Below are positions 1-64,000 of a stretch of 64,000 nucleotides of DNA, piece after piece. The translations under genes and the position numbers were made by a program. Location of the stretch: positions 1-64,000 of the forward strand of contig JAKUQR010000003.1 in the NCBI GenBank assembly GCA_022450155.1, read 5' to 3'. Numbering within the stretch: position 1 is the stretch's first letter; each line of letters begins with the position of its first letter. A model generated the notes under the pieces. It saw only the letters and a program-made list of their open reading frames with translations, ran no database searches and was not told the origin of the DNA. The DNA is from Gammaproteobacteria bacterium (lineage in GTDB: Bacteria > Pseudomonadota > Gammaproteobacteria > Arenicellales > UBA868).

Positions 1-1025
1 CGTCACTCCAGATGACAGAGCTGGAACCGTTGATCTCCGAGCTGATTCAGATTAATTATGCTCGCGCCGAGGACATTGCCGATCTGCTTAAATCTATACG
101 GGCGGTCGGTCCAGATGTCGAGACCAATAGCCTGCTGTCAGATCGCGGAAGTGTCACGGTTGATGCCCGGACAAACACCCTGTTGATTCAGGACATGGCT
201 GGCAAGATTCTAGAGGTGAGAAAACTGATGTCCGAGCTGGATCGACCGGTGAAACAGGTGTTGATCGAAACTCGTATCGTCATAGCTAACGAGGATTTCA
301 GTAGAAATATTGGTGCTAAACTCGGGTTTACGGGCATCAACGACAGTGGTGGTTCAATTATAGGATCGGGTTCTCTGTCAAACACCGCTACCGTGAGAAC
401 GGACGGCATCAGCGCTTCAGGCGATGGTTCTCTCAGCGTCAACTTGCCGGCCGCCGGGATCAATGGCGTGTCGCCTGCTTCATATGCACTGACGCTTGCC
501 AAGGCGGGTGCAGGTTGGGCAGCATTGATTGACCTTGAGATTTCGGCTTTAGAAGCAGAAGGCAACGGGAAAATTGTGGCCAACCCTCGATTAATGACTG
601 CCGATCAGCAGGAAGCACATATCGAACAGGGTCAGGAACGGATTTTTACCACGACTACAGAAGGCGAAGGCAGTGTTGTGACTAAAAAGGCTGTACTGAG
701 CTTAACGGTGACTCCTCAGATTACCCCAGATGATCGTGTAATCCTCGACGTTTTTATCACTAAGGACTCTTTTGTCTCGCCAACGGAAGAGAGCATTAAC
801 ACCCTGAAGGTTAGAACACGGGTTCTGCTTGATAATGGAGAAACTGTTGTCATAGGGGGTATTTATGAACATCAGTCGTCTGAAACTGTCAGCAAGGTTC
901 CGCTGCTGGGGGACTTGCCTGTAATAGGCGTACTTTTCAAGAAGAAAGGAATCCTCCATAATCGTAGGGAGCTTTTGATCTTTCTGACACCGAGAATCAT
1001 TAATCCTGCGCTGACAGCAGGCTGA
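1..1025 (+). CDS. pilQ: Type IV pilus secretin PilQ, C-terminal part (5' end outside window)
   Basis: Outer-membrane secretin through which the type IV pilus fibre is extruded. The reading frame is open to the window edge, so only the C-terminal ~340 residues are present; the ATG at position 12 is internal, not the start. Visible are the end of an N-domain (valine/leucine-rich beta-alpha-beta stretch ending PVKQVLIETRIV) and the secretin core, including VPLLGDLPVIGVLF near residue 296 of the visible piece and the terminal ELLIFLTPRI strand. Both are hallmarks of the secretin family. The downstream aroK-aroB-gltB order is the usual neighbourhood of pilQ in gammaproteobacteria, which separates it from type II secretion GspD. 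Confidence 0.93.
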   Translation, partial: SLQMTELEPLISELIQINYARAEDIADLLKSIRAVGPDVETNSLLSDRGSVTVDARTNTLLIQDMAGKILEVRKLMSELDRPVKQVLIETRIVIANEDFSRNIGAKLGFTGINDSGGSIIGSGSLSNTATVRTDGISASGDGSLSVNLPAAGINGVSPASYALTLAKAGAGWAALIDLEISALEAEGNGKIVANPRLMTADQQEAHIEQGQERIFTTTTEGEGSVVTKKAVLSLTVTPQITPDDRVILDVFITKDSFVSPTEESINTLKVRTRVLLDNGETVVIGGIYEHQSSETVSKVPLLGDLPVIGVLFKKKGILHNRRELLIFLTPRIINPALTAG

Positions 1026-1091
1026 TAACCAGTGTACTTGGTGGCAACCCTCTATTGCGGTGGGCAAAACAGAAATGCCCTGTATTAAGCT

Positions 1092-1622
1092 ATGACAAAT
1101 GCAAAAAACATATATCTGGTTGGGCCCATGGGTGTGGGCAAAACCACAATCGGCAAGGCATTGGCAAAAAACCTGACCCTGGAATTTGTTGACTCTGATT
1201 ACGAGATTGAACAGAGAACCGGGGTCACCATTTCGACGATATTTGATATAGAAGGCGAGGATGGATTTCGGAATCGTGAAATCCGCATGGTCACAGAACT
1301 CGCCGAGCGCAAGGGGATTGTTCTGGCGACAGGTGGAGGTGCTGTGATGAGTGAAGACGTGCGAAAAGCACTTCGTCACAATGGGCTTGTGGTTTATCTC
1401 CATGCCTCTATCGACATGCAGATGGATCGAACCCGAAACAGCAAGAATAGGCCACTGCTCAATACTGGTGTAGATCGGCGTGAGGTTCTCGAGCAACTGA
1501 TGCAGGAACGGGAACCGATGTACCGGCAGGAGGCAGATGTCGTCTATGAAACCGATGGTCGTTCGCCCCAGACCGCAGCCAGAGAAATTGCTGGGGAGGT
1601 CCGGAAACTTTGGCAATTCTGA
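1092..1622 (+). CDS. aroK: Shikimate kinase
   Basis: Phosphorylates shikimate to shikimate 3-phosphate with ATP, in the pathway to chorismate and aromatic amino acids; cytosolic. The 176 residues are normal for the family. Walker A is GPMGVGKT at residues 11-18. D34 and D36 in the DSD motif, R60, and the glycine triplet 81-83 (TGGGA) are the magnesium/shikimate-binding positions. It sits 66 bases after pilQ and overlaps aroB by 13 bases, so aroK and aroB are translated as a coupled pair. Confidence 0.96.
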   Translation: MTNAKNIYLVGPMGVGKTTIGKALAKNLTLEFVDSDYEIEQRTGVTISTIFDIEGEDGFRNREIRMVTELAERKGIVLATGGGAVMSEDVRKALRHNGLVVYLHASIDMQMDRTRNSKNRPLLNTGVDRREVLEQLMQEREPMYRQEADVVYETDGRSPQTAAREIAGEVRKLWQF

Positions 1623-2689
1623 ACGTAGAACTCGGCGAACGAAGCTATCCAATCGTTGTCGATTCAGGGTTGTTGTCTCGTAGGGAGCTTTTTCAGCAGT
1701 ATGTGAACGCCAATGAAGTCATGGTCGTAACTGACGAGACGGTTGCGCCTTTGTACCTCGATAATCTTCTTAGTACGTTGTCTGGATTTAACGTGACCTG
1801 CCATGTGTTGCCCGATGGTGAAGAACACAAATCGCTTGCGACTCTGGCAGAGCTTTTGGATACGATGGTGGTCGCACCATGCAGTCGCGAAACCACGCTG
1901 ATTGCGTTGGGCGGTGGGGTGGTTGGGGATATAGCAGGATTTGCAGCATCCTGTTACCAAAGAGGTATCAACTATATTCAGGTTCCGACTACATTGCTCG
2001 CGCAGGTCGACTCAGCTGTGGGCGGGAAAACCGCTGTTAACCATGCACGTGGCAAGAATCTGATCGGCGCGTTCTATCAACCGACGTGTGTAATCGCTGA
2101 TACCGATACGCTTTCCACACTTGACTCAAGGCAGTTGTCTGCTGGCGTTGCCGAGGTGGTGAAATACGGATGTATTCGGGATGCAGGATTTTTTGTCTGG
2201 CTCGAGCAGAACATTGATAAATTGTGTCAGTGTGATGTCGATACTGTTTCTCACACCATAATTGAGTGTTGCCGCAATAAGGCCGAACTGGTTGCCACTG
2301 ATGAAGTCGAGCAAGGTGACCGGGCTTTGTTAAACCTGGGTCATACCTTTGCACATGCCATTGAAACTGCAACCGGCTACGGCGCATGGCTGCACGGTGA
2401 GGCGGTCTCCGTGGGGATATCCCTGGCCGCTGATATGTCTTGCCGGCTCGGGTGGCTGAAAGAGGAGGATGCTGAACGCATTCGGGTGTTGTTGCGACGC
2501 GCCAAACTGCCCGTGTGTGCACCGGCAGATATGACAGTAGCAGATTTCATGCGCAACATGGCCCTAGACAAAAAGGTCGCTGCCGGTCGAATTCGGCTGG
2601 TTCTGCTTAAAGCCATCGGCGAGGCCAAGCTCGTATCAGATTATCCTGATGATGTCCTCGAGGCTGTGCTGGAAAGTGCTGCGGCCTGA
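1610..2689 (+). CDS. aroB: 3-dehydroquinate synthase
   Basis: Converts DAHP to 3-dehydroquinate, the second shikimate-pathway step, using NAD and a divalent metal. Its 359 residues match the family length. The NAD-binding GGG motif is at 101-103 and the metal ligands are E182 (AEVVKYG), H245 (LGHTFAHAIE) and H262 (HGEAV), in line with E184/H247/H264 of the E. coli enzyme. The start is a TTG inside the end of aroK, preceded by GGGGAGG about nine bases upstream; no ATG is available that keeps the N-terminal beta strand. Confidence 0.95.
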   Translation: MAILNVELGERSYPIVVDSGLLSRRELFQQYVNANEVMVVTDETVAPLYLDNLLSTLSGFNVTCHVLPDGEEHKSLATLAELLDTMVVAPCSRETTLIALGGGVVGDIAGFAASCYQRGINYIQVPTTLLAQVDSAVGGKTAVNHARGKNLIGAFYQPTCVIADTDTLSTLDSRQLSAGVAEVVKYGCIRDAGFFVWLEQNIDKLCQCDVDTVSHTIIECCRNKAELVATDEVEQGDRALLNLGHTFAHAIETATGYGAWLHGEAVSVGISLAADMSCRLGWLKEEDAERIRVLLRRAKLPVCAPADMTVADFMRNMALDKKVAAGRIRLVLLKAIGEAKLVSDYPDDVLEAVLESAAA

Positions 2690-2837
2690 TGAACGAAGTG
2701 GTTGTTAAGCGAAAAATCTACAGCTAGTCGCGGCAAAAAAACCAAAAACCAGATAGAAGCTGTGTGTGAAAAGTGCCGGGTAGCGTGTCTGACAGACCGC
2801 ACCGTCCGCGTGCTTATTTAGTGTGCTTCCCTCGTAT

Positions 2838-2866
2838 TTGTACCCGTTAGAACCTATAGCTATACT
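2838..2866 (+). promoter_or_regulatory. Candidate sigma-70 promoter for gltBD
   Basis: TTGTAC, 17 bases, TATACT. The -10 matches five of six consensus bases, the -35 three of six, and the spacing is optimal. Transcription would start near 2873, leaving a leader of about 140 bases before gltB. Confidence 0.5.
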
Positions 2867-2952
2867 TAAATTGTGTGGCCGTGTGGTCACCACGTAGAGG
2901 CTGTTCCCCTGCCTGTCCGCCGAACTCTGGCGACACCGATTGATCAAAGACA

Positions 2953-2986
2953 CCGGATTCGGAGGCCTTTGACCCTCAGAATCCGG
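2953..2986 (+). repeat. Inverted repeat/hairpin in the gltB leader
   Basis: CCGGATTC pairs with GAATCCGG, and inside it GAGG pairs with CCTC, separated by a single G/A mismatch: about 12 base pairs around an 8-base loop. It ends 30 bases before the gltB ATG. No T-tract follows, so it does not look like an intrinsic terminator; a regulatory or mRNA-stabilising leader structure is more likely. Confidence 0.5.
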
Positions 2987-3016
2987 GGGAGCAGATGACG
3001 CCAAAGAATACTGCAA

Positions 3017-6000
3017 ATGGATAACCGCTTCAGACAACCCAGACGGCCTGTCGGACTTTATCGCCCCGAATTTGAACACGACAGTTGTGGTGTCGGTTTT
3101 GTGGCCCATATAAAGGGTGAGTACAGTCATTCGATCATAGATGATGCCTATACCGTTTTGAAAAGCATGGATCACCGCGGTGCGTGCGGAGCTGACGAGA
3201 ACAGCGGAGACGGCGCAGGGATATTGACAGCGCTACCACACCAGTTTCTTCAACGGGTTACTGAGCAGGAATTTGGGGCACGCTTGCCAGAATCCGGAAG
3301 TTACGGTGCTGGTATCGTATTTCTACCGCAAGTGGCAGAAGAAAGGGAGAAATGCAAACAGACCGTGGAATCGATTGTTGTGGATCAGGGCCAAACAGTC
3401 ATCGGCTGGCGCCCTGTGCCGACGTGTGCTGATGAAGCCGGAATTGGTCGCACGGCGCGACTGGGTGAACCGCACATAGAACAATTGTTTATTGGCGCGA
3501 AGTCTGTTGTTGATCGCGATGCGTTTGAACGAAAGCTTTATCTTATTCGAAAGCAGGCCAGTCGTCTTTTACGCGGTGACCCGGCTATGGTACAGGCGAA
3601 CATGTTCTACATCTGTTCGTTGTCGACCCGGGTGATGATCTATAAAGGCATGCTGCGTACGTTGCAGTTGATGGACTATTTCCCAGATCTGAGTGCCCCG
3701 GACTATACCACTCACTTGGCGATGGTCCACTCGCGGTTTTCGACCAATACGTTTCCAAGCTGGGATCGGGCCCAGCCGGGGCGATTCATGGCCCACAACG
3801 GTGAGATCAACACGCTTCGTGGCAACATCAACTGGATGCGGGCACGTGAAGGAGTGATGCACAGCACGCTGTATGGAGATGATCTCCAGTCAGTGTTCCC
3901 GGTGGTAGAACCAGACTGTTCCGATTCGGGCAATTTTGACAATGTGCTGGAATTCTTGCTGATGACGGGTCGGACTTTACAGGGTGCCATTATGATGATG
4001 GTGCCGGAGGCGTGGCAAAAGCATGAGACGATGTCACAGGGCAAGCGTTCGTTCTATGAGTACTATTCGGCCTTGATGGAACCCTGGGATGGGCCAGCAT
4101 CCATTGCTTTTACTGACGGCCGATATATCGGTGCCTTGCTTGATCGTAATGGGCTTCGACCGAGTCGTTACTACGTAACCCATGATGACAGGGTCATTAT
4201 GGCCAGTGAGGTCGGTGTGTTGCCCGTGGCTGTGGAGAACATCAAGGAAAAAGGACGGCTTCAACCCGGACGAATGTTTCTGATCGATTTCGAGCAGGGA
4301 CGACTGGTGCCTGACGAGGAGCTGAAATCAGAATTTTCTCAGAAGCGGCCGTATCAACAATGGATAGAAGCTGGAAGAATTCAGCTGTCTGATCTTGCGC
4401 CCGCGCCGGATGTGCCCGGGCTGGGCTCGGACACGCTGTTACCGCGGATGAAAGCATTTGGATATACCGCCGAAACCCTGCATTTCATGCTGATTCCCTT
4501 GATCACAGAGGCCCGGGATCCTGTCGGATCGATGGGAAATGATTCTGCACTGGCCTGTCTGAGTGATCAGCCACGTATGTTGTACGATTATTTCAAACAG
4601 CTTTTTGCACAGGTTACGAACCCCGCGATCGACTCTATACGCGAAGAGATTGTAATGTCCCTGACATGCTACGTTGGGCCCGAATATAACCTGCTTGAGA
4701 TCTCAGATCTGCACTGCAATCGTCTTCTGATTGAACACCCGATACTGACCAACGCCGAGCTTTCGGGGCTGAAGAGGATTTCTCATCGTGATTGGAAGTG
4801 CCAGGAAATCGATATCACATTTCCAGTATCGACGGGGGAAGAAGGCCTGTTTGCAGCGCTCAAGAGGATCTGTACCGAGGCTGAGGATGCTGTCGATCAA
4901 GGCTTTCAACTGCTGATACTGTCGGATCGCAATGTTGGAACCGATTGTGTTGCGCCAAGCATGCTTCTGGCAAGCAGTACGGTGCATCAGCATCTGGTAC
5001 GCAGGGCAAAGCGTACCCGGGTCGGCTTGATCGTTGAATCCGGGGAACCTCGGGAGGTACACCATCACTGCCTCCTTATCGGTTACGGCGCAGATGCAAT
5101 TAATCCATACCTGGCTTATGAAGCACTGTGGCAGGTCAGCCGTGATGGCGGTATTGATGCTGCTCAGTTTGCCGATGATGATGCTGTGGTCGAGGCTTAC
5201 CGAAAAGGTGTCGCAAAGGGATTGTTCAAGGTGATGGGCAAGATGGGCATTTCTACACTTCAGTCGTACAAAGGTGCGCAGATATTCGAGGCAGTAGGAC
5301 TTGCCACAGACGTTGTAGATTATGCGTTTACAGATACCGCGAGTCGTGTGGAGGGGGTTGGATTTGAAGTTCTGGCACGGGAACTGTTTCGCCGTCACGA
5401 GCTCGGTTATGCGGCAAAGGTCGATTTCCAGCCCTCGGAACTGCCTAATCCGGGCGAATTTCACTGGCGGGCCGGTGGCAGCAAACACGGCTGGACGCCG
5501 CGGATAATTGCCGACATCCAGCAGGCTGCGCGCGATAATGACAGGATGGCTTACGATCGATTTGCCGAGCAAGTCAACAATGAAGCCCAGAGCCGTTACA
5601 CGCTTCGGGGCTTGATGGAATTCAAGCCCTCGACCAGCCCGGTTGAGATTTCGGAAGTTGAGCCAGCTGCTGGTATTGTGCGTCGATTCTGTACCGGTGC
5701 GATGAGTCTTGGTTCCATCTCCAGCGAAACGCACGAGACTCTGGCTATCGCGATGAACCGGGTAGGTGGCAAGAGCAATACCGGTGAAGGGGGAGAGTCT
5801 TCCGAGCGGTTCAAAACTCAGCCCAACGGTGATTCAAAACGTTCAGCGATAAAACAGGTGGCATCGGGCCGGTTCGGGGTAACGGCGTGGTATCTCACCA
5901 ATGCAGATGAACTGCAGATCAAGATTTCGCAGGGGGCCAAGCCAGGAGAAGGTGGAGAACTACCAGGCAACAAAGTCGATGAACATATCGCCCGGATAAG

Positions 6001-7618
6001 GTATTCAACACCCGGAGTCGGTCTGATCAGCCCGCCACCGCATCACGATATTTATTCTATCGAGGATTTGGCACAGCTGATCTACGACCTGAAAAACGCC
6101 AATCCGTCGGCAAGGGTCAGTGTCAAGCTGGTATCTGAAGTCGGCGTGGGAACGGTTGCAGCGGGCGTTGTCAAGGCACACGCTGATCACATTCTGATCG
6201 CAGGAGACGCCGGGGGTACAGGTGCCTCACCACTGACCAGTATTAAGCACGCCGGATTACCCTGGGAACTGGGAATTGCGGAGACCCACCAGACCCTGGT
6301 GATGAACGATCTTCGCAGCCGTGTCGTGTTGCAGACAGATGGGGGTATGAAAACAGGTCGTGACGTGGTGATTGGTGCATTGCTCGGTGCCGAGGAAATC
6401 GGATTTTCAACAGCACCACTGGTCACGCTCGGTTGTATCATGATGCGAAAGTGCCATCTGAATACCTGTCCGGTAGGGATCGCAACGCAGGATCCGGTAT
6501 TGCGTCGAAATTTTGAAGGCCTGCCCGAACATGTCGTGAATTACCTCTTTATGGTGGCAGAAGAAGCACGGGGTTACATGGCGCAACTGGGGATTCGAAC
6601 TTTTAACGAACTGGTCGGACGGGTCGACTTGCTGGACACCAAGGTGGCGGTCGACCATTGGAAGGCCGACGGTATTAATCTTTCACCGGTGTTGATGCCG
6701 GCACCCAAACCAAGTGCTGACACGGGTGTATTCTGCCAGATTGAACAGGATCATGGTCTGGATACCAGCCTCGACAGAACGCGGTTACTTCCTCTGTGTA
6801 AAAAGGCCCTGCAGACTGGAGACGTTGTACAGATTGAACTTCCAGTGGCCAATACAAATCGTACCGTCGGTACGATTCTCAGTCATGAGGTGGTGAAGAA
6901 GTGGGGTGAGCAGGGTCTGTCCGATGACACCATTGTGATTCGACTAGCCGGCTCGGCTGGGCAGAGTCTCGGTGCTTGGTTAGCACGCGGTGTCACAATT
7001 GATCTTAAAGGTGATGCTAACGACTATGTCGGCAAAGGTCTTTCGGGTGGTCGGATCGTCGTGTCTCCGCCGGATGGTGCTGGTTTTTCTGCCGAGGACA
7101 ACATTATTGTCGGAAATGTCTGTCTGTATGGAGCGACGAGTGGAAAGGCATTTTTCAGAGGTAAGGCCGCTGAACGCTTCTGTATCCGCAACAGTGGCGC
7201 GACGGCTGTTGTGGAAGGTGTTGGCGATCACGGATGCGAGTACATGACCGGTGGGCGCGTCGTTGTTCTGGGTTCGGTTGGCAGGAATTTTGCAGCAGGA
7301 ATGTCCGGCGGTATAGCTTATGTATGGGCACTCGATCGCGATAAATTAAAGGTTTACTGTAATCTCGACATGGTCGGTTTGGAGAGTCTTTCAGGCAACG
7401 ATGTCGATGAACTGGAGGAAATGATTCAATTGCATCACCATTACACCGGGTCGGACGTTGCGGCCAGGCTGCTCGCCCAGGGTCGGGAGACGATGAAGCA
7501 GCAGTTCGTCAAAGTGATGCCGACCGACTACAAGAGAATTCTTGAACAAGTACAGGGTGCATCAACGGGTGTTTCTGCTCGCAGCGCTCAGTCAGCCCCC
7601 AGGCAGAGGCTGGCTTAG
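3017..7618 (+). CDS. gltB: Glutamate synthase (NADPH), large subunit
   Basis: Large subunit of GOGAT: hydrolyses glutamine, channels ammonia to 2-oxoglutarate and produces two glutamates with electrons supplied through GltD. Its 1533 residues cover the full architecture: N-terminal Ntn glutaminase domain whose nucleophile is C24 (HDSCGVGF, exposed after removal of a short propeptide), central domain, FMN/2-oxoglutarate synthase domain (GGESSERF region onward), the 3Fe-4S cysteines C1140, C1146 and C1151, and the C-terminal beta-helix with GXXXG repeats. The last ~30 residues are low complexity. gltD follows after 53 bases. The ATG chosen gives the usual propeptide length. Confidence 0.97.
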   Translation: MDNRFRQPRRPVGLYRPEFEHDSCGVGFVAHIKGEYSHSIIDDAYTVLKSMDHRGACGADENSGDGAGILTALPHQFLQRVTEQEFGARLPESGSYGAGIVFLPQVAEEREKCKQTVESIVVDQGQTVIGWRPVPTCADEAGIGRTARLGEPHIEQLFIGAKSVVDRDAFERKLYLIRKQASRLLRGDPAMVQANMFYICSLSTRVMIYKGMLRTLQLMDYFPDLSAPDYTTHLAMVHSRFSTNTFPSWDRAQPGRFMAHNGEINTLRGNINWMRAREGVMHSTLYGDDLQSVFPVVEPDCSDSGNFDNVLEFLLMTGRTLQGAIMMMVPEAWQKHETMSQGKRSFYEYYSALMEPWDGPASIAFTDGRYIGALLDRNGLRPSRYYVTHDDRVIMASEVGVLPVAVENIKEKGRLQPGRMFLIDFEQGRLVPDEELKSEFSQKRPYQQWIEAGRIQLSDLAPAPDVPGLGSDTLLPRMKAFGYTAETLHFMLIPLITEARDPVGSMGNDSALACLSDQPRMLYDYFKQLFAQVTNPAIDSIREEIVMSLTCYVGPEYNLLEISDLHCNRLLIEHPILTNAELSGLKRISHRDWKCQEIDITFPVSTGEEGLFAALKRICTEAEDAVDQGFQLLILSDRNVGTDCVAPSMLLASSTVHQHLVRRAKRTRVGLIVESGEPREVHHHCLLIGYGADAINPYLAYEALWQVSRDGGIDAAQFADDDAVVEAYRKGVAKGLFKVMGKMGISTLQSYKGAQIFEAVGLATDVVDYAFTDTASRVEGVGFEVLARELFRRHELGYAAKVDFQPSELPNPGEFHWRAGGSKHGWTPRIIADIQQAARDNDRMAYDRFAEQVNNEAQSRYTLRGLMEFKPSTSPVEISEVEPAAGIVRRFCTGAMSLGSISSETHETLAIAMNRVGGKSNTGEGGESSERFKTQPNGDSKRSAIKQVASGRFGVTAWYLTNADELQIKISQGAKPGEGGELPGNKVDEHIARIRYSTPGVGLISPPPHHDIYSIEDLAQLIYDLKNANPSARVSVKLVSEVGVGTVAAGVVKAHADHILIAGDAGGTGASPLTSIKHAGLPWELGIAETHQTLVMNDLRSRVVLQTDGGMKTGRDVVIGALLGAEEIGFSTAPLVTLGCIMMRKCHLNTCPVGIATQDPVLRRNFEGLPEHVVNYLFMVAEEARGYMAQLGIRTFNELVGRVDLLDTKVAVDHWKADGINLSPVLMPAPKPSADTGVFCQIEQDHGLDTSLDRTRLLPLCKKALQTGDVVQIELPVANTNRTVGTILSHEVVKKWGEQGLSDDTIVIRLAGSAGQSLGAWLARGVTIDLKGDANDYVGKGLSGGRIVVSPPDGAGFSAEDNIIVGNVCLYGATSGKAFFRGKAAERFCIRNSGATAVVEGVGDHGCEYMTGGRVVVLGSVGRNFAAGMSGGIAYVWALDRDKLKVYCNLDMVGLESLSGNDVDELEEMIQLHHHYTGSDVAARLLAQGRETMKQQFVKVMPTDYKRILEQVQGASTGVSARSAQSAPRQRLA

Positions 7619-7671
7619 GCCTATCTCCGGTTCAGGTCATTAGTCAGGCGCGAAATTCCTGGTGTCTTGAA

Positions 7672-9234
7672 ATGGGAAAACCGACAGCATTCAAGGACAT
7701 TGTACGGGTAGTGGTACCGTACCGACCGCCTGCAGAACGTCTGCATGATTTTGAAGAAATCTTTACCCCTGGCGACGATGGACATCTGCAGTCGCAGGGA
7801 TCAAGATGTATGGATTGTGGTGTACCGTTCTGTCAATCTGTCGACGGCTGCCCGATCGACAATTTGATACCGGAGTGGAACGACCAGGTTTATCAGGGGA
7901 ACTGGCGCACTGCGCTAGACCGCCTCCACCAAACCAACAACTTCCCTGAATTCACCGGCAGGGTGTGTCCTGCACCATGTGAAGGCGCGTGCGTGCTCGG
8001 AATTATCACTCCAGCAGTCACAATCAAGAACATCGAAAATGCGATTGTTGATCGCGGTTTTGAAGAGGGCTGGATTGTGCCGCGGCCGCCGTCGCTAAGA
8101 ACCGGTAAAACTGTCGGCATCGTGGGCTCAGGTCCGGCAGGTCTTGCCGCAGCTGATCAACTGAACAAAGCTGGACACAATGTAACGGTTTACGAACGTG
8201 CTGACCGTATTGGTGGCTTGCTGATGTACGGCATTCCTCATATGAAACTGTCCAAATCAGTGGTCGATCGACGTGTAGACCTACTGCAGGCGGAAGGTAT
8301 TGAGTTTCTGACTGGGGTTAATGTAGGTCAGCCTGAAGATTATCCAGCAGGTCACATGGTATCGATAATGACCGAGGGTGGCGTCGATGTGTCTCAGCTG
8401 GACAGCATGGAACTGGTCAGTCGGCACGATGCCGTTTTGCTGGCCACCGGGGCGACCGTAGCGCGCGATCTTCAGATACCAGGACGTGAGCTCTTGGGGA
8501 TCCATTTCGCAATGGACTATCTGACACGAAATACCCGCAGTCTGCTCAACCATGGGCATCACAGGACCACTGCAATATCGGCCCACGACAAGCGTGTGAT
8601 TGTGGTTGGGGGGGGTGATACCGGGGCAGACTGTATTGGTACCGCGCTTCGACACGGCTGTCGGAGCATGATCAATTTCGAACTGCTGTCCAAACCACCC
8701 GCTGAACGTGCTGCAGGGAATCCGTGGCCCCAGTGGCCTCTGATCTATCGTACAGAATACGCCCACGAAGAATCAGCGAATCGGTTTGGCGAGGATCCCA
8801 GGCGTTTTGCGTTACTTTCAACGGCATTTATCGACAACGGGAAGGGTCATGTTGCGGGCATCAAGACCGTACAGGTAGACTGGTCTCAGCCGTCTGACAA
8901 TGCGCCATTCAGTTCGGTTCCTGGTTCAGAAGCAGTCTGGGACTGTGATCTGGTCTTGCTGTCTCTGGGTTTTCTTGGTCCCGAACATGGCATTTCCGAT
9001 CCGCTGGCGCAGTCATCCGATATTGATGATGCGAAGTGGCTGACCTACACCGAACGCTCTACCTATAGGGCTGAACAAGGCAGCTATGCAACGGGTATGC
9101 CCGGTGTGTTTGCAGCAGGTGACTGTCGTCGGGGTCAGTCTCTAGTAGTCTGGGCAATCAACGAGGGGCGCAGCGCGGCGCGGGCAATGGATATCTTTCT
9201 TATGGGCCACAGTTCCCTGCCGTCGCCAGAATAG
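7672..9234 (+). CDS. gltD: Glutamate synthase (NADPH), small subunit
   Basis: Takes electrons from NADPH through FAD and passes them by two 4Fe-4S clusters to GltB. The N-terminal cluster cysteines C46, C49, C54, C60 and C99, C103, C107 are all present. The FAD Rossmann motif GSGPAG is at 152-157, and a second nucleotide-binding motif VVGGGDTGADC belongs to the NADPH domain. The 520 residues are somewhat longer than the ~470 of E. coli GltD, with extra sequence in the C-terminal half. It is followed after only four bases by pyrF, suggesting a long gltB-gltD-pyrF-hemE transcript. Confidence 0.95.
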   Translation: MGKPTAFKDIVRVVVPYRPPAERLHDFEEIFTPGDDGHLQSQGSRCMDCGVPFCQSVDGCPIDNLIPEWNDQVYQGNWRTALDRLHQTNNFPEFTGRVCPAPCEGACVLGIITPAVTIKNIENAIVDRGFEEGWIVPRPPSLRTGKTVGIVGSGPAGLAAADQLNKAGHNVTVYERADRIGGLLMYGIPHMKLSKSVVDRRVDLLQAEGIEFLTGVNVGQPEDYPAGHMVSIMTEGGVDVSQLDSMELVSRHDAVLLATGATVARDLQIPGRELLGIHFAMDYLTRNTRSLLNHGHHRTTAISAHDKRVIVVGGGDTGADCIGTALRHGCRSMINFELLSKPPAERAAGNPWPQWPLIYRTEYAHEESANRFGEDPRRFALLSTAFIDNGKGHVAGIKTVQVDWSQPSDNAPFSSVPGSEAVWDCDLVLLSLGFLGPEHGISDPLAQSSDIDDAKWLTYTERSTYRAEQGSYATGMPGVFAAGDCRRGQSLVVWAINEGRSAARAMDIFLMGHSSLPSPE

Positions 9235-9238
9235 ATCT

Positions 9239-9946
9239 ATGGCTCCTCAAGCCGCTATCCCAGCCGAAGATCGACTGATCGTGGCGCTCGATGTGCCCAC
9301 GGCATCTGCTGCGAGGGAGTTGGTGAATGTACTCGATGACACCGTTGCTTTCTACAAGGTCGGTCTGGAACTGTTTATGAGTGGCGATGCGTTTGGACTC
9401 GTTAACTGGTTGGCGGAGCGCGATAAGAAGGTGTTCGTCGATCTGAAGTTCTTCGACGTGCCGGCTACGGTCGGCCGCGCCGTCAGTCAGCTCAACGGTT
9501 TGGGGATCACGTTTGCCACGATTCATGGAAACGATGCGATCATGCAGGCAGCAGCCGCTGCGGCAGAAGATGTGGGGATTCTGGCGGTGACCGTGCTGAC
9601 CAGCCTTGACCGAGGAGATCTCAGAGATCTCGGTTTTGACTGCGATGTGTCAGAGTTGGTGGTTTCCCGAGCCCGGCGCGCTATGGCACACGGATGCGCG
9701 GGTGTTGTTGCGTCGGGTCAGGAGACAGCACTATTGCGGCGTGAATTAGGGAACACGTTGCTGATCGTGGTCCCTGGAATAAGACCTGTCGACAATGAGG
9801 ATGACCAGAAACGCACGGTATCAACGGAACAGGCGTTGAGGGATGGTGCAGATTACCTGGTTGTGGGTCGACCGATCAGAGATGCGACCGATCCCAGAGC
9901 AGCTGCAGAGCAGATTCAGGAAGAAATCTACAGGACGGCCAGTTAG
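9239..9946 (+). CDS. pyrF: Orotidine 5'-phosphate decarboxylase
   Basis: Last step of UMP synthesis: decarboxylates OMP. A 235-residue TIM barrel of normal length. The catalytic signature DLKFFDVP gives D68, K70 and D73, with D18 and K40 at the ends of earlier strands, and the phosphate-gripping VPGIRP loop and VVGRPI motif near the C terminus. It lies 4 bases after gltD and 5 bases before hemE, an unusual setting for pyrF, so it probably shares their transcript. Confidence 0.95.
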
Positions 9947-9951
9947 ACGGA

Positions 9952-11010
9952 ATGACCAAACTACGTAATGACAGGTTGTTGCGTGCCTTGCGGCGTGAAC
10001 CCGTTGATAGCACACCGGTTTGGATCATGCGTCAGGCCGGGCGTTACTTGCCCGAATACCGGGAAACCCGGAAACAGGCCGGTGATTTTCTACGACTCTG
10101 CAAAACCCCTGAGCTTGCCTGCGAGGTGACGTTACAGCCTCTCAGGCGCTTTGACTTGGACGCCGCAATTGTGTTTTCGGATATCCTGACTATTCCGGAT
10201 GCGATGGGGTTGGGCCTGAGTATCAATGAAGGAGAAGGTCCCCGTTTCGAACGACCGATTGATTCAAAAAAAGCCATTGAAGTTCTGGGGGTACCGGAGC
10301 TGGAGGATGATCTGGGTTATGTCATCGAGGCGGTCCGTATGATTCGCCATGAGCTTGGCGGATCAGTGCCACTGATTGGCTTTGCCGGCAGCCCGTGGAC
10401 ACTGGCGACCTACATGGTAGAAGGACAAAGCACCCAGGATTTTGCGCGGATCAAAGCGCTGATGTACGAGCAGCCACACGCGCTGCATGCGCTATTGGAT
10501 ATTTTGACTGAATCGGTCGGCGGTTACCTCGCTGCCCAGGTTGGGGCCGGTGCAGACGTATTGATGGTATTTGATACCTGGGGTGGCGTTCTGCCACATG
10601 CCGAGTACCGTGAATTTTCGCTGTCAGCGATGCGCCGTATTGTTGAAACGCTTAAAAGCGATGAGTTGACCCGACATATTCCTGTGATTCTATTTACCAA
10701 GGGTGGGGGTCAGTGGCTGAAAGAGATGGCGGACTCAGGTTGCGATGCGCTCGGTTGCGACTGGACCACGTCACTTACTGTTGCCCGGAAAGCGGTCGGC
10801 GAACAGGTGGCACTGCAGGGCAACTTGGATCCAGCCGTGCTCTATGCAAGACCGGAGGTCATCGAGCGTGCCGTCGAGCGCGTGCTGGATGATTTTGGTG
10901 TGGGGCACGGTCACGTGTTCAATCTAGGTCACGGAATTACGCCAGGTGTTGATCCGGATCACGTCAGGGTTATGGTCGACGCTGTTCATCAAAAGAGCCG
11001 CCGAAACTGA
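9952..11010 (+). CDS. hemE: Uroporphyrinogen III decarboxylase
   Basis: Decarboxylates the four acetate side chains of uroporphyrinogen III to give coproporphyrinogen III in haem synthesis; cytosolic. The 352 residues are the family norm. The N-terminal signature [13 protein letters not shown] (residues 26-38), the [12 protein letters not shown] segment and the C-terminal [15 protein letters not shown] segment are textbook features. hemE downstream of gltD also occurs in Pseudomonas. Confidence 0.96.
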
Positions 11011-11103
11011 ATGTTGGACTTTGGGGATTCCAGACCCGCCTGGCCCTTGAGTATTTCCAGCGGCTTAATCGCTATAAGCGCAGTTCAGCTTATCGGCTCG
11101 TCC

Positions 11104-11133
11104 GTGACGCAGGCGCAAATGCAACCCTATAAT
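11104..11133 (+). promoter_or_regulatory. Candidate sigma-70 promoter for lpxD
   Basis: GTGACG, 18 bases, TATAAT. The -10 is a perfect consensus; the -35 matches four of six. It lies in the 210-base gap between hemE and lpxD and indicates that lpxD has its own transcript. Confidence 0.4.
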
Positions 11134-11220
11134 CTGTTGTTAACGATCAGGGGCGGGTTAAATAATGCTCTAGTCGGCGGGGACTGATCGATAAACAAAC
11201 AGAGTAACGGTTACATCAGT

Positions 11221-12231
11221 GTGAAGCTTGAAGAACTAGCAGTGGTTGTCGGCGGACAGTGCCAGGGTGATGGCGAGATTGAAATCACCGCTATGGGGAC
11301 GCTGCAGGGTGCCGGGTCGAGTGAGATTACGTTTCTTTCAAGTTCAAAACTCAAGTCTCAACTACAAGCTTGTAATGCGGCTGCCGTGATCCTGCGTCAG
11401 GAGGATTGTTCGGCTTGGGATGGAGCCGCGATCGTCTGTGACGATCCCCACGCAGCCTATGTGCGGATTGCACGGGTTCTGGACAGCACACCCAGGCAGG
11501 AACCTGGTATCCATCCGTCCGCAGTTGTTTCCGATCAAGCGACAGTGGGGGAGTCGGTATCCATCGGGGCCAACTGTGTTATCGAGGCGGATGTGGGAAT
11601 TGGCCGGGGTGTTGTACTTGGGCCAGGATGTGTCGTCGGTCGAGGTGCGGAACTCGGTCAGGACAGTCGATTGACTGCCAATGTCACAGTCTGTCACGGT
11701 GTGCACATCGGACAACGGTGCGTCGTACAGAGTGGGACGGTATTGGGCAGTGACGGCTTCGGCAATAGCCATGAAGACGGTCAGTGGGTCCAGATTCCCC
11801 AGCTGGGCGGGTTAAGCATTGGAAACGATGTTCAGATTGGCGCGGGTACTGCCATAGACCGAGGTGCCTTGGGCGATACAAAGATCGGGAACGGGGTTGT
11901 CATCGATAACCTGGTTCACATCGCACATAACGTGATTATCGGCGAACACACGGCGATTGCTGCTTGTGTGGCGATTGCCGGCAGTACGGTTATCGGCAGT
12001 CGCTGTACCTTAGCGGGTATCGTTGGGGTCGCGGACCACGTGACCATTGTCGACGGCGTGCACCTCACCGGCATGGCCATGGTGACCGGTTCCATATCAG
12101 AAGCCGGCGTGTATTCATCCGGTACTGGCCTAATGCCAAACCGTGAATGGCGGCGCAGTGCAGTTCGGTTTAGACAACTCGACGAGTTGGTCAAGCGACT
12201 GGTGGTCCTGGAGCAGAAGATTCTTGATTAA
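11221..12231 (+). CDS. lpxD: UDP-3-O-acylglucosamine N-acyltransferase
   Basis: Adds the N-linked hydroxyacyl chain from acyl-ACP to UDP-3-O-acylglucosamine, the third step of lipid A synthesis. Its 336 residues comprise the N-terminal uridine-binding domain (1-~100) and a long left-handed beta-helix of hexapeptide repeats. Key motifs are SDGFGN, IPQLGGLSIG, TAIDRGALGDT and HIAHNV, with the catalytic H236 (H239 in E. coli). The C terminus is helical. The start is a GTG with only a weak ribosome site. It is isolated here: none of the usual partners (bamA, skp, fabZ, lpxA) lies next to it, so it may be a second copy. Confidence 0.92.
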   Translation: MKLEELAVVVGGQCQGDGEIEITAMGTLQGAGSSEITFLSSSKLKSQLQACNAAAVILRQEDCSAWDGAAIVCDDPHAAYVRIARVLDSTPRQEPGIHPSAVVSDQATVGESVSIGANCVIEADVGIGRGVVLGPGCVVGRGAELGQDSRLTANVTVCHGVHIGQRCVVQSGTVLGSDGFGNSHEDGQWVQIPQLGGLSIGNDVQIGAGTAIDRGALGDTKIGNGVVIDNLVHIAHNVIIGEHTAIAACVAIAGSTVIGSRCTLAGIVGVADHVTIVDGVHLTGMAMVTGSISEAGVYSSGTGLMPNREWRRSAVRFRQLDELVKRLVVLEQKILD

Positions 12232-12367
12232 GTTGTTGATGTCTGCCTCAAAAAGAACAAACTAGTTGGGCGGGTAACGTGTCACAAAATGATAACAATA
12301 AGTCGATTCGCATGATTGGAATAACCATTAACGCGCTTGAACTCATTGTTGGCGGGTCGCAAGGACA

Positions 12368-13627
12368 GTGCTGATAGAACTCATCTCTGAAATACCGATT
12401 GTGTTATGGATTGCCGGAATCCTGGCGCTGTACATGGCCTGGGCGATCGGTGCCAATGACGTTGCTAATGCAATGGGCACCAGTGTGGGATCAGGAGCAC
12501 TTACCGTGTGGGGTGCGATTCTCGTCGCTGCGATATTTGAGTTTGCTGGTGCATTTTTCGCAGGTGGACATGTTACAGACACTGTGCGCAAAGGTATGCT
12601 CGATTTATCTCTGCTAGGCCATGACCAGCTGATCTACGGTATGCTGGGGTCGCTTGCTGCAGCTGGAACGCTGCTGATAGGCGCAACCTGGTTGGGTCTG
12701 CCGGTTTCTACAACCCACTCGATCGTGGGTGCGATCGTTGGATTTGGTGTGGTCAGCATCGGGCCTGAAGTGGTCAATTGGGCGAAGATTGGTCAAATTG
12801 TCTTATCCTGGGTGACGTCGCCGCTGATTGCAGCGGTGATTGCTTTTGGCATTTTTCAGATTACCCGTGCAAAGGTGTTAGATACAAAAGACCCTGTGGT
12901 GCAAATTCGAAAACTGGGTCCCGTGTTCTTTTTCTTTGTCTTTTTTATCATAGGGTTAGTGACGTTATTTAAAGGTCTAAAGCCCTTGAAGCTCAACCTA
13001 GATCTGACCGAAGCATTGATGGGTTCGGTTCTATTGGGCTGCGTAGGTGCAGGCGTTGGCATATTTTTTATACGGCGAGTAGAACTGGGTCAGGAAGATC
13101 CGAAACATCGTTTCAGTCGTGTTGAAAAGATATTTGTAGTGCTCCAGATTCTCACGGCTTGTGCGATCGCATTTGCACACGGCTCCAATGATGTTGCGAA
13201 CGCGATCGGCCCCTTAGCGGCTATCAGCAGTTCAGTCAGTGGCGCAGACTTAGGCGGGAAAGCGTCAGTTTCACCCTGGATGTTGGCGATTGGTGGGGTT
13301 GGAATTGTGTTCGGCCTTGCCACCTGGGGCTATCGTGTGATGGAGACTGTGGGTAAGCGCATTACAGAACTCACACCCAGTCGAGGTTTTGCGGCCCAAC
13401 TTGCGGCCGCAACCACAATTGTAGTTGCGTCTCGAATGGGTATACCGGTATCGACGACGCACATCTTGGTCGGTGCAGTGCTGGGTGTAGGGCTCGCTCG
13501 GGGTATCAGTGCACTGGACATGCGTGTAGTCGGCAAAATCATTGCATCGTGGGTTGCTACATTGCCGATCGCAGCGGCATTATCAATGTTCTTCTATTTC
13601 TTTTTTAAAGGCCTGTTGATGGGCTAG
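12368..13627 (+). CDS. pit: Pit-family inorganic phosphate permease
   Basis: Integral inner-membrane transporter of the PiT family, taking up metal-phosphate in symport with protons or sodium. Its 419 residues hold about ten hydrophobic helices and the two diagnostic repeats: GANDVANAMGTSVGSG in the N-terminal half and GSNDVANAIGPLAA in the C-terminal half. Each half also has a PVSTTHS/PVSTTHI motif. The start is a GTG at 12368 giving a short cytoplasmic N terminus. A PhoU-like gene follows after nine bases, the standard accessory of this subfamily. Low-affinity phosphate carriers also admit arsenate, which is relevant to the ars genes next door. Confidence 0.92.
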   Translation: MLIELISEIPIVLWIAGILALYMAWAIGANDVANAMGTSVGSGALTVWGAILVAAIFEFAGAFFAGGHVTDTVRKGMLDLSLLGHDQLIYGMLGSLAAAGTLLIGATWLGLPVSTTHSIVGAIVGFGVVSIGPEVVNWAKIGQIVLSWVTSPLIAAVIAFGIFQITRAKVLDTKDPVVQIRKLGPVFFFFVFFIIGLVTLFKGLKPLKLNLDLTEALMGSVLLGCVGAGVGIFFIRRVELGQEDPKHRFSRVEKIFVVLQILTACAIAFAHGSNDVANAIGPLAAISSSVSGADLGGKASVSPWMLAIGGVGIVFGLATWGYRVMETVGKRITELTPSRGFAAQLAAATTIVVASRMGIPVSTTHILVGAVLGVGLARGISALDMRVVGKIIASWVATLPIAAALSMFFYFFFKGLLMG

Positions 13628-13636
13628 GAGATAATT

Positions 13637-14305
13637 ATGGCGTGGATTGACAAGCTTGTCGGAAAATCGCCAATCGGCCCCATGCAGAAACACATGCAGG
13701 TGGCCATACTCTGTGCGCGAGAGGTAATACCGCTGCTGGAAGCAATGGCAGCAGCTGATGACCAGGGTATTCGTGACCGTCGTGCAGAAATCGATCGATT
13801 GGAGCACGAAGCGGATCAACTCAAGCACGAGATTCGCAGTCATATGCCCAGACGTTTTATGATGGCAATGGACCGTCGAACGATGCTTGAGATTCTGGAC
13901 TACCAGGACTCGATAGCGGATGTAGCTCAAGACATCGCTGAGTTGGCCGATCAGCGCGGCATGCATTTACCGGAATTGCTTAGAGAGCCTGTCTTGTCGA
14001 TGGCCCACAGCGTGTTGGTGGCCTGTGAACAGGGCCAGCGAATTATTGATGAACTGGATGAATTGGTTGAAACTGGATTCGGTGAAGGGGAAGTCGCCCG
14101 GGTAGACGAGATGATCAGGGAACTGGGTCGACTCGAGAGTCAAACGGATGCCGATTTGGACCGGGCTGCGCGAGCGCTTTTCTCGATGGAGACGGAACTG
14201 GGGGTTGCAACCGTCTTCTGGCACCAGATCATTCTCTGGATTGCGAACCTGGCCGATTTGGCTGAGCGGGTCGGTAATCGTCTGCGGCTGCTTATCGCGA
14301 ACTGA
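13637..14305 (+). CDS. PhoU-like (DUF47) partner of the Pit transporter
   Basis: 222-residue, all-helical cytosolic protein of the DUF47/TIGR00153 family, distant relatives of PhoU that are almost always encoded next to pit genes and are thought to regulate the transporter. Visible features are the heptad-patterned helices with a conserved acidic stretch (EIDRLEHEADQLKHEI) and the DYQDSIADVAQDIAEL helix, matching metal-binding E/DXXXD patterns of PhoU proteins. It is translated as a unit with pit and converges on the aquaporin gene. Confidence 0.88.
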   Translation: MAWIDKLVGKSPIGPMQKHMQVAILCAREVIPLLEAMAAADDQGIRDRRAEIDRLEHEADQLKHEIRSHMPRRFMMAMDRRTMLEILDYQDSIADVAQDIAELADQRGMHLPELLREPVLSMAHSVLVACEQGQRIIDELDELVETGFGEGEVARVDEMIRELGRLESQTDADLDRAARALFSMETELGVATVFWHQIILWIANLADLAERVGNRLRLLIAN

Positions 14306-14350
14306 CCAGGTGCTTTCTTGACGAATCGGATCAGGTTGAGGTGATTGAGT

Positions 14351-15028
14351 CTATTTAAGTTCTGACGGTCGGAAGACAAGCCAGCCAATAATGATCGTTG
14401 CCACCACCGCACCAACAAGCTGGGCGAGTATGAAACCCGGCGCATGTGCTGGATAGATACCACTGAAAGTATCGGTGAGGCTGCGGGCGATAGTGACGGC
14501 AGGATTGGCGAACGATGTTGAAGCCGTGAACCAGTATGCGGCTGTGATATACAGGCCGACCATGTAGGCCACCGCTTCGGGTCGCCAGCGTAAGGTGCCC
14601 AGGATTGTCGCGACCAGCCCAAAGGTTGCCATTCCTTCGGAAAACCACTGGCCACCACCCGTGCGTATGTGGGTGGACAATTGAAATAGTTCCTGCTCAA
14701 ACATTAGGTGCGCCGACCAGGTGCCGATGATCCCTCCGATTACCTGCATAACAACGTAGGTGAAGGCCGTGCCGATGGTGATTTCCCGACGGATGAGAAA
14801 GGACAGGGTGACTGCAGGGTTGAAATGGCCACCCGATACGGGTCCAAACACAGTGATGAGTACGACCAAGATGGCACCAGTTGGAATGGTATTGCCCAGT
14901 AGGGCGATTGCAACGTTGCCGCCTGCAAGGTTCTCCGCCATGATTCCGGACCCCACTACGGTTGCGAGGAGCAAGGCTGTGCCTAATGTTTCTGCGACTA
15001 GCCGTCGTGGCAGGTCAAACTGTGGCAT
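14351..15028 (-). CDS. Aquaporin of the arsenic operon (AqpS-like)
   Basis: Major intrinsic protein channel of 225 residues with six transmembrane helices and two NPA half-helices: GHFNPAV near residue 68 and FANPAVT in the second half. In most aquaporins an arginine follows the second NPA and narrows the pore; here it is a valine (NPAVTIARS), so the channel should pass larger neutral solutes. It begins three bases after arsC and is the last gene of an arsR-arsC-aqp operon. In Sinorhizobium meliloti an aquaporin, AqpS, in an ars operon releases arsenite made by ArsC. A similar role here is inference from family and context; the sequence itself shows a MIP channel. Confidence 0.88.
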   Translation of the reverse strand: MPQFDLPRRLVAETLGTALLLATVVGSGIMAENLAGGNVAIALLGNTIPTGAILVVLITVFGPVSGGHFNPAVTLSFLIRREITIGTAFTYVVMQVIGGIIGTWSAHLMFEQELFQLSTHIRTGGGQWFSEGMATFGLVATILGTLRWRPEAVAYMVGLYITAAYWFTASTSFANPAVTIARSLTDTFSGIYPAHAPGFILAQLVGAVVATIIIGWLVFRPSELK

Positions 15029-15031
15029 GAC

Positions 15032-15553
15032 TTAAACAGCTTCCTGTGTTGATGGTGCGATACTTGAACCGATCGCCACAAGCTGCGACAGTAGTTCAGC
15101 TTTGTCGGATGAATCGATAACTAACTGAGTAAAGGCGCTTATCTGTTTGCTCAGTAGGTGGTAGGTGAGACTAAAGGCCTGTGCAATATCATCATCCGAT
15201 CCTTCAACTGCAGCAGGATCTGGCAGTCCCCAGTGCACAGTCATCGGCTGACCGGACCAGATTGGGCAGGTTTCAGCTGCGGCGTTGTCACAGACTGTGA
15301 AAATAAAATCGATCTGGGGTGTAGTTGTACCCGTAAATTCGTCCCAACTCTTCGAGCGCAGGTGGTCGGTGGGGTGGTCCAGATCCCTCAGCAGGTTCAG
15401 CGCTGCGGGGTGAATCTCGCCACGGGGAAAGCTGCCCGCACTGTAGGCTCTAAATTGTCCACTACCCATTCGCTCGAGTATTGCTTCAGCGAGGATGCTG
15501 CGCGCAGAGTTGCCGGTACAGAGAAATAGCACATTGTAGTTCGTTGGAATCAT
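15032..15553 (-). CDS. arsC: Arsenate reductase, low-molecular-weight phosphatase type
   Basis: Reduces arsenate to arsenite in the cytosol using a cysteine relay. With the start at 15553 the protein has 173 residues; its N terminus carries the phosphatase P-loop C12-TGNSA-R18, followed by the redox cysteines C88 and C96 in VCDNAAAETCPIW, as in thioredoxin- or glutaredoxin-linked ArsC enzymes. A longer open frame exists upstream but would overlap arsR by 53 bases; the chosen ATG has AGAAGAGG just upstream. It lies 28 bases after arsR and 3 bases before the aquaporin gene. Confidence 0.92.
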   Translation of the reverse strand: MIPTNYNVLFLCTGNSARSILAEAILERMGSGQFRAYSAGSFPRGEIHPAALNLLRDLDHPTDHLRSKSWDEFTGTTTPQIDFIFTVCDNAAAETCPIWSGQPMTVHWGLPDPAAVEGSDDDIAQAFSLTYHLLSKQISAFTQLVIDSSDKAELLSQLVAIGSSIAPSTQEAV

Positions 15554-15581
15554 ACCAACCTCTTCTACGGACGTTACACAA

Positions 15582-15929
15582 CTAAGCGGTTGCAGTGCCC
15601 CGGCGAGCCGGTGGTGACGAGAGCAGTGGCCCACACAGCTCAGGTTTGCCGTTGCAACAATCCTGAATGAGGTGATTGAGTAGTTGTTGGATGCCGTCAG
15701 GGTCTATGCGGTAGACAATTGAGCGTCCAAAGCGGGTGGAGCCCAATAGGCCAGCGCGTGTCAGGATGGCCAGATGTGTGGAAAGCGTGTTGTGGGGTAT
15801 CGCCAGTTTGTGGGCGATAACTCCGGCCGCGAGACCATCGGGACCGTTACGCACCAGGAGCCTGAACACCTGTAGGCGACTGGTTTGCGCAAGTGCAGAT
15901 AAAGCATCGACCGCATGAGTTTCGTCCAT
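15582..15929 (-). CDS. arsR: ArsR-family arsenite-responsive repressor
   Basis: 115-residue winged-helix repressor expected to bind the operon promoter and let go when arsenite is bound. The recognition region is about residues 37-62 (HKLAIPHNTLSTHLAILTRAGLL), followed by the beta-hairpin wing. The C-terminal helix has C91, C92 and C99 (DCCNGKPELC), resembling the C-terminal As(III)-binding cysteine cluster of Acidithiobacillus ferrooxidans ArsR rather than the ELCVC site of the plasmid R773 type. First gene of the operon; no obvious Shine-Dalgarno, so the message may be leaderless or nearly so. Confidence 0.9.
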   Translation of the reverse strand: MDETHAVDALSALAQTSRLQVFRLLVRNGPDGLAAGVIAHKLAIPHNTLSTHLAILTRAGLLGSTRFGRSIVYRIDPDGIQQLLNHLIQDCCNGKPELCGPLLSSPPARRGTATA

Positions 15930-15931
15930 AT

Positions 15932-15953
15932 TTCTAGTATTATCGAAATAGAA
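15932..15953 (-). promoter_or_regulatory. Candidate ArsR operator/promoter
   Basis: TTCTA and TAGAA form an inverted repeat separated by 12 bases directly before the arsR start. On the reverse strand the segment includes TAATAC as a possible -10, with TTGCAA 16 bases further upstream as -35. An AT-rich interrupted palindrome over the core promoter is the usual layout for ArsR autorepression. Support is limited to position and symmetry. Confidence 0.4.
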
Positions 15954-16161
15954 TTCCGTTGCAAGCTTTGGGTTGGAGATTATTGGTCAGTTCGACGGAA
16001 TCTGGCCGCACACGGTCTGGGGCGCATACAATGCGCCTTCGATGGTAAGGGCACGCCGGATCATATGGCCCAGGATGGTTTGGCTGCAGTCATCAAACTG
16101 GGAGCTGTCAGCGTGCGGCCGATGTTTAATCGACGTCTCGGAACCGATTTAGGAGCACGCT

Positions 16162-16866
16162 GTGTACCAAAACCTGGAATCTGGCGGTAATCCTCCGCTG
16201 CGGGCCGCCAGTGAGCCTGTGGTCAGGCCCAGAGATGCCAGTTCTCTGATCATAACTCGGCGGGAACGACAAAAGATATTTGTGCTAATGGGTCGGCGTA
16301 GTCCAACAGCACGGTTCATGCCCGGCGTTTTTGTTTTTCCAGGCGGCGCAGTTTCTTCCGGTGATGGCCGGGTGTTGCCCGCTGCCGAACTTGATCCCAC
16401 CTATGCCCCCCTAATGGGGATTGGCAGATCCCACAGCAGGGCCCGGGCGCTGGCGATGGCAGCGGTTCGAGAGACGTGGGAAGAAACCGGGTTGCTCGTT
16501 GCTGTGCCTGGCAGGTTCAACGGCAGCCGAACGGCCTCTTGGCAGGCCATTCGATCACTCAACCAGGTCCCTGACTTGCGGCATCTGCGCTATGTGGGTC
16601 GCGCCATTACGCCGTCATTCAGCAAGATCCGTTTTCATGCCAGGTTCTTTACCGTCGATGCCAGTCATCTTAGCGGTGAGCTGCGGGGAGACGGCGAGCT
16701 GGTTGAAGTGGGCTGGTGGAATGTCGCAGATCTTAACGACCTGCCGATGCGAGGAGTAACCCGGTTTATGTTGGATCGTGCTGTCGCGCTTGTCCGCGGT
16801 GAGATCGAAGAAAGACCCGCGCCCATTTTCCGTTGGCGCGGCAGCCGCCGAGTCGCCTGGCGTTGA
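16162..16866 (+). CDS. Nudix hydrolase
   Basis: Hydrolyses a nucleoside-diphosphate-linked substrate; which one cannot be told. The 234-residue protein has GG at 61-62 and the Nudix helix core R103-E104 ... E107-E108 ... G110 (AVRETWEETGLL). Between the glycines and the helix lies an insertion of about 35 residues, as in the NUDT19/coenzyme-A-type subgroup. The GTG start has AGGAG six bases upstream. It converges on the metallo-beta-lactamase-fold gene with only three bases between stops. In other bacteria these two families also tend to be neighbours. Confidence 0.85.
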   Translation: MYQNLESGGNPPLRAASEPVVRPRDASSLIITRRERQKIFVLMGRRSPTARFMPGVFVFPGGAVSSGDGRVLPAAELDPTYAPLMGIGRSHSRARALAMAAVRETWEETGLLVAVPGRFNGSRTASWQAIRSLNQVPDLRHLRYVGRAITPSFSKIRFHARFFTVDASHLSGELRGDGELVEVGWWNVADLNDLPMRGVTRFMLDRAVALVRGEIEERPAPIFRWRGSRRVAWR

Positions 16867-16869
16867 GGC

Positions 16870-17772
16870 CTACCTTAGGCACCTGAAAAATGTATCGGAA
16901 CCGCTGCCTGCGATAGGCTGGACTTCACCCAGTCGCTCCAGGTGCTGGAGGGATGCCAGGGTCGACAGGCCGGCTGCGCTGTGCAGCTCGGGCTGAATAT
17001 CAGGATACATCTTGGGAACCATGTCGGTGATGCGGAGATCCTCTGATTTTAACAGCGTGCAAATTGTCTCAATGCGCTGTAAGCGGTGTTCAATCAGGGC
17101 AGTGAGGTAGGGGAGAGGGTCTTTGATTGGCGCACCGTGTGTGGGCCAGAAGCAATCTTCAGTTCGTGCCAGGAGTTTTTCAAGGCTGGACAGATAATCT
17201 GTCATATTGCCGTCTGGCGGTATGATGACGGTCGTAGACCAGCCCATGATATGGTCACCGGTGAAAACTGCATTACCCTCGTTCCAGGTATAGCACATGT
17301 GGTTGCTGGTATGTCCCGGAGTGTGCTGGCACTCCAGTGTCCAGCCGTTGCCGGCGATACGCTCTCCATCGCCGACCTGTACATCTGGAACAAATGCACG
17401 GTCAACCCCTTCCTCCAGTGCTTCTGCAGCGCTGCTTGCAGAACCTCCATGAGGACCATAGGCGTAAGTGGGGGCTCCCGTTGCTGCTTTCAGCGGTTCA
17501 GCCGCCGGTGAGTGATCACGGTGGCAATGGGTGACAATGATGTGGGTAACCTGCTCGCTAGAAATACTGTCAAGCAATGCCTGAACATGGGTTTGATCAT
17601 TTGGTCCCGGGTCGATTACAGCGACTTCACCTTCGCCCAGTATGTAAGTACCGGTTCCGTGGAAGGTGAACGGGCTCGGGTTCCTGGCGGTGATACGGCG
17701 AAGGCCTGTAGCAACCGGTTCAACGACACCATAGGCGAAGTCATGGTCTTTGAGAAAAGGAATTTCGACCAC
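16870..17772 (-). CDS. Metallo-beta-lactamase-fold hydrolase (LACTB2-like)
   Basis: 300-residue MBL-fold hydrolase. The metal site HCHRDH gives H82, H84, D86 and H87, followed by the third histidine in HTPGHTSNH and the bridging aspartate in FTGDHIMGW. A C-terminal winged-helix-like region (LITDMVPKMY ... HLERLGEVQPI) is typical of LACTB2/RNase-like members, so an RNase or thioesterase activity is possible; the substrate is not evident. Likely the last gene of the aat-bpt operon, 20 bases after bpt. Confidence 0.83.
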   Translation of the reverse strand: MVEIPFLKDHDFAYGVVEPVATGLRRITARNPSPFTFHGTGTYILGEGEVAVIDPGPNDQTHVQALLDSISSEQVTHIIVTHCHRDHSPAAEPLKAATGAPTYAYGPHGGSASSAAEALEEGVDRAFVPDVQVGDGERIAGNGWTLECQHTPGHTSNHMCYTWNEGNAVFTGDHIMGWSTTVIIPPDGNMTDYLSSLEKLLARTEDCFWPTHGAPIKDPLPYLTALIEHRLQRIETICTLLKSEDLRITDMVPKMYPDIQPELHSAAGLSTLASLQHLERLGEVQPIAGSGSDTFFRCLR

Positions 17773-17792
17773 GTGGGCTGTGATCTCGCTTG

Positions 17793-18509
17793 TCAGTCGA
17801 CAGTGATCCAGGTATTGGCCTCGGGATGAAAAGCTTCAAGCGGTCGGAAGCAGGATTTATACGACATTTTTTGGCAGTCCTTAATCCAGTATCCGAGATA
17901 AAGCCAATCGTACTCGATACTTCGCGCAAGTTCGATCTGTTTCAGGATAGAAAAAATACCCGGGCTTCGATGAATTTCGTCCGGATCATAAAAAGTGTAG
18001 ACAGCGGATAGACCGTTGGCCACATGATCCATCACTGACACGGACAGCAGTCGACGTCCGATCCGCAGTTCAAGAATAAAGGTATCGATGTTTGAATTGA
18101 TCAGAAACTGCTTGTATTTTCCTGGGTCCGGGTCATCCATACTGTCGCCAGTATGACGATCTGACTGATAACGTCGGTAAAGCGAGAAGTGTTCCTCGGT
18201 AAATCTAGCCGTTCGCAACTCCGTCGTCACAGCAGCGTTACGCTTCATGGCGCGCTGTTGTGAGCGGTTGAATTTGAATTCTTGTACCGGGATCCGGACT
18301 GAACGGCACTGGTCACACTGCGGGCAATGAGGTCGGTAGTAAAGCGTACCGTTACGGCGGAAACCATTGTCAATCAGGCTGTCATACAGAGCAGGGGTGA
18401 CATCGAAGCGTGGGTCAACCAGGAGATTTGCCGCTGTCCGATCCAACAGGTAGGGACAGCGGTGCTGTGTTGACTTGTATAGGTCCGGGGCAGACTGTTG
18501 ACGCGTCAT
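17793..18509 (-). CDS. bpt: Aspartate/glutamate leucyltransferase
   Basis: Transfers leucine from Leu-tRNA to proteins with N-terminal Asp or Glu, marking them for ClpAP by the bacterial N-end rule; cytosolic. The 238 residues show the ATE family pattern: C18-PYL at the N terminus, the CPQCDQCRSVRIPV cysteine motif, the YRRYQSDRH segment, and VYTFYDP plus YLGYWIKDCQKMSYK in the acyltransferase half. Its start overlaps the end of aat by four bases (ATGA), so both transferases are coupled. Confidence 0.93.
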   Translation of the reverse strand: MTRQQSAPDLYKSTQHRCPYLLDRTAANLLVDPRFDVTPALYDSLIDNGFRRNGTLYYRPHCPQCDQCRSVRIPVQEFKFNRSQQRAMKRNAAVTTELRTARFTEEHFSLYRRYQSDRHTGDSMDDPDPGKYKQFLINSNIDTFILELRIGRRLLSVSVMDHVANGLSAVYTFYDPDEIHRSPGIFSILKQIELARSIEYDWLYLGYWIKDCQKMSYKSCFRPLEAFHPEANTWITVD

Positions 18510-19207
18510 AGTAGATCCAGACTGTCAAAACAGTAGTTCCAAATGTCAGGCTGCGATTCGACCGCAAGCGCAGCCTGCAGTTGTCCCGAAAACCTGGCGC
18601 GGGGGATATTCTGGGCACCCAAAGAGAAAAGGTGCTTTGAGGGCACCTGGCAGTCAATCAGTTGAAAGTTCTTCTCAGAAATAATTCTGACCAGTGCAGT
18701 CAAGGCGGTCTTGGACGCATCTGTTGAGCAACTGAACATGCTTTCACCAAAAAACACTCCCCCAATTGCGACACCATACAGCCCACCAACGAGTTTCATC
18801 TGATCCCAGACTTCGAGCGAATGTGCATATCCTGACTCATTAAGCGTCGTGTAGGCTTTGATCATCTCTGGCATGATCCATGTACCACTGTCATCGCTGC
18901 TGTCTCTCGGTTTGGCACAGGCCTGAATTACACTGCTGAAATTTTGATCACTTGTAACGCGGTATCCTCGGTGGCGCAGTGTTTTCTTCAAAGAGCGACT
19001 TATCTTGAGTGCATCGGGATAGAGTACAGTCCTGGGATCGGGTGACCACCACAGTATGGGTTGGTCGGTGCTGTACCAGGGAAATATTCCCCGGCGGTAG
19101 GCGCTGAGCAGTCGCCCGCTGCTGAGGTCACCACCCATTGCAAGCAGGCCCTCAGGTGTGGCTGCTTCAAGAGGCGGAAAAGTATAGTGTTCAACTGGTC
19201 CTGACAT
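18506..19207 (-). CDS. aat: Leucyl/phenylalanyl-tRNA--protein transferase
   Basis: Adds Leu or Phe to proteins with N-terminal Arg or Lys, creating N-degrons for ClpS/ClpAP. Its 233 residues carry the diagnostic segments GLLAMGGDLSSGRLLSAYRRGIFPW (split over residues ~18-42), WWSPDPR, and LVGGLYGVAIGGVFFGESMFS. bpt follows in overlap. infA, clpA and clpS, frequent neighbours in Pseudomonas, are not here. Confidence 0.95.
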   Translation of the reverse strand: MSGPVEHYTFPPLEAATPEGLLAMGGDLSSGRLLSAYRRGIFPWYSTDQPILWWSPDPRTVLYPDALKISRSLKKTLRHRGYRVTSDQNFSSVIQACAKPRDSSDDSGTWIMPEMIKAYTTLNESGYAHSLEVWDQMKLVGGLYGVAIGGVFFGESMFSCSTDASKTALTALVRIISEKNFQLIDCQVPSKHLFSLGAQNIPRARFSGQLQAALAVESQPDIWNYCFDSLDLL

Positions 19208-19257
19208 TGTGACTCAGATTCTAGCGAAAAAATTCAGTTGGTGTTTAACGTCTCAAT

Positions 19258-19285
19258 CAGCCTATAGCTGTTGCTGGTTAGGCTG
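19258..19285 (-). repeat. Small inverted repeat between DUF482 gene and aat
   Basis: CAGCCTA and TAGGCTG are separated by 14 bases, with an inner AGC/GCT pairing. It sits between two reverse-strand genes and has no T-tract, so it may be an mRNA structure rather than a terminator. Confidence 0.3.
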
Positions 19286-19308
19286 TAGATTTGCAGGTTT
19301 TATATGCA

Positions 19309-20526
19309 CTAGGTACGTTTAAAGGGGGAATGCTGTTCCAATATATCGGTGTAGCGCTCGATTTCCTGCTGTTCCTCACGGGTATAGCGCTGTATGGCAT
19401 CGTGGAAGCCGGTGTGGCTGAGCCAGTGCGCCGACCGGGTGATGGTCGGCATCAGGCCTCTGCTCAGTTTGTGTTCTCCCTGAGCACCTGCCTCAAAAAT
19501 TGGGAATCCCTGTTCAATGCAGTATTCAATTGGGGTGTAATAGCAGACCTCAAAGTGAAGATCCGGAATCTGTTCTACCGAGCCCCAGTAACGGCCATAC
19601 AGGGCGCTGTCAGCACAAATAAAAAATGCAGCCGCAACATCTCGTTCGCCGCGCCGTGCCAGTAGCAGTCGAACCTGTGCAGGCATCGTTCGGCACAGTG
19701 TTTCAAAAAATTCCTGGTTCAGGTAAAGGAACGAGCCGTGTTCCGCAATCGTTTGGTGATAACAGGTGTAAAAGAACGACAGCTGCTGTTCGCTGATTTC
19801 ATCACCACGGAGCCAGCACAGGTTGACTCCCGCATCACGTACCCGGCGTCTTTCGCGCCTGATATTTTTTCGTTTTTTCGACGACAAGGACTGTAGAAAG
19901 TGTTCGAAGCTCAGGTATTGCTGGTTACGCCAGTGAAACTGGTTACTCGTTCGATCAATGAAGTCCTGGGTTCGAAAATACCGGTTGTCTGATTCGGTCA
20001 AAAACAAGCAATGAATAGAAGAAACCTCGAGTTTTTTGCCAAGGTTGCGCAGTCCCTGCACCAAGGTGGATGCCAGCAGATCGCGGTTTTGTCGCGGGTG
20101 AGTCAGCAGTCTTGGTCCTGTTATCGGCGTAAATGGTACTGTGGTTACTAGTTTTGGGTAGTAATCAAGCCCTGATTGCTGGTACGCTCTTGCCCATGCC
20201 CAGTCAAAGATGAATTCACCGTAGGAGTGATACTTAAGATAGCAGGGCATGGCACCAATCAGATCGTTACCCCGGGCCAGTGTGAGGTGGCAGGGCGACC
20301 AGCCGGTATCATCACAGACTGCACCACTTGTCTCCAGTGCATGCAGAAACTCATAACGCAAGGTGGGCGCATCGTGCGGTACAACACGGTTCCAACTGTG
20401 TGAGTCAATCTCCTGGAGACCCTTGTGTATTGTGAGAGTCAGCCCGGAAGAACTATTATCGAACTCACGGCGCTGTTCAGGGAGTTCTGAGGTGCCATTA
20501 TCTTGACCAGTGATCAATGAAAACAC
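19309..20526 (-). CDS. FemAB/GNAT-like protein (DUF482, PF04339 family)
   Basis: 405-residue cytosolic protein of the family usually annotated as GNAT N-acetyltransferase or peptidoglycan-biosynthesis-like protein; its reaction is not established. Family features seen: YEFLHALETSG ... TGWSPCHL near the N terminus, the lysine/arginine-rich SSKKRKNIRRERR segment, YLNQEFFETL, and GRYWGSVEQIPDLHFEVCYYTPIEYCIEQG with FEAGAQGEHKLSRG. The start is uncertain: GTG at 20526 overlaps divergent nadE, while a TTG at 20517 has GAGG at better spacing. It lies 101 bases upstream of aat in the same direction. Confidence 0.85.
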   Translation of the reverse strand: MFSLITGQDNGTSELPEQRREFDNSSSGLTLTIHKGLQEIDSHSWNRVVPHDAPTLRYEFLHALETSGAVCDDTGWSPCHLTLARGNDLIGAMPCYLKYHSYGEFIFDWAWARAYQQSGLDYYPKLVTTVPFTPITGPRLLTHPRQNRDLLASTLVQGLRNLGKKLEVSSIHCLFLTESDNRYFRTQDFIDRTSNQFHWRNQQYLSFEHFLQSLSSKKRKNIRRERRRVRDAGVNLCWLRGDEISEQQLSFFYTCYHQTIAEHGSFLYLNQEFFETLCRTMPAQVRLLLARRGERDVAAAFFICADSALYGRYWGSVEQIPDLHFEVCYYTPIEYCIEQGFPIFEAGAQGEHKLSRGLMPTITRSAHWLSHTGFHDAIQRYTREEQQEIERYTDILEQHSPFKRT

Positions 20527-22136
20527 TCCTCATCGGGCTTGCTCAGTTCAATTTTCACGTTGGTGATATTACCGGCAATGTTCGCCGAATTGTCAGCGCC
20601 TGCGAACAGGCTAAGGACACGCTGGGGTGCAGAATTGTGGTTTTCCCCGAGCTTGCGGTTACCGGCTACCCACCTGAAGACCTGCTTTTCCGCCAGGATT
20701 TTCTGGAGGAGGCTGAATCGGGTGTCACTGCTATTGCTGCCGCAGTTCATGACGTGTGTGTGGTGGTAGGACACCCCAGCCTGGACGGTGGGTTTGTCCG
20801 AAATTCGGCATCGGTGATAGACGGTGGTGAAATCATTGCCAGGTATCACAAGCGGGAACTCCCAAACTACAGCGTATTCGACGAAAAACGATACTTCAAG
20901 TCCGGTGACGAGTCCTGCGTGGTATCGATTGATGGGGTAGCAGTCGCGATCACCGTTTGTGAAGACATTTGGCATCCTGGACCGACTGAGGAAAGCATCG
21001 CCGCAGGCGCGCAGATCATACTCAATCTTAATGCTTCTCCGTTTCATGTCCACAAAAGGGCCGTACGGGAAAACGAGGTTGTGGCCGAACGTGCAAGATC
21101 CGGCCGAGTGCCGATTGTTTATGTCAATCTCGTCGGCGGTCAGGATGAACTTGTATTCGATGGTGGCTCATTCAGCGTTAACCGCAGTGGTGAAGTGGTA
21201 CAGCGGAGTCCGATTTTCGTCGAGCATCTGGCGTCTGTGGCCTACTGCAATGGCGATCTCACTGCTGTGGCATCTGAGAGCACAGCTGGACTGCCTGAAG
21301 TTGAAGAAAGCGTCTACCAGGCGCTGGTTACGGGAACGAGGGATTACGTCCTGAAAAATGGATTTCAAGGTGTTGTACTTGGACTGTCCGGAGGCATCGA
21401 TTCTGCACTGACCATGGCGATTGCCGTTGATGCGCTCGGGCCGGAGCGTGTGCAGGCCATCCTGATGCCCTCACGTTATACACGGGAGATCAGTGTTGAC
21501 GATGCCCGACAGGAGGCACTGTCTTTGAGGGTTGAGCACCACACCATTGAAATTGAGTCTCTGGTTAATGCTTATGACCGCGAACTCGCGACCCTGTTTG
21601 AAGGGTATGGACCCGATACCACGGAAGAAAATCTGCAGGCAAGAATTCGGGGGAACCTGTTGATGGCGATATCCAACAAGACAGGCCGCCTGGTGCTGAC
21701 AACGGGTAATAAGAGTGAAATGGCCGTAGGCTATGCGACACTGTACGGGGACATGGCTGGCGGTTTCGCGGTCATCAAAGATGTGCCAAAGACGTTTGTC
21801 TACCGTCTGGCCCGCTATCGTAATGAAATATCTGCAGTGATTCCGGACCGGGTGATCACGCGGGCCCCTTCTGCTGAACTGGCGCCGGATCAGAAAGATG
21901 AAGACAGCCTGCCACCTTACGATGTGCTGGACCCTATCCTGGAAGCTTATATTGAAAAAGATCAGTCACCCACACAGATCGTCTCGGCTGGCTATGACGC
22001 GGTGCTGGTGGATCGGGTCATCGGCCTGGTTAATCGCAACGAGTACAAACGCCGGCAGGCGCCTCCAGGAGTGAAAATTACACAGCGTGCATTTGGTCGG
22101 GATCGACGCTACCCGATCACTTCCCGCTTCCGTTAG
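20517..22136 (+). CDS. nadE: Glutamine-dependent NAD+ synthetase
   Basis: Amidates nicotinic acid adenine dinucleotide to NAD+ using ATP and glutamine. The 539 residues contain an N-terminal nitrilase-type glutaminase with the triad E45, K112 and C148, and a C-terminal synthetase with the PP-loop SGGIDS (291-296), the TTGNKSEMAVGYATLYGDMAG segment and PSAELAPDQKDEDSLPPY. Starting at the ATG 20517 places the first beta strand (LIGLAQFN) at the usual position. The 5' end overlaps that of the divergent DUF482 gene. Confidence 0.95.
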   Translation: MKTLLIGLAQFNFHVGDITGNVRRIVSACEQAKDTLGCRIVVFPELAVTGYPPEDLLFRQDFLEEAESGVTAIAAAVHDVCVVVGHPSLDGGFVRNSASVIDGGEIIARYHKRELPNYSVFDEKRYFKSGDESCVVSIDGVAVAITVCEDIWHPGPTEESIAAGAQIILNLNASPFHVHKRAVRENEVVAERARSGRVPIVYVNLVGGQDELVFDGGSFSVNRSGEVVQRSPIFVEHLASVAYCNGDLTAVASESTAGLPEVEESVYQALVTGTRDYVLKNGFQGVVLGLSGGIDSALTMAIAVDALGPERVQAILMPSRYTREISVDDARQEALSLRVEHHTIEIESLVNAYDRELATLFEGYGPDTTEENLQARIRGNLLMAISNKTGRLVLTTGNKSEMAVGYATLYGDMAGGFAVIKDVPKTFVYRLARYRNEISAVIPDRVITRAPSAELAPDQKDEDSLPPYDVLDPILEAYIEKDQSPTQIVSAGYDAVLVDRVIGLVNRNEYKRRQAPPGVKITQRAFGRDRRYPITSRFR

Positions 22137-22144
22137 ACCCGGTG

Positions 22145-22912
22145 TCAGTGATTTTCGGGTAGGTAGCTGCTGTGAGGATAGTTCAAACGAAGCACTCGCT
22201 CCGCATCGTGGCCTAACTCGGCCAAACCCATTTCTTTGTAGGCTTCGATCATCACTTCGAGTGCATGTTCAGCAGCCGACGATGTCTGATAGGTTTCCAA
22301 TACCTGTTTAGCGCGATTGAGTGCAGCGACGTGTGCACCGCGTGCATGGTAATACCGTGCAATTTGAACGTCGTGCATGGCGAGGACATTAACGATCTCT
22401 ACCAGTCTTTTCTTGGCATCCGGCGCATAGGTGCTGTTGGGAAATCGTGTGACAAGTTCGCGATAGGCGTCAAAGGCGTCGCGTACGGGTCCAGTATCGT
22501 GGGCGCTGGGATCACTGCCTGTTATCGCACTCAGAAAGCCGCGTTCAGGCTTAAAGCCAGCTAGACCTTTGAGATAGTAGGCATAGTCGACATTGGCATG
22601 GACCGGGTGCATTTGAATGAATCGGTCGGCCTCAGCAATGGCCAATGCGGGCCGGTTGCTTTTGTAATATACGTAGGCGATTTCAAGTTGAGCTTGCTCG
22701 GAAAATACGCCGTAAGGAAATCTGCCTTGTAATTTTCGATAGTAGGTGATTGCCTCTTCCCAATATTCTCCCTCTGCCTGTTCACGGGCGGCCTGCAGAA
22801 ACATTTCCGCGGTCCAGTTCAGAGTTTCGTCTTCGTCCTCCAACAGAGAACAACCTCCAACCAGACTGGTCAGCAGGAGGATTATCAGGGCGAACCTATA
22901 CGTTTTTGGCAT
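22145..22912 (-). CDS. bamD: Outer-membrane assembly lipoprotein BamD
   Basis: TPR lipoprotein of the BAM complex, which inserts beta-barrel proteins into the outer membrane; anchored to its inner leaflet. The signal peptide ends in the lipobox LVGGC (C21), followed by about five TPRs beginning WTAEMFLQAAREQAEGEYWEEAI. The 255 residues are normal. It is divergent from rluD, the same layout as E. coli, and its stop lies 8 bases from the convergent nadE stop. Confidence 0.95.
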   Translation of the reverse strand: MPKTYRFALIILLLTSLVGGCSLLEDEDETLNWTAEMFLQAAREQAEGEYWEEAITYYRKLQGRFPYGVFSEQAQLEIAYVYYKSNRPALAIAEADRFIQMHPVHANVDYAYYLKGLAGFKPERGFLSAITGSDPSAHDTGPVRDAFDAYRELVTRFPNSTYAPDAKKRLVEIVNVLAMHDVQIARYYHARGAHVAALNRAKQVLETYQTSSAAEHALEVMIEAYKEMGLAELGHDAERVLRLNYPHSSYLPENH

Positions 22913-22989
22913 TATTAGAGGAACTCGGTCGTCGTTTCAATAAATTATACTGCTGGCCTGAAGGCACGAGGTAATCGATTGTTGCTCCC

Positions 22990-23940
22990 ATGGAAGATGG
23001 CACGACAGTGATGAATGCGGTAATCCCCGATCGCGCGCGCGGGGAGCGACTGGACAAGGTCCTGACAGCGGTATTTCCGCCTTACTCCCGTTCACAGCTA
23101 CAACTGTGGATCCGGCAAGGGCGGGTAACTATACAGGGACGGATTCCCCAAGGGCGGCAACTGGTATCGGGAGGGGAAGCCGTTCGCCTCGAAGTGCCCC
23201 GACCAGAGCCTGTGGCCTGGCAGCCTCAGGACCTGCCACTTGAGCTGGTCTATGAAGATGCCGATATTCTCGTCATCGATAAACCAGCCGGCCTGGTTGT
23301 TCATCCGGGTGCAGGTAATCCTGTTGGCACATTGGCTAATGCCATTCTTTATCACTTTCCGGAGCTGGCTGCATTACCCCGTGCCGGCCTGGTCCACCGC
23401 ATCGATAAAGACACAACCGGCTTGCTGGTTGTAGCTCGAAATGAACATGCCCGCAGCGAGTTGATTCGCGCACTCGAGTGCCACGCGGTGTCTCGGTGCT
23501 ACCTGGCGGTGGTTGACGGAATACCAATTTCCGGTGGGACCGTGGATCAACCCATTGGTCGTCACCCGCGAAACCGTTTACGGATGGCAGTGAGTCCAGT
23601 TGGCAAACCTGCGGTAACACGTTATCGGGTCGAGGAGAAATTTCGTGCTCACGCGCTTATATCGGTTGAACTGGAGACCGGCCGCACCCATCAGATTCGA
23701 GTACACCTTTCCTGGGCCGGTTACCCGTTGGTTGGTGATGCACTCTACGGGCGACGTCTCCGCATACCAGCGGGTGCAAGTAATAAGTTCGCCGAAACGC
23801 TCCGGGGATTTAAACGACAGGCATTGCACGCCCGCTCACTGACCCTGGCGCATCCGCGAACAGGTGAATCCCTGGATTGGAAGAGCCCAGAGCCGCCTGA
23901 TCTGGCGCAACTCTTAAGCACTTTGCGCTCAGAGCAGTGA
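22990..23940 (+). CDS. rluD: 23S rRNA pseudouridine(1911/1915/1917) synthase
   Basis: Makes pseudouridines in helix 69 of 23S rRNA. The 316 residues consist of an N-terminal S4 RNA-binding domain (about 18-75) and a RluA-type catalytic domain with the aspartate D139 in HRIDKDTTGLLV. Neighbourhood (divergent bamD upstream, pgeF overlapping downstream) supports RluD rather than RluC or RluA. An internal ATG seven codons downstream is an alternative start; neither has a strong ribosome site. Confidence 0.93.
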   Translation: MEDGTTVMNAVIPDRARGERLDKVLTAVFPPYSRSQLQLWIRQGRVTIQGRIPQGRQLVSGGEAVRLEVPRPEPVAWQPQDLPLELVYEDADILVIDKPAGLVVHPGAGNPVGTLANAILYHFPELAALPRAGLVHRIDKDTTGLLVVARNEHARSELIRALECHAVSRCYLAVVDGIPISGGTVDQPIGRHPRNRLRMAVSPVGKPAVTRYRVEEKFRAHALISVELETGRTHQIRVHLSWAGYPLVGDALYGRRLRIPAGASNKFAETLRGFKRQALHARSLTLAHPRTGESLDWKSPEPPDLAQLLSTLRSEQ

Positions 23941-24689
23941 TCCGATCCATGACAGAGACTGAGATCGACTATGTAAGCCCACAGTGGTCAGCACCTTTTC
24001 ATGTGCGGGCACTGACGACGCTGCGTTTAGGGGGATACAGTAAAGGCGATTATCAAGGACTCAATCTCGCTGACCATGTCGGTGACGATGCCGCTCACGT
24101 GGCGAAGAACCGCAGCCTGATACGGTCGAGCGCTGGCTGTCCAGCTGACCCGCACTGGCTGGAACAAGTGCATGGCAGTCAGGTTGTTCAACTCGACGAT
24201 GGCGATTTTTCTGGTCTTGCCGACGGCAGCATCTCCCTTAGCCGTGGGGCTGTCTGTGCCGTTCTAAGCGCCGATTGTGTGCCGTTGTTTATAACCGACA
24301 GGCCCGGTCAATTCGTCGCATTACTCCACGTCGGTTGGCGTGGACTGGAAGCGGGAATTGTCGAGTCCGGATTGGACCTTATTCCCCAACCGATGGCCCA
24401 AGTTCTCGCCTGGATCGGACCGGCGATTGGGCCCACTGTCTACGAGGTGGGTGATGATGTGCGGGGGCGACTGCTCAAGGTCTGTCGGGATCATGACAGT
24501 AATTTCACCAGAACTGAGACGGGCTGGCTGGCAAATCTGCCAGGAATGGTCGAACAGCGCCTCAGACGCGCTGGTGTAGAGACGGTCGGTTCAAGTGGAC
24601 TGTGCACCTTCAGTGCGCCCGGCAAATGGTTTTCGCATCGTCGATCAGCACCCTGTGGACGCATGGCATCTCTGATCTGGCTGACCTGA
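23937..24689 (+). CDS. pgeF: Peptidoglycan-editing factor PgeF (multicopper polyphenol oxidase family)
   Basis: YfiH/DUF152 family. The E. coli member is a cytosolic enzyme that corrects mis-incorporated residues in peptidoglycan precursors; relatives have purine nucleoside phosphorylase or laccase activity. Its 250 residues include the metal-site residues H79 (QVHGSQ), C114 (SADCVP) and H131 (HVGWRGL), and the IGPAIGPTVYEVG motif. The GTG start overlaps the rluD stop (GTGA); an ATG four codons later is an alternative. Confidence 0.9.
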   Translation: MIRSMTETEIDYVSPQWSAPFHVRALTTLRLGGYSKGDYQGLNLADHVGDDAAHVAKNRSLIRSSAGCPADPHWLEQVHGSQVVQLDDGDFSGLADGSISLSRGAVCAVLSADCVPLFITDRPGQFVALLHVGWRGLEAGIVESGLDLIPQPMAQVLAWIGPAIGPTVYEVGDDVRGRLLKVCRDHDSNFTRTETGWLANLPGMVEQRLRRAGVETVGSSGLCTFSAPGKWFSHRRSAPCGRMASLIWLT

Positions 24690-24717
24690 TCAAACAAGCG
24701 GATTTCACGTTCTTTCG

Positions 24718-25239
24718 ATGTTTCTCAAAACATTCCCCCGCGCTGCAAGAAAATTCGCTGAGTGGCTTGCGATTGTGGTGTGCCTGCTACTGTGGACTCC
24801 GACAACCAACGCGGTTGAATTTGAACTGCTGGACCTTGGCGGAGATCGTCACCGATTGTCCGATTTTCGAGGCAAATGGGTGGTGATCAACTTCTGGGCG
24901 ACCTGGTGTGGCCCGTGTCTGAAAGAGATCCCGGAACTCATTACCTTCCAGTCGCGCTATCGATCGGAGGTAGTCGTGGTCGGAGTGAATTTTGAAAACA
25001 CGCCGCTGGCGGATGTCAAAGAATTCGTTGCGTCGTCAGGTATCAACTACCTGGTGCTTCGCATTGGTAAGGAACCGCTGATACCGTTTGAACCACTCAA
25101 AGGCTTGCCCTCAACGTTTCTTGTCTCCCCCGAGGCTGAATACCTTGATGTGGTGGTCGGCGCAGTAACCGTGGCAGAACTTGAGGATTTGATCGTCCAA
25201 CACCGAGGCCGCACGGCTCATAGCGCAGAGACCGTCTGA
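24718..25239 (+). CDS. TlpA-like periplasmic thiol:disulfide protein
   Basis: 173-residue thioredoxin-fold protein with an N-terminal signal peptide or anchor (hydrophobic 14-31, likely cleavage after TNA) and the active site WCGPC (C64, C67) in [13 protein letters not shown]. The cis-proline is in GLPSTFLV. The fold and length match TlpA/ResA-type reductases, which reduce specific periplasmic cysteines, for example in cytochrome maturation. Its partner is unknown. It is inserted between pgeF and clpB, which are adjacent in E. coli. Confidence 0.85.
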
Positions 25240-25325
25240 CGCAGGTCACAACCAGGTGTTTGGTGCGGTCTTGTTGAACTGCACCCTTTTTTGCGCGCGA
25301 CTGCCCAGGGAATATCGGGTCAGTG

Positions 25326-25354
25326 CTTGATTTGAGGCCTGTCTGGCCCCATTT
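25326..25354 (+). promoter_or_regulatory. Sigma-32 heat-shock promoter for clpB
   Basis: CTTGATT, 14 bases, CCCCATTT. The -10 is the exact CCCCATNT consensus and the -35 fits CTTGAAA in five of seven bases. It lies 50 bases before the clpB start. Promoters of the same form precede htpG and lon in this window. Confidence 0.85.
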
Positions 25355-25404
25355 TAGATGTATGCAGAGTTCAGAACCCTATAGCTTTTGTCACGGAGCT
25401 TACT

Positions 25405-28002
25405 ATGCGAATGGACAAGTTAACTTCTAGATTCCAGTCGGCTCTGTCGGATGCCCAGAGTCTGGCGGTCGGCCGTGACCATCAATTTATCGAGCCGCTG
25501 CACCTGATGGTGGCTCTGCTGGAGCAGGATGGCGGCGGTACACGCCATCTGTTGACGCAGGCAGGTGTCCAAGTCCATAAGCTGCGTTCGCAACTCAGTG
25601 AGGCTATCGAACGACTGCCCAAAGTTGAAGGCAGTGAAGGTGATGTTCAGCTGTCTAACGAACTTGCGCGTCTTTTAAATGTGAGCGACAAGTTCACCCA
25701 GCAGCGGGGCGATCAGTACATCTCTAGCGAGATGTTCATATTCGCGGCAGTCAAAGCAAACACTGAACTCAGCCGGCTGTTACAGATAAATGGAGCGGAC
25801 CCTAAGGCTGTTAATGATGCAATCGACACAATGCGAGGTGGTCAGCAGGTTGATGATCCGAATATGGAAGACCAGCGTCAGGCGCTGGATAAATACACTA
25901 TAGATCTTACCGAACGGGCCGAACAAGGCAGGCTCGATCCGGTAATAGGCCGGGATGACGAGATCCGCCGTACCGTGCAGGTACTTCAGCGAAGAACCAA
26001 GAATAATCCGGTGCTGATCGGAGAGCCAGGCGTTGGAAAAACAGCAATCGTCGAAGGTTTGGCACAGCGCATTATCAATGGAGAGGTTCCCGAGAGCCTT
26101 CGTGGCAAGCGGCTGCTGTCGCTTGACATGGGGTCACTGATTGCCGGTGCCAAGTTTCGAGGCGAATTTGAGGAGCGTCTAAAGGCGGTATTGAGTGATC
26201 TGGAAAGGCAGGGAGGCCAGATCATACTGTTTATCGATGAGTTACATACGATGGTGGGTGCCGGGCGAGCTGAAGGCGCCATGGATGCGGGCAACATGCT
26301 CAAGCCAGCGCTTGCGCGTGGCGAGCTGCACTGTATCGGTGCCACAACCCTGGATGAATATCGTACTCACCTGGAGAAGGACGCCGCCCTGGAACGACGT
26401 TTCCAGAGAATTTTGGTTGTCGAACCGAGTGTAGAGGATACAGTGGCCATCTTGAGAGGTCTCAAGGAAAAATACGAAGTACATCACGGTGTTGACATTA
26501 CCGATCCTGCGATTGTTACCGCCGCGACTCTCTCACATCGTTACATCGCTGACAGAAAGTTACCTGACAAGGCGGTTGATCTTATCGATGAGGCAGCCAG
26601 TCGAATTCGTATGGAGATAGATTCCAAACCAGAAGCGATGGACAAGCTGGATCGTCGGCTTATACAGCTGAAAATTGAACGTGAGGCGCTCAACCGGGAC
26701 ACGGATGAGGCAAGCCAGAAGCACTTGCAGGGTTTGGACAGCGAGATTTCCGATCTGGAGCGGCAGTATGCTGACCTCGAAGAGATCTGGCGTGCTGAAA
26801 AGGCCGCAGTCTACGGCGTTCAACACGTTAAGGAAGAACTTGACCGTTCAAGACAGGCGCTGGAAACAGCCCGACGTGCTGGTGATCTGGGCCGGATGTC
26901 TGAATTACAGTATGGCCGCATCCCGGAACTGGATAAAGCGCTCGAAGCCGCCAGTTCTGTAGAAAGTGACACACAGCTTCTACGCAATCGGGTCGGCGCC
27001 GAAGAAGTTGCCGAAGTCGTTGCCCGGTGGACCGGCATACCTGTTTCAAGAATTCTTGAAGGCGAGCGTGAAAAACTGTTACGGATGGAAAATCAGATCC
27101 ACGAACGGGTCATAGGGCAGGACGAGGCAATTCGTGTGGTCGCAGACTCGGTTCGACGGTCACGCGCTGGTCTGTCTGATCCAGGTCGACCCTACGGTTC
27201 CTTTCTTTTCCTCGGACCAACCGGTGTCGGTAAGACAGAGTTGTGCAAGGCACTGGCTGAATTTCTGTTTGACAGCGAAGACGCGATGGTTCGGATTGAT
27301 ATGTCCGAATTCATGGAGAGGCATGCGGTCGCCCGGCTTATCGGTGCCCCACCGGGGTATGTCGGTTATGAGGAAGGCGGTTATCTGACCGAAGCCGTCC
27401 GACGACGGCCCTATTCAGTCATCCTTCTCGACGAGGTCGAGAAGGCGCATTCTGAGGTTTTCAACATTCTCCTTCAGGTGCTTGACGATGGTCGTCTCAC
27501 TGATGGTCAGGGCCGAACGGTCGATTTCCGAAATACGATCATCATCATGACATCGAACCTGGGGTCAAATCAGGTTCAGCAACTGGCCGGCGAAGACAAC
27601 TACCAGGCTATGACAGCTGCTGTAATGGACGTGGTCAGGCAGCATTTCCGACCCGAATTTGTCAACCGGATTGATGAGATGATGGTGTTTCATCCGCTAA
27701 GCCGTCTGCAGCTCGGCGAGATCGCAAGAATACAGATTGCCCAGCTGGCACGACGGTTGGCAGACCGGGATCTACATCTGCAGGTCAGTAAAAAAGCGAT
27801 CGAGCGCTTAGCCGACCTGGGTTTCGATCCGGTTTATGGTGCACGACCACTCAAACGCACGATACGGTCAGAACTAGAGAACCCGCTCGCGCAGTCGATC
27901 TTGTCCGGTCAGTTCACCAGTGGTGATACGATTGTCAGTGATTTTGACGGTACAGGTTTTACTCTGAAGCGCTACACCCAGCCCAGCGTGCAGGTCGCCT
28001 GA
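25405..28002 (+). CDS. clpB: Disaggregase chaperone ClpB
   Basis: Hexameric AAA+ ATPase that pulls proteins out of aggregates with DnaK. The 865 residues hold an N domain (1-~150), NBD1 with Walker A GEPGVGKT (206-213), the coiled-coil M domain (~410-525), and NBD2 with GPTGVGKT (604-611), followed by the small C-terminal domain. The M domain and the absence of an IGL loop separate it from ClpA and ClpC. A sigma-32 promoter stands directly upstream. Confidence 0.97.
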
Positions 28003-28100
28003 ATTCACCATTAATCCGGTCGCCGCTTTGTCATTCGTGATTTGGTTACGCTGCCCGGTGGCAGTAGAATCTGCTGAATCCTAGCTTAGCGGTTTAGTTT

Positions 28101-29225
28101 ATGAAGGCAATGATTCTCGCTGCCGGTAAGGGCACACGGGTCCAGCCACTGACGTACAAGATGCCCAAACCAATGATCCCTGTTCTGGGTAAGCCCGTCA
28201 TGGAGTATCTGGTGGAGCAATTGGCCCGACACAGTTTCGATCAGATCATGGTGAATGTCAGTCATCTCGCACATACCATTGAGAACTATTTTGGCGACGG
28301 TCGCCGATGGGGGGTCGAGATTGGCTACTCGTTTGAGGGCTATCTTCAGGATGGCCATACGGTGGCTCAGCCAATCGGTTCTGCCGGGGGTATCCGCCGG
28401 ATCCAGGATTTTGCCGGGTTTTTCGATGACACCTTTCTGGTGGTTTGTGGCGACGCTTTGATCGATCTTGATCTTACTGAGGTTCTACGCAGTCACTGGA
28501 AGTCCGGAGCGATCGCAAGTGTTGTTGTCAAAGAGGTGCCCAGACAGCGGGTCTCCAACTACGGTGTCGTCGTCTGTGATGACGCTGGGCGTATCGTGTC
28601 ATTCCAGGAAAAACCTGAGCTGGAAGAAGCCCGTTCCAATCTGGTCAACACTGGAATCTATGTTTTCGAACCCGAGGTTGTTGAACACATTCCGGTCGAT
28701 GAGGAATATGATATTGGCAGTCAGCTGTTCCCCCAGCTCCTTGCCGAAGGATTGTCTTTTCACGCAATCAGTGCACCTTTTAACTGGATTGATATCGGCC
28801 AGCTGAGTGACTACTGGGAAGCTAATCAGCAGCTCATGCGCGGTATGCTCAAAGGTGCACTGATGCCGGGTAAAGAACGCCTACCCAGGATATGGACCGG
28901 GTTGAACGTTAATGTGGACTGGGATGAGATCCGGGCAGAAGGTCCAATCTATGTCGGATCAGGAACCCGGATCGAACCAGGATGTGAAATTATCGGTCCG
29001 ACCTGGATCGGTCAGGGATGCCTCATCGAAAGTGGTGCCCGTATATCTCGAAGTATACTGTTTGAATACAGTCGTCTTGGTTCACGTGCCCGGGTGACGG
29101 AATCTCTTGTGTTTGGCCAGAACTGTGTTGATCAAAACGGTAACCCGATATCTGACCTCAGTGGGAATCTGGACTGGGTCGGCGATGCGCGGGAATTCAG
29201 TGGTAGTCCCAAGGAAGCAGCCTGA
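28101..29225 (+). CDS. Sugar-nucleotide pyrophosphorylase (mannose-1-phosphate guanylyltransferase-like)
   Basis: 374-residue nucleotidyltransferase. The N-terminal Rossmann domain starts MKAMILAAGKGTRVQPLTYK with PKPMIPV, the nucleotide-binding signature of sugar-1-phosphate nucleotidyltransferases; a left-handed beta-helix follows from about residue 265 (GPIYVGSGTRIEPGCEIIGP). This two-domain layout matches GDP-mannose pyrophosphorylase B-like and glucose-1-phosphate thymidylyltransferase-like proteins; the sugar and the base cannot be fixed from sequence. It would feed an LPS or exopolysaccharide pathway not seen in the window. Confidence 0.82.
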   Translation: MKAMILAAGKGTRVQPLTYKMPKPMIPVLGKPVMEYLVEQLARHSFDQIMVNVSHLAHTIENYFGDGRRWGVEIGYSFEGYLQDGHTVAQPIGSAGGIRRIQDFAGFFDDTFLVVCGDALIDLDLTEVLRSHWKSGAIASVVVKEVPRQRVSNYGVVVCDDAGRIVSFQEKPELEEARSNLVNTGIYVFEPEVVEHIPVDEEYDIGSQLFPQLLAEGLSFHAISAPFNWIDIGQLSDYWEANQQLMRGMLKGALMPGKERLPRIWTGLNVNVDWDEIRAEGPIYVGSGTRIEPGCEIIGPTWIGQGCLIESGARISRSILFEYSRLGSRARVTESLVFGQNCVDQNGNPISDLSGNLDWVGDAREFSGSPKEAA

Positions 29226-29267
29226 CACTATACCGGTGCGGCGGCACACTTCAAGTTGAGTTGAACT

Positions 29268-30290
29268 ATGCCTGTGGATCTGCCCTTTATGGTCGACCGG
29301 CCGCAAGCTTCAGCACGCATAAAAGTCAGTCCGGAGCACTTCAAAGTCGATGAGATTTTGGGATTTGAACCCGATGGAACAGGGCAGCATTACCTGTTTA
29401 GGATTCTTAAGATCAATCGAAATACTGCCGATGTTGCGCGCGAGTTGTCACAAATATTTGGTGTGCGGTTAGTGGATGTTGGCTATTCCGGGCGAAAAGA
29501 TAAACAGGCTGTAGCCAGGCAGTGGTTCAGTGTACCGGCCCAGAGCGTCGGTGCTGCCTCCAGTCCCATCGCGGGTCAAGGCTGGAACGTGGAAAAGCAG
29601 TGCAGGCATGGTAGAAAGCTGCGGCGCGGCAGTCATCGTGGCAATGCTTTTGACATTCGTCTGAGTGAGTTTAAAGGCTGTGCATCAGATCTAGAACAAC
29701 GTGTTCTGAACCTTCAGCGCCGGGGTTTCCCAAACTATTTTGGAAGCCAGCGATTTGGCCACCGGGGTAGAAATATCGGTGAAGCGCGCAGGATCTTGGG
29801 TACCGATGCTGTTCGACTTCGCCGGCCCAGCCATCAGATGTTGCTTTCAGCAGCGCGGAGCTGGTTATTCAATATCGTTCTTGGTCAAAGACTGCGTGAA
29901 AGTACGTGGGCTCGGCCTCTGCCTGGTGACATCATGATGCTTGATGGCAGCCGATCCCACTTTACTGCTGAGCAGGACGACCCGTTGCTTCCGGAGCGGT
30001 TGGCCGGTCTGGATGTTCATGTCAGTGGCCCTTTATGGGGAGACGTAAAAGCTGTCCAGGGTCAGCCAGCTTGGCAGCGTGAGTGCAGTTGGCTTGAAGG
30101 CGAAGCAGAATTACGGGATAGTGTTGCCCGAACCGGTGTAAAACCGGCACGGCGCGCACTACGCGCTACCTTCGATGACCTGGTTCTGAAGTGGACCCAC
30201 GACAGAAATCCCAGGCTCGTATTTACGCTGGGTCGTGGTTGTTATGCGACTTCTTTGCTGCGCGAACTGGTACTATTTGACCTTCCATGA
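29268..30290 (+). CDS. truD: tRNA pseudouridine(13) synthase
   Basis: Modifies U13 of tRNA-Glu. 340 residues with the family motifs: the catalytic aspartate D78 in SGRKDKQA, FPNYFGSQRFG in the catalytic domain, and the TruD insertion domain between them and the C terminus. KVDEILGFEPDGTGQHYLF near the N terminus is the conserved first motif. In E. coli truD lies near surE and ispF; here it stands alone and converges on htpG with three bases between stops. Confidence 0.95.
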   Translation: MPVDLPFMVDRPQASARIKVSPEHFKVDEILGFEPDGTGQHYLFRILKINRNTADVARELSQIFGVRLVDVGYSGRKDKQAVARQWFSVPAQSVGAASSPIAGQGWNVEKQCRHGRKLRRGSHRGNAFDIRLSEFKGCASDLEQRVLNLQRRGFPNYFGSQRFGHRGRNIGEARRILGTDAVRLRRPSHQMLLSAARSWLFNIVLGQRLRESTWARPLPGDIMMLDGSRSHFTAEQDDPLLPERLAGLDVHVSGPLWGDVKAVQGQPAWQRECSWLEGEAELRDSVARTGVKPARRALRATFDDLVLKWTHDRNPRLVFTLGRGCYATSLLRELVLFDLP

Positions 30291-30293
30291 ACC

Positions 30294-32183
30294 TCAGGTT
30301 GTTAGCAGACTGGCCCGGGCCAGTAAGTCGTTCACTCGTTTGACATAGGCTGCCGGTTCGGAAAGCCGCGCGCCTTCGCTCAATGCAGCTTGGTCAAAAA
30401 GAACCATAGACCATTCTTCCAGTCGCTCGTGCTCAGGCGCCAGTTGTTTGATGAGCGGGTGGTCAGCATTAATTTCCATAATCGGTTTAGCGTCCGGCGC
30501 ATCCTGTCCCATGGCCTGCAGGATGCGCTCGAGGTTGCCGCCGAGATCATGTTCGTCGGCAACCAGGCAAGCCGGTGAATCTGTTAAACGATGGCTCACA
30601 CGGACTTCCTTTACCCTGTCACCAAGTACTGCTTTTATCTTTTCCACCAGTCCGGCAAGGTCTTTGCCTTTTTCCTCGGCGGCTTTTTTCTGGTCATCGC
30701 TTGTAAATTCATCCAGGTCCAACGCACCCTTTGCTATCGATTTCAAAGATTTTTCCTCATAGTTACTGAGGGAAGTAACGAGCCACTCGTCAACTGGGTC
30801 CGTTAGTAGAAGAACTTCGATATTGTTCTTTCGGAATATCTCCAGATGTGGCGATGAGCTGGCTGCTGCGTATGACTCTGCCGTGACAAAGTAGATTCCC
30901 TTCTGTTTCATCGGCATCCGTTTAACGTAATCCGCCAGCGATACTGTCTGTGTTTCTTCATCGTCATGGGTTGTGCAGAAACGCAATAATTTGGCCAGGG
31001 GTTTCTGGTTCTCCTGGTCTTCGACCATGCCTTCTTTTAGAACTTTGCCAAATTCCTTCCAAAACTGTGCGTAGGTGTCTGGATCGTTTTCGGCTATCCG
31101 TTTCAGCTCGTTGAGAACTTTTTTTACCGAGGCTGTGCGAATCCGGTCTATGTTTTTGTTGTTCTGTAGAAACTCGCGGGAGACATTAAGCGGCAGATCA
31201 GCTGCATCAACCACGCCCCGAACAAACCGAAGATAACTTGGCATCAGGTACTTGGCATCATCGAGAATAAAGATTCGACGCACGTAAAGATTGATACCGT
31301 GCCGCTGCTCGCGGTCCCATAAATCAAACGGCGCCTTTGATGGAATAAAGAGCAGCGATATGTACTCGAGATTACCTTCAACTCTATTATGCAGCGTGAC
31401 GAGCGGGGCCTCGCTGTCATAACTGATGTTGGTGTAGAACTGTTTGTATTCTTCCTCCGTAATTTCAGTTTTCGGTCTAGACCACAACGCTGCACCTTTG
31501 TTGACTGTTTCCCACTCCTCTTTTCGTTTTTCATCCGAACTCAGCATCTTGATCGGCAGAGAGATATGGTCGGAGTATTTTCCGATGATATTGCGGAGGC
31601 GATACCCTTCGGCAAATTCTTTATCTTCTTTGCGAAGATGTAGTGTAATTTCTGTACCTCGTTCAACACGGGTGGTATTTTCGATCGTGTATTCACCGCT
31701 GCCGTCTGATGTCCAGCGGACTCCTGTCTCAGGTTCTTGACCGGCTTTGCGTGTCAAGAGTTCGACCTTTTCTGCGACCAGGAAAACCGAATAGAAACCG
31801 ACTCCAAATTGACCAATCAGACGTGTGTCTGCGGATTGGTCGCCACTGAGTGAATCCAGAAACTGGCGGGTGCCTGATCGGGCGATTGTACCGATGTTGT
31901 CGATTACTTCAGCCTTCTCCATACCGATTCCATTGTCGCGCACAGAGACCGTTCTATCCTTCTCATTGAAGCTGATGTGCAGAGACAGTTCATTACTGTT
32001 CTCCAGCAGTTGTTCATCTGTCAATGCTGAAAATCGCAGCCGGTCACACGCGTCCGAGGCGTTGGAGATCAGCTCTCGAAGAAAGATCTCCTTGTTCGTA
32101 TACAGTGAGTTAATCATCAACTGTAATAGCTGATTCACCTCGGTCTGAAAACTTCGGGTTTCAACGGTTTGTTCAGTTGTCAT
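30294..32183 (-). CDS. htpG: Chaperone HtpG (Hsp90)
   Basis: Dimeric ATP-dependent Hsp90 chaperone of the cytosol. The 629 residues have the GHKL ATPase domain with E37 and N41 (RELISNASDACD), D83-NGIGM and GQFGVGFYS; the middle domain with SREFLQ; and the C-terminal dimerisation domain. The linker typical of eukaryotic Hsp90 is absent, as expected for bacteria. A sigma-32 promoter lies 61-89 bases upstream. Confidence 0.97.
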   Translation of the reverse strand: MTTEQTVETRSFQTEVNQLLQLMINSLYTNKEIFLRELISNASDACDRLRFSALTDEQLLENSNELSLHISFNEKDRTVSVRDNGIGMEKAEVIDNIGTIARSGTRQFLDSLSGDQSADTRLIGQFGVGFYSVFLVAEKVELLTRKAGQEPETGVRWTSDGSGEYTIENTTRVERGTEITLHLRKEDKEFAEGYRLRNIIGKYSDHISLPIKMLSSDEKRKEEWETVNKGAALWSRPKTEITEEEYKQFYTNISYDSEAPLVTLHNRVEGNLEYISLLFIPSKAPFDLWDREQRHGINLYVRRIFILDDAKYLMPSYLRFVRGVVDAADLPLNVSREFLQNNKNIDRIRTASVKKVLNELKRIAENDPDTYAQFWKEFGKVLKEGMVEDQENQKPLAKLLRFCTTHDDEETQTVSLADYVKRMPMKQKGIYFVTAESYAAASSSPHLEIFRKNNIEVLLLTDPVDEWLVTSLSNYEEKSLKSIAKGALDLDEFTSDDQKKAAEEKGKDLAGLVEKIKAVLGDRVKEVRVSHRLTDSPACLVADEHDLGGNLERILQAMGQDAPDAKPIMEINADHPLIKQLAPEHERLEEWSMVLFDQAALSEGARLSEPAAYVKRVNDLLARASLLTT

Positions 32184-32243
32184 CGGTCATGGGTCCTTAC
32201 TGATGTGGGGCTTGATCGAACGATCTTTGTGACTATCTACAAA

Positions 32244-32272
32244 AAATGGGGGCTGTGGGATGGTAAATCAAG
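32244..32272 (-). promoter_or_regulatory. Sigma-32 heat-shock promoter for htpG
   Basis: Read on the reverse strand: CTTGATT, 14 bases, CCCCATTT. Both boxes and the spacing are identical to the clpB promoter, while the spacer sequence differs. Confidence 0.85.
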
Positions 32273-32336
32273 TCATCCATGATCGGCCCCGTGGCCAATT
32301 TCCGGTAGAATCCGCCTCGGATGTTTTTTGACGAAT

Positions 32337-32413
<77 letters not shown>

Positions 32414-32439
32414 TTAACTGGGAACCTCAGGAGAGCCGG

Positions 32440-32516
32440 GCGCCCGTAGCTCAACCGGACAGAGCAACGGCCTTCTAAGCCGTAGGTTACAGGTTCGAGT
32501 CCTGTCGGGCGTGCCA
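32440..32516 (+). tRNA. tRNA-Arg(TCT)
   Basis: 77 bases with CCA encoded. Acceptor GCGCCCG pairs with CGGGCGT, so the first pair is a G-U wobble. Anticodon stem ACGGC/GCCGT with loop CTTCTAA gives TCT (32474-32476), reading AGA and AGG. T-arm GGTTCGAGTCC. Confidence 0.95.
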
Positions 32517-32605
32517 ATTTGGTGACGTGACCTCTTGAACAGCTGGATTCGCTGGCTTTAACATCCTGAATTGTTGGATAATTGCCGATCTGGTTATCCG
32601 AATAT

Positions 32606-32682
32606 GGTGATCGTAGCTCAGTTGGTAGAGCCCCGGATTGTGGTTCCGGTCGTCGTGGGTTCGAGTCCCATCGGTCACCCCA
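32606..32682 (+). tRNA. tRNA-His(GTG)
   Basis: 77 bases with CCA encoded. The leading G is the extra G(-1) that identifies tRNA-His, opposite discriminator C. Anticodon stem CCGGA/TCCGG with loop TTGTGGT gives GTG (32640-32642). Confidence 0.96.
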
Positions 32683-32741
32683 GACTTGCAACAACCAAGA
32701 TACGATCGGCAATTTATGGGATTGCCACTGGAGCACAGTGA

Positions 32742-32817
<76 letters not shown>

Positions 32818-32902
32818 GAACTGGTGAAAAATGCAAATTGCTAAAACATATATGATCAATTTCAGCTTCTGGCCTCATTCTCAAGTCTGTACAGGATCAG
32901 AT

Positions 32903-32987
32903 GCGAAAGTGGCGGAACTGGTAGACGCGCTGGCTTTAGGTGCCAGTGGGGTAACCCGTGGGAGTTCGACTCTCCCCTTTCGCACCA
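32903..32987 (+). tRNA. tRNA-Leu(TAG)
   Basis: 85 bases with the long variable arm of class II tRNAs and CCA encoded. Acceptor GCGAAAG/CTTTCGC; anticodon stem CTGGC/GCCAG with loop TTTAGGT gives TAG (32937-32939). tig starts 53 bases downstream. Confidence 0.96.
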
Positions 32988-33040
32988 GCGTTTCAAGTTA
33001 TTAATCAGGGTCCACCTCCTACAATCAGGAATACCATCGT

Positions 33041-34357
33041 ATGGATGTCTCTGTTGAAAATACCGGTGCAATCGGCAGGAAAATGATAGTCAAAATTCCT
33101 GCGGCAGATCTTGATCAGAATATTCAGTCAAGGCTGTTAACGCTGGCGAAGACTGTAAAACTTCCAGGCTTTCGGCCCGGCAAGGTTCCACTCAAGGTAG
33201 TTGAAGCGAGGTATTCTGAGCAAGTCCTGCATGAAGCAGCCGAAGAACTGATCAGTTCAAGCTATCGTGATGCGGTCGTGCAGGAATCTGTTGATGCAGC
33301 GGGCCCACCATCAATTGAACCCAGGACGATGACACGCGGCCAGGATCTTGAATATGTGGCCACATTCGAGGTGTTTCCCCAGATTCCCCGAACTGATATT
33401 GCCGGCAAATCGATTGTTCGTAATTCCTGTCAGCCAGGAGAGGGGGATGTGGGTCGAACAATCGAAACTTTGCGCAAACGCCAAACAATCTGGGAGGCAG
33501 ATGAATCAGCAGCTGAGGAGGGTGACCGCCTGTTGATTGACTTCAAAGGTTCCGTGAACGGAGAACCTTTCGAAGGCGGGGAAGCGGAAAACTATCCCGT
33601 TATACTGGGGGGAAGTACGTTGCTGCCGGAGTTTGAGGAGCAGTTAAATGACCTGAAGACAGGTGACCAAAGTACAGTCGAACTGACTTTTCCTGATGAT
33701 TACCCAAACGAAGAGATTGCGGGTCAACCGGCAAAGTTTAGTATCGATGTTCGTGAGGTTGCAAAACCGAAACTACCTGAGATCGACGAGGATTTCATAA
33801 AGAGTTTTGGTGTGGAAGAAGGTACCGATAAGGCATTCCGCAGCCAAATCCTGGAGAATTTGGAGAAGGAATGTTCGCAAAAAATTCGCAGTGACACCCA
33901 TGAAGCGGTGATGGGGGCACTTCTCCTGGAGAATGATTTCGAAGTGCCAGAGGCCCTGGTCCGGGAAGAGACTGAGCGGTCGGTTATGGCTGCCCGGGCC
34001 CAGATGCGTCAGCAGGGCTTGCCTGCGGATACGCCAGTCGATCCAGAACAGTTCAAGAATTCAGCCGAAAGACGTGTACGACTTGGATTGGTCATGCATG
34101 AAATCGTAAAACAGCGAGAAATAAAGCCAGACGATAATGCTGTTCGCCAGCGACTGGAGGACATGGCGTCTAGCTATGATGATCCTCAACAGTTCATTAA
34201 GTGGTACAGTGAAGACAGGGGTCGCTTGTCGCAGGTTGAGGCCGCAGTCGTCGAGGATTATGTTGTGGAAGCGTTGCTGACCGACGCTGACGTTACCGAT
34301 ACCGAGGTAAGCTTTGAGGACTTAATGAACCCGACTGTAGCTGACACTACCCAATAG
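33041..34357 (+). CDS. tig: Trigger factor
   Basis: Ribosome-associated chaperone and prolyl isomerase that meets nascent chains at the exit tunnel. 438 residues: N-terminal ribosome-binding domain with the signature [13 protein letters not shown] (about 46-58; G-F-R-x-G-K-x-P), FKBP domain about 155-245 ([20 protein letters not shown]), and a helical C-terminal chaperone domain. First protein gene of the tig-clpP-clpX-lon block and directly downstream of five tRNAs. Confidence 0.96.
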
Positions 34358-34392
34358 TGATCCGGGTCGATCATATTGATAGAGGTGAAACT

Positions 34393-35025
34393 GTGACAGA
34401 TTATTCCAAGCAACCCGCCCTGACTGCACCCCAGAATCTCGGTTTGGTGCCGATGGTTATCGAAACCACTGGCCGAGGCGAACGTGCCTACGATATCTAC
34501 TCTCGTCTGCTCAAGGAGCGGGTCGTATTTATTGTCGGCTCGATTACCGACCATGTGGCCAACCTGGTTGTCGCACAACTACTGTATCTGGAATCAGAGA
34601 ACCCGGACAAGGATATTCATCTTTATGTCAACAGTCCCGGCGGTGAGGTGAACGCAGGTCTTGCCGTCTACGATACCATGCAATTCATAAAACCTGATGT
34701 CAGCACCGTTTGCACGGGTCAGGCTGCGAGCATGGGTGCAGTGATTCTTGCCGGCGGCGCTTCGGAAAAGCGGTTTGCACTACCGCATTCACGAATCATG
34801 ATCCATCAACCTTGGGGCGGGTTCCAGGGCCAGGCCACAGATATTGATATTCACGCCAAAGAGATTCTGAAAATCCGTGAACGTTTAAACCAGATACTTT
34901 CCAAACATACCGGACGTGACCTAGATGTTGTTCAGAGTGACACTGAGCGGGACAACTTTATGAGCGGAGATGAGGCTGCAGAATACGGCATTATTGACCG
35001 GGTAATTAGTCAGCGTGAAGGCTAG
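34393..35025 (+). CDS. clpP: ClpP protease, proteolytic subunit
   Basis: Tetradecameric serine protease that works with ClpX or ClpA. From the GTG at 34393 the protein has 210 residues with catalytic triad S113 (GQAASMGA), H138 (MIHQPWGG) and D187 (DTERDNF), the same spacing as in E. coli. The frame extends upstream to 34357 at the tig stop, but AGAGGTG lies six bases before the chosen GTG and the resulting short propeptide fits the family better. Confidence 0.95.
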
Positions 35026-35049
35026 TGATTATCACGCCAAGAACCCCGA

Positions 35050-35078
35050 TTGTGTAGCCCTTGCATTCACGCTATAAA
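35050..35078 (+). promoter_or_regulatory. Candidate sigma-70 promoter for clpX
   Basis: TTGTGT, 17 bases, TATAAA in the 161-base clpP-clpX gap. The -10 matches five of six bases; the -35 is weak. It would allow clpX to be made without clpP. Confidence 0.45.
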
Positions 35079-35186
35079 GACTGCATCTTACATAGGTGGT
35101 AAATTTTTTTGAAGACGACCCACGCGCCTGAAGATCTGGCCTGGGCGGATCATTACAGAGTTAACAGTTGATATTGGGGAGGTAGC

Positions 35187-36464
35187 ATGGCCGGAAACGA
35201 TGGCGACAACAAAGATGACAAGCTTCTCTATTGTTCTTTTTGTGGAAAGAGCCAGCACGAAGTTAGAAAGCTGATAGCGGGCCCATCGGTTTTTGTCTGT
35301 GATGAGTGCGTGGAACTCTGTAACGAGATTATTCGTGAAGAGGCCGAAGATGTAGAAGCCGAGGCTGCTCGCGAGGCAGCTTATCCGACCCCGCAGGAAA
35401 TCTGTGAGCGGCTGGATGATTACGTCATCGGCCAGACAGAGGCAAAGAAAGTCCTTTCAGTGGCCGTATACAATCACTATAAGCGGATTGAGAACGCAGA
35501 AGCTGTAGGCGAAGTCGAAATCTCAAAAAGCAACATTCTGATGATCGGGCCGACCGGATCAGGTAAAACCTTACTGGCCGAAACGCTGGCCCGGGAACTC
35601 AATGTACCGTTTACGATTGCCGATGCAACCACTCTCACAGAGGCCGGTTATGTCGGAGAAGATGTTGAAAACATCATTCAGAAGCTGCTCCAGAAGTGTG
35701 ATTATGATGTGGAAAAAGCCCAGGCTGGGATTGTTTATATCGATGAAATCGACAAGATATCGCGTAAATCAGATAACCCATCTATTACCCGTGATGTTTC
35801 TGGGGAAGGCGTTCAACAGGCGCTACTTAAACTGATCGAGGGCACTGTCGCTTCGGTACCACCACAAGGTGGCCGCAAACACCCGCAGCAGGAGTTTCTA
35901 CAGGTCGATACCCGAAACGTGCTGTTTATTTGTGGCGGCGCATTCTCAGGACTCGAGAAGGTCATTCAGCAGCGCTCTGAAAAGTCAGGTATCGGTTTTG
36001 GTGCGGACATCAAAAGCATCTCAAATGCTAATCGTATAAGTAAATTTCTACCTGACCTCGAACCCGAGGATCTGATCAAGTATGGACTGATACCCGAGTT
36101 TGTCGGCCGCATGCCGGTGATCGCAACACTCGAGGAACTGGATGAGGAAGCCTTGATAACGATCCTGACCGAGCCCAAAAATGCACTGATCAAGCAATTT
36201 GGCAAACTATTTGAACTTGAAAATGTGGAACTTGAAATTCGACAGGATGCTCTAATAGCTGTTGCAAAAAAGGCTATGGATCGAAAGACTGGTGCCCGCG
36301 GACTGCGTTCTATATTGGAGAAAGCACTGCTGGAGACCATGTTTGTATTGCCATCAATGAACGACGTGAGCAAGGTGACGGTAGATTCCAGCGTGATCGA
36401 AGACAGCTCTCAGCCGCTATATGTTTTCGAAGAAGAACCACGAAAAATTTCACAGCGGTCTTAA
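35187..36464 (+). CDS. clpX: ClpX ATPase, unfoldase of ClpXP
   Basis: AAA+ unfoldase that feeds tagged proteins to ClpP. 425 residues: zinc-binding domain with C16, C19, C38 and C41; Walker A GPTGSGKT at 121-128; Walker [10 protein letters not shown]; the GYVGEDVE pore loop; sensor regions; and the IGF-type ClpP-binding loop as [14 protein letters not shown] lies just upstream of the ATG. Confidence 0.97.
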
Positions 36465-36487
36465 ATTGAGTTGAGACGCGATTTCAC

Positions 36488-36516
36488 CTTGAATTAACAG
36501 GGCGATGCCCCCAGAT
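36488..36516 (+). promoter_or_regulatory. Sigma-32 heat-shock promoter for lon
   Basis: CTTGAAT, 14 bases, CCCCAGAT, lying 68 bases before lon and 23 bases after the clpX stop. The -35 differs from CTTGAAA in one base; the -10 keeps CCCCA. Same spacing as the clpB and htpG promoters. Confidence 0.78.
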
Positions 36517-36584
36517 TAGATGTGACACCAGCGCACGACTGGCTTGACGCGCTTTAAACGGAATACAGAACACACGGATCAAAC

Positions 36585-39014
36585 ATGACTGACGATACCC
36601 AAACTGAAGTATTGGAGCCACAGGTTCGCTATCCCATGTTGCCGTTGCGTGATGTCGTGGTGTTTCCACACATGGTGATCCCGCTCTTTGTCGGTCGGGA
36701 AAAATCGATTAAGGCACTCGACTACGCCATGGAATCTGGCAAGCAGATTTTTCTTGCGGCCCAGCATGACGCTGCAGATGACGACCCGTCACCTGAGCAA
36801 ATTTATGAGGTCGGTACGGTGGCCAATATTCTGCAGCTCCTAAAACTACCCGATGGCACCGTAAAGGTTCTGGTGGAGGGAACTGCCAGAGCCGCAATCG
36901 TCAGATATGTTCAATCTGAAGAAACCTTTGAAGTCGACGCTGTTGGCATCAACGATGAACTGATCGATGAGCGCGAGTCTGAAGTTCTGATTCGAACGGT
37001 GGTTACCGAATTTGAACAGTACGTCAAACTCAACCCAAAAATTCCACCGGAGGTACTGACATCCTTGAGTGGCATTGAGGAACCCGGTCGGCTTGCCGAT
37101 ACGATCGCCGCTCATCTGACGTTAAGAAACGAAGAAAAACAAAAGATCCTTGAGTACGCCAGTTCACGTGAGCGGCTGGAACATATTCTGGGCATCATGG
37201 AATCCGAAATCGACCTCCTTCAGGTCGAGAAACGGATTCGTGGGCGAGTCAAGAAGCAGATGGAAAAAAGTCAGCGTGAGTATTACCTGAATGAGCAGAT
37301 GAAAGCGATTCAGAACGAGCTCGGCGAAATGGAAGACGCCCCCAATGAAATGGATGAGCTGCAGAAAAAAATCGAAGAAGCTGGCATGTCCAAAGAGGCA
37401 CTGGAAAAGGCCGAATCAGAACTGAAAAAACTTCGCATGATGTCGCCGATGTCAGCGGAAGCGACAGTTGTCCGAAATTACATCGACTGGTTGGTGCAGG
37501 TGCCGTGGAAAAAGAGGACGCGAGTCTTGAAGGATCTCGCCAAGGCCGAGACTATTCTTGAGCGAGATCACTACGGGCTGGAGAAAGTCAAGGAGCGGAT
37601 ACTGGAATATCTGGCTGTACAACAGCGAATCAACAAAGTCAGAGGCCCCATTCTGTGTTTGGTTGGACCGCCAGGCGTCGGCAAGACATCACTGGGTGAA
37701 TCAATAGCGCGAGCAACAAATCGCAAGTTCGTACGCATATCACTGGGTGGAATGCGCGACGAGGCTGAAATACGCGGTCACCGCAGAACCTACATCGGGT
37801 CACTACCGGGAAAAATTCTTCAAAACATGTCAAAAGCAGGAACGAAGAATCCTTTGTTCATGCTTGATGAAGTCGACAAAATGTCGATGGACTTTCGAGG
37901 GGATCCGTCGTCTGCCCTGTTGGAAGTGCTCGACCCGGAGCAAAACAACAAGTTCGGTGACCACTATCTTGAGGTCGACTATGATCTTTCTGAGGTCATG
38001 TTTGTGGCAACAGCCAATACCTTGAACATACCCAGTCCATTACAGGATCGGATGGAGATCATCCGTATCTCGGGGTACACCGAAGATGAGAAAATCAAAA
38101 TAGCAACGCGTTATCTTGTCCAAAAGCAGAAACGGAACAACGGTCTTAATGATGAAGAGATCATTTTTCACAAATCTGCTCTGGTAGATATCGTTCGTTA
38201 CTACACCCGGGAGGCTGGTGTCAGGTCACTCGAGCGGGAAATCGCCAAAATCTGCCGCAAAGTTGCTAAGGAACTGATTCTCAACGAGATAAAACAGACT
38301 GTGAAAGTCACCAGTCGGTCCTTACAGAAATATCTGGGTGTCCGCCAGTTTCGTTATGGCAAAGCTGAACTCGAAAACCGGGTCGGACAGGTGACTGGTC
38401 TGGCATGGACCGAAGTCGGTGGAGAACTTCTAACAATAGAAGCAGCGGTGATGCCCGGTAAAGGTAAGCAGAGCTATACCGGTAAGCTAGGAGATGTCAT
38501 GCAGGAGTCGATTCAGGCCGCGATGACTGTGCTTCGCACCCGATCCAGACAGTACGGCATAGACCGGGATTTCTACCAGAAACAGGATGTGCACATACAT
38601 GTACCCGAGGGTGCCACACCTAAAGATGGGCCAAGTGCGGGAATTGGAATGTGTACGGCGTTATTGTCTGCAATCTCCGGTATTCCAGTACGTTCTGACC
38701 TCGCCATGACGGGTGAGATCACATTGCGCGGTGAAGTGCTGCCTGTAGGGGGTCTTAAGGAAAAACTACTGGCTGCACATCGGGGCGGCATCAAAGTTGT
38801 ACTGATCCCCCATGAAAATGAAAAAGAGCTGGTGGAGATCCCCAATAATGTGAAGGCGGGTCTGGAGATCAAACCGGTTCGCTGGCTAGACGAAGTTTTT
38901 GGGTTTGCGCTTGAAAGACTCCCAGAACCAATCGATGACAATGCTGATGAGGCAAACGTTGATTCGGCCAATGAAGACAGCCCAGCCACGCGCGATCGTC
39001 CGGTGGCCCACTGA
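36585..39014 (+). CDS. lon: ATP-dependent protease Lon
   Basis: Homo-hexameric AAA+ serine protease for misfolded and regulatory proteins. 809 residues: N-terminal substrate domain ([16 protein letters not shown] start) and coiled coil, AAA+ module with Walker A GPPGVGKT, and protease domain with the S684-K727 dyad ([23 protein letters not shown]). The last ~30 residues form an acidic tail rich in Asp, Glu and Asn ([18 protein letters not shown]). Its own sigma-32 promoter precedes it. Confidence 0.97.
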
Positions 39015-39169
39015 CCGCCTGGCCGTTGTTGCGGGGCAGTTTAAGACCTCACTGATGTGCATAATGTCTGTAGATTCACCTTACAAATCAGCCTTCTTAA
39101 GCGGGTTCTTCCTGTAAGTTATTAATCTGTCGCTTGGCACCGGGGTGGGTATTACCGGGCCGTGCCGAT

Positions 39170-39199
39170 TTGACACCGAAATTTAGCCCTTGGTATAAA
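39170..39199 (+). promoter_or_regulatory. Sigma-70 promoter for hupB and the following tRNAs
   Basis: Consensus TTGACA, 18 bases, TATAAA. Predicted start near 39206, about 110 bases before the hupB GTG. Probably drives hupB and, by read-through, tRNA-Val and tRNA-Asp. Confidence 0.75.
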
Positions 39200-39209
39200 C
39201 AATTTGCCT

Positions 39210-39226
39210 CACCGGTTCAGCCGGTG
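39210..39226 (+). repeat. Perfect 6-bp hairpin at the hupB mRNA 5' end
   Basis: CACCGG-TTCAG-CCGGTG, followed by TTTA, a few bases after the predicted start site. A hairpin at the very 5' end is commonly protective against RNA decay; no long T-tract, so attenuation is less likely. Confidence 0.45.
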
Positions 39227-39314
39227 TTTACAGGGAATTGCCGGACTGAGGCCGATTGAGGTCAAAGTGATGTTCGGGCAGTGGTTACAACCAACTTGAA
39301 TGAGGGATACACCA

Positions 39315-39608
39315 GTGAATAAAGCCGAATTGATCGACGCAGTAGCAACCAGTACGGGTCTGGGAAAATCTGATGCGGGCGCCGCCGTAGAATCTGTCTT
39401 CAGCAATATCACCTCGACACTGCAACGGGGTGGTACGGTTTCTCTGGTCGGATTTGGTGCATTTTCCGTCAGTCACCGCTCGGCTAGGATGGGCCGGAAT
39501 CCTCGCACGGGTGAAACCATCACCATTGCGGCGTCTCGTGCGCCGAAGTTCAAAGCTGGAAAACAACTGAAGGATGCCGTAAACTCGCTCGCCTTTCCGG
39601 GTGCTTAG
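39315..39608 (+). CDS. hupB: DNA-binding protein HU-beta
   Basis: Small histone-like protein that bends and compacts DNA. From the GTG at 39315 the protein is 97 residues, starting MNKAELIDAVA as HU proteins do, with GAGGG eight bases upstream; the ATG at 39300 would add five residues foreign to the family. DNA-binding arm: VGFGAFSVSHRSARMGRNPRTGETI. HU normally ends near KDAVN; here seven more residues (SLAFPGA) follow, and the codons for the last ones and the TAG stop lie inside the tRNA-Val gene. Confidence 0.94.
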   Translation: MNKAELIDAVATSTGLGKSDAGAAVESVFSNITSTLQRGGTVSLVGFGAFSVSHRSARMGRNPRTGETITIAASRAPKFKAGKQLKDAVNSLAFPGA

Positions 39609-39674
39609 CTCAGCTGGAAGAGCGTCGCCCTTACAAGGCGAAGGTCGCAGGTTCGAACCCCGCAGCACCCACCA
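39599..39674 (+). tRNA. tRNA-Val(TAC), overlapping the end of hupB
   Basis: 76 bases with CCA encoded. Acceptor GGGTGCT/AGCACCC; anticodon stem TCGCC/GGCGA with loop CTTACAA gives TAC (39632-39634); T-loop GGTTCGAACCC. The first ten bases are also the last hupB codons and stop. Confidence 0.96.
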
Positions 39675-39717
39675 AGGCCTGCGATACGCTGTCTTACGGA
39701 CAATTTGCTAGAACGCC

Positions 39718-39794
39718 GGAGCGGTAGTTCAGTTGGTTAGAATACCGGCCTGTCACGCCGGGGGTCGCGGGTTCAAGTCCCGTCCGCTCCGCCA
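39718..39794 (+). tRNA. tRNA-Asp(GTC)
   Basis: 77 bases with CCA encoded. Acceptor GGAGCGG/CCGCTCC; anticodon stem CCGGC/GCCGG with loop CTGTCAC gives GTC (39752-39754). It lies 43 bases after tRNA-Val and is probably processed from the same precursor. Confidence 0.96.
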
Positions 39795-39805
39795 TTTTCT
39801 TCAAT

Positions 39806-39840
39806 ACCAGGCGCGCACAGAATTTCTGTGGGCGCCTGGT
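39806..39840 (+). terminator. Strong hairpin after tRNA-Asp, possible terminator
   Basis: ACCAGGCGC pairs with GCGCCTGGT, a G-G mismatch follows, then CACAGA pairs with TCTGTG around an ATT loop: 15 pairs in all. Only a short GGTTTCT follows, so it may be a Rho-independent terminator with a poor U-tract or a 3'-end-protecting hairpin. It closes the hupB-tRNA unit. Confidence 0.55.
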
Positions 39841-39975
39841 GGTTTCTACACACTGCGGACCACTGAGGATTTAACTTGATCGCGCCTACCTAATACAATA
39901 GGGCAGCGGAACTGCTGCCTGGGAACAGGAAGACTTTCGGTTTTGGTGCCTAAACAAGGGTGAGAAACAACAACA

Positions 39976-41889
39976 ATGCTGATTAAAATTCGAGAAAGAG
40001 CATCCGGCGTCATAGGTTGGACCGTCGCCGGTGTCATTATCCTTGTCTTCGCGGTGTGGGGAGTCGGGTCCTATTTCGAAGGAGTATCCGAGATTATTGT
40101 TGCGACTGCTGACAAGATCGAAATCAATCAGCAAATGTATCAACAGGCAATGAGTGATCGCCGTCGCCGATTGGTCCAGATGATGGGGCGAAACATTGAC
40201 GCTGAACTATTCAGCAGTACCGCCTTCAAACGCCAGGTCGTAGAGGAACTCATCGATACCACCTTACAGAACGAGACCCTTCATGCCAGCGGATTCCGAA
40301 TCAGTGATGCACAACTGGCAGCACTCATACAGAATACTGCAGTTTTTCATACAGACGGTCAGTTTGACCGTGACCGATACGAACTTCTTGTTCAGAACGC
40401 TGGAATGACCATTCCGAGTTACGAGAATTATCAGCGGCAGCAGGGTTTGGTCGACCAACTGGTTCGGGGACTTGGGCAGTCAGCCATTGTCAGCGCGAAC
40501 TCGATCGATAAAGCATGGAAACTTCTGGGTCAGCGCCGTACAGCGTCCTATACCACGCTAGAGCTCAATAATTTTCTAGATGATATAAAAGTGTCTGAAT
40601 GGGCTATTGAAAAAGAGTATCGGGCAAACTCAGATGCGTACTTTGAGCCTGCCGCTATTCAGGTGGACTACCTGAAGTTGTCAGTGGAAGATCTGGGCAG
40701 AAGATTGAATGTTGATGAGTCAGACATCTTGCGGATGTTTGAGGACAATTCCGATCGTTATTTGCAACCTGGCAGTCGCAGCGCCAGCCACATATTGCTG
40801 TCAGTCAGTGCCGATGCTGCGGATGCGCAGATTGATCAGGTCCGCCAGAGGGCAGCAGAAATTATTGTACGCGCCCGTAGCGGTGAGTCATTTGCCAGTC
40901 TGGCCGAAGTCAATTCGGACGATACAGGTTCTGCAAAACGCGGTGGTGAACTTGGCGTGATCAGACCAGGCACCATGGTCAAACCGTTCGAAGACGCTGT
41001 TTTCGCGATGGGAGAAGGTGAGATCAGTGAGCCGGTGAGAACGCAATACGGGTTTCATGTGATTCGCCTGGACAGGATTACCAAAACCAGAGTTCAGTCC
41101 ATTGACCAGGTCCGAGATGAAATCGAGGCCGAAGTCCGCCATCTCCGTGCGGAGGAGCGGTTTAATGAATTAGCCGAAATCCTTGGCAGCATAGTATTTG
41201 AACAGCCCGATTCCCTGGAGCCTGCTGCTGATCAGCTGAGCCTAAAGGTAATACGCAGTGAGTGGTTTACCCAGGATGCTGGTACCGGCATTGCTGCATT
41301 TCAGGAGGTTCGGGACGCTGCGTTCGGTAACGAGGTTTTGACTGATGGTCTGAACAGTGAATTGATAGAAATCGATCAGGATAACCTCGTTGCCATCCGC
41401 AAAGTTGACTATCGAGTTCGCCGACAGCTTGATCTGAATGAGGCCAGGCCAGCGCTAAAAAAAATGCTTAGCGCAACGGCAGCATCTGACAGAATGGATA
41501 AAGTCGGTGAAGATCTGGTGGCGCGCCTGAAATCCGGCGCGGACTGGGACGAACTGCTCATGGCGCACAAGCTGGCCCGTGTCCGCCTTCCCGACACAAC
41601 TGAGGCCATTGTTGAACCACTTGAACAAGTCGTGGCACGTGCGGTCTATGCGGCAATTGTGCCGTTATTCGGACAGATTGTTTATGGTGGCGAGCGAATT
41701 AGCACAGCACGATACGCGATCTATCGACTCGAGCATGTCGAATTCGGCGACCCCGCAAAAGCCTCAGCAGAAGATCGACTGGGAGTTGAGAAAGTCTTGT
41801 TGTCGCGACGGGGTGAGGAAATGGTGATCGGCTGGCGTCAGGGGCTGCGTAAAGCAGCAGAAGTTCAGATCAACGAAGAGTCACTCTAA
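39976..41889 (+). CDS. ppiD: Periplasmic folding factor PpiD (SurA/parvulin family)
   Basis: Membrane-anchored chaperone at the SecYEG exit that helps newly translocated outer-membrane and periplasmic proteins. 637 residues: N-terminal membrane helix about 13-35 ([20 protein letters not shown]), SurA-N-like chaperone region, one parvulin domain about 260-365 ([11 protein letters not shown] ... [20 protein letters not shown]), and a C-terminal chaperone region. Position after hupB is conserved in gammaproteobacteria. Its stop shares bases with that of convergent fabI. Confidence 0.93.
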
Positions 41890-42680
41890 AGATCAGCGTG
41901 ACGTGGGCTGATGCCTACTGTATTAAATCCACCGTCTACATAGGTGATTTCGCCGGTGATACCGGAGGCCAGATCTGAACACAGGAAGGCAGCAGCGTTA
42001 CCGACTTCGTCGATTGTGACACCGCGACCCAACGGCGCTGTATCGTCATAGAACCTCATCATTTTACGGAACCCTTTGATACCTGATGCGGCCAGCGTCC
42101 GGATGGGGCCGGCCGAGATACCGTTGACCCGGATTCCCTGACTGCCCAGAGACTGAGCCAGGTAGCGTACATTGGCTTCAAGACTCGCTTTTGCTAATCC
42201 CATCACGTTGTAGCCCGGCATCGAACGTTGGGAGCCGATGTAGGTCAACGTAAGCAGGGCCCCGTTGCGTCCGGACATCATAAGCTGGGCCGCACGCGCC
42301 AGGGCAGCGAAACTGTAAGAACTGATTTCGTGAGCCGTGTTGAAGCCTTCCCGTGTGACAGCATCAAGATACAGTCCCTCGAGTTCCTCTCTAGGCGCAA
42401 ATGCGATCGAGTGCACCAGAATATCGAGAGCGTCCCAGTGCTCCGCCAATTGATCAAAAAGAGAGTCGATCTGACTGTCGGTCCCGACATCACAGGGCAG
42501 CACCACTGTACTGCCTAAAGACTGGGCAAACTTGTCAACTCTGGGTTTGAGTTTTTCATTCTGATAGGTCAAAGCCAGTTCTGCGCCTTCCCGGCGCATA
42601 GCCTGGGCAATACCCCAGGCTATAGACCGGTTGCTGGCGAGACCGGTAATCAGTGTCCGTTTGCCATTCAGGAATCCCAT
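41886..42680 (-). CDS. fabI: Enoyl-ACP reductase (NADH)
   Basis: Last reduction of each fatty-acid elongation cycle. A 264-residue short-chain dehydrogenase with the FabI-type N-terminal signature [14 protein letters not shown], and catalytic residues Y147, Y157 and K164 matching Y146/Y156/K163 of E. coli; [13 protein letters not shown] is the substrate-binding loop. Convergent with ppiD and sharing four bases (CTAA). Confidence 0.96.
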
Positions 42681-42770
42681 AGTCCATATTCCCTGTTTAT
42701 CGAAATTGAGTTGATAGAGTTTGTAGCTTAAGAGCCCACTGCTGTCAAAGTCCAGACCGATCGGAAGCCA

Positions 42771-43493
42771 ATGAGCAATACCGTCGTACAGCCAGTGCAG
42801 GATCAGGCGATTATTCGGGCAACCGAGATCGCCGAACGACTAGATCTGCCTCTGGTTACGCAGGTTGATGCTGATCAGCGGTTCGTCCTTGAAGTTTCTG
42901 TAGAGCGCCTGGCTATCCGTGATCTTAGACAGGTTCGTACACTTCCAGTCCAGGTGATGTGTTCACACTTGCGACGCCCCAGTCGTGGTCGTGATCTTCT
43001 GGCGCGCGCCATAGGCCGAACCAATAAGACAATAATCGATGCTACTGCCGGTTTCGGTCGAGACGCTTTTCATTTAGCCAGCCTGGATAGGCGAGTGACG
43101 GGTATAGAGCGATCGCCAGTACTGGCCGAACTTTTGATCGCAGAGCTGAATCAACCTACTGCTGAAGCACTTCGAAAAAGTATCCGCTTCATTTGTGCAG
43201 ACAGCCGCGTCGCTATCGAACAATTACCACGCTCCGATGTAATCTACCTTGATCCTATGTTCCCGCAGAAAACAATTAACTCTGCGGCTGCACGTAAAGA
43301 GGCGACACTGCTCCGTGGATTGGTGGGTGATGACCGTGATGCTGATGAATTGTGGAACCTTGCATGCATCTATGCACGCCAACGAGTAGTGGTTAAGCGG
43401 TCTCGTTATGCGCCTGCCTTAGGGTGTGTTCCTGACCTGACGGTAAGCGGTAGGGTGGTTCGATACGATATATACCTTACCGGCAAAAGATGA
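42771..43493 (+). CDS. rsmJ: 16S rRNA (guanine(1516)-N(2))-methyltransferase
   Basis: SAM-dependent methyltransferase for G1516 of 16S rRNA. 240 residues: SAM motif [16 protein letters not shown], acidic loop [12 protein letters not shown], and the family signature [10 protein letters not shown]-terminal region has the conserved AERLDLPLV. The last four bases overlap rsmE (ATGA), so two 16S rRNA methyltransferases are translationally coupled. Confidence 0.93.
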
Positions 43494-44215
43494 AGAAGTT
43501 GCCTTGGTTTTATCTGCCCAAGCTGGATGCCAGACCGGGATCTGCGGTACTCGCCGCAGATGAATCGAGGCACCTGGCCCGGTCGCGTCGGTTGAGGATT
43601 GGCAGTGAAATCGTCGTTTTCAACGGACTTGGGACAACAGCAACAGCGAAGATCGTGGATATCAGTGAGCGACGAGCCCGGGTCGCGCTTGAGTTGACCG
43701 CTTATGCTTACCATATCGAGGGCCGAGTGCGTGTACATCTGGCGGCGGCTCTGCCGAAGGGTGATCGTCAGGTAGTGATGCTGGATATGGCCACCCAGAT
43801 TGGCATGACTGATTTCACACCACTATTGTGTGAACACAGTGTCGCGAAATTCAGTGTCCGTTCAGCGGCTCGTTGGCAGAAAACATGCCTTGAGGCCTGC
43901 AAGCAGAGTCGGCGTCCCTGGGTTCCCCGTCTCCATCAGCCAAAACAACTGCCAGAGATGTTTAATACGGGTGGCAAGGCTGGGCGTGTAACCTGGCTTG
44001 CAGATCCCCGGGGTGGAAATGTCACTGCAGTTCAAAAGGTGGGGTTCGATGAGTTGATTCTGCTGGTTGGACCCGAAGGGGGATTCAGTCCCGGCGAATG
44101 GGAACTGCTAAGCGACGCCGATATTGTACCCGTGACACTGGCTAAATCCGTCTTGCGAACCGAGACCGCAGCTGTGGCGATGGTCAGCGCTGCTGTAACC
44201 AGGCTGGGCATCTAG
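43490..44215 (+). CDS. rsmE: 16S rRNA (uracil(1498)-N(3))-methyltransferase
   Basis: Methylates U1498 of 16S rRNA. 241-residue SPOUT-class enzyme: N-terminal PUA-like domain ([18 protein letters not shown]) and C-terminal knot with [16 protein letters not shown] and the [12 protein letters not shown] segment. Coupled to rsmJ; its stop shares CTAG with the convergent valS stop. Confidence 0.93.
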
Positions 44216-46998
44216 GAGGACAACTGTTCTACACGGTTCTGCTGAGCTTGAAGTTGTGCAATTGCACTACGAGTGGATTCCAGACGTTCTCGTTCCTTGG
44301 ACACGATGTCAACTGGTGCCTTGTCCACGAAATTCGGGTTGGACAACTTGCCCTGCGTGCGTGCCAGGTCCTCGTTCAATTTTCGGATTTCACGACTGAG
44401 TCGTTCCAGCTCTGCTTCGCGATCGATAACAGCGCCCATGGGCACCAGAACGGTCAGTGTCCCGACCACGGCCGTAGCGCATTCCGGAATCTGTGAATCT
44501 TCAGTGACATAATCTAGAGATGCCAAACGCGCCAGTTCCACGATCAGCCTGTTAAATGTCGAAGAACGTTCTGCGTCGGTACTGTCTCCACCTCGGAGCA
44601 GAGTGGGCAGTGGGCGCCGCGGATCTATATTGATCTCGCCCCGAATATTTCGTACCGCCGAGACTACCGACTGTACCCATTGCAGACTGTCGATCGATCC
44701 CTGGTCTATCAGCTCTGTTTGTTCAACCGGGTATGGTTGGGTCATGATCGTCGGCCCGTCAGCCCCGACGCGACGGGCGATACGGCGCCACAGGGTATCG
44801 GTAATAAACGGCATGATAGGGTGCAGCAATCGGAGGGAGGCGTCCAGGACCTGGACAAGGGTTTCCATGACCCCGAGTTTGCGATCTGCTGACAGGCTGT
44901 CGTCGCCGAGTTCAATCTTGGCTATCTCAAGGTACCAGCTGCAGAATTCGTCCCAGACAAAGCTGTGGAGCGTTTGTGCCACCTGGTCAAAACGGTACTG
45001 TGATACAGAGTGACTGACATCACCTGCCACCTGCTGCAATCGGGAGATGACCCAACGTTCTGCTGGTCCAAGCTGACCTGTTGCACCTGGGGTGGTCTCC
45101 AGAGGTTCGGTGTTTATCAATACGAACCGTGTGGCATTCCAGAGTTTATTGCAGAAGTTGCGATGTCCCTCTATCCGACCTAGATCAAAGCGGATATCCC
45201 GGCCCTGGGTTGCGAGGCTGGCGAAAGTAAAGCGCAGAGCATCGGTTCCATACGATGGGATGCCTTCGGGGAACTGTCTGCGTGTATCGTCAGTGATGCG
45301 CTTGGCCATCTGTGGCTGCATCAGTCCTGAAATTCGTTTCTCTATCAGTGCCGGAAGCGTAATACCATCGATCAGATCCAGGGGGTCAAGCACGTTGCCT
45401 TTAGACTTCGACATTTTCTGACCGTCGGCATCGCGTACCAGACCATGAACGTACACATCATGGAAAGGAACAGACCCCGTAAATTTCAGACCAAACATGA
45501 TCATTCTGGCCACCCAGAAGAAGATGATGTCAAAACCTGTGACCAGAACACTGGTGGGATAAAACGCTTTCATCGCTGCGGTATCGTCGGGCCAGCCCAG
45601 GGTAGAAAATGGCCAAAGTGCCGAGGAAAACCAGGTATCCAGAACATCTTCATCCTGATGCAGTGAGGCTTTTCTGCCGTGAAACGATTCTGCCTTTTCG
45701 AGCGCGGATGATTCGTCCTGGGCGACAAAGATGTTGCCGTCGTCGTCATACCATGCCGGAATTCGGTGGCCCCACCAGATCTGCCGCGAGATGCACCAGT
45801 CTTCAATGTTATTCATCCACTCGTAGTAGGTCCGGCTCCAATTGTCCGGTACAAACCGGATTCGGCCGTCCTTAACGGCTTCAATAGCCGGTTCAGCCAG
45901 AGGCTTGGTGCGGACGTACCACTGATCAGTTAGATAGGGCTCTACGACGGCTCCAGATCGATCACCGCGTGGCACCATCAGTGTGTGGTCTTCGATTTTT
46001 TCGATCAGGCCCCGCTTTTCGAGATCTGAGACAACCTGCTTGCGAGCGTCGTAACGATCCAGACCGTGGTAATCGGATTCTTCCAGATCGATGGCTGCAT
46101 CAGGCGTGAGTACGTTGATCACCGGCAGACCGTGACGCTGACCGACGTCGTAGTCGTTGAAGTCGTGACCGGGTGTGATCTTGAGACAGCCGGTTCCAAA
46201 AGCGGGGTCCACATAATCATCCGCAATGATCGGAATCATCCGGTCTACCAGCGGTAATCGCACCTGACTACCAATAAGATCGCGGTAACGTTCGTCTTCG
46301 GGATGTACTGCCACGGCCGTGTCACCCAACATCGTTTCGGGCCGAGTGGTCGCAACCACCAGGTGTCCAGAGCTGTCGGACAGAGGGTAACGAATGTGCC
46401 ATAAGTACCCCTGCTCTTCTTCCGAGATTACTTCCAGATCAGAAAGTGCGGTGTGTAACACTGGATCCCAGTTAACCAGCCGTTTGCCACGGTAAATCAG
46501 ATCTTCTTCGTAAAGCTGTACGAACACCTGACGCACGGCGTGTGACAGAGCATCGTCCATCGTGAATCGTTCCCGACTCCAGTCTAAAGACGCGGCCATT
46601 CGTCGGAGTTGTCGGCTGATCGTACCGCCAGACTCACGTTTCCACTGCCAGACTCTGTCAATAAACTGTTCGCGACCCAGATCGTGTCGCGATACACCCT
46701 CGATCTCCAGCTGTCGTTCGACCACCATCTGGGTCGCGATACCGGCATGGTCGGTACCGGCCTGCCATAGGGTGTTTCTGCCTCTCATCCGGTGATAGCG
46801 GATCAGAGCATCCATGATAGTGTCTTGAAACGCATGACCCATGTGCAGGCTGCCGGTAACGTTTGGCGGCGGTATCGCGATGCAATAGGCATCACCGATA
46901 CCGGTCGGTGCGAAACAGCCCTCGGCTTCCCACTCCTGGTAAAGCATGGTTTCCATGCTGTGGGGATCAAAGTTCTTGCTTAATTCGACGTCAGACAT
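44212..46998 (-). CDS. valS: Valyl-tRNA synthetase
   Basis: Charges tRNA-Val. 928 residues: class I HIGH motif as LHMGH (51-55) after PPPNVTGS, the editing domain, [12 protein letters not shown] for ATP binding, the anticodon-binding domain and the C-terminal coiled coil ([20 protein letters not shown]). Neighbours holC and pepA are the usual ones. Confidence 0.97.
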
Positions 46999-47105
46999 TG
47001 TTTGTCATACCAAGATCTTCGTCTTTACGGAATCGCGTGTGAAAACCGGCGAATTATAGGGCAAAGACCTGTAGTCCAACGGGCGCTAGTCCCAAAGTTG
47101 GCCGG

Positions 47106-47651
47106 TCAGTCGTTCTCAAGCCATGCAGATAGCTGCTGAGAAACGTCTGACAACAGTTTTTCGCGCAAGGCTTCATCCAGAGGTTCGCCGGACCTGCGGG
47201 AAATAGTTTTCTCAACCGTATCGATAAGTTCACGCGAAAGTTCGGCGATGGATTCACGACTCATGCCGGCTTCAAGGGACGCGGCAGATGCGGGAACCTG
47301 GGCTATGGGTGAAGAAGATTGTTGCGAAGCACGATCCCTGGGAGGGGAGGGCTCGGTGCAGGTTAAAGCATCGTGCGACGATTCTGCGATCTCGGGCTTA
47401 CTTGCCATAGCAAGGTCATCAACAAGTGACTCATTGCTGAACATATCAACCGTCTCAGGAGAATCCATATCCTCATCTGCATCGGACACCGGTGCTACCA
47501 ATTCGGTTATTGCCTGGATTTCGTCGGTGTCCGGCTGGATCTGATCAGATGTTGTAGCCTCGTCCTGGGCTGTCTCTGTTTCGGGACCAAGCAGTCGACC
47601 GAGTTCTTTTAGCTCGCGAATCAGTTCGTTTTCCTGGCTTTTTGATGTCAT
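47106..47651 (-). CDS. Acidic, low-complexity protein between holC and valS
   Basis: Not recognised. 181 residues, strongly acidic and rich in Glu, Asp, Ser and Thr: a basic/polar N-terminal helix (ENELIRELKELGRLLG), a long disordered middle (about 25-125), and a C-terminal amphipathic helical part (SRELIDTVEKTISRRSGEPL ... LLSDVSQQLSAWLEND). No signal peptide or membrane helix. It lies 24 bases after holC in the same direction. A similarly placed hypothetical protein occurs in other gammaproteobacteria as far as I recall; its role is unknown. Confidence 0.72.
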   Translation of the reverse strand: MTSKSQENELIRELKELGRLLGPETETAQDEATTSDQIQPDTDEIQAITELVAPVSDADEDMDSPETVDMFSNESLVDDLAMASKPEIAESSHDALTCTEPSPPRDRASQQSSSPIAQVPASAASLEAGMSRESIAELSRELIDTVEKTISRRSGEPLDEALREKLLSDVSQQLSAWLEND

Positions 47652-47675
47652 GTTGTCTTTGTCTCGAATCTTCGA

Positions 47676-48113
47676 TCAAAGAGTGATCCGATGGGTTTCA
47701 AGTTCCAGCCCCTGATCCCGATAGAACTTGAATCGGGACCGACCGGACTGTTTTTCGGCTTCACCAAAACCAACAACTTCGGCGATTCTCAGAAAATTGG
47801 AATAATCTTCAACCGGTCGGTCAGCTACAGACACCACGACCTCCGCAGATCCCGATTGGGGCGGGTGATGGCCAATATGCACCGGGGTGGTGAGATCAGA
47901 ATTGTGACTGTTTCGACTATGCGGGACAAAGCTGTTTTGTGAGAACGTCCATAACAGGTCATCGAGTAGGTCGGTTTCATGGTCATCACGAGCCCACAGA
48001 TAGGCCGTATGTCCGCTGCGATAGGCACGATCGATGATTTTGCATGCGAGCCTTAAGCGCCCATCAGTTGCATCTGCTTCGAGAACATAAAAATCTATAC
48101 GCACTGCAGTCAT
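47676..48113 (-). CDS. holC: DNA polymerase III chi subunit
   Basis: Clamp-loader accessory subunit that links the polymerase III holoenzyme to SSB. The 145 residues show the family pattern: RIDFYVL at the N terminus, ACKIIDRAYRSGHTAYLWA, LLDDLLWTFSQNSFVPH, and FLRIAEVV near the C terminus. It follows pepA by 11 bases, the standard pepA-holC-valS order. Confidence 0.92.
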   Translation of the reverse strand: MTAVRIDFYVLEADATDGRLRLACKIIDRAYRSGHTAYLWARDDHETDLLDDLLWTFSQNSFVPHSRNSHNSDLTTPVHIGHHPPQSGSAEVVVSVADRPVEDYSNFLRIAEVVGFGEAEKQSGRSRFKFYRDQGLELETHRITL

Positions 48114-48124
48114 CAGATCATGGT

Positions 48125-49612
48125 TTAATTTGTCGATCGATTAATCAGGAACTGCGTCAGCAGGGGTACTGGTCGACCCGTTGCCCCAGTCTTGGTGTTC
48201 GTCTTCCAGGCGCTGCCGGCGATGTCCATGTGGGCCCACTTCATCTTTTCAGCAAAACGCGATAGAAAACAGGCGGCAGTGACGGCACCGGCTCCTCGAC
48301 CACCGACATTCGCCATGTCGGCAAATCCACTCTTAAGTTGTTCATGATATTCATCCCACAACGGCAATCGCCAGGCGCGGTCACGCGTTTGCTCACCCGC
48401 ATCGAGCAGTTGATCGGCGAGAGTGTCGTCATTGCTGAATACGCCGCTTGCCGGGTGACCCAGGGCGATCACACAAGCACCGGTTAGGGTGGCAATATCA
48501 ACAATTGCATCGGGTTTATAGCGCTCCGCATAGGTAAGCGCATCACACAATATGAGCCTGCCTTCCGCATCCGTATTGAGTATCTCAATGGTCTTACCGG
48601 ACATACTGGTGACGATATCACCGGGTTTGTTGGCGGCGCCATCGGGTAGATTCTCGCTACTGGGCACGATCCCTATCACATTAAGTGGCAGGTCAAGTTC
48701 GGCAACTGCACTTAAGGCGCCGAATACACTGGCACCGCCACACATATCGTATTTCATTTCTTGCATGCCGGCTGCAGGTTTAAGCGAAATACCGCCGGCG
48801 TCAAATGTAAGTCCCTTTCCAACCAGAACCACCGGGCGTTCACTTTGTGCGGCACCCCGGTGTTCTATGATGATGAACTTCGCGGGTTGTCGACTGCCCT
48901 GGGAGACCGACAGCAGGGATCCCATTTTGAGCTTTTCCATGCGTTTCTCGTCTAGAACAGTAACCTTCAATCCATGGCTTCGCTGCAGTTTTCGTGCCTG
49001 GGCGGCCAGGTAACTCGGTGTGCAGATATTGCCGGGCAGGTTGCTGAGATCTCGGGCCAGTTTTACACCATTTGAAATCGCCTGACTTTCGCGGATGGCT
49101 CGCCGGGCCCGCGCCGAAACTGCTCTTGAACCGACAGAAAATGTGACACGAGCGAGAGGGCGTTTGCTCTCTTTCGTGCTTTTAGTTTGATCGAACTGGT
49201 AAGTGGAATCGCACACTGCGGAGGCGAGGAGCCGCAGGCGCTCACTGACATCCCGGTCAGCAACTTCAGTTTCGGCCAAGGTCACCGTGGCGTTGCGTAT
49301 GGGTAACCGTGCGAGTGCAGTGGCTGCACTGTCCACGGCTTGTTTGTATTCGGCAACACCGGATTCGTGGGCTTTGCCCAAACCTACGGTAAGCACGCGC
49401 CGAGCCGGTCCATTGGGATGGCACGGAATCATCAGAATTGAGCCGCTGGTGCCTTTGATATCGCCGTCGTCGACCAGACGCTGGATGATGCCGCCCATCG
49501 ACTTATCGGCTTTTTTGGCACTTGCTGTCAGTTTCCCATCGTCTAGAATCCCGACAACCAGACAGTCGGTTTTGAGGCTTGTAGGGTCAGCGCTGGTGAG
49601 ATTAATTTTCAT
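48125..49612 (-). CDS. pepA: Leucyl aminopeptidase (cytosol aminopeptidase A)
   Basis: Hexameric M17 metallo-aminopeptidase; in E. coli also a DNA-binding architectural protein. 495 residues from the ATG at 49612, which has CAGGAG just upstream and starts MKINLTSADP. Zinc-ligand motifs: VGKGLTFDAGGISLKP, MKYDMCGGASV and the family signature NTDAEGRL. The frame extends 13 codons further upstream, but that start lacks support. Divergent from lptF, as in E. coli. Confidence 0.95.
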   Translation of the reverse strand: MKINLTSADPTSLKTDCLVVGILDDGKLTASAKKADKSMGGIIQRLVDDGDIKGTSGSILMIPCHPNGPARRVLTVGLGKAHESGVAEYKQAVDSAATALARLPIRNATVTLAETEVADRDVSERLRLLASAVCDSTYQFDQTKSTKESKRPLARVTFSVGSRAVSARARRAIRESQAISNGVKLARDLSNLPGNICTPSYLAAQARKLQRSHGLKVTVLDEKRMEKLKMGSLLSVSQGSRQPAKFIIIEHRGAAQSERPVVLVGKGLTFDAGGISLKPAAGMQEMKYDMCGGASVFGALSAVAELDLPLNVIGIVPSSENLPDGAANKPGDIVTSMSGKTIEILNTDAEGRLILCDALTYAERYKPDAIVDIATLTGACVIALGHPASGVFSNDDTLADQLLDAGEQTRDRAWRLPLWDEYHEQLKSGFADMANVGGRGAGAVTAACFLSRFAEKMKWAHMDIAGSAWKTNTKTGATGRPVPLLTQFLINRSTN

Positions 49613-49728
49613 GGGGCTCCTGTGATAGATCAGCGGCAGTAGCAATGGCACTTGCCATTTTCATAGAATGAAGCAGTATTGTGGTGGTTTAATCACGATT
49701 CTGTCAAAAGAAGGTTGCAATTCTACAA

Positions 49729-50844
49729 ATGATTCTTAGACGGGCGTTTGTCCGGGAAGTATTGCTGACCAGTGTTGCTGTTACGCTGGTTATGCTGATG
49801 ATCTTTATTGTTGTTCGGGCGCTCGGTTTCCTCCGCCAGGCAGCAGAAGGCATGATTCCCGTAGACAGCATCTTTTTGCTGTTGTTGCTTAAAGTAATGA
49901 CTTACATGGATGTTATTCTCCCACTGATGGTCTTTGTGGCTATCCTGATGGTTCTGGATCGCTGGAGCCGCGACAATGAAACCGTCATTATGGCAGCGTC
50001 CGGGTACAGCCCTGGCCATCTGCTCAAACCAGCTGCTTTTTTGCTGATGGTGTCGGCTCTGGTCGTAGGCGGATTTTCGTTTTATCTGTCGCCACTGGCG
50101 GTTCGTGTCGGGGGAGCAATTGAGCACGAATTCCGTACAGGCAAAGAGGTCAGCGGCATTATGGCAGGTGTGTTTACAGAAACACGAAACGGCCGGGGGG
50201 TTTATTTTGTGGAGACAGCAGACAACGACCTGTCGGTGTATGAACATGTATTTATTTATGGGTCTGATGCGACTCAGGACGGGGTCGTCGTGGCTGCGAC
50301 TGCACGGCAGGAGCAGGACAGCAACTCCGCTGGTCGTTTTCTGGTTCTGGAGAATGGCGTTCGCTATGAAGGCGTGCCGGGTGACCCAGCGTATCGGGTG
50401 ATTGAATTTGAGTCTTATGCGATTCGGCTGTTGTCTGACCTGGTGCCAGAGCCGCCAGTCCCATTGCGGGGTCGGCGCAACCAGGAACTGTGGCAGCAAT
50501 ACGGTCTAGTAGGCTACGGTGCATTGGCTCGGTCGGAACTGCATTGGCGACTCTCAAAGGTTGTTGTTTTGCCCGTTATGATTCTGTTTGCGTTGGGGCT
50601 TGGTCATATCAGCCCCGGTCGGGGTCGATTGCCGGCAATCATAGCGGCGCTAGCGATCTATTTCTGTTACACCAATGTAGCCGGCCTTGCCGTAGCCACA
50701 ATCCGTAAAAGCACGACGCTGTCTCCCACCATTGGCCTTTGGACACTGCACCTGGTGTTCGCAGTGGTGGCGATTTACCTTTTCTGGTGCAGGACAGCCA
50801 ACCGGCCTCTGCTGAGCCTGAAACGATCTCCTGCCGGGTCATGA
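49729..50844 (+). CDS. lptF: LPS export permease LptF
   Basis: Inner-membrane half of the LptB2FG ABC exporter that extracts LPS from the membrane. 371 residues with three N-terminal membrane helices, a periplasmic jellyroll domain (about 130-265) and three C-terminal helices; family motif YSPGHLLKPA and LGHISPGRGRLP. lptG follows after four bases. Divergent from pepA. Confidence 0.94.
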   Translation: MILRRAFVREVLLTSVAVTLVMLMIFIVVRALGFLRQAAEGMIPVDSIFLLLLLKVMTYMDVILPLMVFVAILMVLDRWSRDNETVIMAASGYSPGHLLKPAAFLLMVSALVVGGFSFYLSPLAVRVGGAIEHEFRTGKEVSGIMAGVFTETRNGRGVYFVETADNDLSVYEHVFIYGSDATQDGVVVAATARQEQDSNSAGRFLVLENGVRYEGVPGDPAYRVIEFESYAIRLLSDLVPEPPVPLRGRRNQELWQQYGLVGYGALARSELHWRLSKVVVLPVMILFALGLGHISPGRGRLPAIIAALAIYFCYTNVAGLAVATIRKSTTLSPTIGLWTLHLVFAVVAIYLFWCRTANRPLLSLKRSPAGS

Positions 50845-50848
50845 GCTG

Positions 50849-51922
50849 GTGAAACTGATCGACATTTATATCGGCCGCACTATTGTTCAACAGTCGTTAC
50901 TGGTTATAGCGGTTCTGGCCGGGATATTTGTTTTTCTGAATTTTATCGACCAGCTGTCTGACTTGGGGTCAGGGTCGTATGGTTTGCTTGATGCACTGCG
51001 GTTTGTCTTGCTCACCACGCCACGGATTATCTATGACATCTTTCCGATGGCTGGCCTGGTAGGGACGATCCTTGGACTTTCAGTATTGGCGCGACATTCC
51101 GAACTGACCGTCATGAGAGCCAGTGGTATTTCACTCGGCCAGATTACAGGTTCAGTCCTTAAAGTGGGCGCAATCTTTGTGCTCCTGGCTGTGGTGATAG
51201 GTGAACTCGTGAGCCCGTTCACTGAGACGCTGGCGCAGCGCGGTCGGATCGAAGCGCTGGAACGCAATATCGAGCAGAAACACAGCTCTGGTCTGTGGAT
51301 GCGTGACAAGAGCACATTTGTCAATGTTGCTGAAGTGTTGCCTGATCTCAGTCTGTTGCGGATCAAGATTTTTGAGTTTGATCGCAAGGACCGTGATCGA
51401 CTGGTATCGCTGACCTATGCGCGTAGCGGCCACTACAACCAAGATCGTTGGCAGCTGAACGATGTAAGGCAGACGATCATTGATGAGAAAGGCCGTGCTG
51501 ACGTCCACCATGTTATTCAGTCAGCCTGGGTAACAGAAGTGACGCCAGGGATGATGTCAGTTTTCTTGGTGCAGTCTGGACAGCTGCCCCTGTGGCAACT
51601 CAAGAGGTATATCGAGCACCTGAAATTAAACGCTCAGGACACCAGGGCATACGAGTTGGCCTATTGGGGTAAAGTGGTTTTGCCGCTGTCGACGGCTGTG
51701 ATGCTGATACTCGCTGTACCTTTTGTATTCAGCAGTATTCGTGCCGGTAGTCTTGGGCGGAACCTCTTCCTGGGAATCATGGTTGGGTTGGGGTTTTACG
51801 TCTTGAACAAAGCGTTGGGGTATATCGTACTTGTTTACGGCGTACACCCGTTTATCGGTGCAACGTTGCCGACGCTGCTGTTTCTTGGTGGTGCACTGAT
51901 CCTGTATCGCCGCGTGGCCTGA
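50849..51922 (+). CDS. lptG: LPS export permease LptG
   Basis: Second membrane subunit of LptB2FG. 357 residues with the same 3+3 helix plan; LARHSELTVMRASGISLGQI is the conserved coupling-helix region for LptB, and the periplasmic domain lies between the third and fourth helices. GTG start, four bases after lptF. lptB and the rest of the pathway are outside the window. Confidence 0.94.
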   Translation: MKLIDIYIGRTIVQQSLLVIAVLAGIFVFLNFIDQLSDLGSGSYGLLDALRFVLLTTPRIIYDIFPMAGLVGTILGLSVLARHSELTVMRASGISLGQITGSVLKVGAIFVLLAVVIGELVSPFTETLAQRGRIEALERNIEQKHSSGLWMRDKSTFVNVAEVLPDLSLLRIKIFEFDRKDRDRLVSLTYARSGHYNQDRWQLNDVRQTIIDEKGRADVHHVIQSAWVTEVTPGMMSVFLVQSGQLPLWQLKRYIEHLKLNAQDTRAYELAYWGKVVLPLSTAVMLILAVPFVFSSIRAGSLGRNLFLGIMVGLGFYVLNKALGYIVLVYGVHPFIGATLPTLLFLGGALILYRRVA

Positions 51923-51957
51923 GTCGGGCGGGAGTCACGCAAACCTGCGCACGAGGA

Positions 51958-51989
51958 GCGGCTGAACGGGCGCCTACCCGGTCAGCCGC
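51958..51989. terminator. Hairpin between convergent lptG and xsc
   Basis: GCGGCTGA pairs with TCAGCCGC, and within it CGGG with CCCG, separated by one mismatch: 12 pairs around a 6-base loop. It lies between the two convergent stops. No U-tract on either strand, so it is either a weak bidirectional terminator or a 3'-end-stabilising structure. Confidence 0.45.
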
Positions 51990-52001
51990 GGACAGTTGTG
52001 C

Positions 52002-53780
52002 CTAGCTGATCTGTTGCGGTTTCATGTCAGCCGCATCGATTCCGGCGACTGCAACCGGCGCTTTCATGGCGTCTCGTCGGAAGGGTTCGCCCAGTTCCTG
52101 ATTTAGAACAACCTCGATAAACGTAGTTGTGTTGTTATTCATCTGTTCTTGGATGGCAGTTCTCAGGGCGTCGGTCAACTCTTTCATGTCTCGGACCTTC
52201 ACTCCTTTCAAGCCGCACGCCTCGGCGACCTTGGCGTACTCCACGCCGACGTTCAACTCGGTACCAACGAAGTTATCGTTATACCAGAGGATGGTATTTC
52301 GTTTTTCAGCACCCCACTGGTAATTGCGGAAAACGACCATAGTGATTGGTGGCCATTCATTACGCCCGCAGGCGGTCATTTCGTTCATCGAAATGCCAAA
52401 GGCACCATCCCCGGCAAAGCCAACAACAGGCACATCCGGACAGCCAATTTTTGCCCCGAGTATCGACGGAAAGCCATACCCACATGGACCAAACAAACCG
52501 GGTGCCAGGTATTTACGACCTTGTTCGAAAGTTGGGTAGGCATTTCCAATCGCACAGTTGTTCCCAATATCAGAAGAGATAATTGCTTCTTTGGGAAGTG
52601 CCGCCATAATGGCGCGCCAGGCTTCGCGGGGGGACATGCAGTTCGGTTCACGATCACGTGAATGCTGGTTCCAATTGGTGCCTGGATCATCATCTTCATG
52701 AACCATGGATGCCAGTTCTTCCTGCCAGCCTGATTTGGACTGGGCGATCAGTTCGCGGCGTGCATCACGATCTGTGTCCCCTGCGTTGTCTGAGAGTTGT
52801 TCGTAGATCTGATCGGCAACCCGACGGGCATCACCCTGGATCGCAACGTCTACTTTTTTGGTCAGCCCGATGCGGTCTGCATTGATGTCCACCTGAATGA
52901 TGCGGGCGTTTGCTGGCCAGTAATCGATTCCGTAGCACGGCAGTGTTGAGAAAGGGTTGAGGCGAGTGCCCAGTGCCAGTACGACATCGGCCCTGGATAT
53001 GAGTTCCATAGCGGCTTTTGAGCCGTTATAACCCAGCGGACCGACAAAAAGCGGGTGAGAACCATAGAAGGCATCGTTGTGCTGGTAGTTACAGCATACT
53101 GGCGAGTCAAGTTTTTCCGCCAGTGCCCTGGAGGACTCGATTGCGCCGCTGAGAACTACTCCCGCACCATTTAGAACTACCGGAAATTGGGCATCGGATA
53201 GAAGTTTCGCTGCTTCTGCGATGGCGTTCTTTCCACCCGGTGAGCGTTCCATACGAATAATCTGTGGCAGTTCAATATCGATCTCATGAGTCCAGTAGTC
53301 TCGTGGGACATTGATCTGAGCAGGTGCAGATTCGCGACGTGCTTTCTCAATCACCCGATTCAGGACTTCGGCAATACGGGAAGGTTCGCGTACTTCCTCC
53401 TGGTAGCAGACCATGTTCTCGAACACGGCCATCTGTTTTACTTCCTGAAAACCGCCTTGCTCTATGGTCTTGTTGGCGGCCTGAGGCGTTACAAGCAGCA
53501 ACGGCGAATGGTTCCAGTATGCGGTAATAATGGGCGTCACAAAATTTGTGATCCCGGGGCCATTTTGTGCAATCGCCATACTCATTTTTCCAGTGGCCCG
53601 CGTATATCCGTCAGCACTCATGCCGGCGTTACATTCATGCGCACAGTCCCAGAACTTAATTCCGGCAGCCGGAAACAGATCCGATATCGGCATCATCGCC
53701 GAACCGATGATGCCGAAGGCATGTTCAATGCCATGCATTTGCAGGACTTTTACAAATGCTTCTTCGGTGGTCATCTTCAT
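52002..53780 (-). CDS. xsc: Sulfoacetaldehyde acetyltransferase
   Basis: ThDP enzyme that converts sulfoacetaldehyde plus phosphate to acetyl phosphate and sulfite, the desulfonation step of taurine and related sulfonates. 592 residues from the ATG at 53780, with GGAG seven bases upstream; a TTG four codons earlier is less likely. E49 (AHECNAGMS) is the cofactor-activating glutamate, and GDGAFGISMNEMTACGRN is the ThDP/metal motif. IIGSAMMPISDLFP at the N terminus is typical of Xsc. ald lies 64 bases upstream in the same direction. Confidence 0.92.
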   Translation of the reverse strand: MKMTTEEAFVKVLQMHGIEHAFGIIGSAMMPISDLFPAAGIKFWDCAHECNAGMSADGYTRATGKMSMAIAQNGPGITNFVTPIITAYWNHSPLLLVTPQAANKTIEQGGFQEVKQMAVFENMVCYQEEVREPSRIAEVLNRVIEKARRESAPAQINVPRDYWTHEIDIELPQIIRMERSPGGKNAIAEAAKLLSDAQFPVVLNGAGVVLSGAIESSRALAEKLDSPVCCNYQHNDAFYGSHPLFVGPLGYNGSKAAMELISRADVVLALGTRLNPFSTLPCYGIDYWPANARIIQVDINADRIGLTKKVDVAIQGDARRVADQIYEQLSDNAGDTDRDARRELIAQSKSGWQEELASMVHEDDDPGTNWNQHSRDREPNCMSPREAWRAIMAALPKEAIISSDIGNNCAIGNAYPTFEQGRKYLAPGLFGPCGYGFPSILGAKIGCPDVPVVGFAGDGAFGISMNEMTACGRNEWPPITMVVFRNYQWGAEKRNTILWYNDNFVGTELNVGVEYAKVAEACGLKGVKVRDMKELTDALRTAIQEQMNNNTTTFIEVVLNQELGEPFRRDAMKAPVAVAGIDAADMKPQQIS

Positions 53781-53844
53781 GTTTATCTCCAAATGTCTAA
53801 CAATTAAGTAAAGTTGGCCGTTCTTTTGTTGGCAGGTCTAATCT

Positions 53845-54963
53845 TCAGTGTTTAAGGGCATCCACTGGATCGGTGAAATCATAGCCGAGAGCACGAGCTA
53901 CTTCCTGACAGGTGATTTTCCCGCCATGGACGTTAAGTCCGTTTCGAAGATGCGAATCATCCCTGAGCGCCTGACGATAACCGGCATCGGCCAGTTTCAG
54001 AACATGGGGGAGGGTGACATTGTTGAGTGCGTAGGTTGAGGTTCGCGGTACACCACCTGGCATATTGGCGACACAGTAATGAACCACGCCGTCGACCACG
54101 TAAGTCGGTTCAGCATGGGTTGTCGGCCTGGATGTTTCACAACATCCGCCCTGATCAATTGCAACGTCCACAATCACTGAGCCTGTTTTCATGCCGCGGA
54201 CCATGGCCGCCGTAACCAGCTTTGGGGCAGCCGCACCCGGGATCAGTACGCCGCCGATGACAAGATCAGCCTCCTGTACGTGGTGTTCAACGGCGTCCCG
54301 AGTCGAGAAGACCGAATTAGTCGAGCGGCCAAACTGTTGCCAGTGCGACTCGAGCACATCTGGATTGCGGTCGATAACCCAGACGTCCGCACCCATACCC
54401 ACCGCGATGTGAGTAGCGTGGGTCCCAACCACGCCTGCCCCCAGAATCACGACTTTGGCCGGATCAACGCCGGGCACACCGCCCAGGAGCATGCCTCGTC
54501 CACCATGTGGGTTTTCCAGGCAGTGGGCACCTGCCTGAATAGCCATACGCCCGGCAACTTTCGACATGGGTGCGAGCAGCGGCAGACCTCCCGACGGAGA
54601 GGTCACCGTTTCGTAAGCTATACATACAGCGCCAGAATCAACCAGATCAGAGGTCTGCTCAGGGTCTGGTGCGAGATGAAGGTATGTGAACAGCACCTGT
54701 TCTTCACGAAGTAGTTTGCGTTCCGGTTCCAGCGGTTCCTTCACTTTTACAATCATGTCGGCTTCGCCGAAGATCCGAGATGGGTCATCAATGACGGCTG
54801 CCCCAACAGAACGATAATCATCATCTGTTGCGCCGATACCTTCTCCGGCATTTTCCTGGACCTGGACGTCATGACCATGCGCTATCACCTCTCGCACACT
54901 GGCAGGTGCGAGGCCTACTCGGTATTCATGATTCTTGATTTCTTTTGGAATTCCGATCAGCAT
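53845..54963 (-). CDS. ald: Alanine dehydrogenase
   Basis: NAD-dependent oxidative deamination of L-alanine to pyruvate and ammonia. 372 residues with catalytic K75 and H96 at the positions known from the Mycobacterium enzyme, the NAD motif VILGAGVVGTHA, and DVAIDQGGC near the active site. Beside xsc and a pyruvate-dependent aminotransferase its likely job is to regenerate pyruvate from the alanine formed by transamination. Confidence 0.94.
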   Translation of the reverse strand: MLIGIPKEIKNHEYRVGLAPASVREVIAHGHDVQVQENAGEGIGATDDDYRSVGAAVIDDPSRIFGEADMIVKVKEPLEPERKLLREEQVLFTYLHLAPDPEQTSDLVDSGAVCIAYETVTSPSGGLPLLAPMSKVAGRMAIQAGAHCLENPHGGRGMLLGGVPGVDPAKVVILGAGVVGTHATHIAVGMGADVWVIDRNPDVLESHWQQFGRSTNSVFSTRDAVEHHVQEADLVIGGVLIPGAAAPKLVTAAMVRGMKTGSVIVDVAIDQGGCCETSRPTTHAEPTYVVDGVVHYCVANMPGGVPRTSTYALNNVTLPHVLKLADAGYRQALRDDSHLRNGLNVHGGKITCQEVARALGYDFTDPVDALKH

Positions 54964-55048
54964 AGACTTTCTCTCTATGTCAGAATGTTTTGAGTCGCAT
55001 CAAACTATTTGTGGACTATAGCAGTACGGTCAACAGGCGAGGCCAACT

Positions 55049-56359
55049 ATGAAATACGATCTCGAGTTTCTTGAAAACTACTGGATGCCGTTTACATCAA
55101 ACCGGGATTTTAAGGCTGATCCCCGACTCGTGGTGCGTGCAGAAGGAGTGTATATGTACAGCCACGAAGGAGAACGCATACTTGATGGCTCATCAGGCCT
55201 ATTCTGCTGCGCCGCCGGCCACAGTCGGCCGGAGATTGCCGAGGCGGTTTATAGCCAGTTGAAAGAGGCCGCCTACGTACCTCCCTTTCAGCTGAGTCAA
55301 CCCTTAGCGTTTGAACTTGCCCGACGGGTGTCACAGATGACACCGGTTGGCCTGGATCATATTTTCTTCGTCAATTCCGGTTCGGAATCGGTCGATACGG
55401 CCATGAAAATTGCCTATGCCTACCACTATGCCCGCGGACAAGGACAGCGCCAGCGATTCGTGTCCCGGGAACGAGCCTACCACGGCGTCAACATGGCGGG
55501 TGTGTCGTTGAGTGGCATGATCAAGAATCGGCAAGCCTTCGGCCCCGGCATCCCCGGGGTGGTGCATATGCGCCACACCTGGTTGCCCGAGAACCGGTTT
55601 GTCCGGGGACAGCCGGAGACTGGGATTGAGTTGGCGGATGATCTCGAACGAGCGGCAATGAACTACGGGCCGGACACGATCGCGGCCTGTATTGTTGAGC
55701 CGATTGCGGGATCGACCGGTTGCTTGGTGCCACCAAAGGGGTACCTGGAACGTTTGCGTGAAATTTGCGATACGCACGGGATTCTGTTGATTTTCGACGA
55801 GGTCATTTGTGGATTCGGTCGACTGGGTGCACCGTTTGCCGCCCAGGCATTTGGTGTCACCCCTGACGTGATGACCATGGCGAAGGCGATGACCAATGCT
55901 GCCCAGCCTATGGGGGCCGTGGCTGTAAGTGACAAAGTTCATTCGACAATTCTGGAGGCGGCACCGGAAGGTGCTGTGGAATTCTTCCACGGGTATACCT
56001 ATTCAGCACACCCGGCAGCCTGCGCGGCTGGGCTTGCCACCATGGACCTGTTCGAAAAAGAGGATCTGGTTGCACGCGCCAAGGCGCTTTCGCCGTATTT
56101 TCTGGATCAGGTGTATGCCTTAAGCGACCTGCAGATCATCACCGACATCCGCGGTTACGGGCTCTTCGCCGGCATCGATATATCGCCTGAAGGTGGCGCA
56201 GGCGTCCGAGGACTGGACTTCCAGAAACGGCTTTATCGTAACGGGCTGCACATCAAAATGACCGGGGATGCAGGCCTGCTGGCTCCACCGCTTATCGCCG
56301 AGCCTAAACATATAGACCGTATGTGTGAAATTCTGCGTCAGACACTCTTGGAATATTGA
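55049..56359 (+). CDS. Omega-amino acid:pyruvate aminotransferase (class III; probable taurine:pyruvate type)
   Basis: 436-residue PLP aminotransferase of class III. PLP lysine K279 (TMAKAMTN), D250 (LIFDEVICGFGR) for the pyridine nitrogen. N terminus YWMPFTSNRDF and the SGLFCCAAGHSRPEI segment resemble the beta-alanine:pyruvate group. Divergent from ald-xsc across 85 bases, so it is the best candidate to make sulfoacetaldehyde from taurine with pyruvate as acceptor; beta-alanine is an alternative substrate. Enzyme class is clear, substrate is inference from context. Confidence 0.85.
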   Translation: MKYDLEFLENYWMPFTSNRDFKADPRLVVRAEGVYMYSHEGERILDGSSGLFCCAAGHSRPEIAEAVYSQLKEAAYVPPFQLSQPLAFELARRVSQMTPVGLDHIFFVNSGSESVDTAMKIAYAYHYARGQGQRQRFVSRERAYHGVNMAGVSLSGMIKNRQAFGPGIPGVVHMRHTWLPENRFVRGQPETGIELADDLERAAMNYGPDTIAACIVEPIAGSTGCLVPPKGYLERLREICDTHGILLIFDEVICGFGRLGAPFAAQAFGVTPDVMTMAKAMTNAAQPMGAVAVSDKVHSTILEAAPEGAVEFFHGYTYSAHPAACAAGLATMDLFEKEDLVARAKALSPYFLDQVYALSDLQIITDIRGYGLFAGIDISPEGGAGVRGLDFQKRLYRNGLHIKMTGDAGLLAPPLIAEPKHIDRMCEILRQTLLEY

Positions 56360-56466
56360 TGATCTGGAGTTGCTGGCAGTAGGGTTAATTAGCAGAGATA
56401 TGAGATAGTTCTTACTCCGCTTGCGGCTTCAATTGTTAAGATGATTAAAGCTAGAAGGGGCAAAGG

Positions 56467-57666
56467 ATGGATAAGCAAAACACAAGTGCAAGAGAGAAGG
56501 CTACCAATCGCCGCCAGTTCATAAGGACCGTCTCAGTTACAAGCTGTGCAGCAGTTACGTTTCCTTGGATTATTCGCCCAGAAGTTTTAGCGGCATCAGG
56601 AACACTCAATGTGCTGATGTGGTCAGATTACCTTACACTGGGATTTCTGGAATCCTTCAAGGACAAGACTGGTATAAACGTTAACCACACGCCAATCGGT
56701 TCGAATGAAGAAATTCTATACAAAATGAAATCCACTAACGGTCGGGGTTTTGATATCTGTAGCCCCACCAATATGCGATCTCTGCAGTGGGAGCCTCTAG
56801 GTTTGTTACAACCATTTGATCGTAGTCGGATTAAAAACCTCAACAATGTAAACCCGGCGATGCTGGTGGTGGGTGACCAGGAATGGAATTTTGGTGGAAA
56901 CGGTTCCTACTGGTTGCCGCTTATCTGGGGCACAGAAGGTGTGGCCTGGCGCACGGACAAATGGATGCCACCGCGAGATGGCGAGATTCCCAGTTATGGG
57001 GATATCTGGCAACCGGATATGGAAGGAAAAACCATGATGAGTCCACATTCGGGTATGCTCGGTGCAGGCTTATACTTGGAGACAACCGGTGTCCTGGACG
57101 CTGGTGCCATGCGCAAGGCATATGCCGATGAAGCGATAATGCGCAAGACCTGGGCGGTTGTGACTGATTTCTGTATTAAGAACAAAACTCAGGTCAAACT
57201 ATTTTGGAACAATGCTGATACCCAGAGGAACGGTTTAATGGGCGGAGGTTTGGTTGTTGGTCAGACTTGGGAAGGTCCACCGATTACCTTGATGCAGAAC
57301 GGCGCCCCGGTTCAGTACCGAGCTCCAATAGAAGGATCACTGGCATGGATCGATGGAATGTCCCTCTCAGCCGCAGCCGACGATCTTGATTCGGTTTATG
57401 CATTTATCGACTACTGTTTCACACCGGAGCCGGCAGGCAAGTCAATCGATGGTGGTGGTGACAGTGATTGGGGGAGTCATGGCTACAACTCCGCCGTGCT
57501 TGGTGCTGATCGCTTTAGCAGTCTTAACCACAGTAAGATATTTTCATCAGTCTATCCAGGGAATTCTCTATTTAATCTGTGGCCGTGGCCAAGGGAGCCT
57601 CAATGGTACGCTGACGTGCGAACCGAATACCGTAATAAATTTGTCAACGCCTGGCTCGCCCAGTAG
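56467..57666 (+). CDS. Periplasmic solute-binding protein, PotD-like, Tat-exported
   Basis: 399 residues. A twin-arginine signal (NRRQFIR, R15-R16, followed by a hydrophobic stretch to about residue 43) precedes a mature domain of the spermidine/putrescine PotD/PotF type: LNVLMWSDYLTLGFLESF, the YKMKSTNGRGFDICSPTN region and EGSLAWIDGMSLSAAADD. The ligand could be a polyamine or another small cation. No permease or ATPase genes lie nearby in the window, and a methionine-synthase-like gene follows after 15 bases, presumably in one transcript. Confidence 0.82.
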   Translation: MDKQNTSAREKATNRRQFIRTVSVTSCAAVTFPWIIRPEVLAASGTLNVLMWSDYLTLGFLESFKDKTGINVNHTPIGSNEEILYKMKSTNGRGFDICSPTNMRSLQWEPLGLLQPFDRSRIKNLNNVNPAMLVVGDQEWNFGGNGSYWLPLIWGTEGVAWRTDKWMPPRDGEIPSYGDIWQPDMEGKTMMSPHSGMLGAGLYLETTGVLDAGAMRKAYADEAIMRKTWAVVTDFCIKNKTQVKLFWNNADTQRNGLMGGGLVVGQTWEGPPITLMQNGAPVQYRAPIEGSLAWIDGMSLSAAADDLDSVYAFIDYCFTPEPAGKSIDGGGDSDWGSHGYNSAVLGADRFSSLNHSKIFSSVYPGNSLFNLWPWPREPQWYADVRTEYRNKFVNAWLAQ

Positions 57667-57681
57667 AGGAGAGGTATTGCT

Positions 57682-58734
57682 GTGGTCAAGACCACCTGTA
57701 TCGGTGCCTACCCAAAACCGGATTACGTAGACCTTCCGGACTGGTTCAACCACCCTGACGGCCCAGATGCCACGGACCCGACAGAACGTTGGTCAGACGC
57801 TATGAATGCGCTTGGTGATGATGCGGAGAGCATCATCAGTAGAGGTGTCCAGGAAGTCATTGCAGACCAGATTGAAGCGGGGATTGATATTCCGACCGAC
57901 GGTGAGGTCCCACGCGAGAACTATATCCATTACCACTGCCGGCATATCAAGGGTATTGATTTTGGAGTTCTGACTGAGGTCTCTCTGAGGAACGGCGCTT
58001 ACAGTGCTCGATTACCAACCGTCAATGGACCGGTCAGTGCGCGAAATATTTTTCTGGTGCGGGACTGGAAACGCGCTCAGGGTTGTACCGACAGGCCGAT
58101 CAAAATCACAATTCCCGGACCAATGACCATCACCGATACCACCGCCGATGCGTACTACGATAACGCCGAGCGACTTGGTGCCAAGCTGGCGGATGCGTTG
58201 AATCGCGAAGTGATCGCTCTCGCAGAAGCCGGGTGCTCGAACATTCAGGTTGACGAACCGCTATTTGCGCGAAAACCCGCCGCTGCACTGGATTATGGTT
58301 TCGAAAACCTGGAACGTACCTTCCACCGATGTCCCAAGAATGTCATCCGTACGGTGCATATGTGCTGCGGCTACCCGGATCGGTTAGACAATCCGGATTA
58401 TCCTAAGGCAGATCTGGACAGCTACAACAAGCTGGCAGATGCTATCGAATACTCGTCTATCATGGCGGTGTCCTTTGAGGATGCACATCGCCACAATGAC
58501 TTATCGCTGCTGGATCGGTTCAACCAGACCCATGTCATCCTGGGTGTGATTGCAGTTGCCAAAAGTAAAGTGGAATCAGTGGGCGAAATCAGAGATCGAC
58601 TGGTGTCTGCGTTGGAACACATCGATGCGGATCGCCTGCTGGCTGCACCGGATTGCGGGCTGGGGCTCTTGAGTCGGGAGTTGGCTCGCTCAAAGTTGTC
58701 GAATATGTGTGAAGCGGTGCGCACCATTGGCTGA
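57682..58734 (+). CDS. Short cobalamin-independent methionine synthase-like protein (core MetE)
   Basis: 350 residues, matching only the C-terminal catalytic barrel of MetE (~750 residues). All zinc ligands are present: H226 and C228 (VHMCCGYP), E266 (SFEDAH) and C325 (APDCGLG). The homocysteine-binding signature appears as PTDGEVPREN (71-80) and the VDEPLFA loop is present. Lacking the N-terminal folate-handling half, it may take methyl groups from another donor such as a methyl-corrinoid or a methylated small molecule. GTG start with AGGAGAGG upstream, 15 bases after the binding-protein gene. Confidence 0.83.
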   Translation: MVKTTCIGAYPKPDYVDLPDWFNHPDGPDATDPTERWSDAMNALGDDAESIISRGVQEVIADQIEAGIDIPTDGEVPRENYIHYHCRHIKGIDFGVLTEVSLRNGAYSARLPTVNGPVSARNIFLVRDWKRAQGCTDRPIKITIPGPMTITDTTADAYYDNAERLGAKLADALNREVIALAEAGCSNIQVDEPLFARKPAAALDYGFENLERTFHRCPKNVIRTVHMCCGYPDRLDNPDYPKADLDSYNKLADAIEYSSIMAVSFEDAHRHNDLSLLDRFNQTHVILGVIAVAKSKVESVGEIRDRLVSALEHIDADRLLAAPDCGLGLLSRELARSKLSNMCEAVRTIG

Positions 58735-58743
58735 TGCGGCGAT

Positions 58744-59769
58744 CTAGGGCTTAGCTGGACGCCTTCGCAGGGTTGAAGTGGGGATGAACCCCTGGTTGAT
58801 GTCGGCAGTATCGTTGTAACCAAAAACACCTTCAAGTTTGAATGTAATGCGATAGGTCATATCGTGATCATCGACAGCGGGAAAGCGCACAGCCGGTTCG
58901 ATCTCCCAGAACAACCAGTCCCGACCGGTTGTCCTGCGGTATTTTGCCTTTAGAACAACATCATTCAGTTCTCCCGGTTTGTTTCGGTAGAAGAACTCCG
59001 CACCATACGCTATGGCGTGTCTGGTTCGCTGTCTGAGTCTCTCATAGAGCGTGAAGTACTGATCGATGCATATACCGTCATTGCATTTGTCGGTGTTGTT
59101 CTGGTACCAGCGAATCTGGGTTGTGGGCCGGAAAAAAAACCTGGTCGACAAAGGCCAGTCAAATGTAATTTGACCCCGGTATTCAGTTTTGGCTTTAGTG
59201 AAATAGTGTATTGAGTTCGTGACGCTGGGAACCCAGCGGCTGTCCCTGTCGAAAGTCAGGCGATGTCGTGCGCGCCCGAACAACTGGTAACTACCGGCTC
59301 TTTTGCGGAAACCAACATCAAAGCGCAGCTGCCGCATCGGATCCGTACCGGGCGGCCTGATCCGAAGGCTGATGTTCTGATCCTCGGTATTGACTGAAGC
59401 CGTCGAATCATCGTCCTGGCCGAAAATGATCTGTAATCGATGTTCGGTCCTGGGCAGCGAAAGTTTACCGCGAATACCCACTGAGAACTGTTCATCGTCA
59501 TTTCCATCAGCTCGCATTTTGACGTATACACGAAGGCGTGTTTCCTGGCCTTCGTCGTCAATTATTTCGTTAGAGAAGAATCGGTCAATCCGATCTGCTG
59601 TATCGAGAGTTATTCTGGACCACTTATCGTGCCCGGCAGCAATTGTGTTGAAAGATACGTCGCTCTGGTCAGCATGCGCACGGTTGCCTGTCGATGACAG
59701 GACGATTCCCATGATCAGGGTCAAACAGGCAGCGAATATCGGCACGGCCCGGTTAGTGCAGTTCAGCAC
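58744..59769 (-). CDS. Unrecognised exported protein, probably an outer-membrane barrel
   Basis: Not recognised. From the GTG at 59769 it has 341 residues: signal peptide VPIFAACLTLIMGIVLSS ... AHA, then a mature part of alternating polar/aromatic strands with short turns (RFFFRPTTQIRWYQNN, TYRITFKLEGVFGY), suggestive of a beta-barrel. The frame continues to an ATG at 59829, overlapping the upstream gene by 67 bases; the GTG overlaps its stop by seven bases (GTGCTGA) and gives a normal signal length, so coupling is likely. A C-terminal proline/arginine-rich tail follows the last strand. Confidence 0.65.
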   Translation of the reverse strand: MLNCTNRAVPIFAACLTLIMGIVLSSTGNRAHADQSDVSFNTIAAGHDKWSRITLDTADRIDRFFSNEIIDDEGQETRLRVYVKMRADGNDDEQFSVGIRGKLSLPRTEHRLQIIFGQDDDSTASVNTEDQNISLRIRPPGTDPMRQLRFDVGFRKRAGSYQLFGRARHRLTFDRDSRWVPSVTNSIHYFTKAKTEYRGQITFDWPLSTRFFFRPTTQIRWYQNNTDKCNDGICIDQYFTLYERLRQRTRHAIAYGAEFFYRNKPGELNDVVLKAKYRRTTGRDWLFWEIEPAVRFPAVDDHDMTYRITFKLEGVFGYNDTADINQGFIPTSTLRRRPAKP

Positions 59770-60215
59770 AAGACTGAGAACCACTTCCGGGTTACCGGAG
59801 ACTGATCGACGCGCATCCTGATTTCCCATCGACCGATAAATTCGCCCATGCCCAAAGCCGGATTAAAGGCGCTCAAGAGAGCCGCACCCGCAGGCGGATG
59901 CAGTTTCAGCCACACTGTGATGCGAATACTGCCTGCTCTATGAAAGGTATGGGTGGTCTGCTCCCGCCGTGTTCCGGAAGGGTCGATCCAGTCAACGTTG
60001 AGGGTATGTTCACCATTGCGCAATCCTTCGATGTCAATCACGGAAAAAATTTTGTCAGCGCAGTTGAATTCGCCGCTCAGAGACGGGACGGGAACTCCGT
60101 TCTCAATTGAGCGGGTAACAAAGGCATCCAGTGATGTTACCGCCATGGCCGGAGAAACCAGACAACATAGCACAAGTACAATCCAACGGCCGGGCATGAA
60201 ATGGCAACCGGGCAT
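59763..60215 (-). CDS. Unrecognised small periplasmic protein
   Basis: Not recognised. About 150 residues from the ATG at 60215 (alternative ATG 60197): signal peptide WIVLVLCCLVSPAMA, then a beta-rich domain (GEHTLNVDWIDPSGT, SIRITVWLKLHPP, FIGRWEIRMRVD) that looks like an immunoglobulin-like or carbohydrate-binding-type sandwich. Starts 13 bases after the stop of the aminotransferase gene and overlaps the start of the barrel-like gene, so the three form one reverse-strand unit. Confidence 0.62.
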   Translation of the reverse strand: MPGCHFMPGRWIVLVLCCLVSPAMAVTSLDAFVTRSIENGVPVPSLSGEFNCADKIFSVIDIEGLRNGEHTLNVDWIDPSGTRREQTTHTFHRAGSIRITVWLKLHPPAGAALLSAFNPALGMGEFIGRWEIRMRVDQSPVTRKWFSVLC

Positions 60216-60228
60216 TTGTGGGTACCCG

Positions 60229-61608
60229 TCAGGCGGCTTTTCGTAAAAACCCCTCGGTTTCAGTGACAGCCGCTGCAAGTTTGTCGAACAGTTCATCGAC
60301 TTGCGTGTTTTCAATAATGAGTGGTGGGCAAATGCCGATCACATCTCCCGGCAGGGCGCGGACGACCAGGCCCCTGGCCAGGGCACTGGCTGCCAGGGCA
60401 GGTGCGGCCTTTGCTTCAGGCGAGAACTGTGCTCGGCTCGACTTGTCGGACACCAGTTCCAAAGCTGCAATCAGTCCAACACCTCGAGCTTCACCAACGA
60501 TGGAACTGTCCGAGAGCTCACTGAGTCGCTCTAGAAAATGGGGGGCCACGGACTGAACATGACCGATCATGTCTCGCTCTTCGTAGATCTTGAGTGTCTC
60601 GATTGCAACGGCACAGGAAACCGGGTGCCCCCCATAGGTATAGCCCATGCCGAATGCGCCATGCTTACGGCTTTGTTCCTTTATTACATCGTAGATCTTC
60701 TCAGAGATCATCAGGGCTGAAATTGGAAGATATCCGGATGACAGTTGTTTGGCGCAGGTGACCATGTCAGGTCGGATATCGTAGGTATCACATCCCCACA
60801 TTTTGCCGGTTCGACCGAACCCGCAGATAACCTCGTCGGCAACCATCAGTATGTCGTACTTGTTAAGCACCACCTGGATTTTTGGGAAATAGGTGGCCGG
60901 TGGCAGGATTACGCCGCCTGCACCCATGATTGGTTCAGCAACAAAAGCCGCTACGGTTTCAGGTCCTTCCTGCAGTATGAGCTGTTCCAGACTGTTGGCG
61001 AGCCGAGTGGAGAAGGCCTCCTCGCTTTCGCCTGTTTCTCCAAAGCGATAGAAATTGGGCGTGTCGGTCTGCTTCATTCGATCAAGCGGAAGATCAAAAT
61101 CATTCTGCATCAAGGGGATTGCAGTCAGGCTGCCGCTAGCGACTGTCACCCCATGGTATCCGCGAAGCCTCGAGATAATTTTCTTTTTGTCCCTAAGGCC
61201 GCGGCCATTGTTGTAGTACCAGGCAAATTTAATCGCTGAATCGATCGCTTCTGAGCCTGAATTGAGGAAAAACGCGCGGACCATGTCGCTGGGTGCGATC
61301 GATATCAGCCGTTCGGAGAGTTCAATCACCGGTTCGGTGGAGCGGTGGGCAAAGGTATGGGAATAGGGCAGAACGGCGAACTGTCGGGCTGCTGCATCAG
61401 CCAGCCGGCTCTCGGAGAATCCCAGTGACACACACCACAGACCGGCCAATCCCTCCAGATACTGGTTGTCGTTGTCATCCCAGACGTAGATACCGTCACC
61501 TCGGGTAATGACCAGTGGGCCCTGTTCCTCATGTGCTGCAAGGTTGGTATAGGGATGCAGGGTGTACGCGATGTCAGATTTTCGGTTACTGTTGGGATTG
61601 GAAACCAT
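60229..61608 (-). CDS. Class III aminotransferase (omega-amino acid:pyruvate type)
   Basis: 459-residue PLP enzyme. PLP lysine K287 (TCAKQLSSG), D258 (MVADEVICGFGRTG), LNSGSEA for the phosphate, and the HPYTNLAAHEEQGP N terminus shared with taurine-, putrescine- and beta-alanine-pyruvate aminotransferases. TAAGGAG lies eight bases before the ATG. Divergent from mmsA across 212 bases. It could therefore make malonate semialdehyde from beta-alanine for MmsA, or serve taurine in place of the gene at 55049; substrate unresolved. Confidence 0.85.
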   Translation of the reverse strand: MVSNPNSNRKSDIAYTLHPYTNLAAHEEQGPLVITRGDGIYVWDDNDNQYLEGLAGLWCVSLGFSESRLADAAARQFAVLPYSHTFAHRSTEPVIELSERLISIAPSDMVRAFFLNSGSEAIDSAIKFAWYYNNGRGLRDKKKIISRLRGYHGVTVASGSLTAIPLMQNDFDLPLDRMKQTDTPNFYRFGETGESEEAFSTRLANSLEQLILQEGPETVAAFVAEPIMGAGGVILPPATYFPKIQVVLNKYDILMVADEVICGFGRTGKMWGCDTYDIRPDMVTCAKQLSSGYLPISALMISEKIYDVIKEQSRKHGAFGMGYTYGGHPVSCAVAIETLKIYEERDMIGHVQSVAPHFLERLSELSDSSIVGEARGVGLIAALELVSDKSSRAQFSPEAKAAPALAASALARGLVVRALPGDVIGICPPLIIENTQVDELFDKLAAAVTETEGFLRKAA

Positions 61609-61774
61609 GGGTGCGACTCCTTAAGCGGCGACCTGATCTATTCTTAATGCGGGCCGCGATGTTAGCATGATCAGAATTGTGCACTGTAGTGGGCAGTCGA
61701 ACAAGGAATGCTTGTCCTCGAACGGCCGAAAGACCACAATTCAGGGTGTAGGAACCAGGACCAGATGGAGTGCA

Positions 61775-61793
61775 ACTGAGCATTATCCTCAGT
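61775..61793. promoter_or_regulatory. Possible operator before mmsA
   Basis: Perfect inverted repeat ACTGAG-N7-CTCAGT, 28 bases before the mmsA start in the divergent intergenic region. Only symmetry and position support it; no regulator gene is nearby. Confidence 0.25.
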
Positions 61794-61820
61794 GGTGGTT
61801 ATCGGAGGAAAGAGAAAAAC

Positions 61821-63338
61821 ATGGACGCTAAAGTCAAGATTACACTGAATCATTTCGTTGGGGGTAAGCAGATAGCGGGCACCAGCGGGCGTTTTGGAGA
61901 TGTGTATAACCCTGCCCTGGGCGAAGTCGCCAAACAGGTGCCCCTGGCCTCAGTGGAGGAAGTCCAGTCAGCCGTTGAAAATGCTGCAAACGCATTACCA
62001 GACTGGGCTGAAACCCCACCGGGTCGTCGGGCGCAAGTGCTCTACGCTTACCGGGAATTGCTCCACCGACACATGGACGAATTAGCCCTAATTGTGTCCG
62101 AGGAACATGGCAAGACGCTGGATGATGCGAAGGGTTCGATTACCCGCGGGCTGGAGGTGGTTGAGTTTGCCTGTGGTATACCGCAACTACTCAAAGGAGA
62201 GTATTCCGAGGGTGTTGCCGCTGGTGTCGACAGCTGGAGCATGCGTCAGCCGGTAGGGGTGTGTGCAGGCATTACGCCGTTCAATTTTCCTGCGATGGTG
62301 CCTATGTGGATGTTTCCCGTTGCGATTGCCTGTGGCAACACATTTGTGCTCAAGCCCTCTGAGCGTGACCCGTCCTGTTCTTTGCGCATGGCCGAATTGC
62401 TGAGTGAAGCCGGTCTGCCAGATGGTGTTCTGAACGTGGTTAACGGCGACAAAATCGCGGTAGATGCGTTGTTGACCAGTCCGACCGTGCAAGCGGTGAG
62501 TTTCGTCGGTTCGACAGCAGTGGGGGAGTACATTTACCAGACCGGATGCGAAAATGGTAAACGGGTTCAGGCATTGTGTGGTGCAAAAAACCACATGGTG
62601 GTGATGCCCGACGCCGACATGGGCCAGGCGGTCGATGCTGTGATGGGTGCCGCCTACGGTTCCGCTGGCGAGCGTTGTATGGCGGTATCTGTGGTAGTAA
62701 CTGTAGGTGATGACACGGCAGATCGGCTGATGAAGCAGCTCAAGCCACGAATTGAGGCCCTGAAAGTCGGTGCCTATGATCAGTCCGACGTAGAGATGGG
62801 CCCGGTGATCACACCCGATGCCCGCGACCGCATAAAAGGTTACATCGACCAGGGTGTCGACGAAGGTGCCGATCTGGTCGTCGACGGCCGGGATATTTCA
62901 GTTGGAGGATACGAGAACGGCTGTTTTGTCGGTGCCACGGTTTTCGACAAGGTCACGCCGGCGATGAAAATATATACGGATGAAATATTTGGTCCGGTAC
63001 TGTCTGTTGTCAGGGCGGGGAGTTATGAAGAGGCCCTGGACCTGGTCAACAAGCATGAATACGGAAATGGCACCGCGATATTTACCCGTGACGGAGACGC
63101 TGCCCGTGATTTCACGCATCGCGCGCGAATCGGCATGGTGGGCGTGAATGTGCCCATACCGGTACCCTTGGCCTTCCACAGTTTCGGTGGCTGGAAAAGG
63201 TCTCTGTTTGGAGATCACTATATTCACGGGCCCGAGGGCGTTCGCTTCTACACCCGGATGAAAACGGTGACGTCGCGGTGGCCCTCTGGTATACGCGAAG
63301 GCGCCGTCTACAACTTCAAGGCCGGCGGTGAGCACTGA
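61821..63338 (+). CDS. mmsA: CoA-acylating methylmalonate/malonate-semialdehyde dehydrogenase
   Basis: Oxidative decarboxylation of methylmalonate semialdehyde to propionyl-CoA or of malonate semialdehyde to acetyl-CoA. 505 residues from the ATG at 61821 (upstream frame to 61770 lacks homology-like sequence). Aldehyde dehydrogenase fold with catalytic C286 in GERCMAVS, FNFPAMVPMWMFPVAIACGN for the NAD site, and the MmsA-specific IPVPLAFHSFGGWKRS. Together with the divergent aminotransferase it suits beta-alanine breakdown (as BauA/BauC), though valine or myo-inositol degradation uses the same enzyme. Confidence 0.92.
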   Translation: MDAKVKITLNHFVGGKQIAGTSGRFGDVYNPALGEVAKQVPLASVEEVQSAVENAANALPDWAETPPGRRAQVLYAYRELLHRHMDELALIVSEEHGKTLDDAKGSITRGLEVVEFACGIPQLLKGEYSEGVAAGVDSWSMRQPVGVCAGITPFNFPAMVPMWMFPVAIACGNTFVLKPSERDPSCSLRMAELLSEAGLPDGVLNVVNGDKIAVDALLTSPTVQAVSFVGSTAVGEYIYQTGCENGKRVQALCGAKNHMVVMPDADMGQAVDAVMGAAYGSAGERCMAVSVVVTVGDDTADRLMKQLKPRIEALKVGAYDQSDVEMGPVITPDARDRIKGYIDQGVDEGADLVVDGRDISVGGYENGCFVGATVFDKVTPAMKIYTDEIFGPVLSVVRAGSYEEALDLVNKHEYGNGTAIFTRDGDAARDFTHRARIGMVGVNVPIPVPLAFHSFGGWKRSLFGDHYIHGPEGVRFYTRMKTVTSRWPSGIREGAVYNFKAGGEH

Positions 63339-63363
63339 TTACCGCTGCCATTAGAAGCAGGTG

Positions 63364-64000
63364 TCAGACGGAAGCTGCGTTATTACCGGCAATCCTGCCG
63401 AACACGGCGCCGTTGAGTAGGCCCGTACCCCCGGGGTAGTTGTGGTAGAAAATCCCGCCTACCAGTTCACCGGCGGCGAATAAACCGGGGATAGGGATCA
63501 GGTCTTCGTCGACAACCTGCGCCTGCGGCGTGATCCTCAGTCCACCGAATGTGAAAGTTATGCCACAGGTCACGCCAAAGGCCTCATAAGGCGGTGTATC
63601 CAGCGTGGTCGCCCAGTTCATCTTGTTTATCAACAGTCCGTCGGTTCGTCGCCCGTCTTTAACCGTCGGATCAAAAGGGATGTCGACTTTAACGGCTGTA
63701 TTGAATTCGGCGATGGTCCGAAGGAATGTTTCTCGATTCATACCCTGCTCTTCGCTGAGTCTGTCCGCCAGTTCCTCAAGACTGTCAGCCGCCACACGTG
63801 TAATCCGTCGGATACGATACTCATCGCGCATCAAGTGGGTGACTTTGGCATCGAAAACCTGCCACGCTGTTTGCCCGGGCTGTTCCAGGATACGGCCACC
63901 ATATTTGGCATAGGTATAGTTCCTGAAATCCGCACCCTCATCCAGAAAACGTTCGCCTTCATTGTTTACAACCAGCGAGAAGGGATAAGAGTGTTTCTGG
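63364..64000 (-). CDS. FAD-dependent dehydrogenase, tricarballylate dehydrogenase (TcuA)-like, 3' part
   Basis: C-terminal ~212 residues of a fumarate-reductase/succinate-dehydrogenase-type flavoprotein; the frame stays open to the window edge, so the N-terminal FAD Rossmann motif is outside. Visible: NNEGERFLDEGADFRNYTYA, FGGLRITPQAQVVD, and GLFAAGELVGGIFYHNYPGG ... LNGAVFGRIAG, the C-terminal FAD contact of this family. The GADFRNYTYAKYGG wording is typical of TcuA-annotated proteins; other 2-enoate reductases are possible. Converges on mmsA with 25 bases between. Confidence 0.82.
   Translation of the reverse strand, partial: QKHSYPFSLVVNNEGERFLDEGADFRNYTYAKYGGRILEQPGQTAWQVFDAKVTHLMRDEYRIRRITRVAADSLEELADRLSEEQGMNRETFLRTIAEFNTAVKVDIPFDPTVKDGRRTDGLLINKMNWATTLDTPPYEAFGVTCGITFTFGGLRITPQAQVVDEDLIPIPGLFAAGELVGGIFYHNYPGGTGLLNGAVFGRIAGNNAASV

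Follow-up and report, generated by a model that had tools for sequence, protein, structure and literature searches.

The main finding of this analysis was the wider catabolic setting of a MetE-like gene rather than the bare pair that it forms with the gene of a solute-binding protein (SBP). The window, meaning here the whole stretch of 64,000 nucleotides, covers positions 1 to 64,000 of contig JAKUQR010000003.1 in assembly GCA_022450155.1 (forward strand). The placement of the MetE-like gene in omega-amino-acid catabolism is very probable. Its product could be a zinc-thiol methyltransferase which takes the first methyl group off N-trimethylated omega-amino acids, an assignment that is plausible and proposed tentatively. 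The homology, the zinc site and the conserved gene association behind it were observed, and the quaternary substrate, the thiol acceptor and the order of the steps were deduced. With slightly less confidence, the protein might represent a further core-MetE family of cobalamin-free, O2-independent demethylases of quaternary omega-amino acids, used as one module across sulfonate, carboxylate and phosphonate operons of marine Gamma- and some Alphaproteobacteria.

The taurine/beta-alanine-type locus

The window locus is a taurine/beta-alanine-type catabolic locus. The assigned features were as follows, with bit scores and, where applicable, cut-offs in brackets.

52002..53792, minus strand: sulfoacetaldehyde acetyltransferase Xsc (TIGR03457, 931.2 bits, cut-off 676.4)
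53845..54963, minus strand: alanine dehydrogenase Ald (TIGR00518, 498.8 bits, cut-off 391.85)
55049..56359, plus strand: omega-aminotransferase of the AptA type (NF052567, 605.2 bits, cut-off 500)
56467..57666, plus strand: Tat-type PotD-like solute-binding protein SBP, 399 aa, ATG start (PF13416, 55 bits)
57682..58734, plus strand: MetE-like catalytic-domain protein, 350 aa, GTG start (PF01717, 109.3 bits)
58744..59829, minus strand: protein with no Pfam or NCBIfam match, overlapping 59763..60314
59763..60314, minus strand: protein with no Pfam or NCBIfam match, overlapping 58744..59829
60229..61608, minus strand: class III aminotransferase of the PRK06105 type (NF004767, 695.9 bits, cut-off 517)
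61770..63338, plus strand: CoA-acylating (methyl)malonate-semialdehyde dehydrogenase MMSDH (TIGR01722, 715 bits, cut-off 448.5)

The PRK06105-type enzyme is taken by us to be taurine:pyruvate aminotransferase (Tpa), and Ald would regenerate pyruvate for the transaminases. The pathways concerned share a common logic, in which H2N-CH2-CH2-X is transaminated and the aldehyde is then processed, X being a sulfonate (Xsc), a carboxylate (MMSDH) or a phosphonate (PhnY/PhnA). A separate aminoethylphosphonate cluster of PhnW, phosphonoacetate hydrolase and phosphonatase, all above the NCBIfam cut-offs, was found on another contig of the same genome (C13, locus L189:9487-12950). The two proteins with no match recurred near the operon, with 11 and 8 members, respectively, in 21 stretches of relatives. 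The taurine-type genes are adjoined by lptF and lptG (49729-51922, plus strand, over the NCBIfam cut-offs), an order that was also seen in locus L041.

The SBP and MetE-like genes were separated by 15 bases (57667-57681), as had been stated in the preliminary description, and the identical gap was present in a genome of the same genus (locus L031), the MetE-like protein of which was 93% identical. The promoter and terminator scan at the gene pair gave nothing above shuffled sequences, and no Rfam riboswitch match was obtained within 48000-64000 of the window. Co-transcription, proposed already from the spacing, is likely on the grounds of the spacing and the conserved operon.

Family boundaries and active site of the MetE-like protein

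PF01717 was the sole Pfam domain of the MetE-like protein, and its best NCBIfam scores were far under the cut-offs (PRK09121, 186.7 versus 392). PF08267, the N-terminal half of MetE, had 0 matches in the window's genome, with the control positive in 10 of 14 genomes; the protein is therefore neither a full nor a split MetE. The absence of the N-terminal half reported earlier was thus confirmed, and a split MetE was rejected.

Related loci were taken from the best 80 of 464 relatives, the closest ones, and the 121 loci were reduced to 92 distinct ones by identical MetE cores. The tree included 91 of the 92 proteins, those of at least 300 aa, and all 91 MetE-like rows formed one clade against two MesD rows. 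In the class-wide survey, 4 of 370 genomes gave matches of at least 519 bits, and the next best was at 201 bits. This gap in the scores and the single clade place the protein, as judged from the sequences, in a discrete, unnamed family with no assigned function, which was set apart by direct comparison with the sequences of MesD and MetE.

The AlphaFold2 model (pLDDT 92.4) matched the MetE/MesD structures with Z values of 28-44. The nearest fold was that of MesD 3rpd (Z 44.1, rmsd 2.0, 330 residues aligned, 32% identity), and the catalytic half of MetE gave a Z of about 35. The zinc ligands H226, C228, E266 and C325 matched the MetE and MesD ligands in the alignment and were identical across 35/35 family members, in agreement with the earlier claim that all four are kept. 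The protein has both the catalytic TIM barrel and the His-Cys-Glu-Cys zinc site that define the MetE/core-MetE superfamily. The homocysteine site, also described as kept, was found to be incomplete. The equivalents of Glu484 and Asp599 among the core-MetE contacts listed in PMC7857596 (Ser433, Glu484, Asp599) were present as the amine contacts E75 and D191, invariant in 35/35 members, but the carboxylate-binding serine (Ser433 of E. coli MetE) was replaced with alanine in 35/35. The serine was retained in 2/2 MesD proteins encoded beside DUF1852 and in 2/2 MetE proteins aligned, and the four paralogues in the window's genome have GSL at the equivalent place. With this substitution, the acceptor thiol may be one other than homocysteine. 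Residues E79, N80 and H83 (35/35) and H85 (34/35) were specific to the family.

MesD (PDB 3rpd) is a methionine synthase that works independently of folate (Price et al. 2021, PMC7857596). A MesD-type core methionine synthase with an unspecified methyl donor, which travels with catabolic operons that supply one-carbon units, would agree with the nearest fold, with the retained zinc ligands and two of the three homocysteine contacts, and with a genome that has no full or split MetE. This alternative is nevertheless rather unlikely. The identity to the MesD-type proteins, which were plasmid-borne and encoded beside DUF1852, was 32-34%, far under the ~55% used by Price et al. for MesD assignment (PMC7857596), the serine is an alanine in every member, and a separate MesD-like paralogue (32% identity) is present in the window's genome. 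The MesX partner (DUF1852, PF08908) had 0 matches in this genome, a weak argument as the control also matched in 0/14 genomes.

Gene neighbourhoods and the binding protein

Among the 92 distinct loci, 50 were flanked by 5 kb or more of sequence in both directions. In these 50, Pot genes were detected in 28, Xsc in 16, AptA in 20, MMSDH in 24, a dimethylglycine-dehydrogenase-like (DMGDH-like) flavoprotein in 12 and any Phn gene in 11; the rates are inflated because the neighbour-family HMMs were derived from these very MetE-like loci. PotA was left uncounted, as its cluster was mixed with other ABC ATPases. At least one of the Pot, taurine (Xsc), beta-alanine (AptA/MMSDH), Phn and DMGDH-like sets was found in 42/50 loci, a count that is partly circular because the families were chosen for their recurrence in these loci, and 8/50 had none, which counts against the demethylase proposal. 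The same families were absent from all 20 control neighbourhoods of a 30-35% identical paralogue in the same relatives' genomes (0/20), and none appeared either when only the 13 with flanks of 5 kb or more were counted. The Phn assignments were over the NCBIfam cut-offs (score/cut-off in bits: PhnW 585/401, PhnA 541/408, PhnY 799/636, PhnS2 511/393, PhnU2 782/593).

The order SBP-PotB-PotC-MetE-like on one strand was determined in 33/92 distinct loci, and the bare SBP/MetE-like pair is a local arrangement. At the window locus the SBP is an orphan, and the window's genome had no PotC orthologue (best match 26%). A plain polyamine operon with the permease and ATPase elsewhere, named in the preliminary description as the finding that would speak against the pair, was not what the relatives presented: in many of them PotA/B/C follow the SBP and lie between both genes, within one operon. 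At L031:3859-6436, in the same genus, ATPase-like and TauC-like permease genes stand between AptA and the SBP, in contrast to other genera, where PotABC comes after the SBP.

The MetE-like family was present in 52/100 genomes of relatives. The SBP at 700 bits or more was found in 34/52 genomes with the MetE-like gene versus 3/48 without, PhnW above its cut-off in 39/52 versus 10/48, and the DMGDH-like protein at 65% identity or more in 20/52 versus 5/48, the comparisons (Fisher) ignoring kinship and incomplete genomes. In the three SBP-only exceptions (G022, G028, G069) the contig ends short of, or within, the position expected for the MetE-like gene. The co-occurrence survey suggested earlier thus showed the association to be conserved. 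Xsc was located no more than 20 kb away in 15/52 genomes.

The minimum numbers of neighbour changes on the family tree were 19 for Pot, 10 for Phn, 12 for taurine and 13 for DMGDH, all inflated by truncated loci, which were scored as absent. The modules swap repeatedly on the tree and the MetE-like gene is constant. These swaps and the mixed modules indicate that one enzyme is paired with varied transporters and end pathways sharing a substrate type, an aminoethyl acid.

Against the demethylase reading, some relatives have the SBP but no MetE-like gene. In genus g6 (G008, G012, G014, G016), AptA adjoins the SBP, with neither the MetE-like gene nor PotABC; MMSDH was present in 4/4 of these loci, Ald in 3 and Xsc in 2, the remaining loci ending early. 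In G034, SBP-PotABC lies beside MocR and a class III aminotransferase, again with no MetE-like gene. The ligand of the transporter is therefore not always methylated, and the transporter probably serves unmethylated amines too. These genomes, and SAR11 PotD, which binds GABA according to the title of structure 8jv1, would suit an operon that takes up and degrades plain taurine or beta-alanine, the MetE-like gene being a hitchhiker or a methionine supply and methylation irrelevant. This is an unlikely explanation, as a passive hitchhiker would hardly be expected to stay constant with at least three changing modules and transporters.

A different zinc-dependent thiol alkyltransferase was also considered, comparable to epoxyalkane:coenzyme M transferase, whose substrate would be a thiol or thioether bearing a sulfonate or phosphonate and not an N-methyl group. 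The lost carboxylate serine, the family-specific residues and the nearby Xsc in 16/50 loci point in this direction, but the gene is also found with phosphonate and beta-alanine modules, which have no thiol step, and coenzyme M genes were absent among the annotated neighbour families. Such an enzyme is accordingly regarded as improbable.

The Tat export signal described earlier for the SBP was supported by the twin arginine R15-R16 in 27/27 orthologues. The AF2 model (pLDDT 72.6) gave a Z of about 25 to PotF and 24 to PotD, and sequence matches also place the protein in the PotD/PotF family, so that the term PotD-like holds for the fold and family. The ligand site is another matter. In the alignment to 1pot, the invariant aromatic/acidic amine pocket W52, D54, Y55, W268, W294, D296 corresponds to W34, E36, Y37, W229, W255, D257 in PotD numbering. 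The distal acids for the second amine, Asp168 and Glu171 of PotD, were replaced with H194 and M197 in 27/27 orthologues. Such a site would suit a ligand with a single amine terminus whose other end is of another kind, for example an omega-amino acid or a betaine.

A polyamine-type ligand and a methyl-corrinoid donor, as in the Dehalococcoides core MetE, had been mentioned among the options in the preliminary description. The PotD/PotF fold and the truncated MetE are compatible with this pairing, yet it is highly improbable: the distal polyamine-binding acids have been lost, the surrounding genes belong to taurine, beta-alanine and phosphonate metabolism with no recognised corrinoid or polyamine genes among them, the protein is not MesD, its nearest published family, by identity, site or context, and the setting, as far as seen, is not an anaerobic Wood-Ljungdahl one. 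The accompanying suggestion that the imported ligand is the methyl source appears to fit the wider setting best.

A few further neighbours were observed. In L074, L076, L077 and L119, all with PhnW nearby, the gene immediately preceding the MetE-like one encodes a PehA-like sulfatase-fold hydrolase (512 bits in L076 versus the PehA cut-off of 900), which perhaps releases the substrate from an ester. Among the loci with no listed family, the MetE-like gene is near a FlxJ-type methyltransferase in L103 and beside a CmcJ/NvfI-type oxidoreductase in L116. In the alphaproteobacterial L129 (3523-4890, plus strand), a look-alike of uroporphyrinogen-decarboxylase-type methyltransferases, recognised by eye, lies ~5 kb upstream of an SBP/MetE-like pair.

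Proposed demethylation and comparison with known systems

In the proposed pathway, the SBP, with PotABC in many relatives, would import zwitterions such as the candidate substrates taurobetaine, beta-alanine betaine and/or trimethyl-2-aminoethylphosphonate. Zinc would activate a thiol, most likely homocysteine, which would attack a methyl group on the quaternary nitrogen in the manner of betaine-homocysteine methyltransferase. The remaining methyl groups would be stripped by the DMGDH-like flavoprotein, the DAO and GCV_T domains of which suggest N-methyl removal. The free amine would be transaminated by AptA, Tpa or PhnW, with Ald recycling pyruvate, and the breakdown would be completed by MMSDH, Xsc or PhnY/PhnA. 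The flavoprotein gene was immediately upstream of the MetE-like gene in 5/92 loci. Its presence in the scanned stretch of only 12/50 well-flanked loci counts against the demethylase reading; it was not near the MetE-like locus of the window, and the nearest protein of that type in the window's genome was 53% identical and on another contig.

Betaine-homocysteine methyltransferase and the Bmt-MtgB systems of marine bacteria belong to a protein family other than the MetE-like one. Bmt makes methionine directly from betaine and DMSP (PMC12366255), and by analogy a zinc-thiol methyltransferase would provide the missing first step for the omega-betaines. In the literature search, which had most subscription journals outside it, no paper was found on the SBP/MetE-like pair or on the family with a demethylase function. 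The search gave no match joining taurobetaine demethylation with bacteria, aminoethylphosphonate and methionine synthase with dimethylglycine dehydrogenase or a taurine gene cluster, or SAR11 PotD with GABA and taurine, and no abstract on bacterial dimethyltaurine breakdown among the matches listed.

If the proposal is true, one enzyme family demethylates trimethylated taurine, beta-alanine and aminoethylphosphonate, linking marine methyl, sulfur and phosphorus cycling. It would bear on the zinc-site core-MetE homologues of cosmopolitan marine bacteria, described as doubtful in function in PMC12478193, and on trimethyl-aminoethylphosphonate (trimethyl-AEP) degradation, for which iron oxygenases are the sole described route according to PMC10590968.

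Compared with MesD, the MetE-like protein shares the fold, the length of about 350 aa, the HCEC zinc ligands and the Glu and Asp contacts, and differs in its identity of about 33%, the Ala for Ser and the catabolic operon; no DUF1852 partner was found in the search of the genome, the control of which also gave no match. The SBP resembles PotD/PotF in the fold, the PotABCD operon type and the amine-end aromatic pocket, whereas His and Met stand for the distal acids and the signal is of the Tat type. PbfC/PbfD likewise stand in AEP gene clusters and oxidize N-methylated AEP, but these are FAD enzymes for secondary and tertiary amines, and according to PMC10590968 they showed no activity towards trimethyl-AEP. 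With betaine-homocysteine methyltransferase and Bmt-MtgB (PMC12366255, PMC12478193) the MetE-like protein would share the activated thiol that takes a methyl group from a quaternary onium compound, the substrates being glycine betaine and DMSP there and omega-betaines in our proposal.
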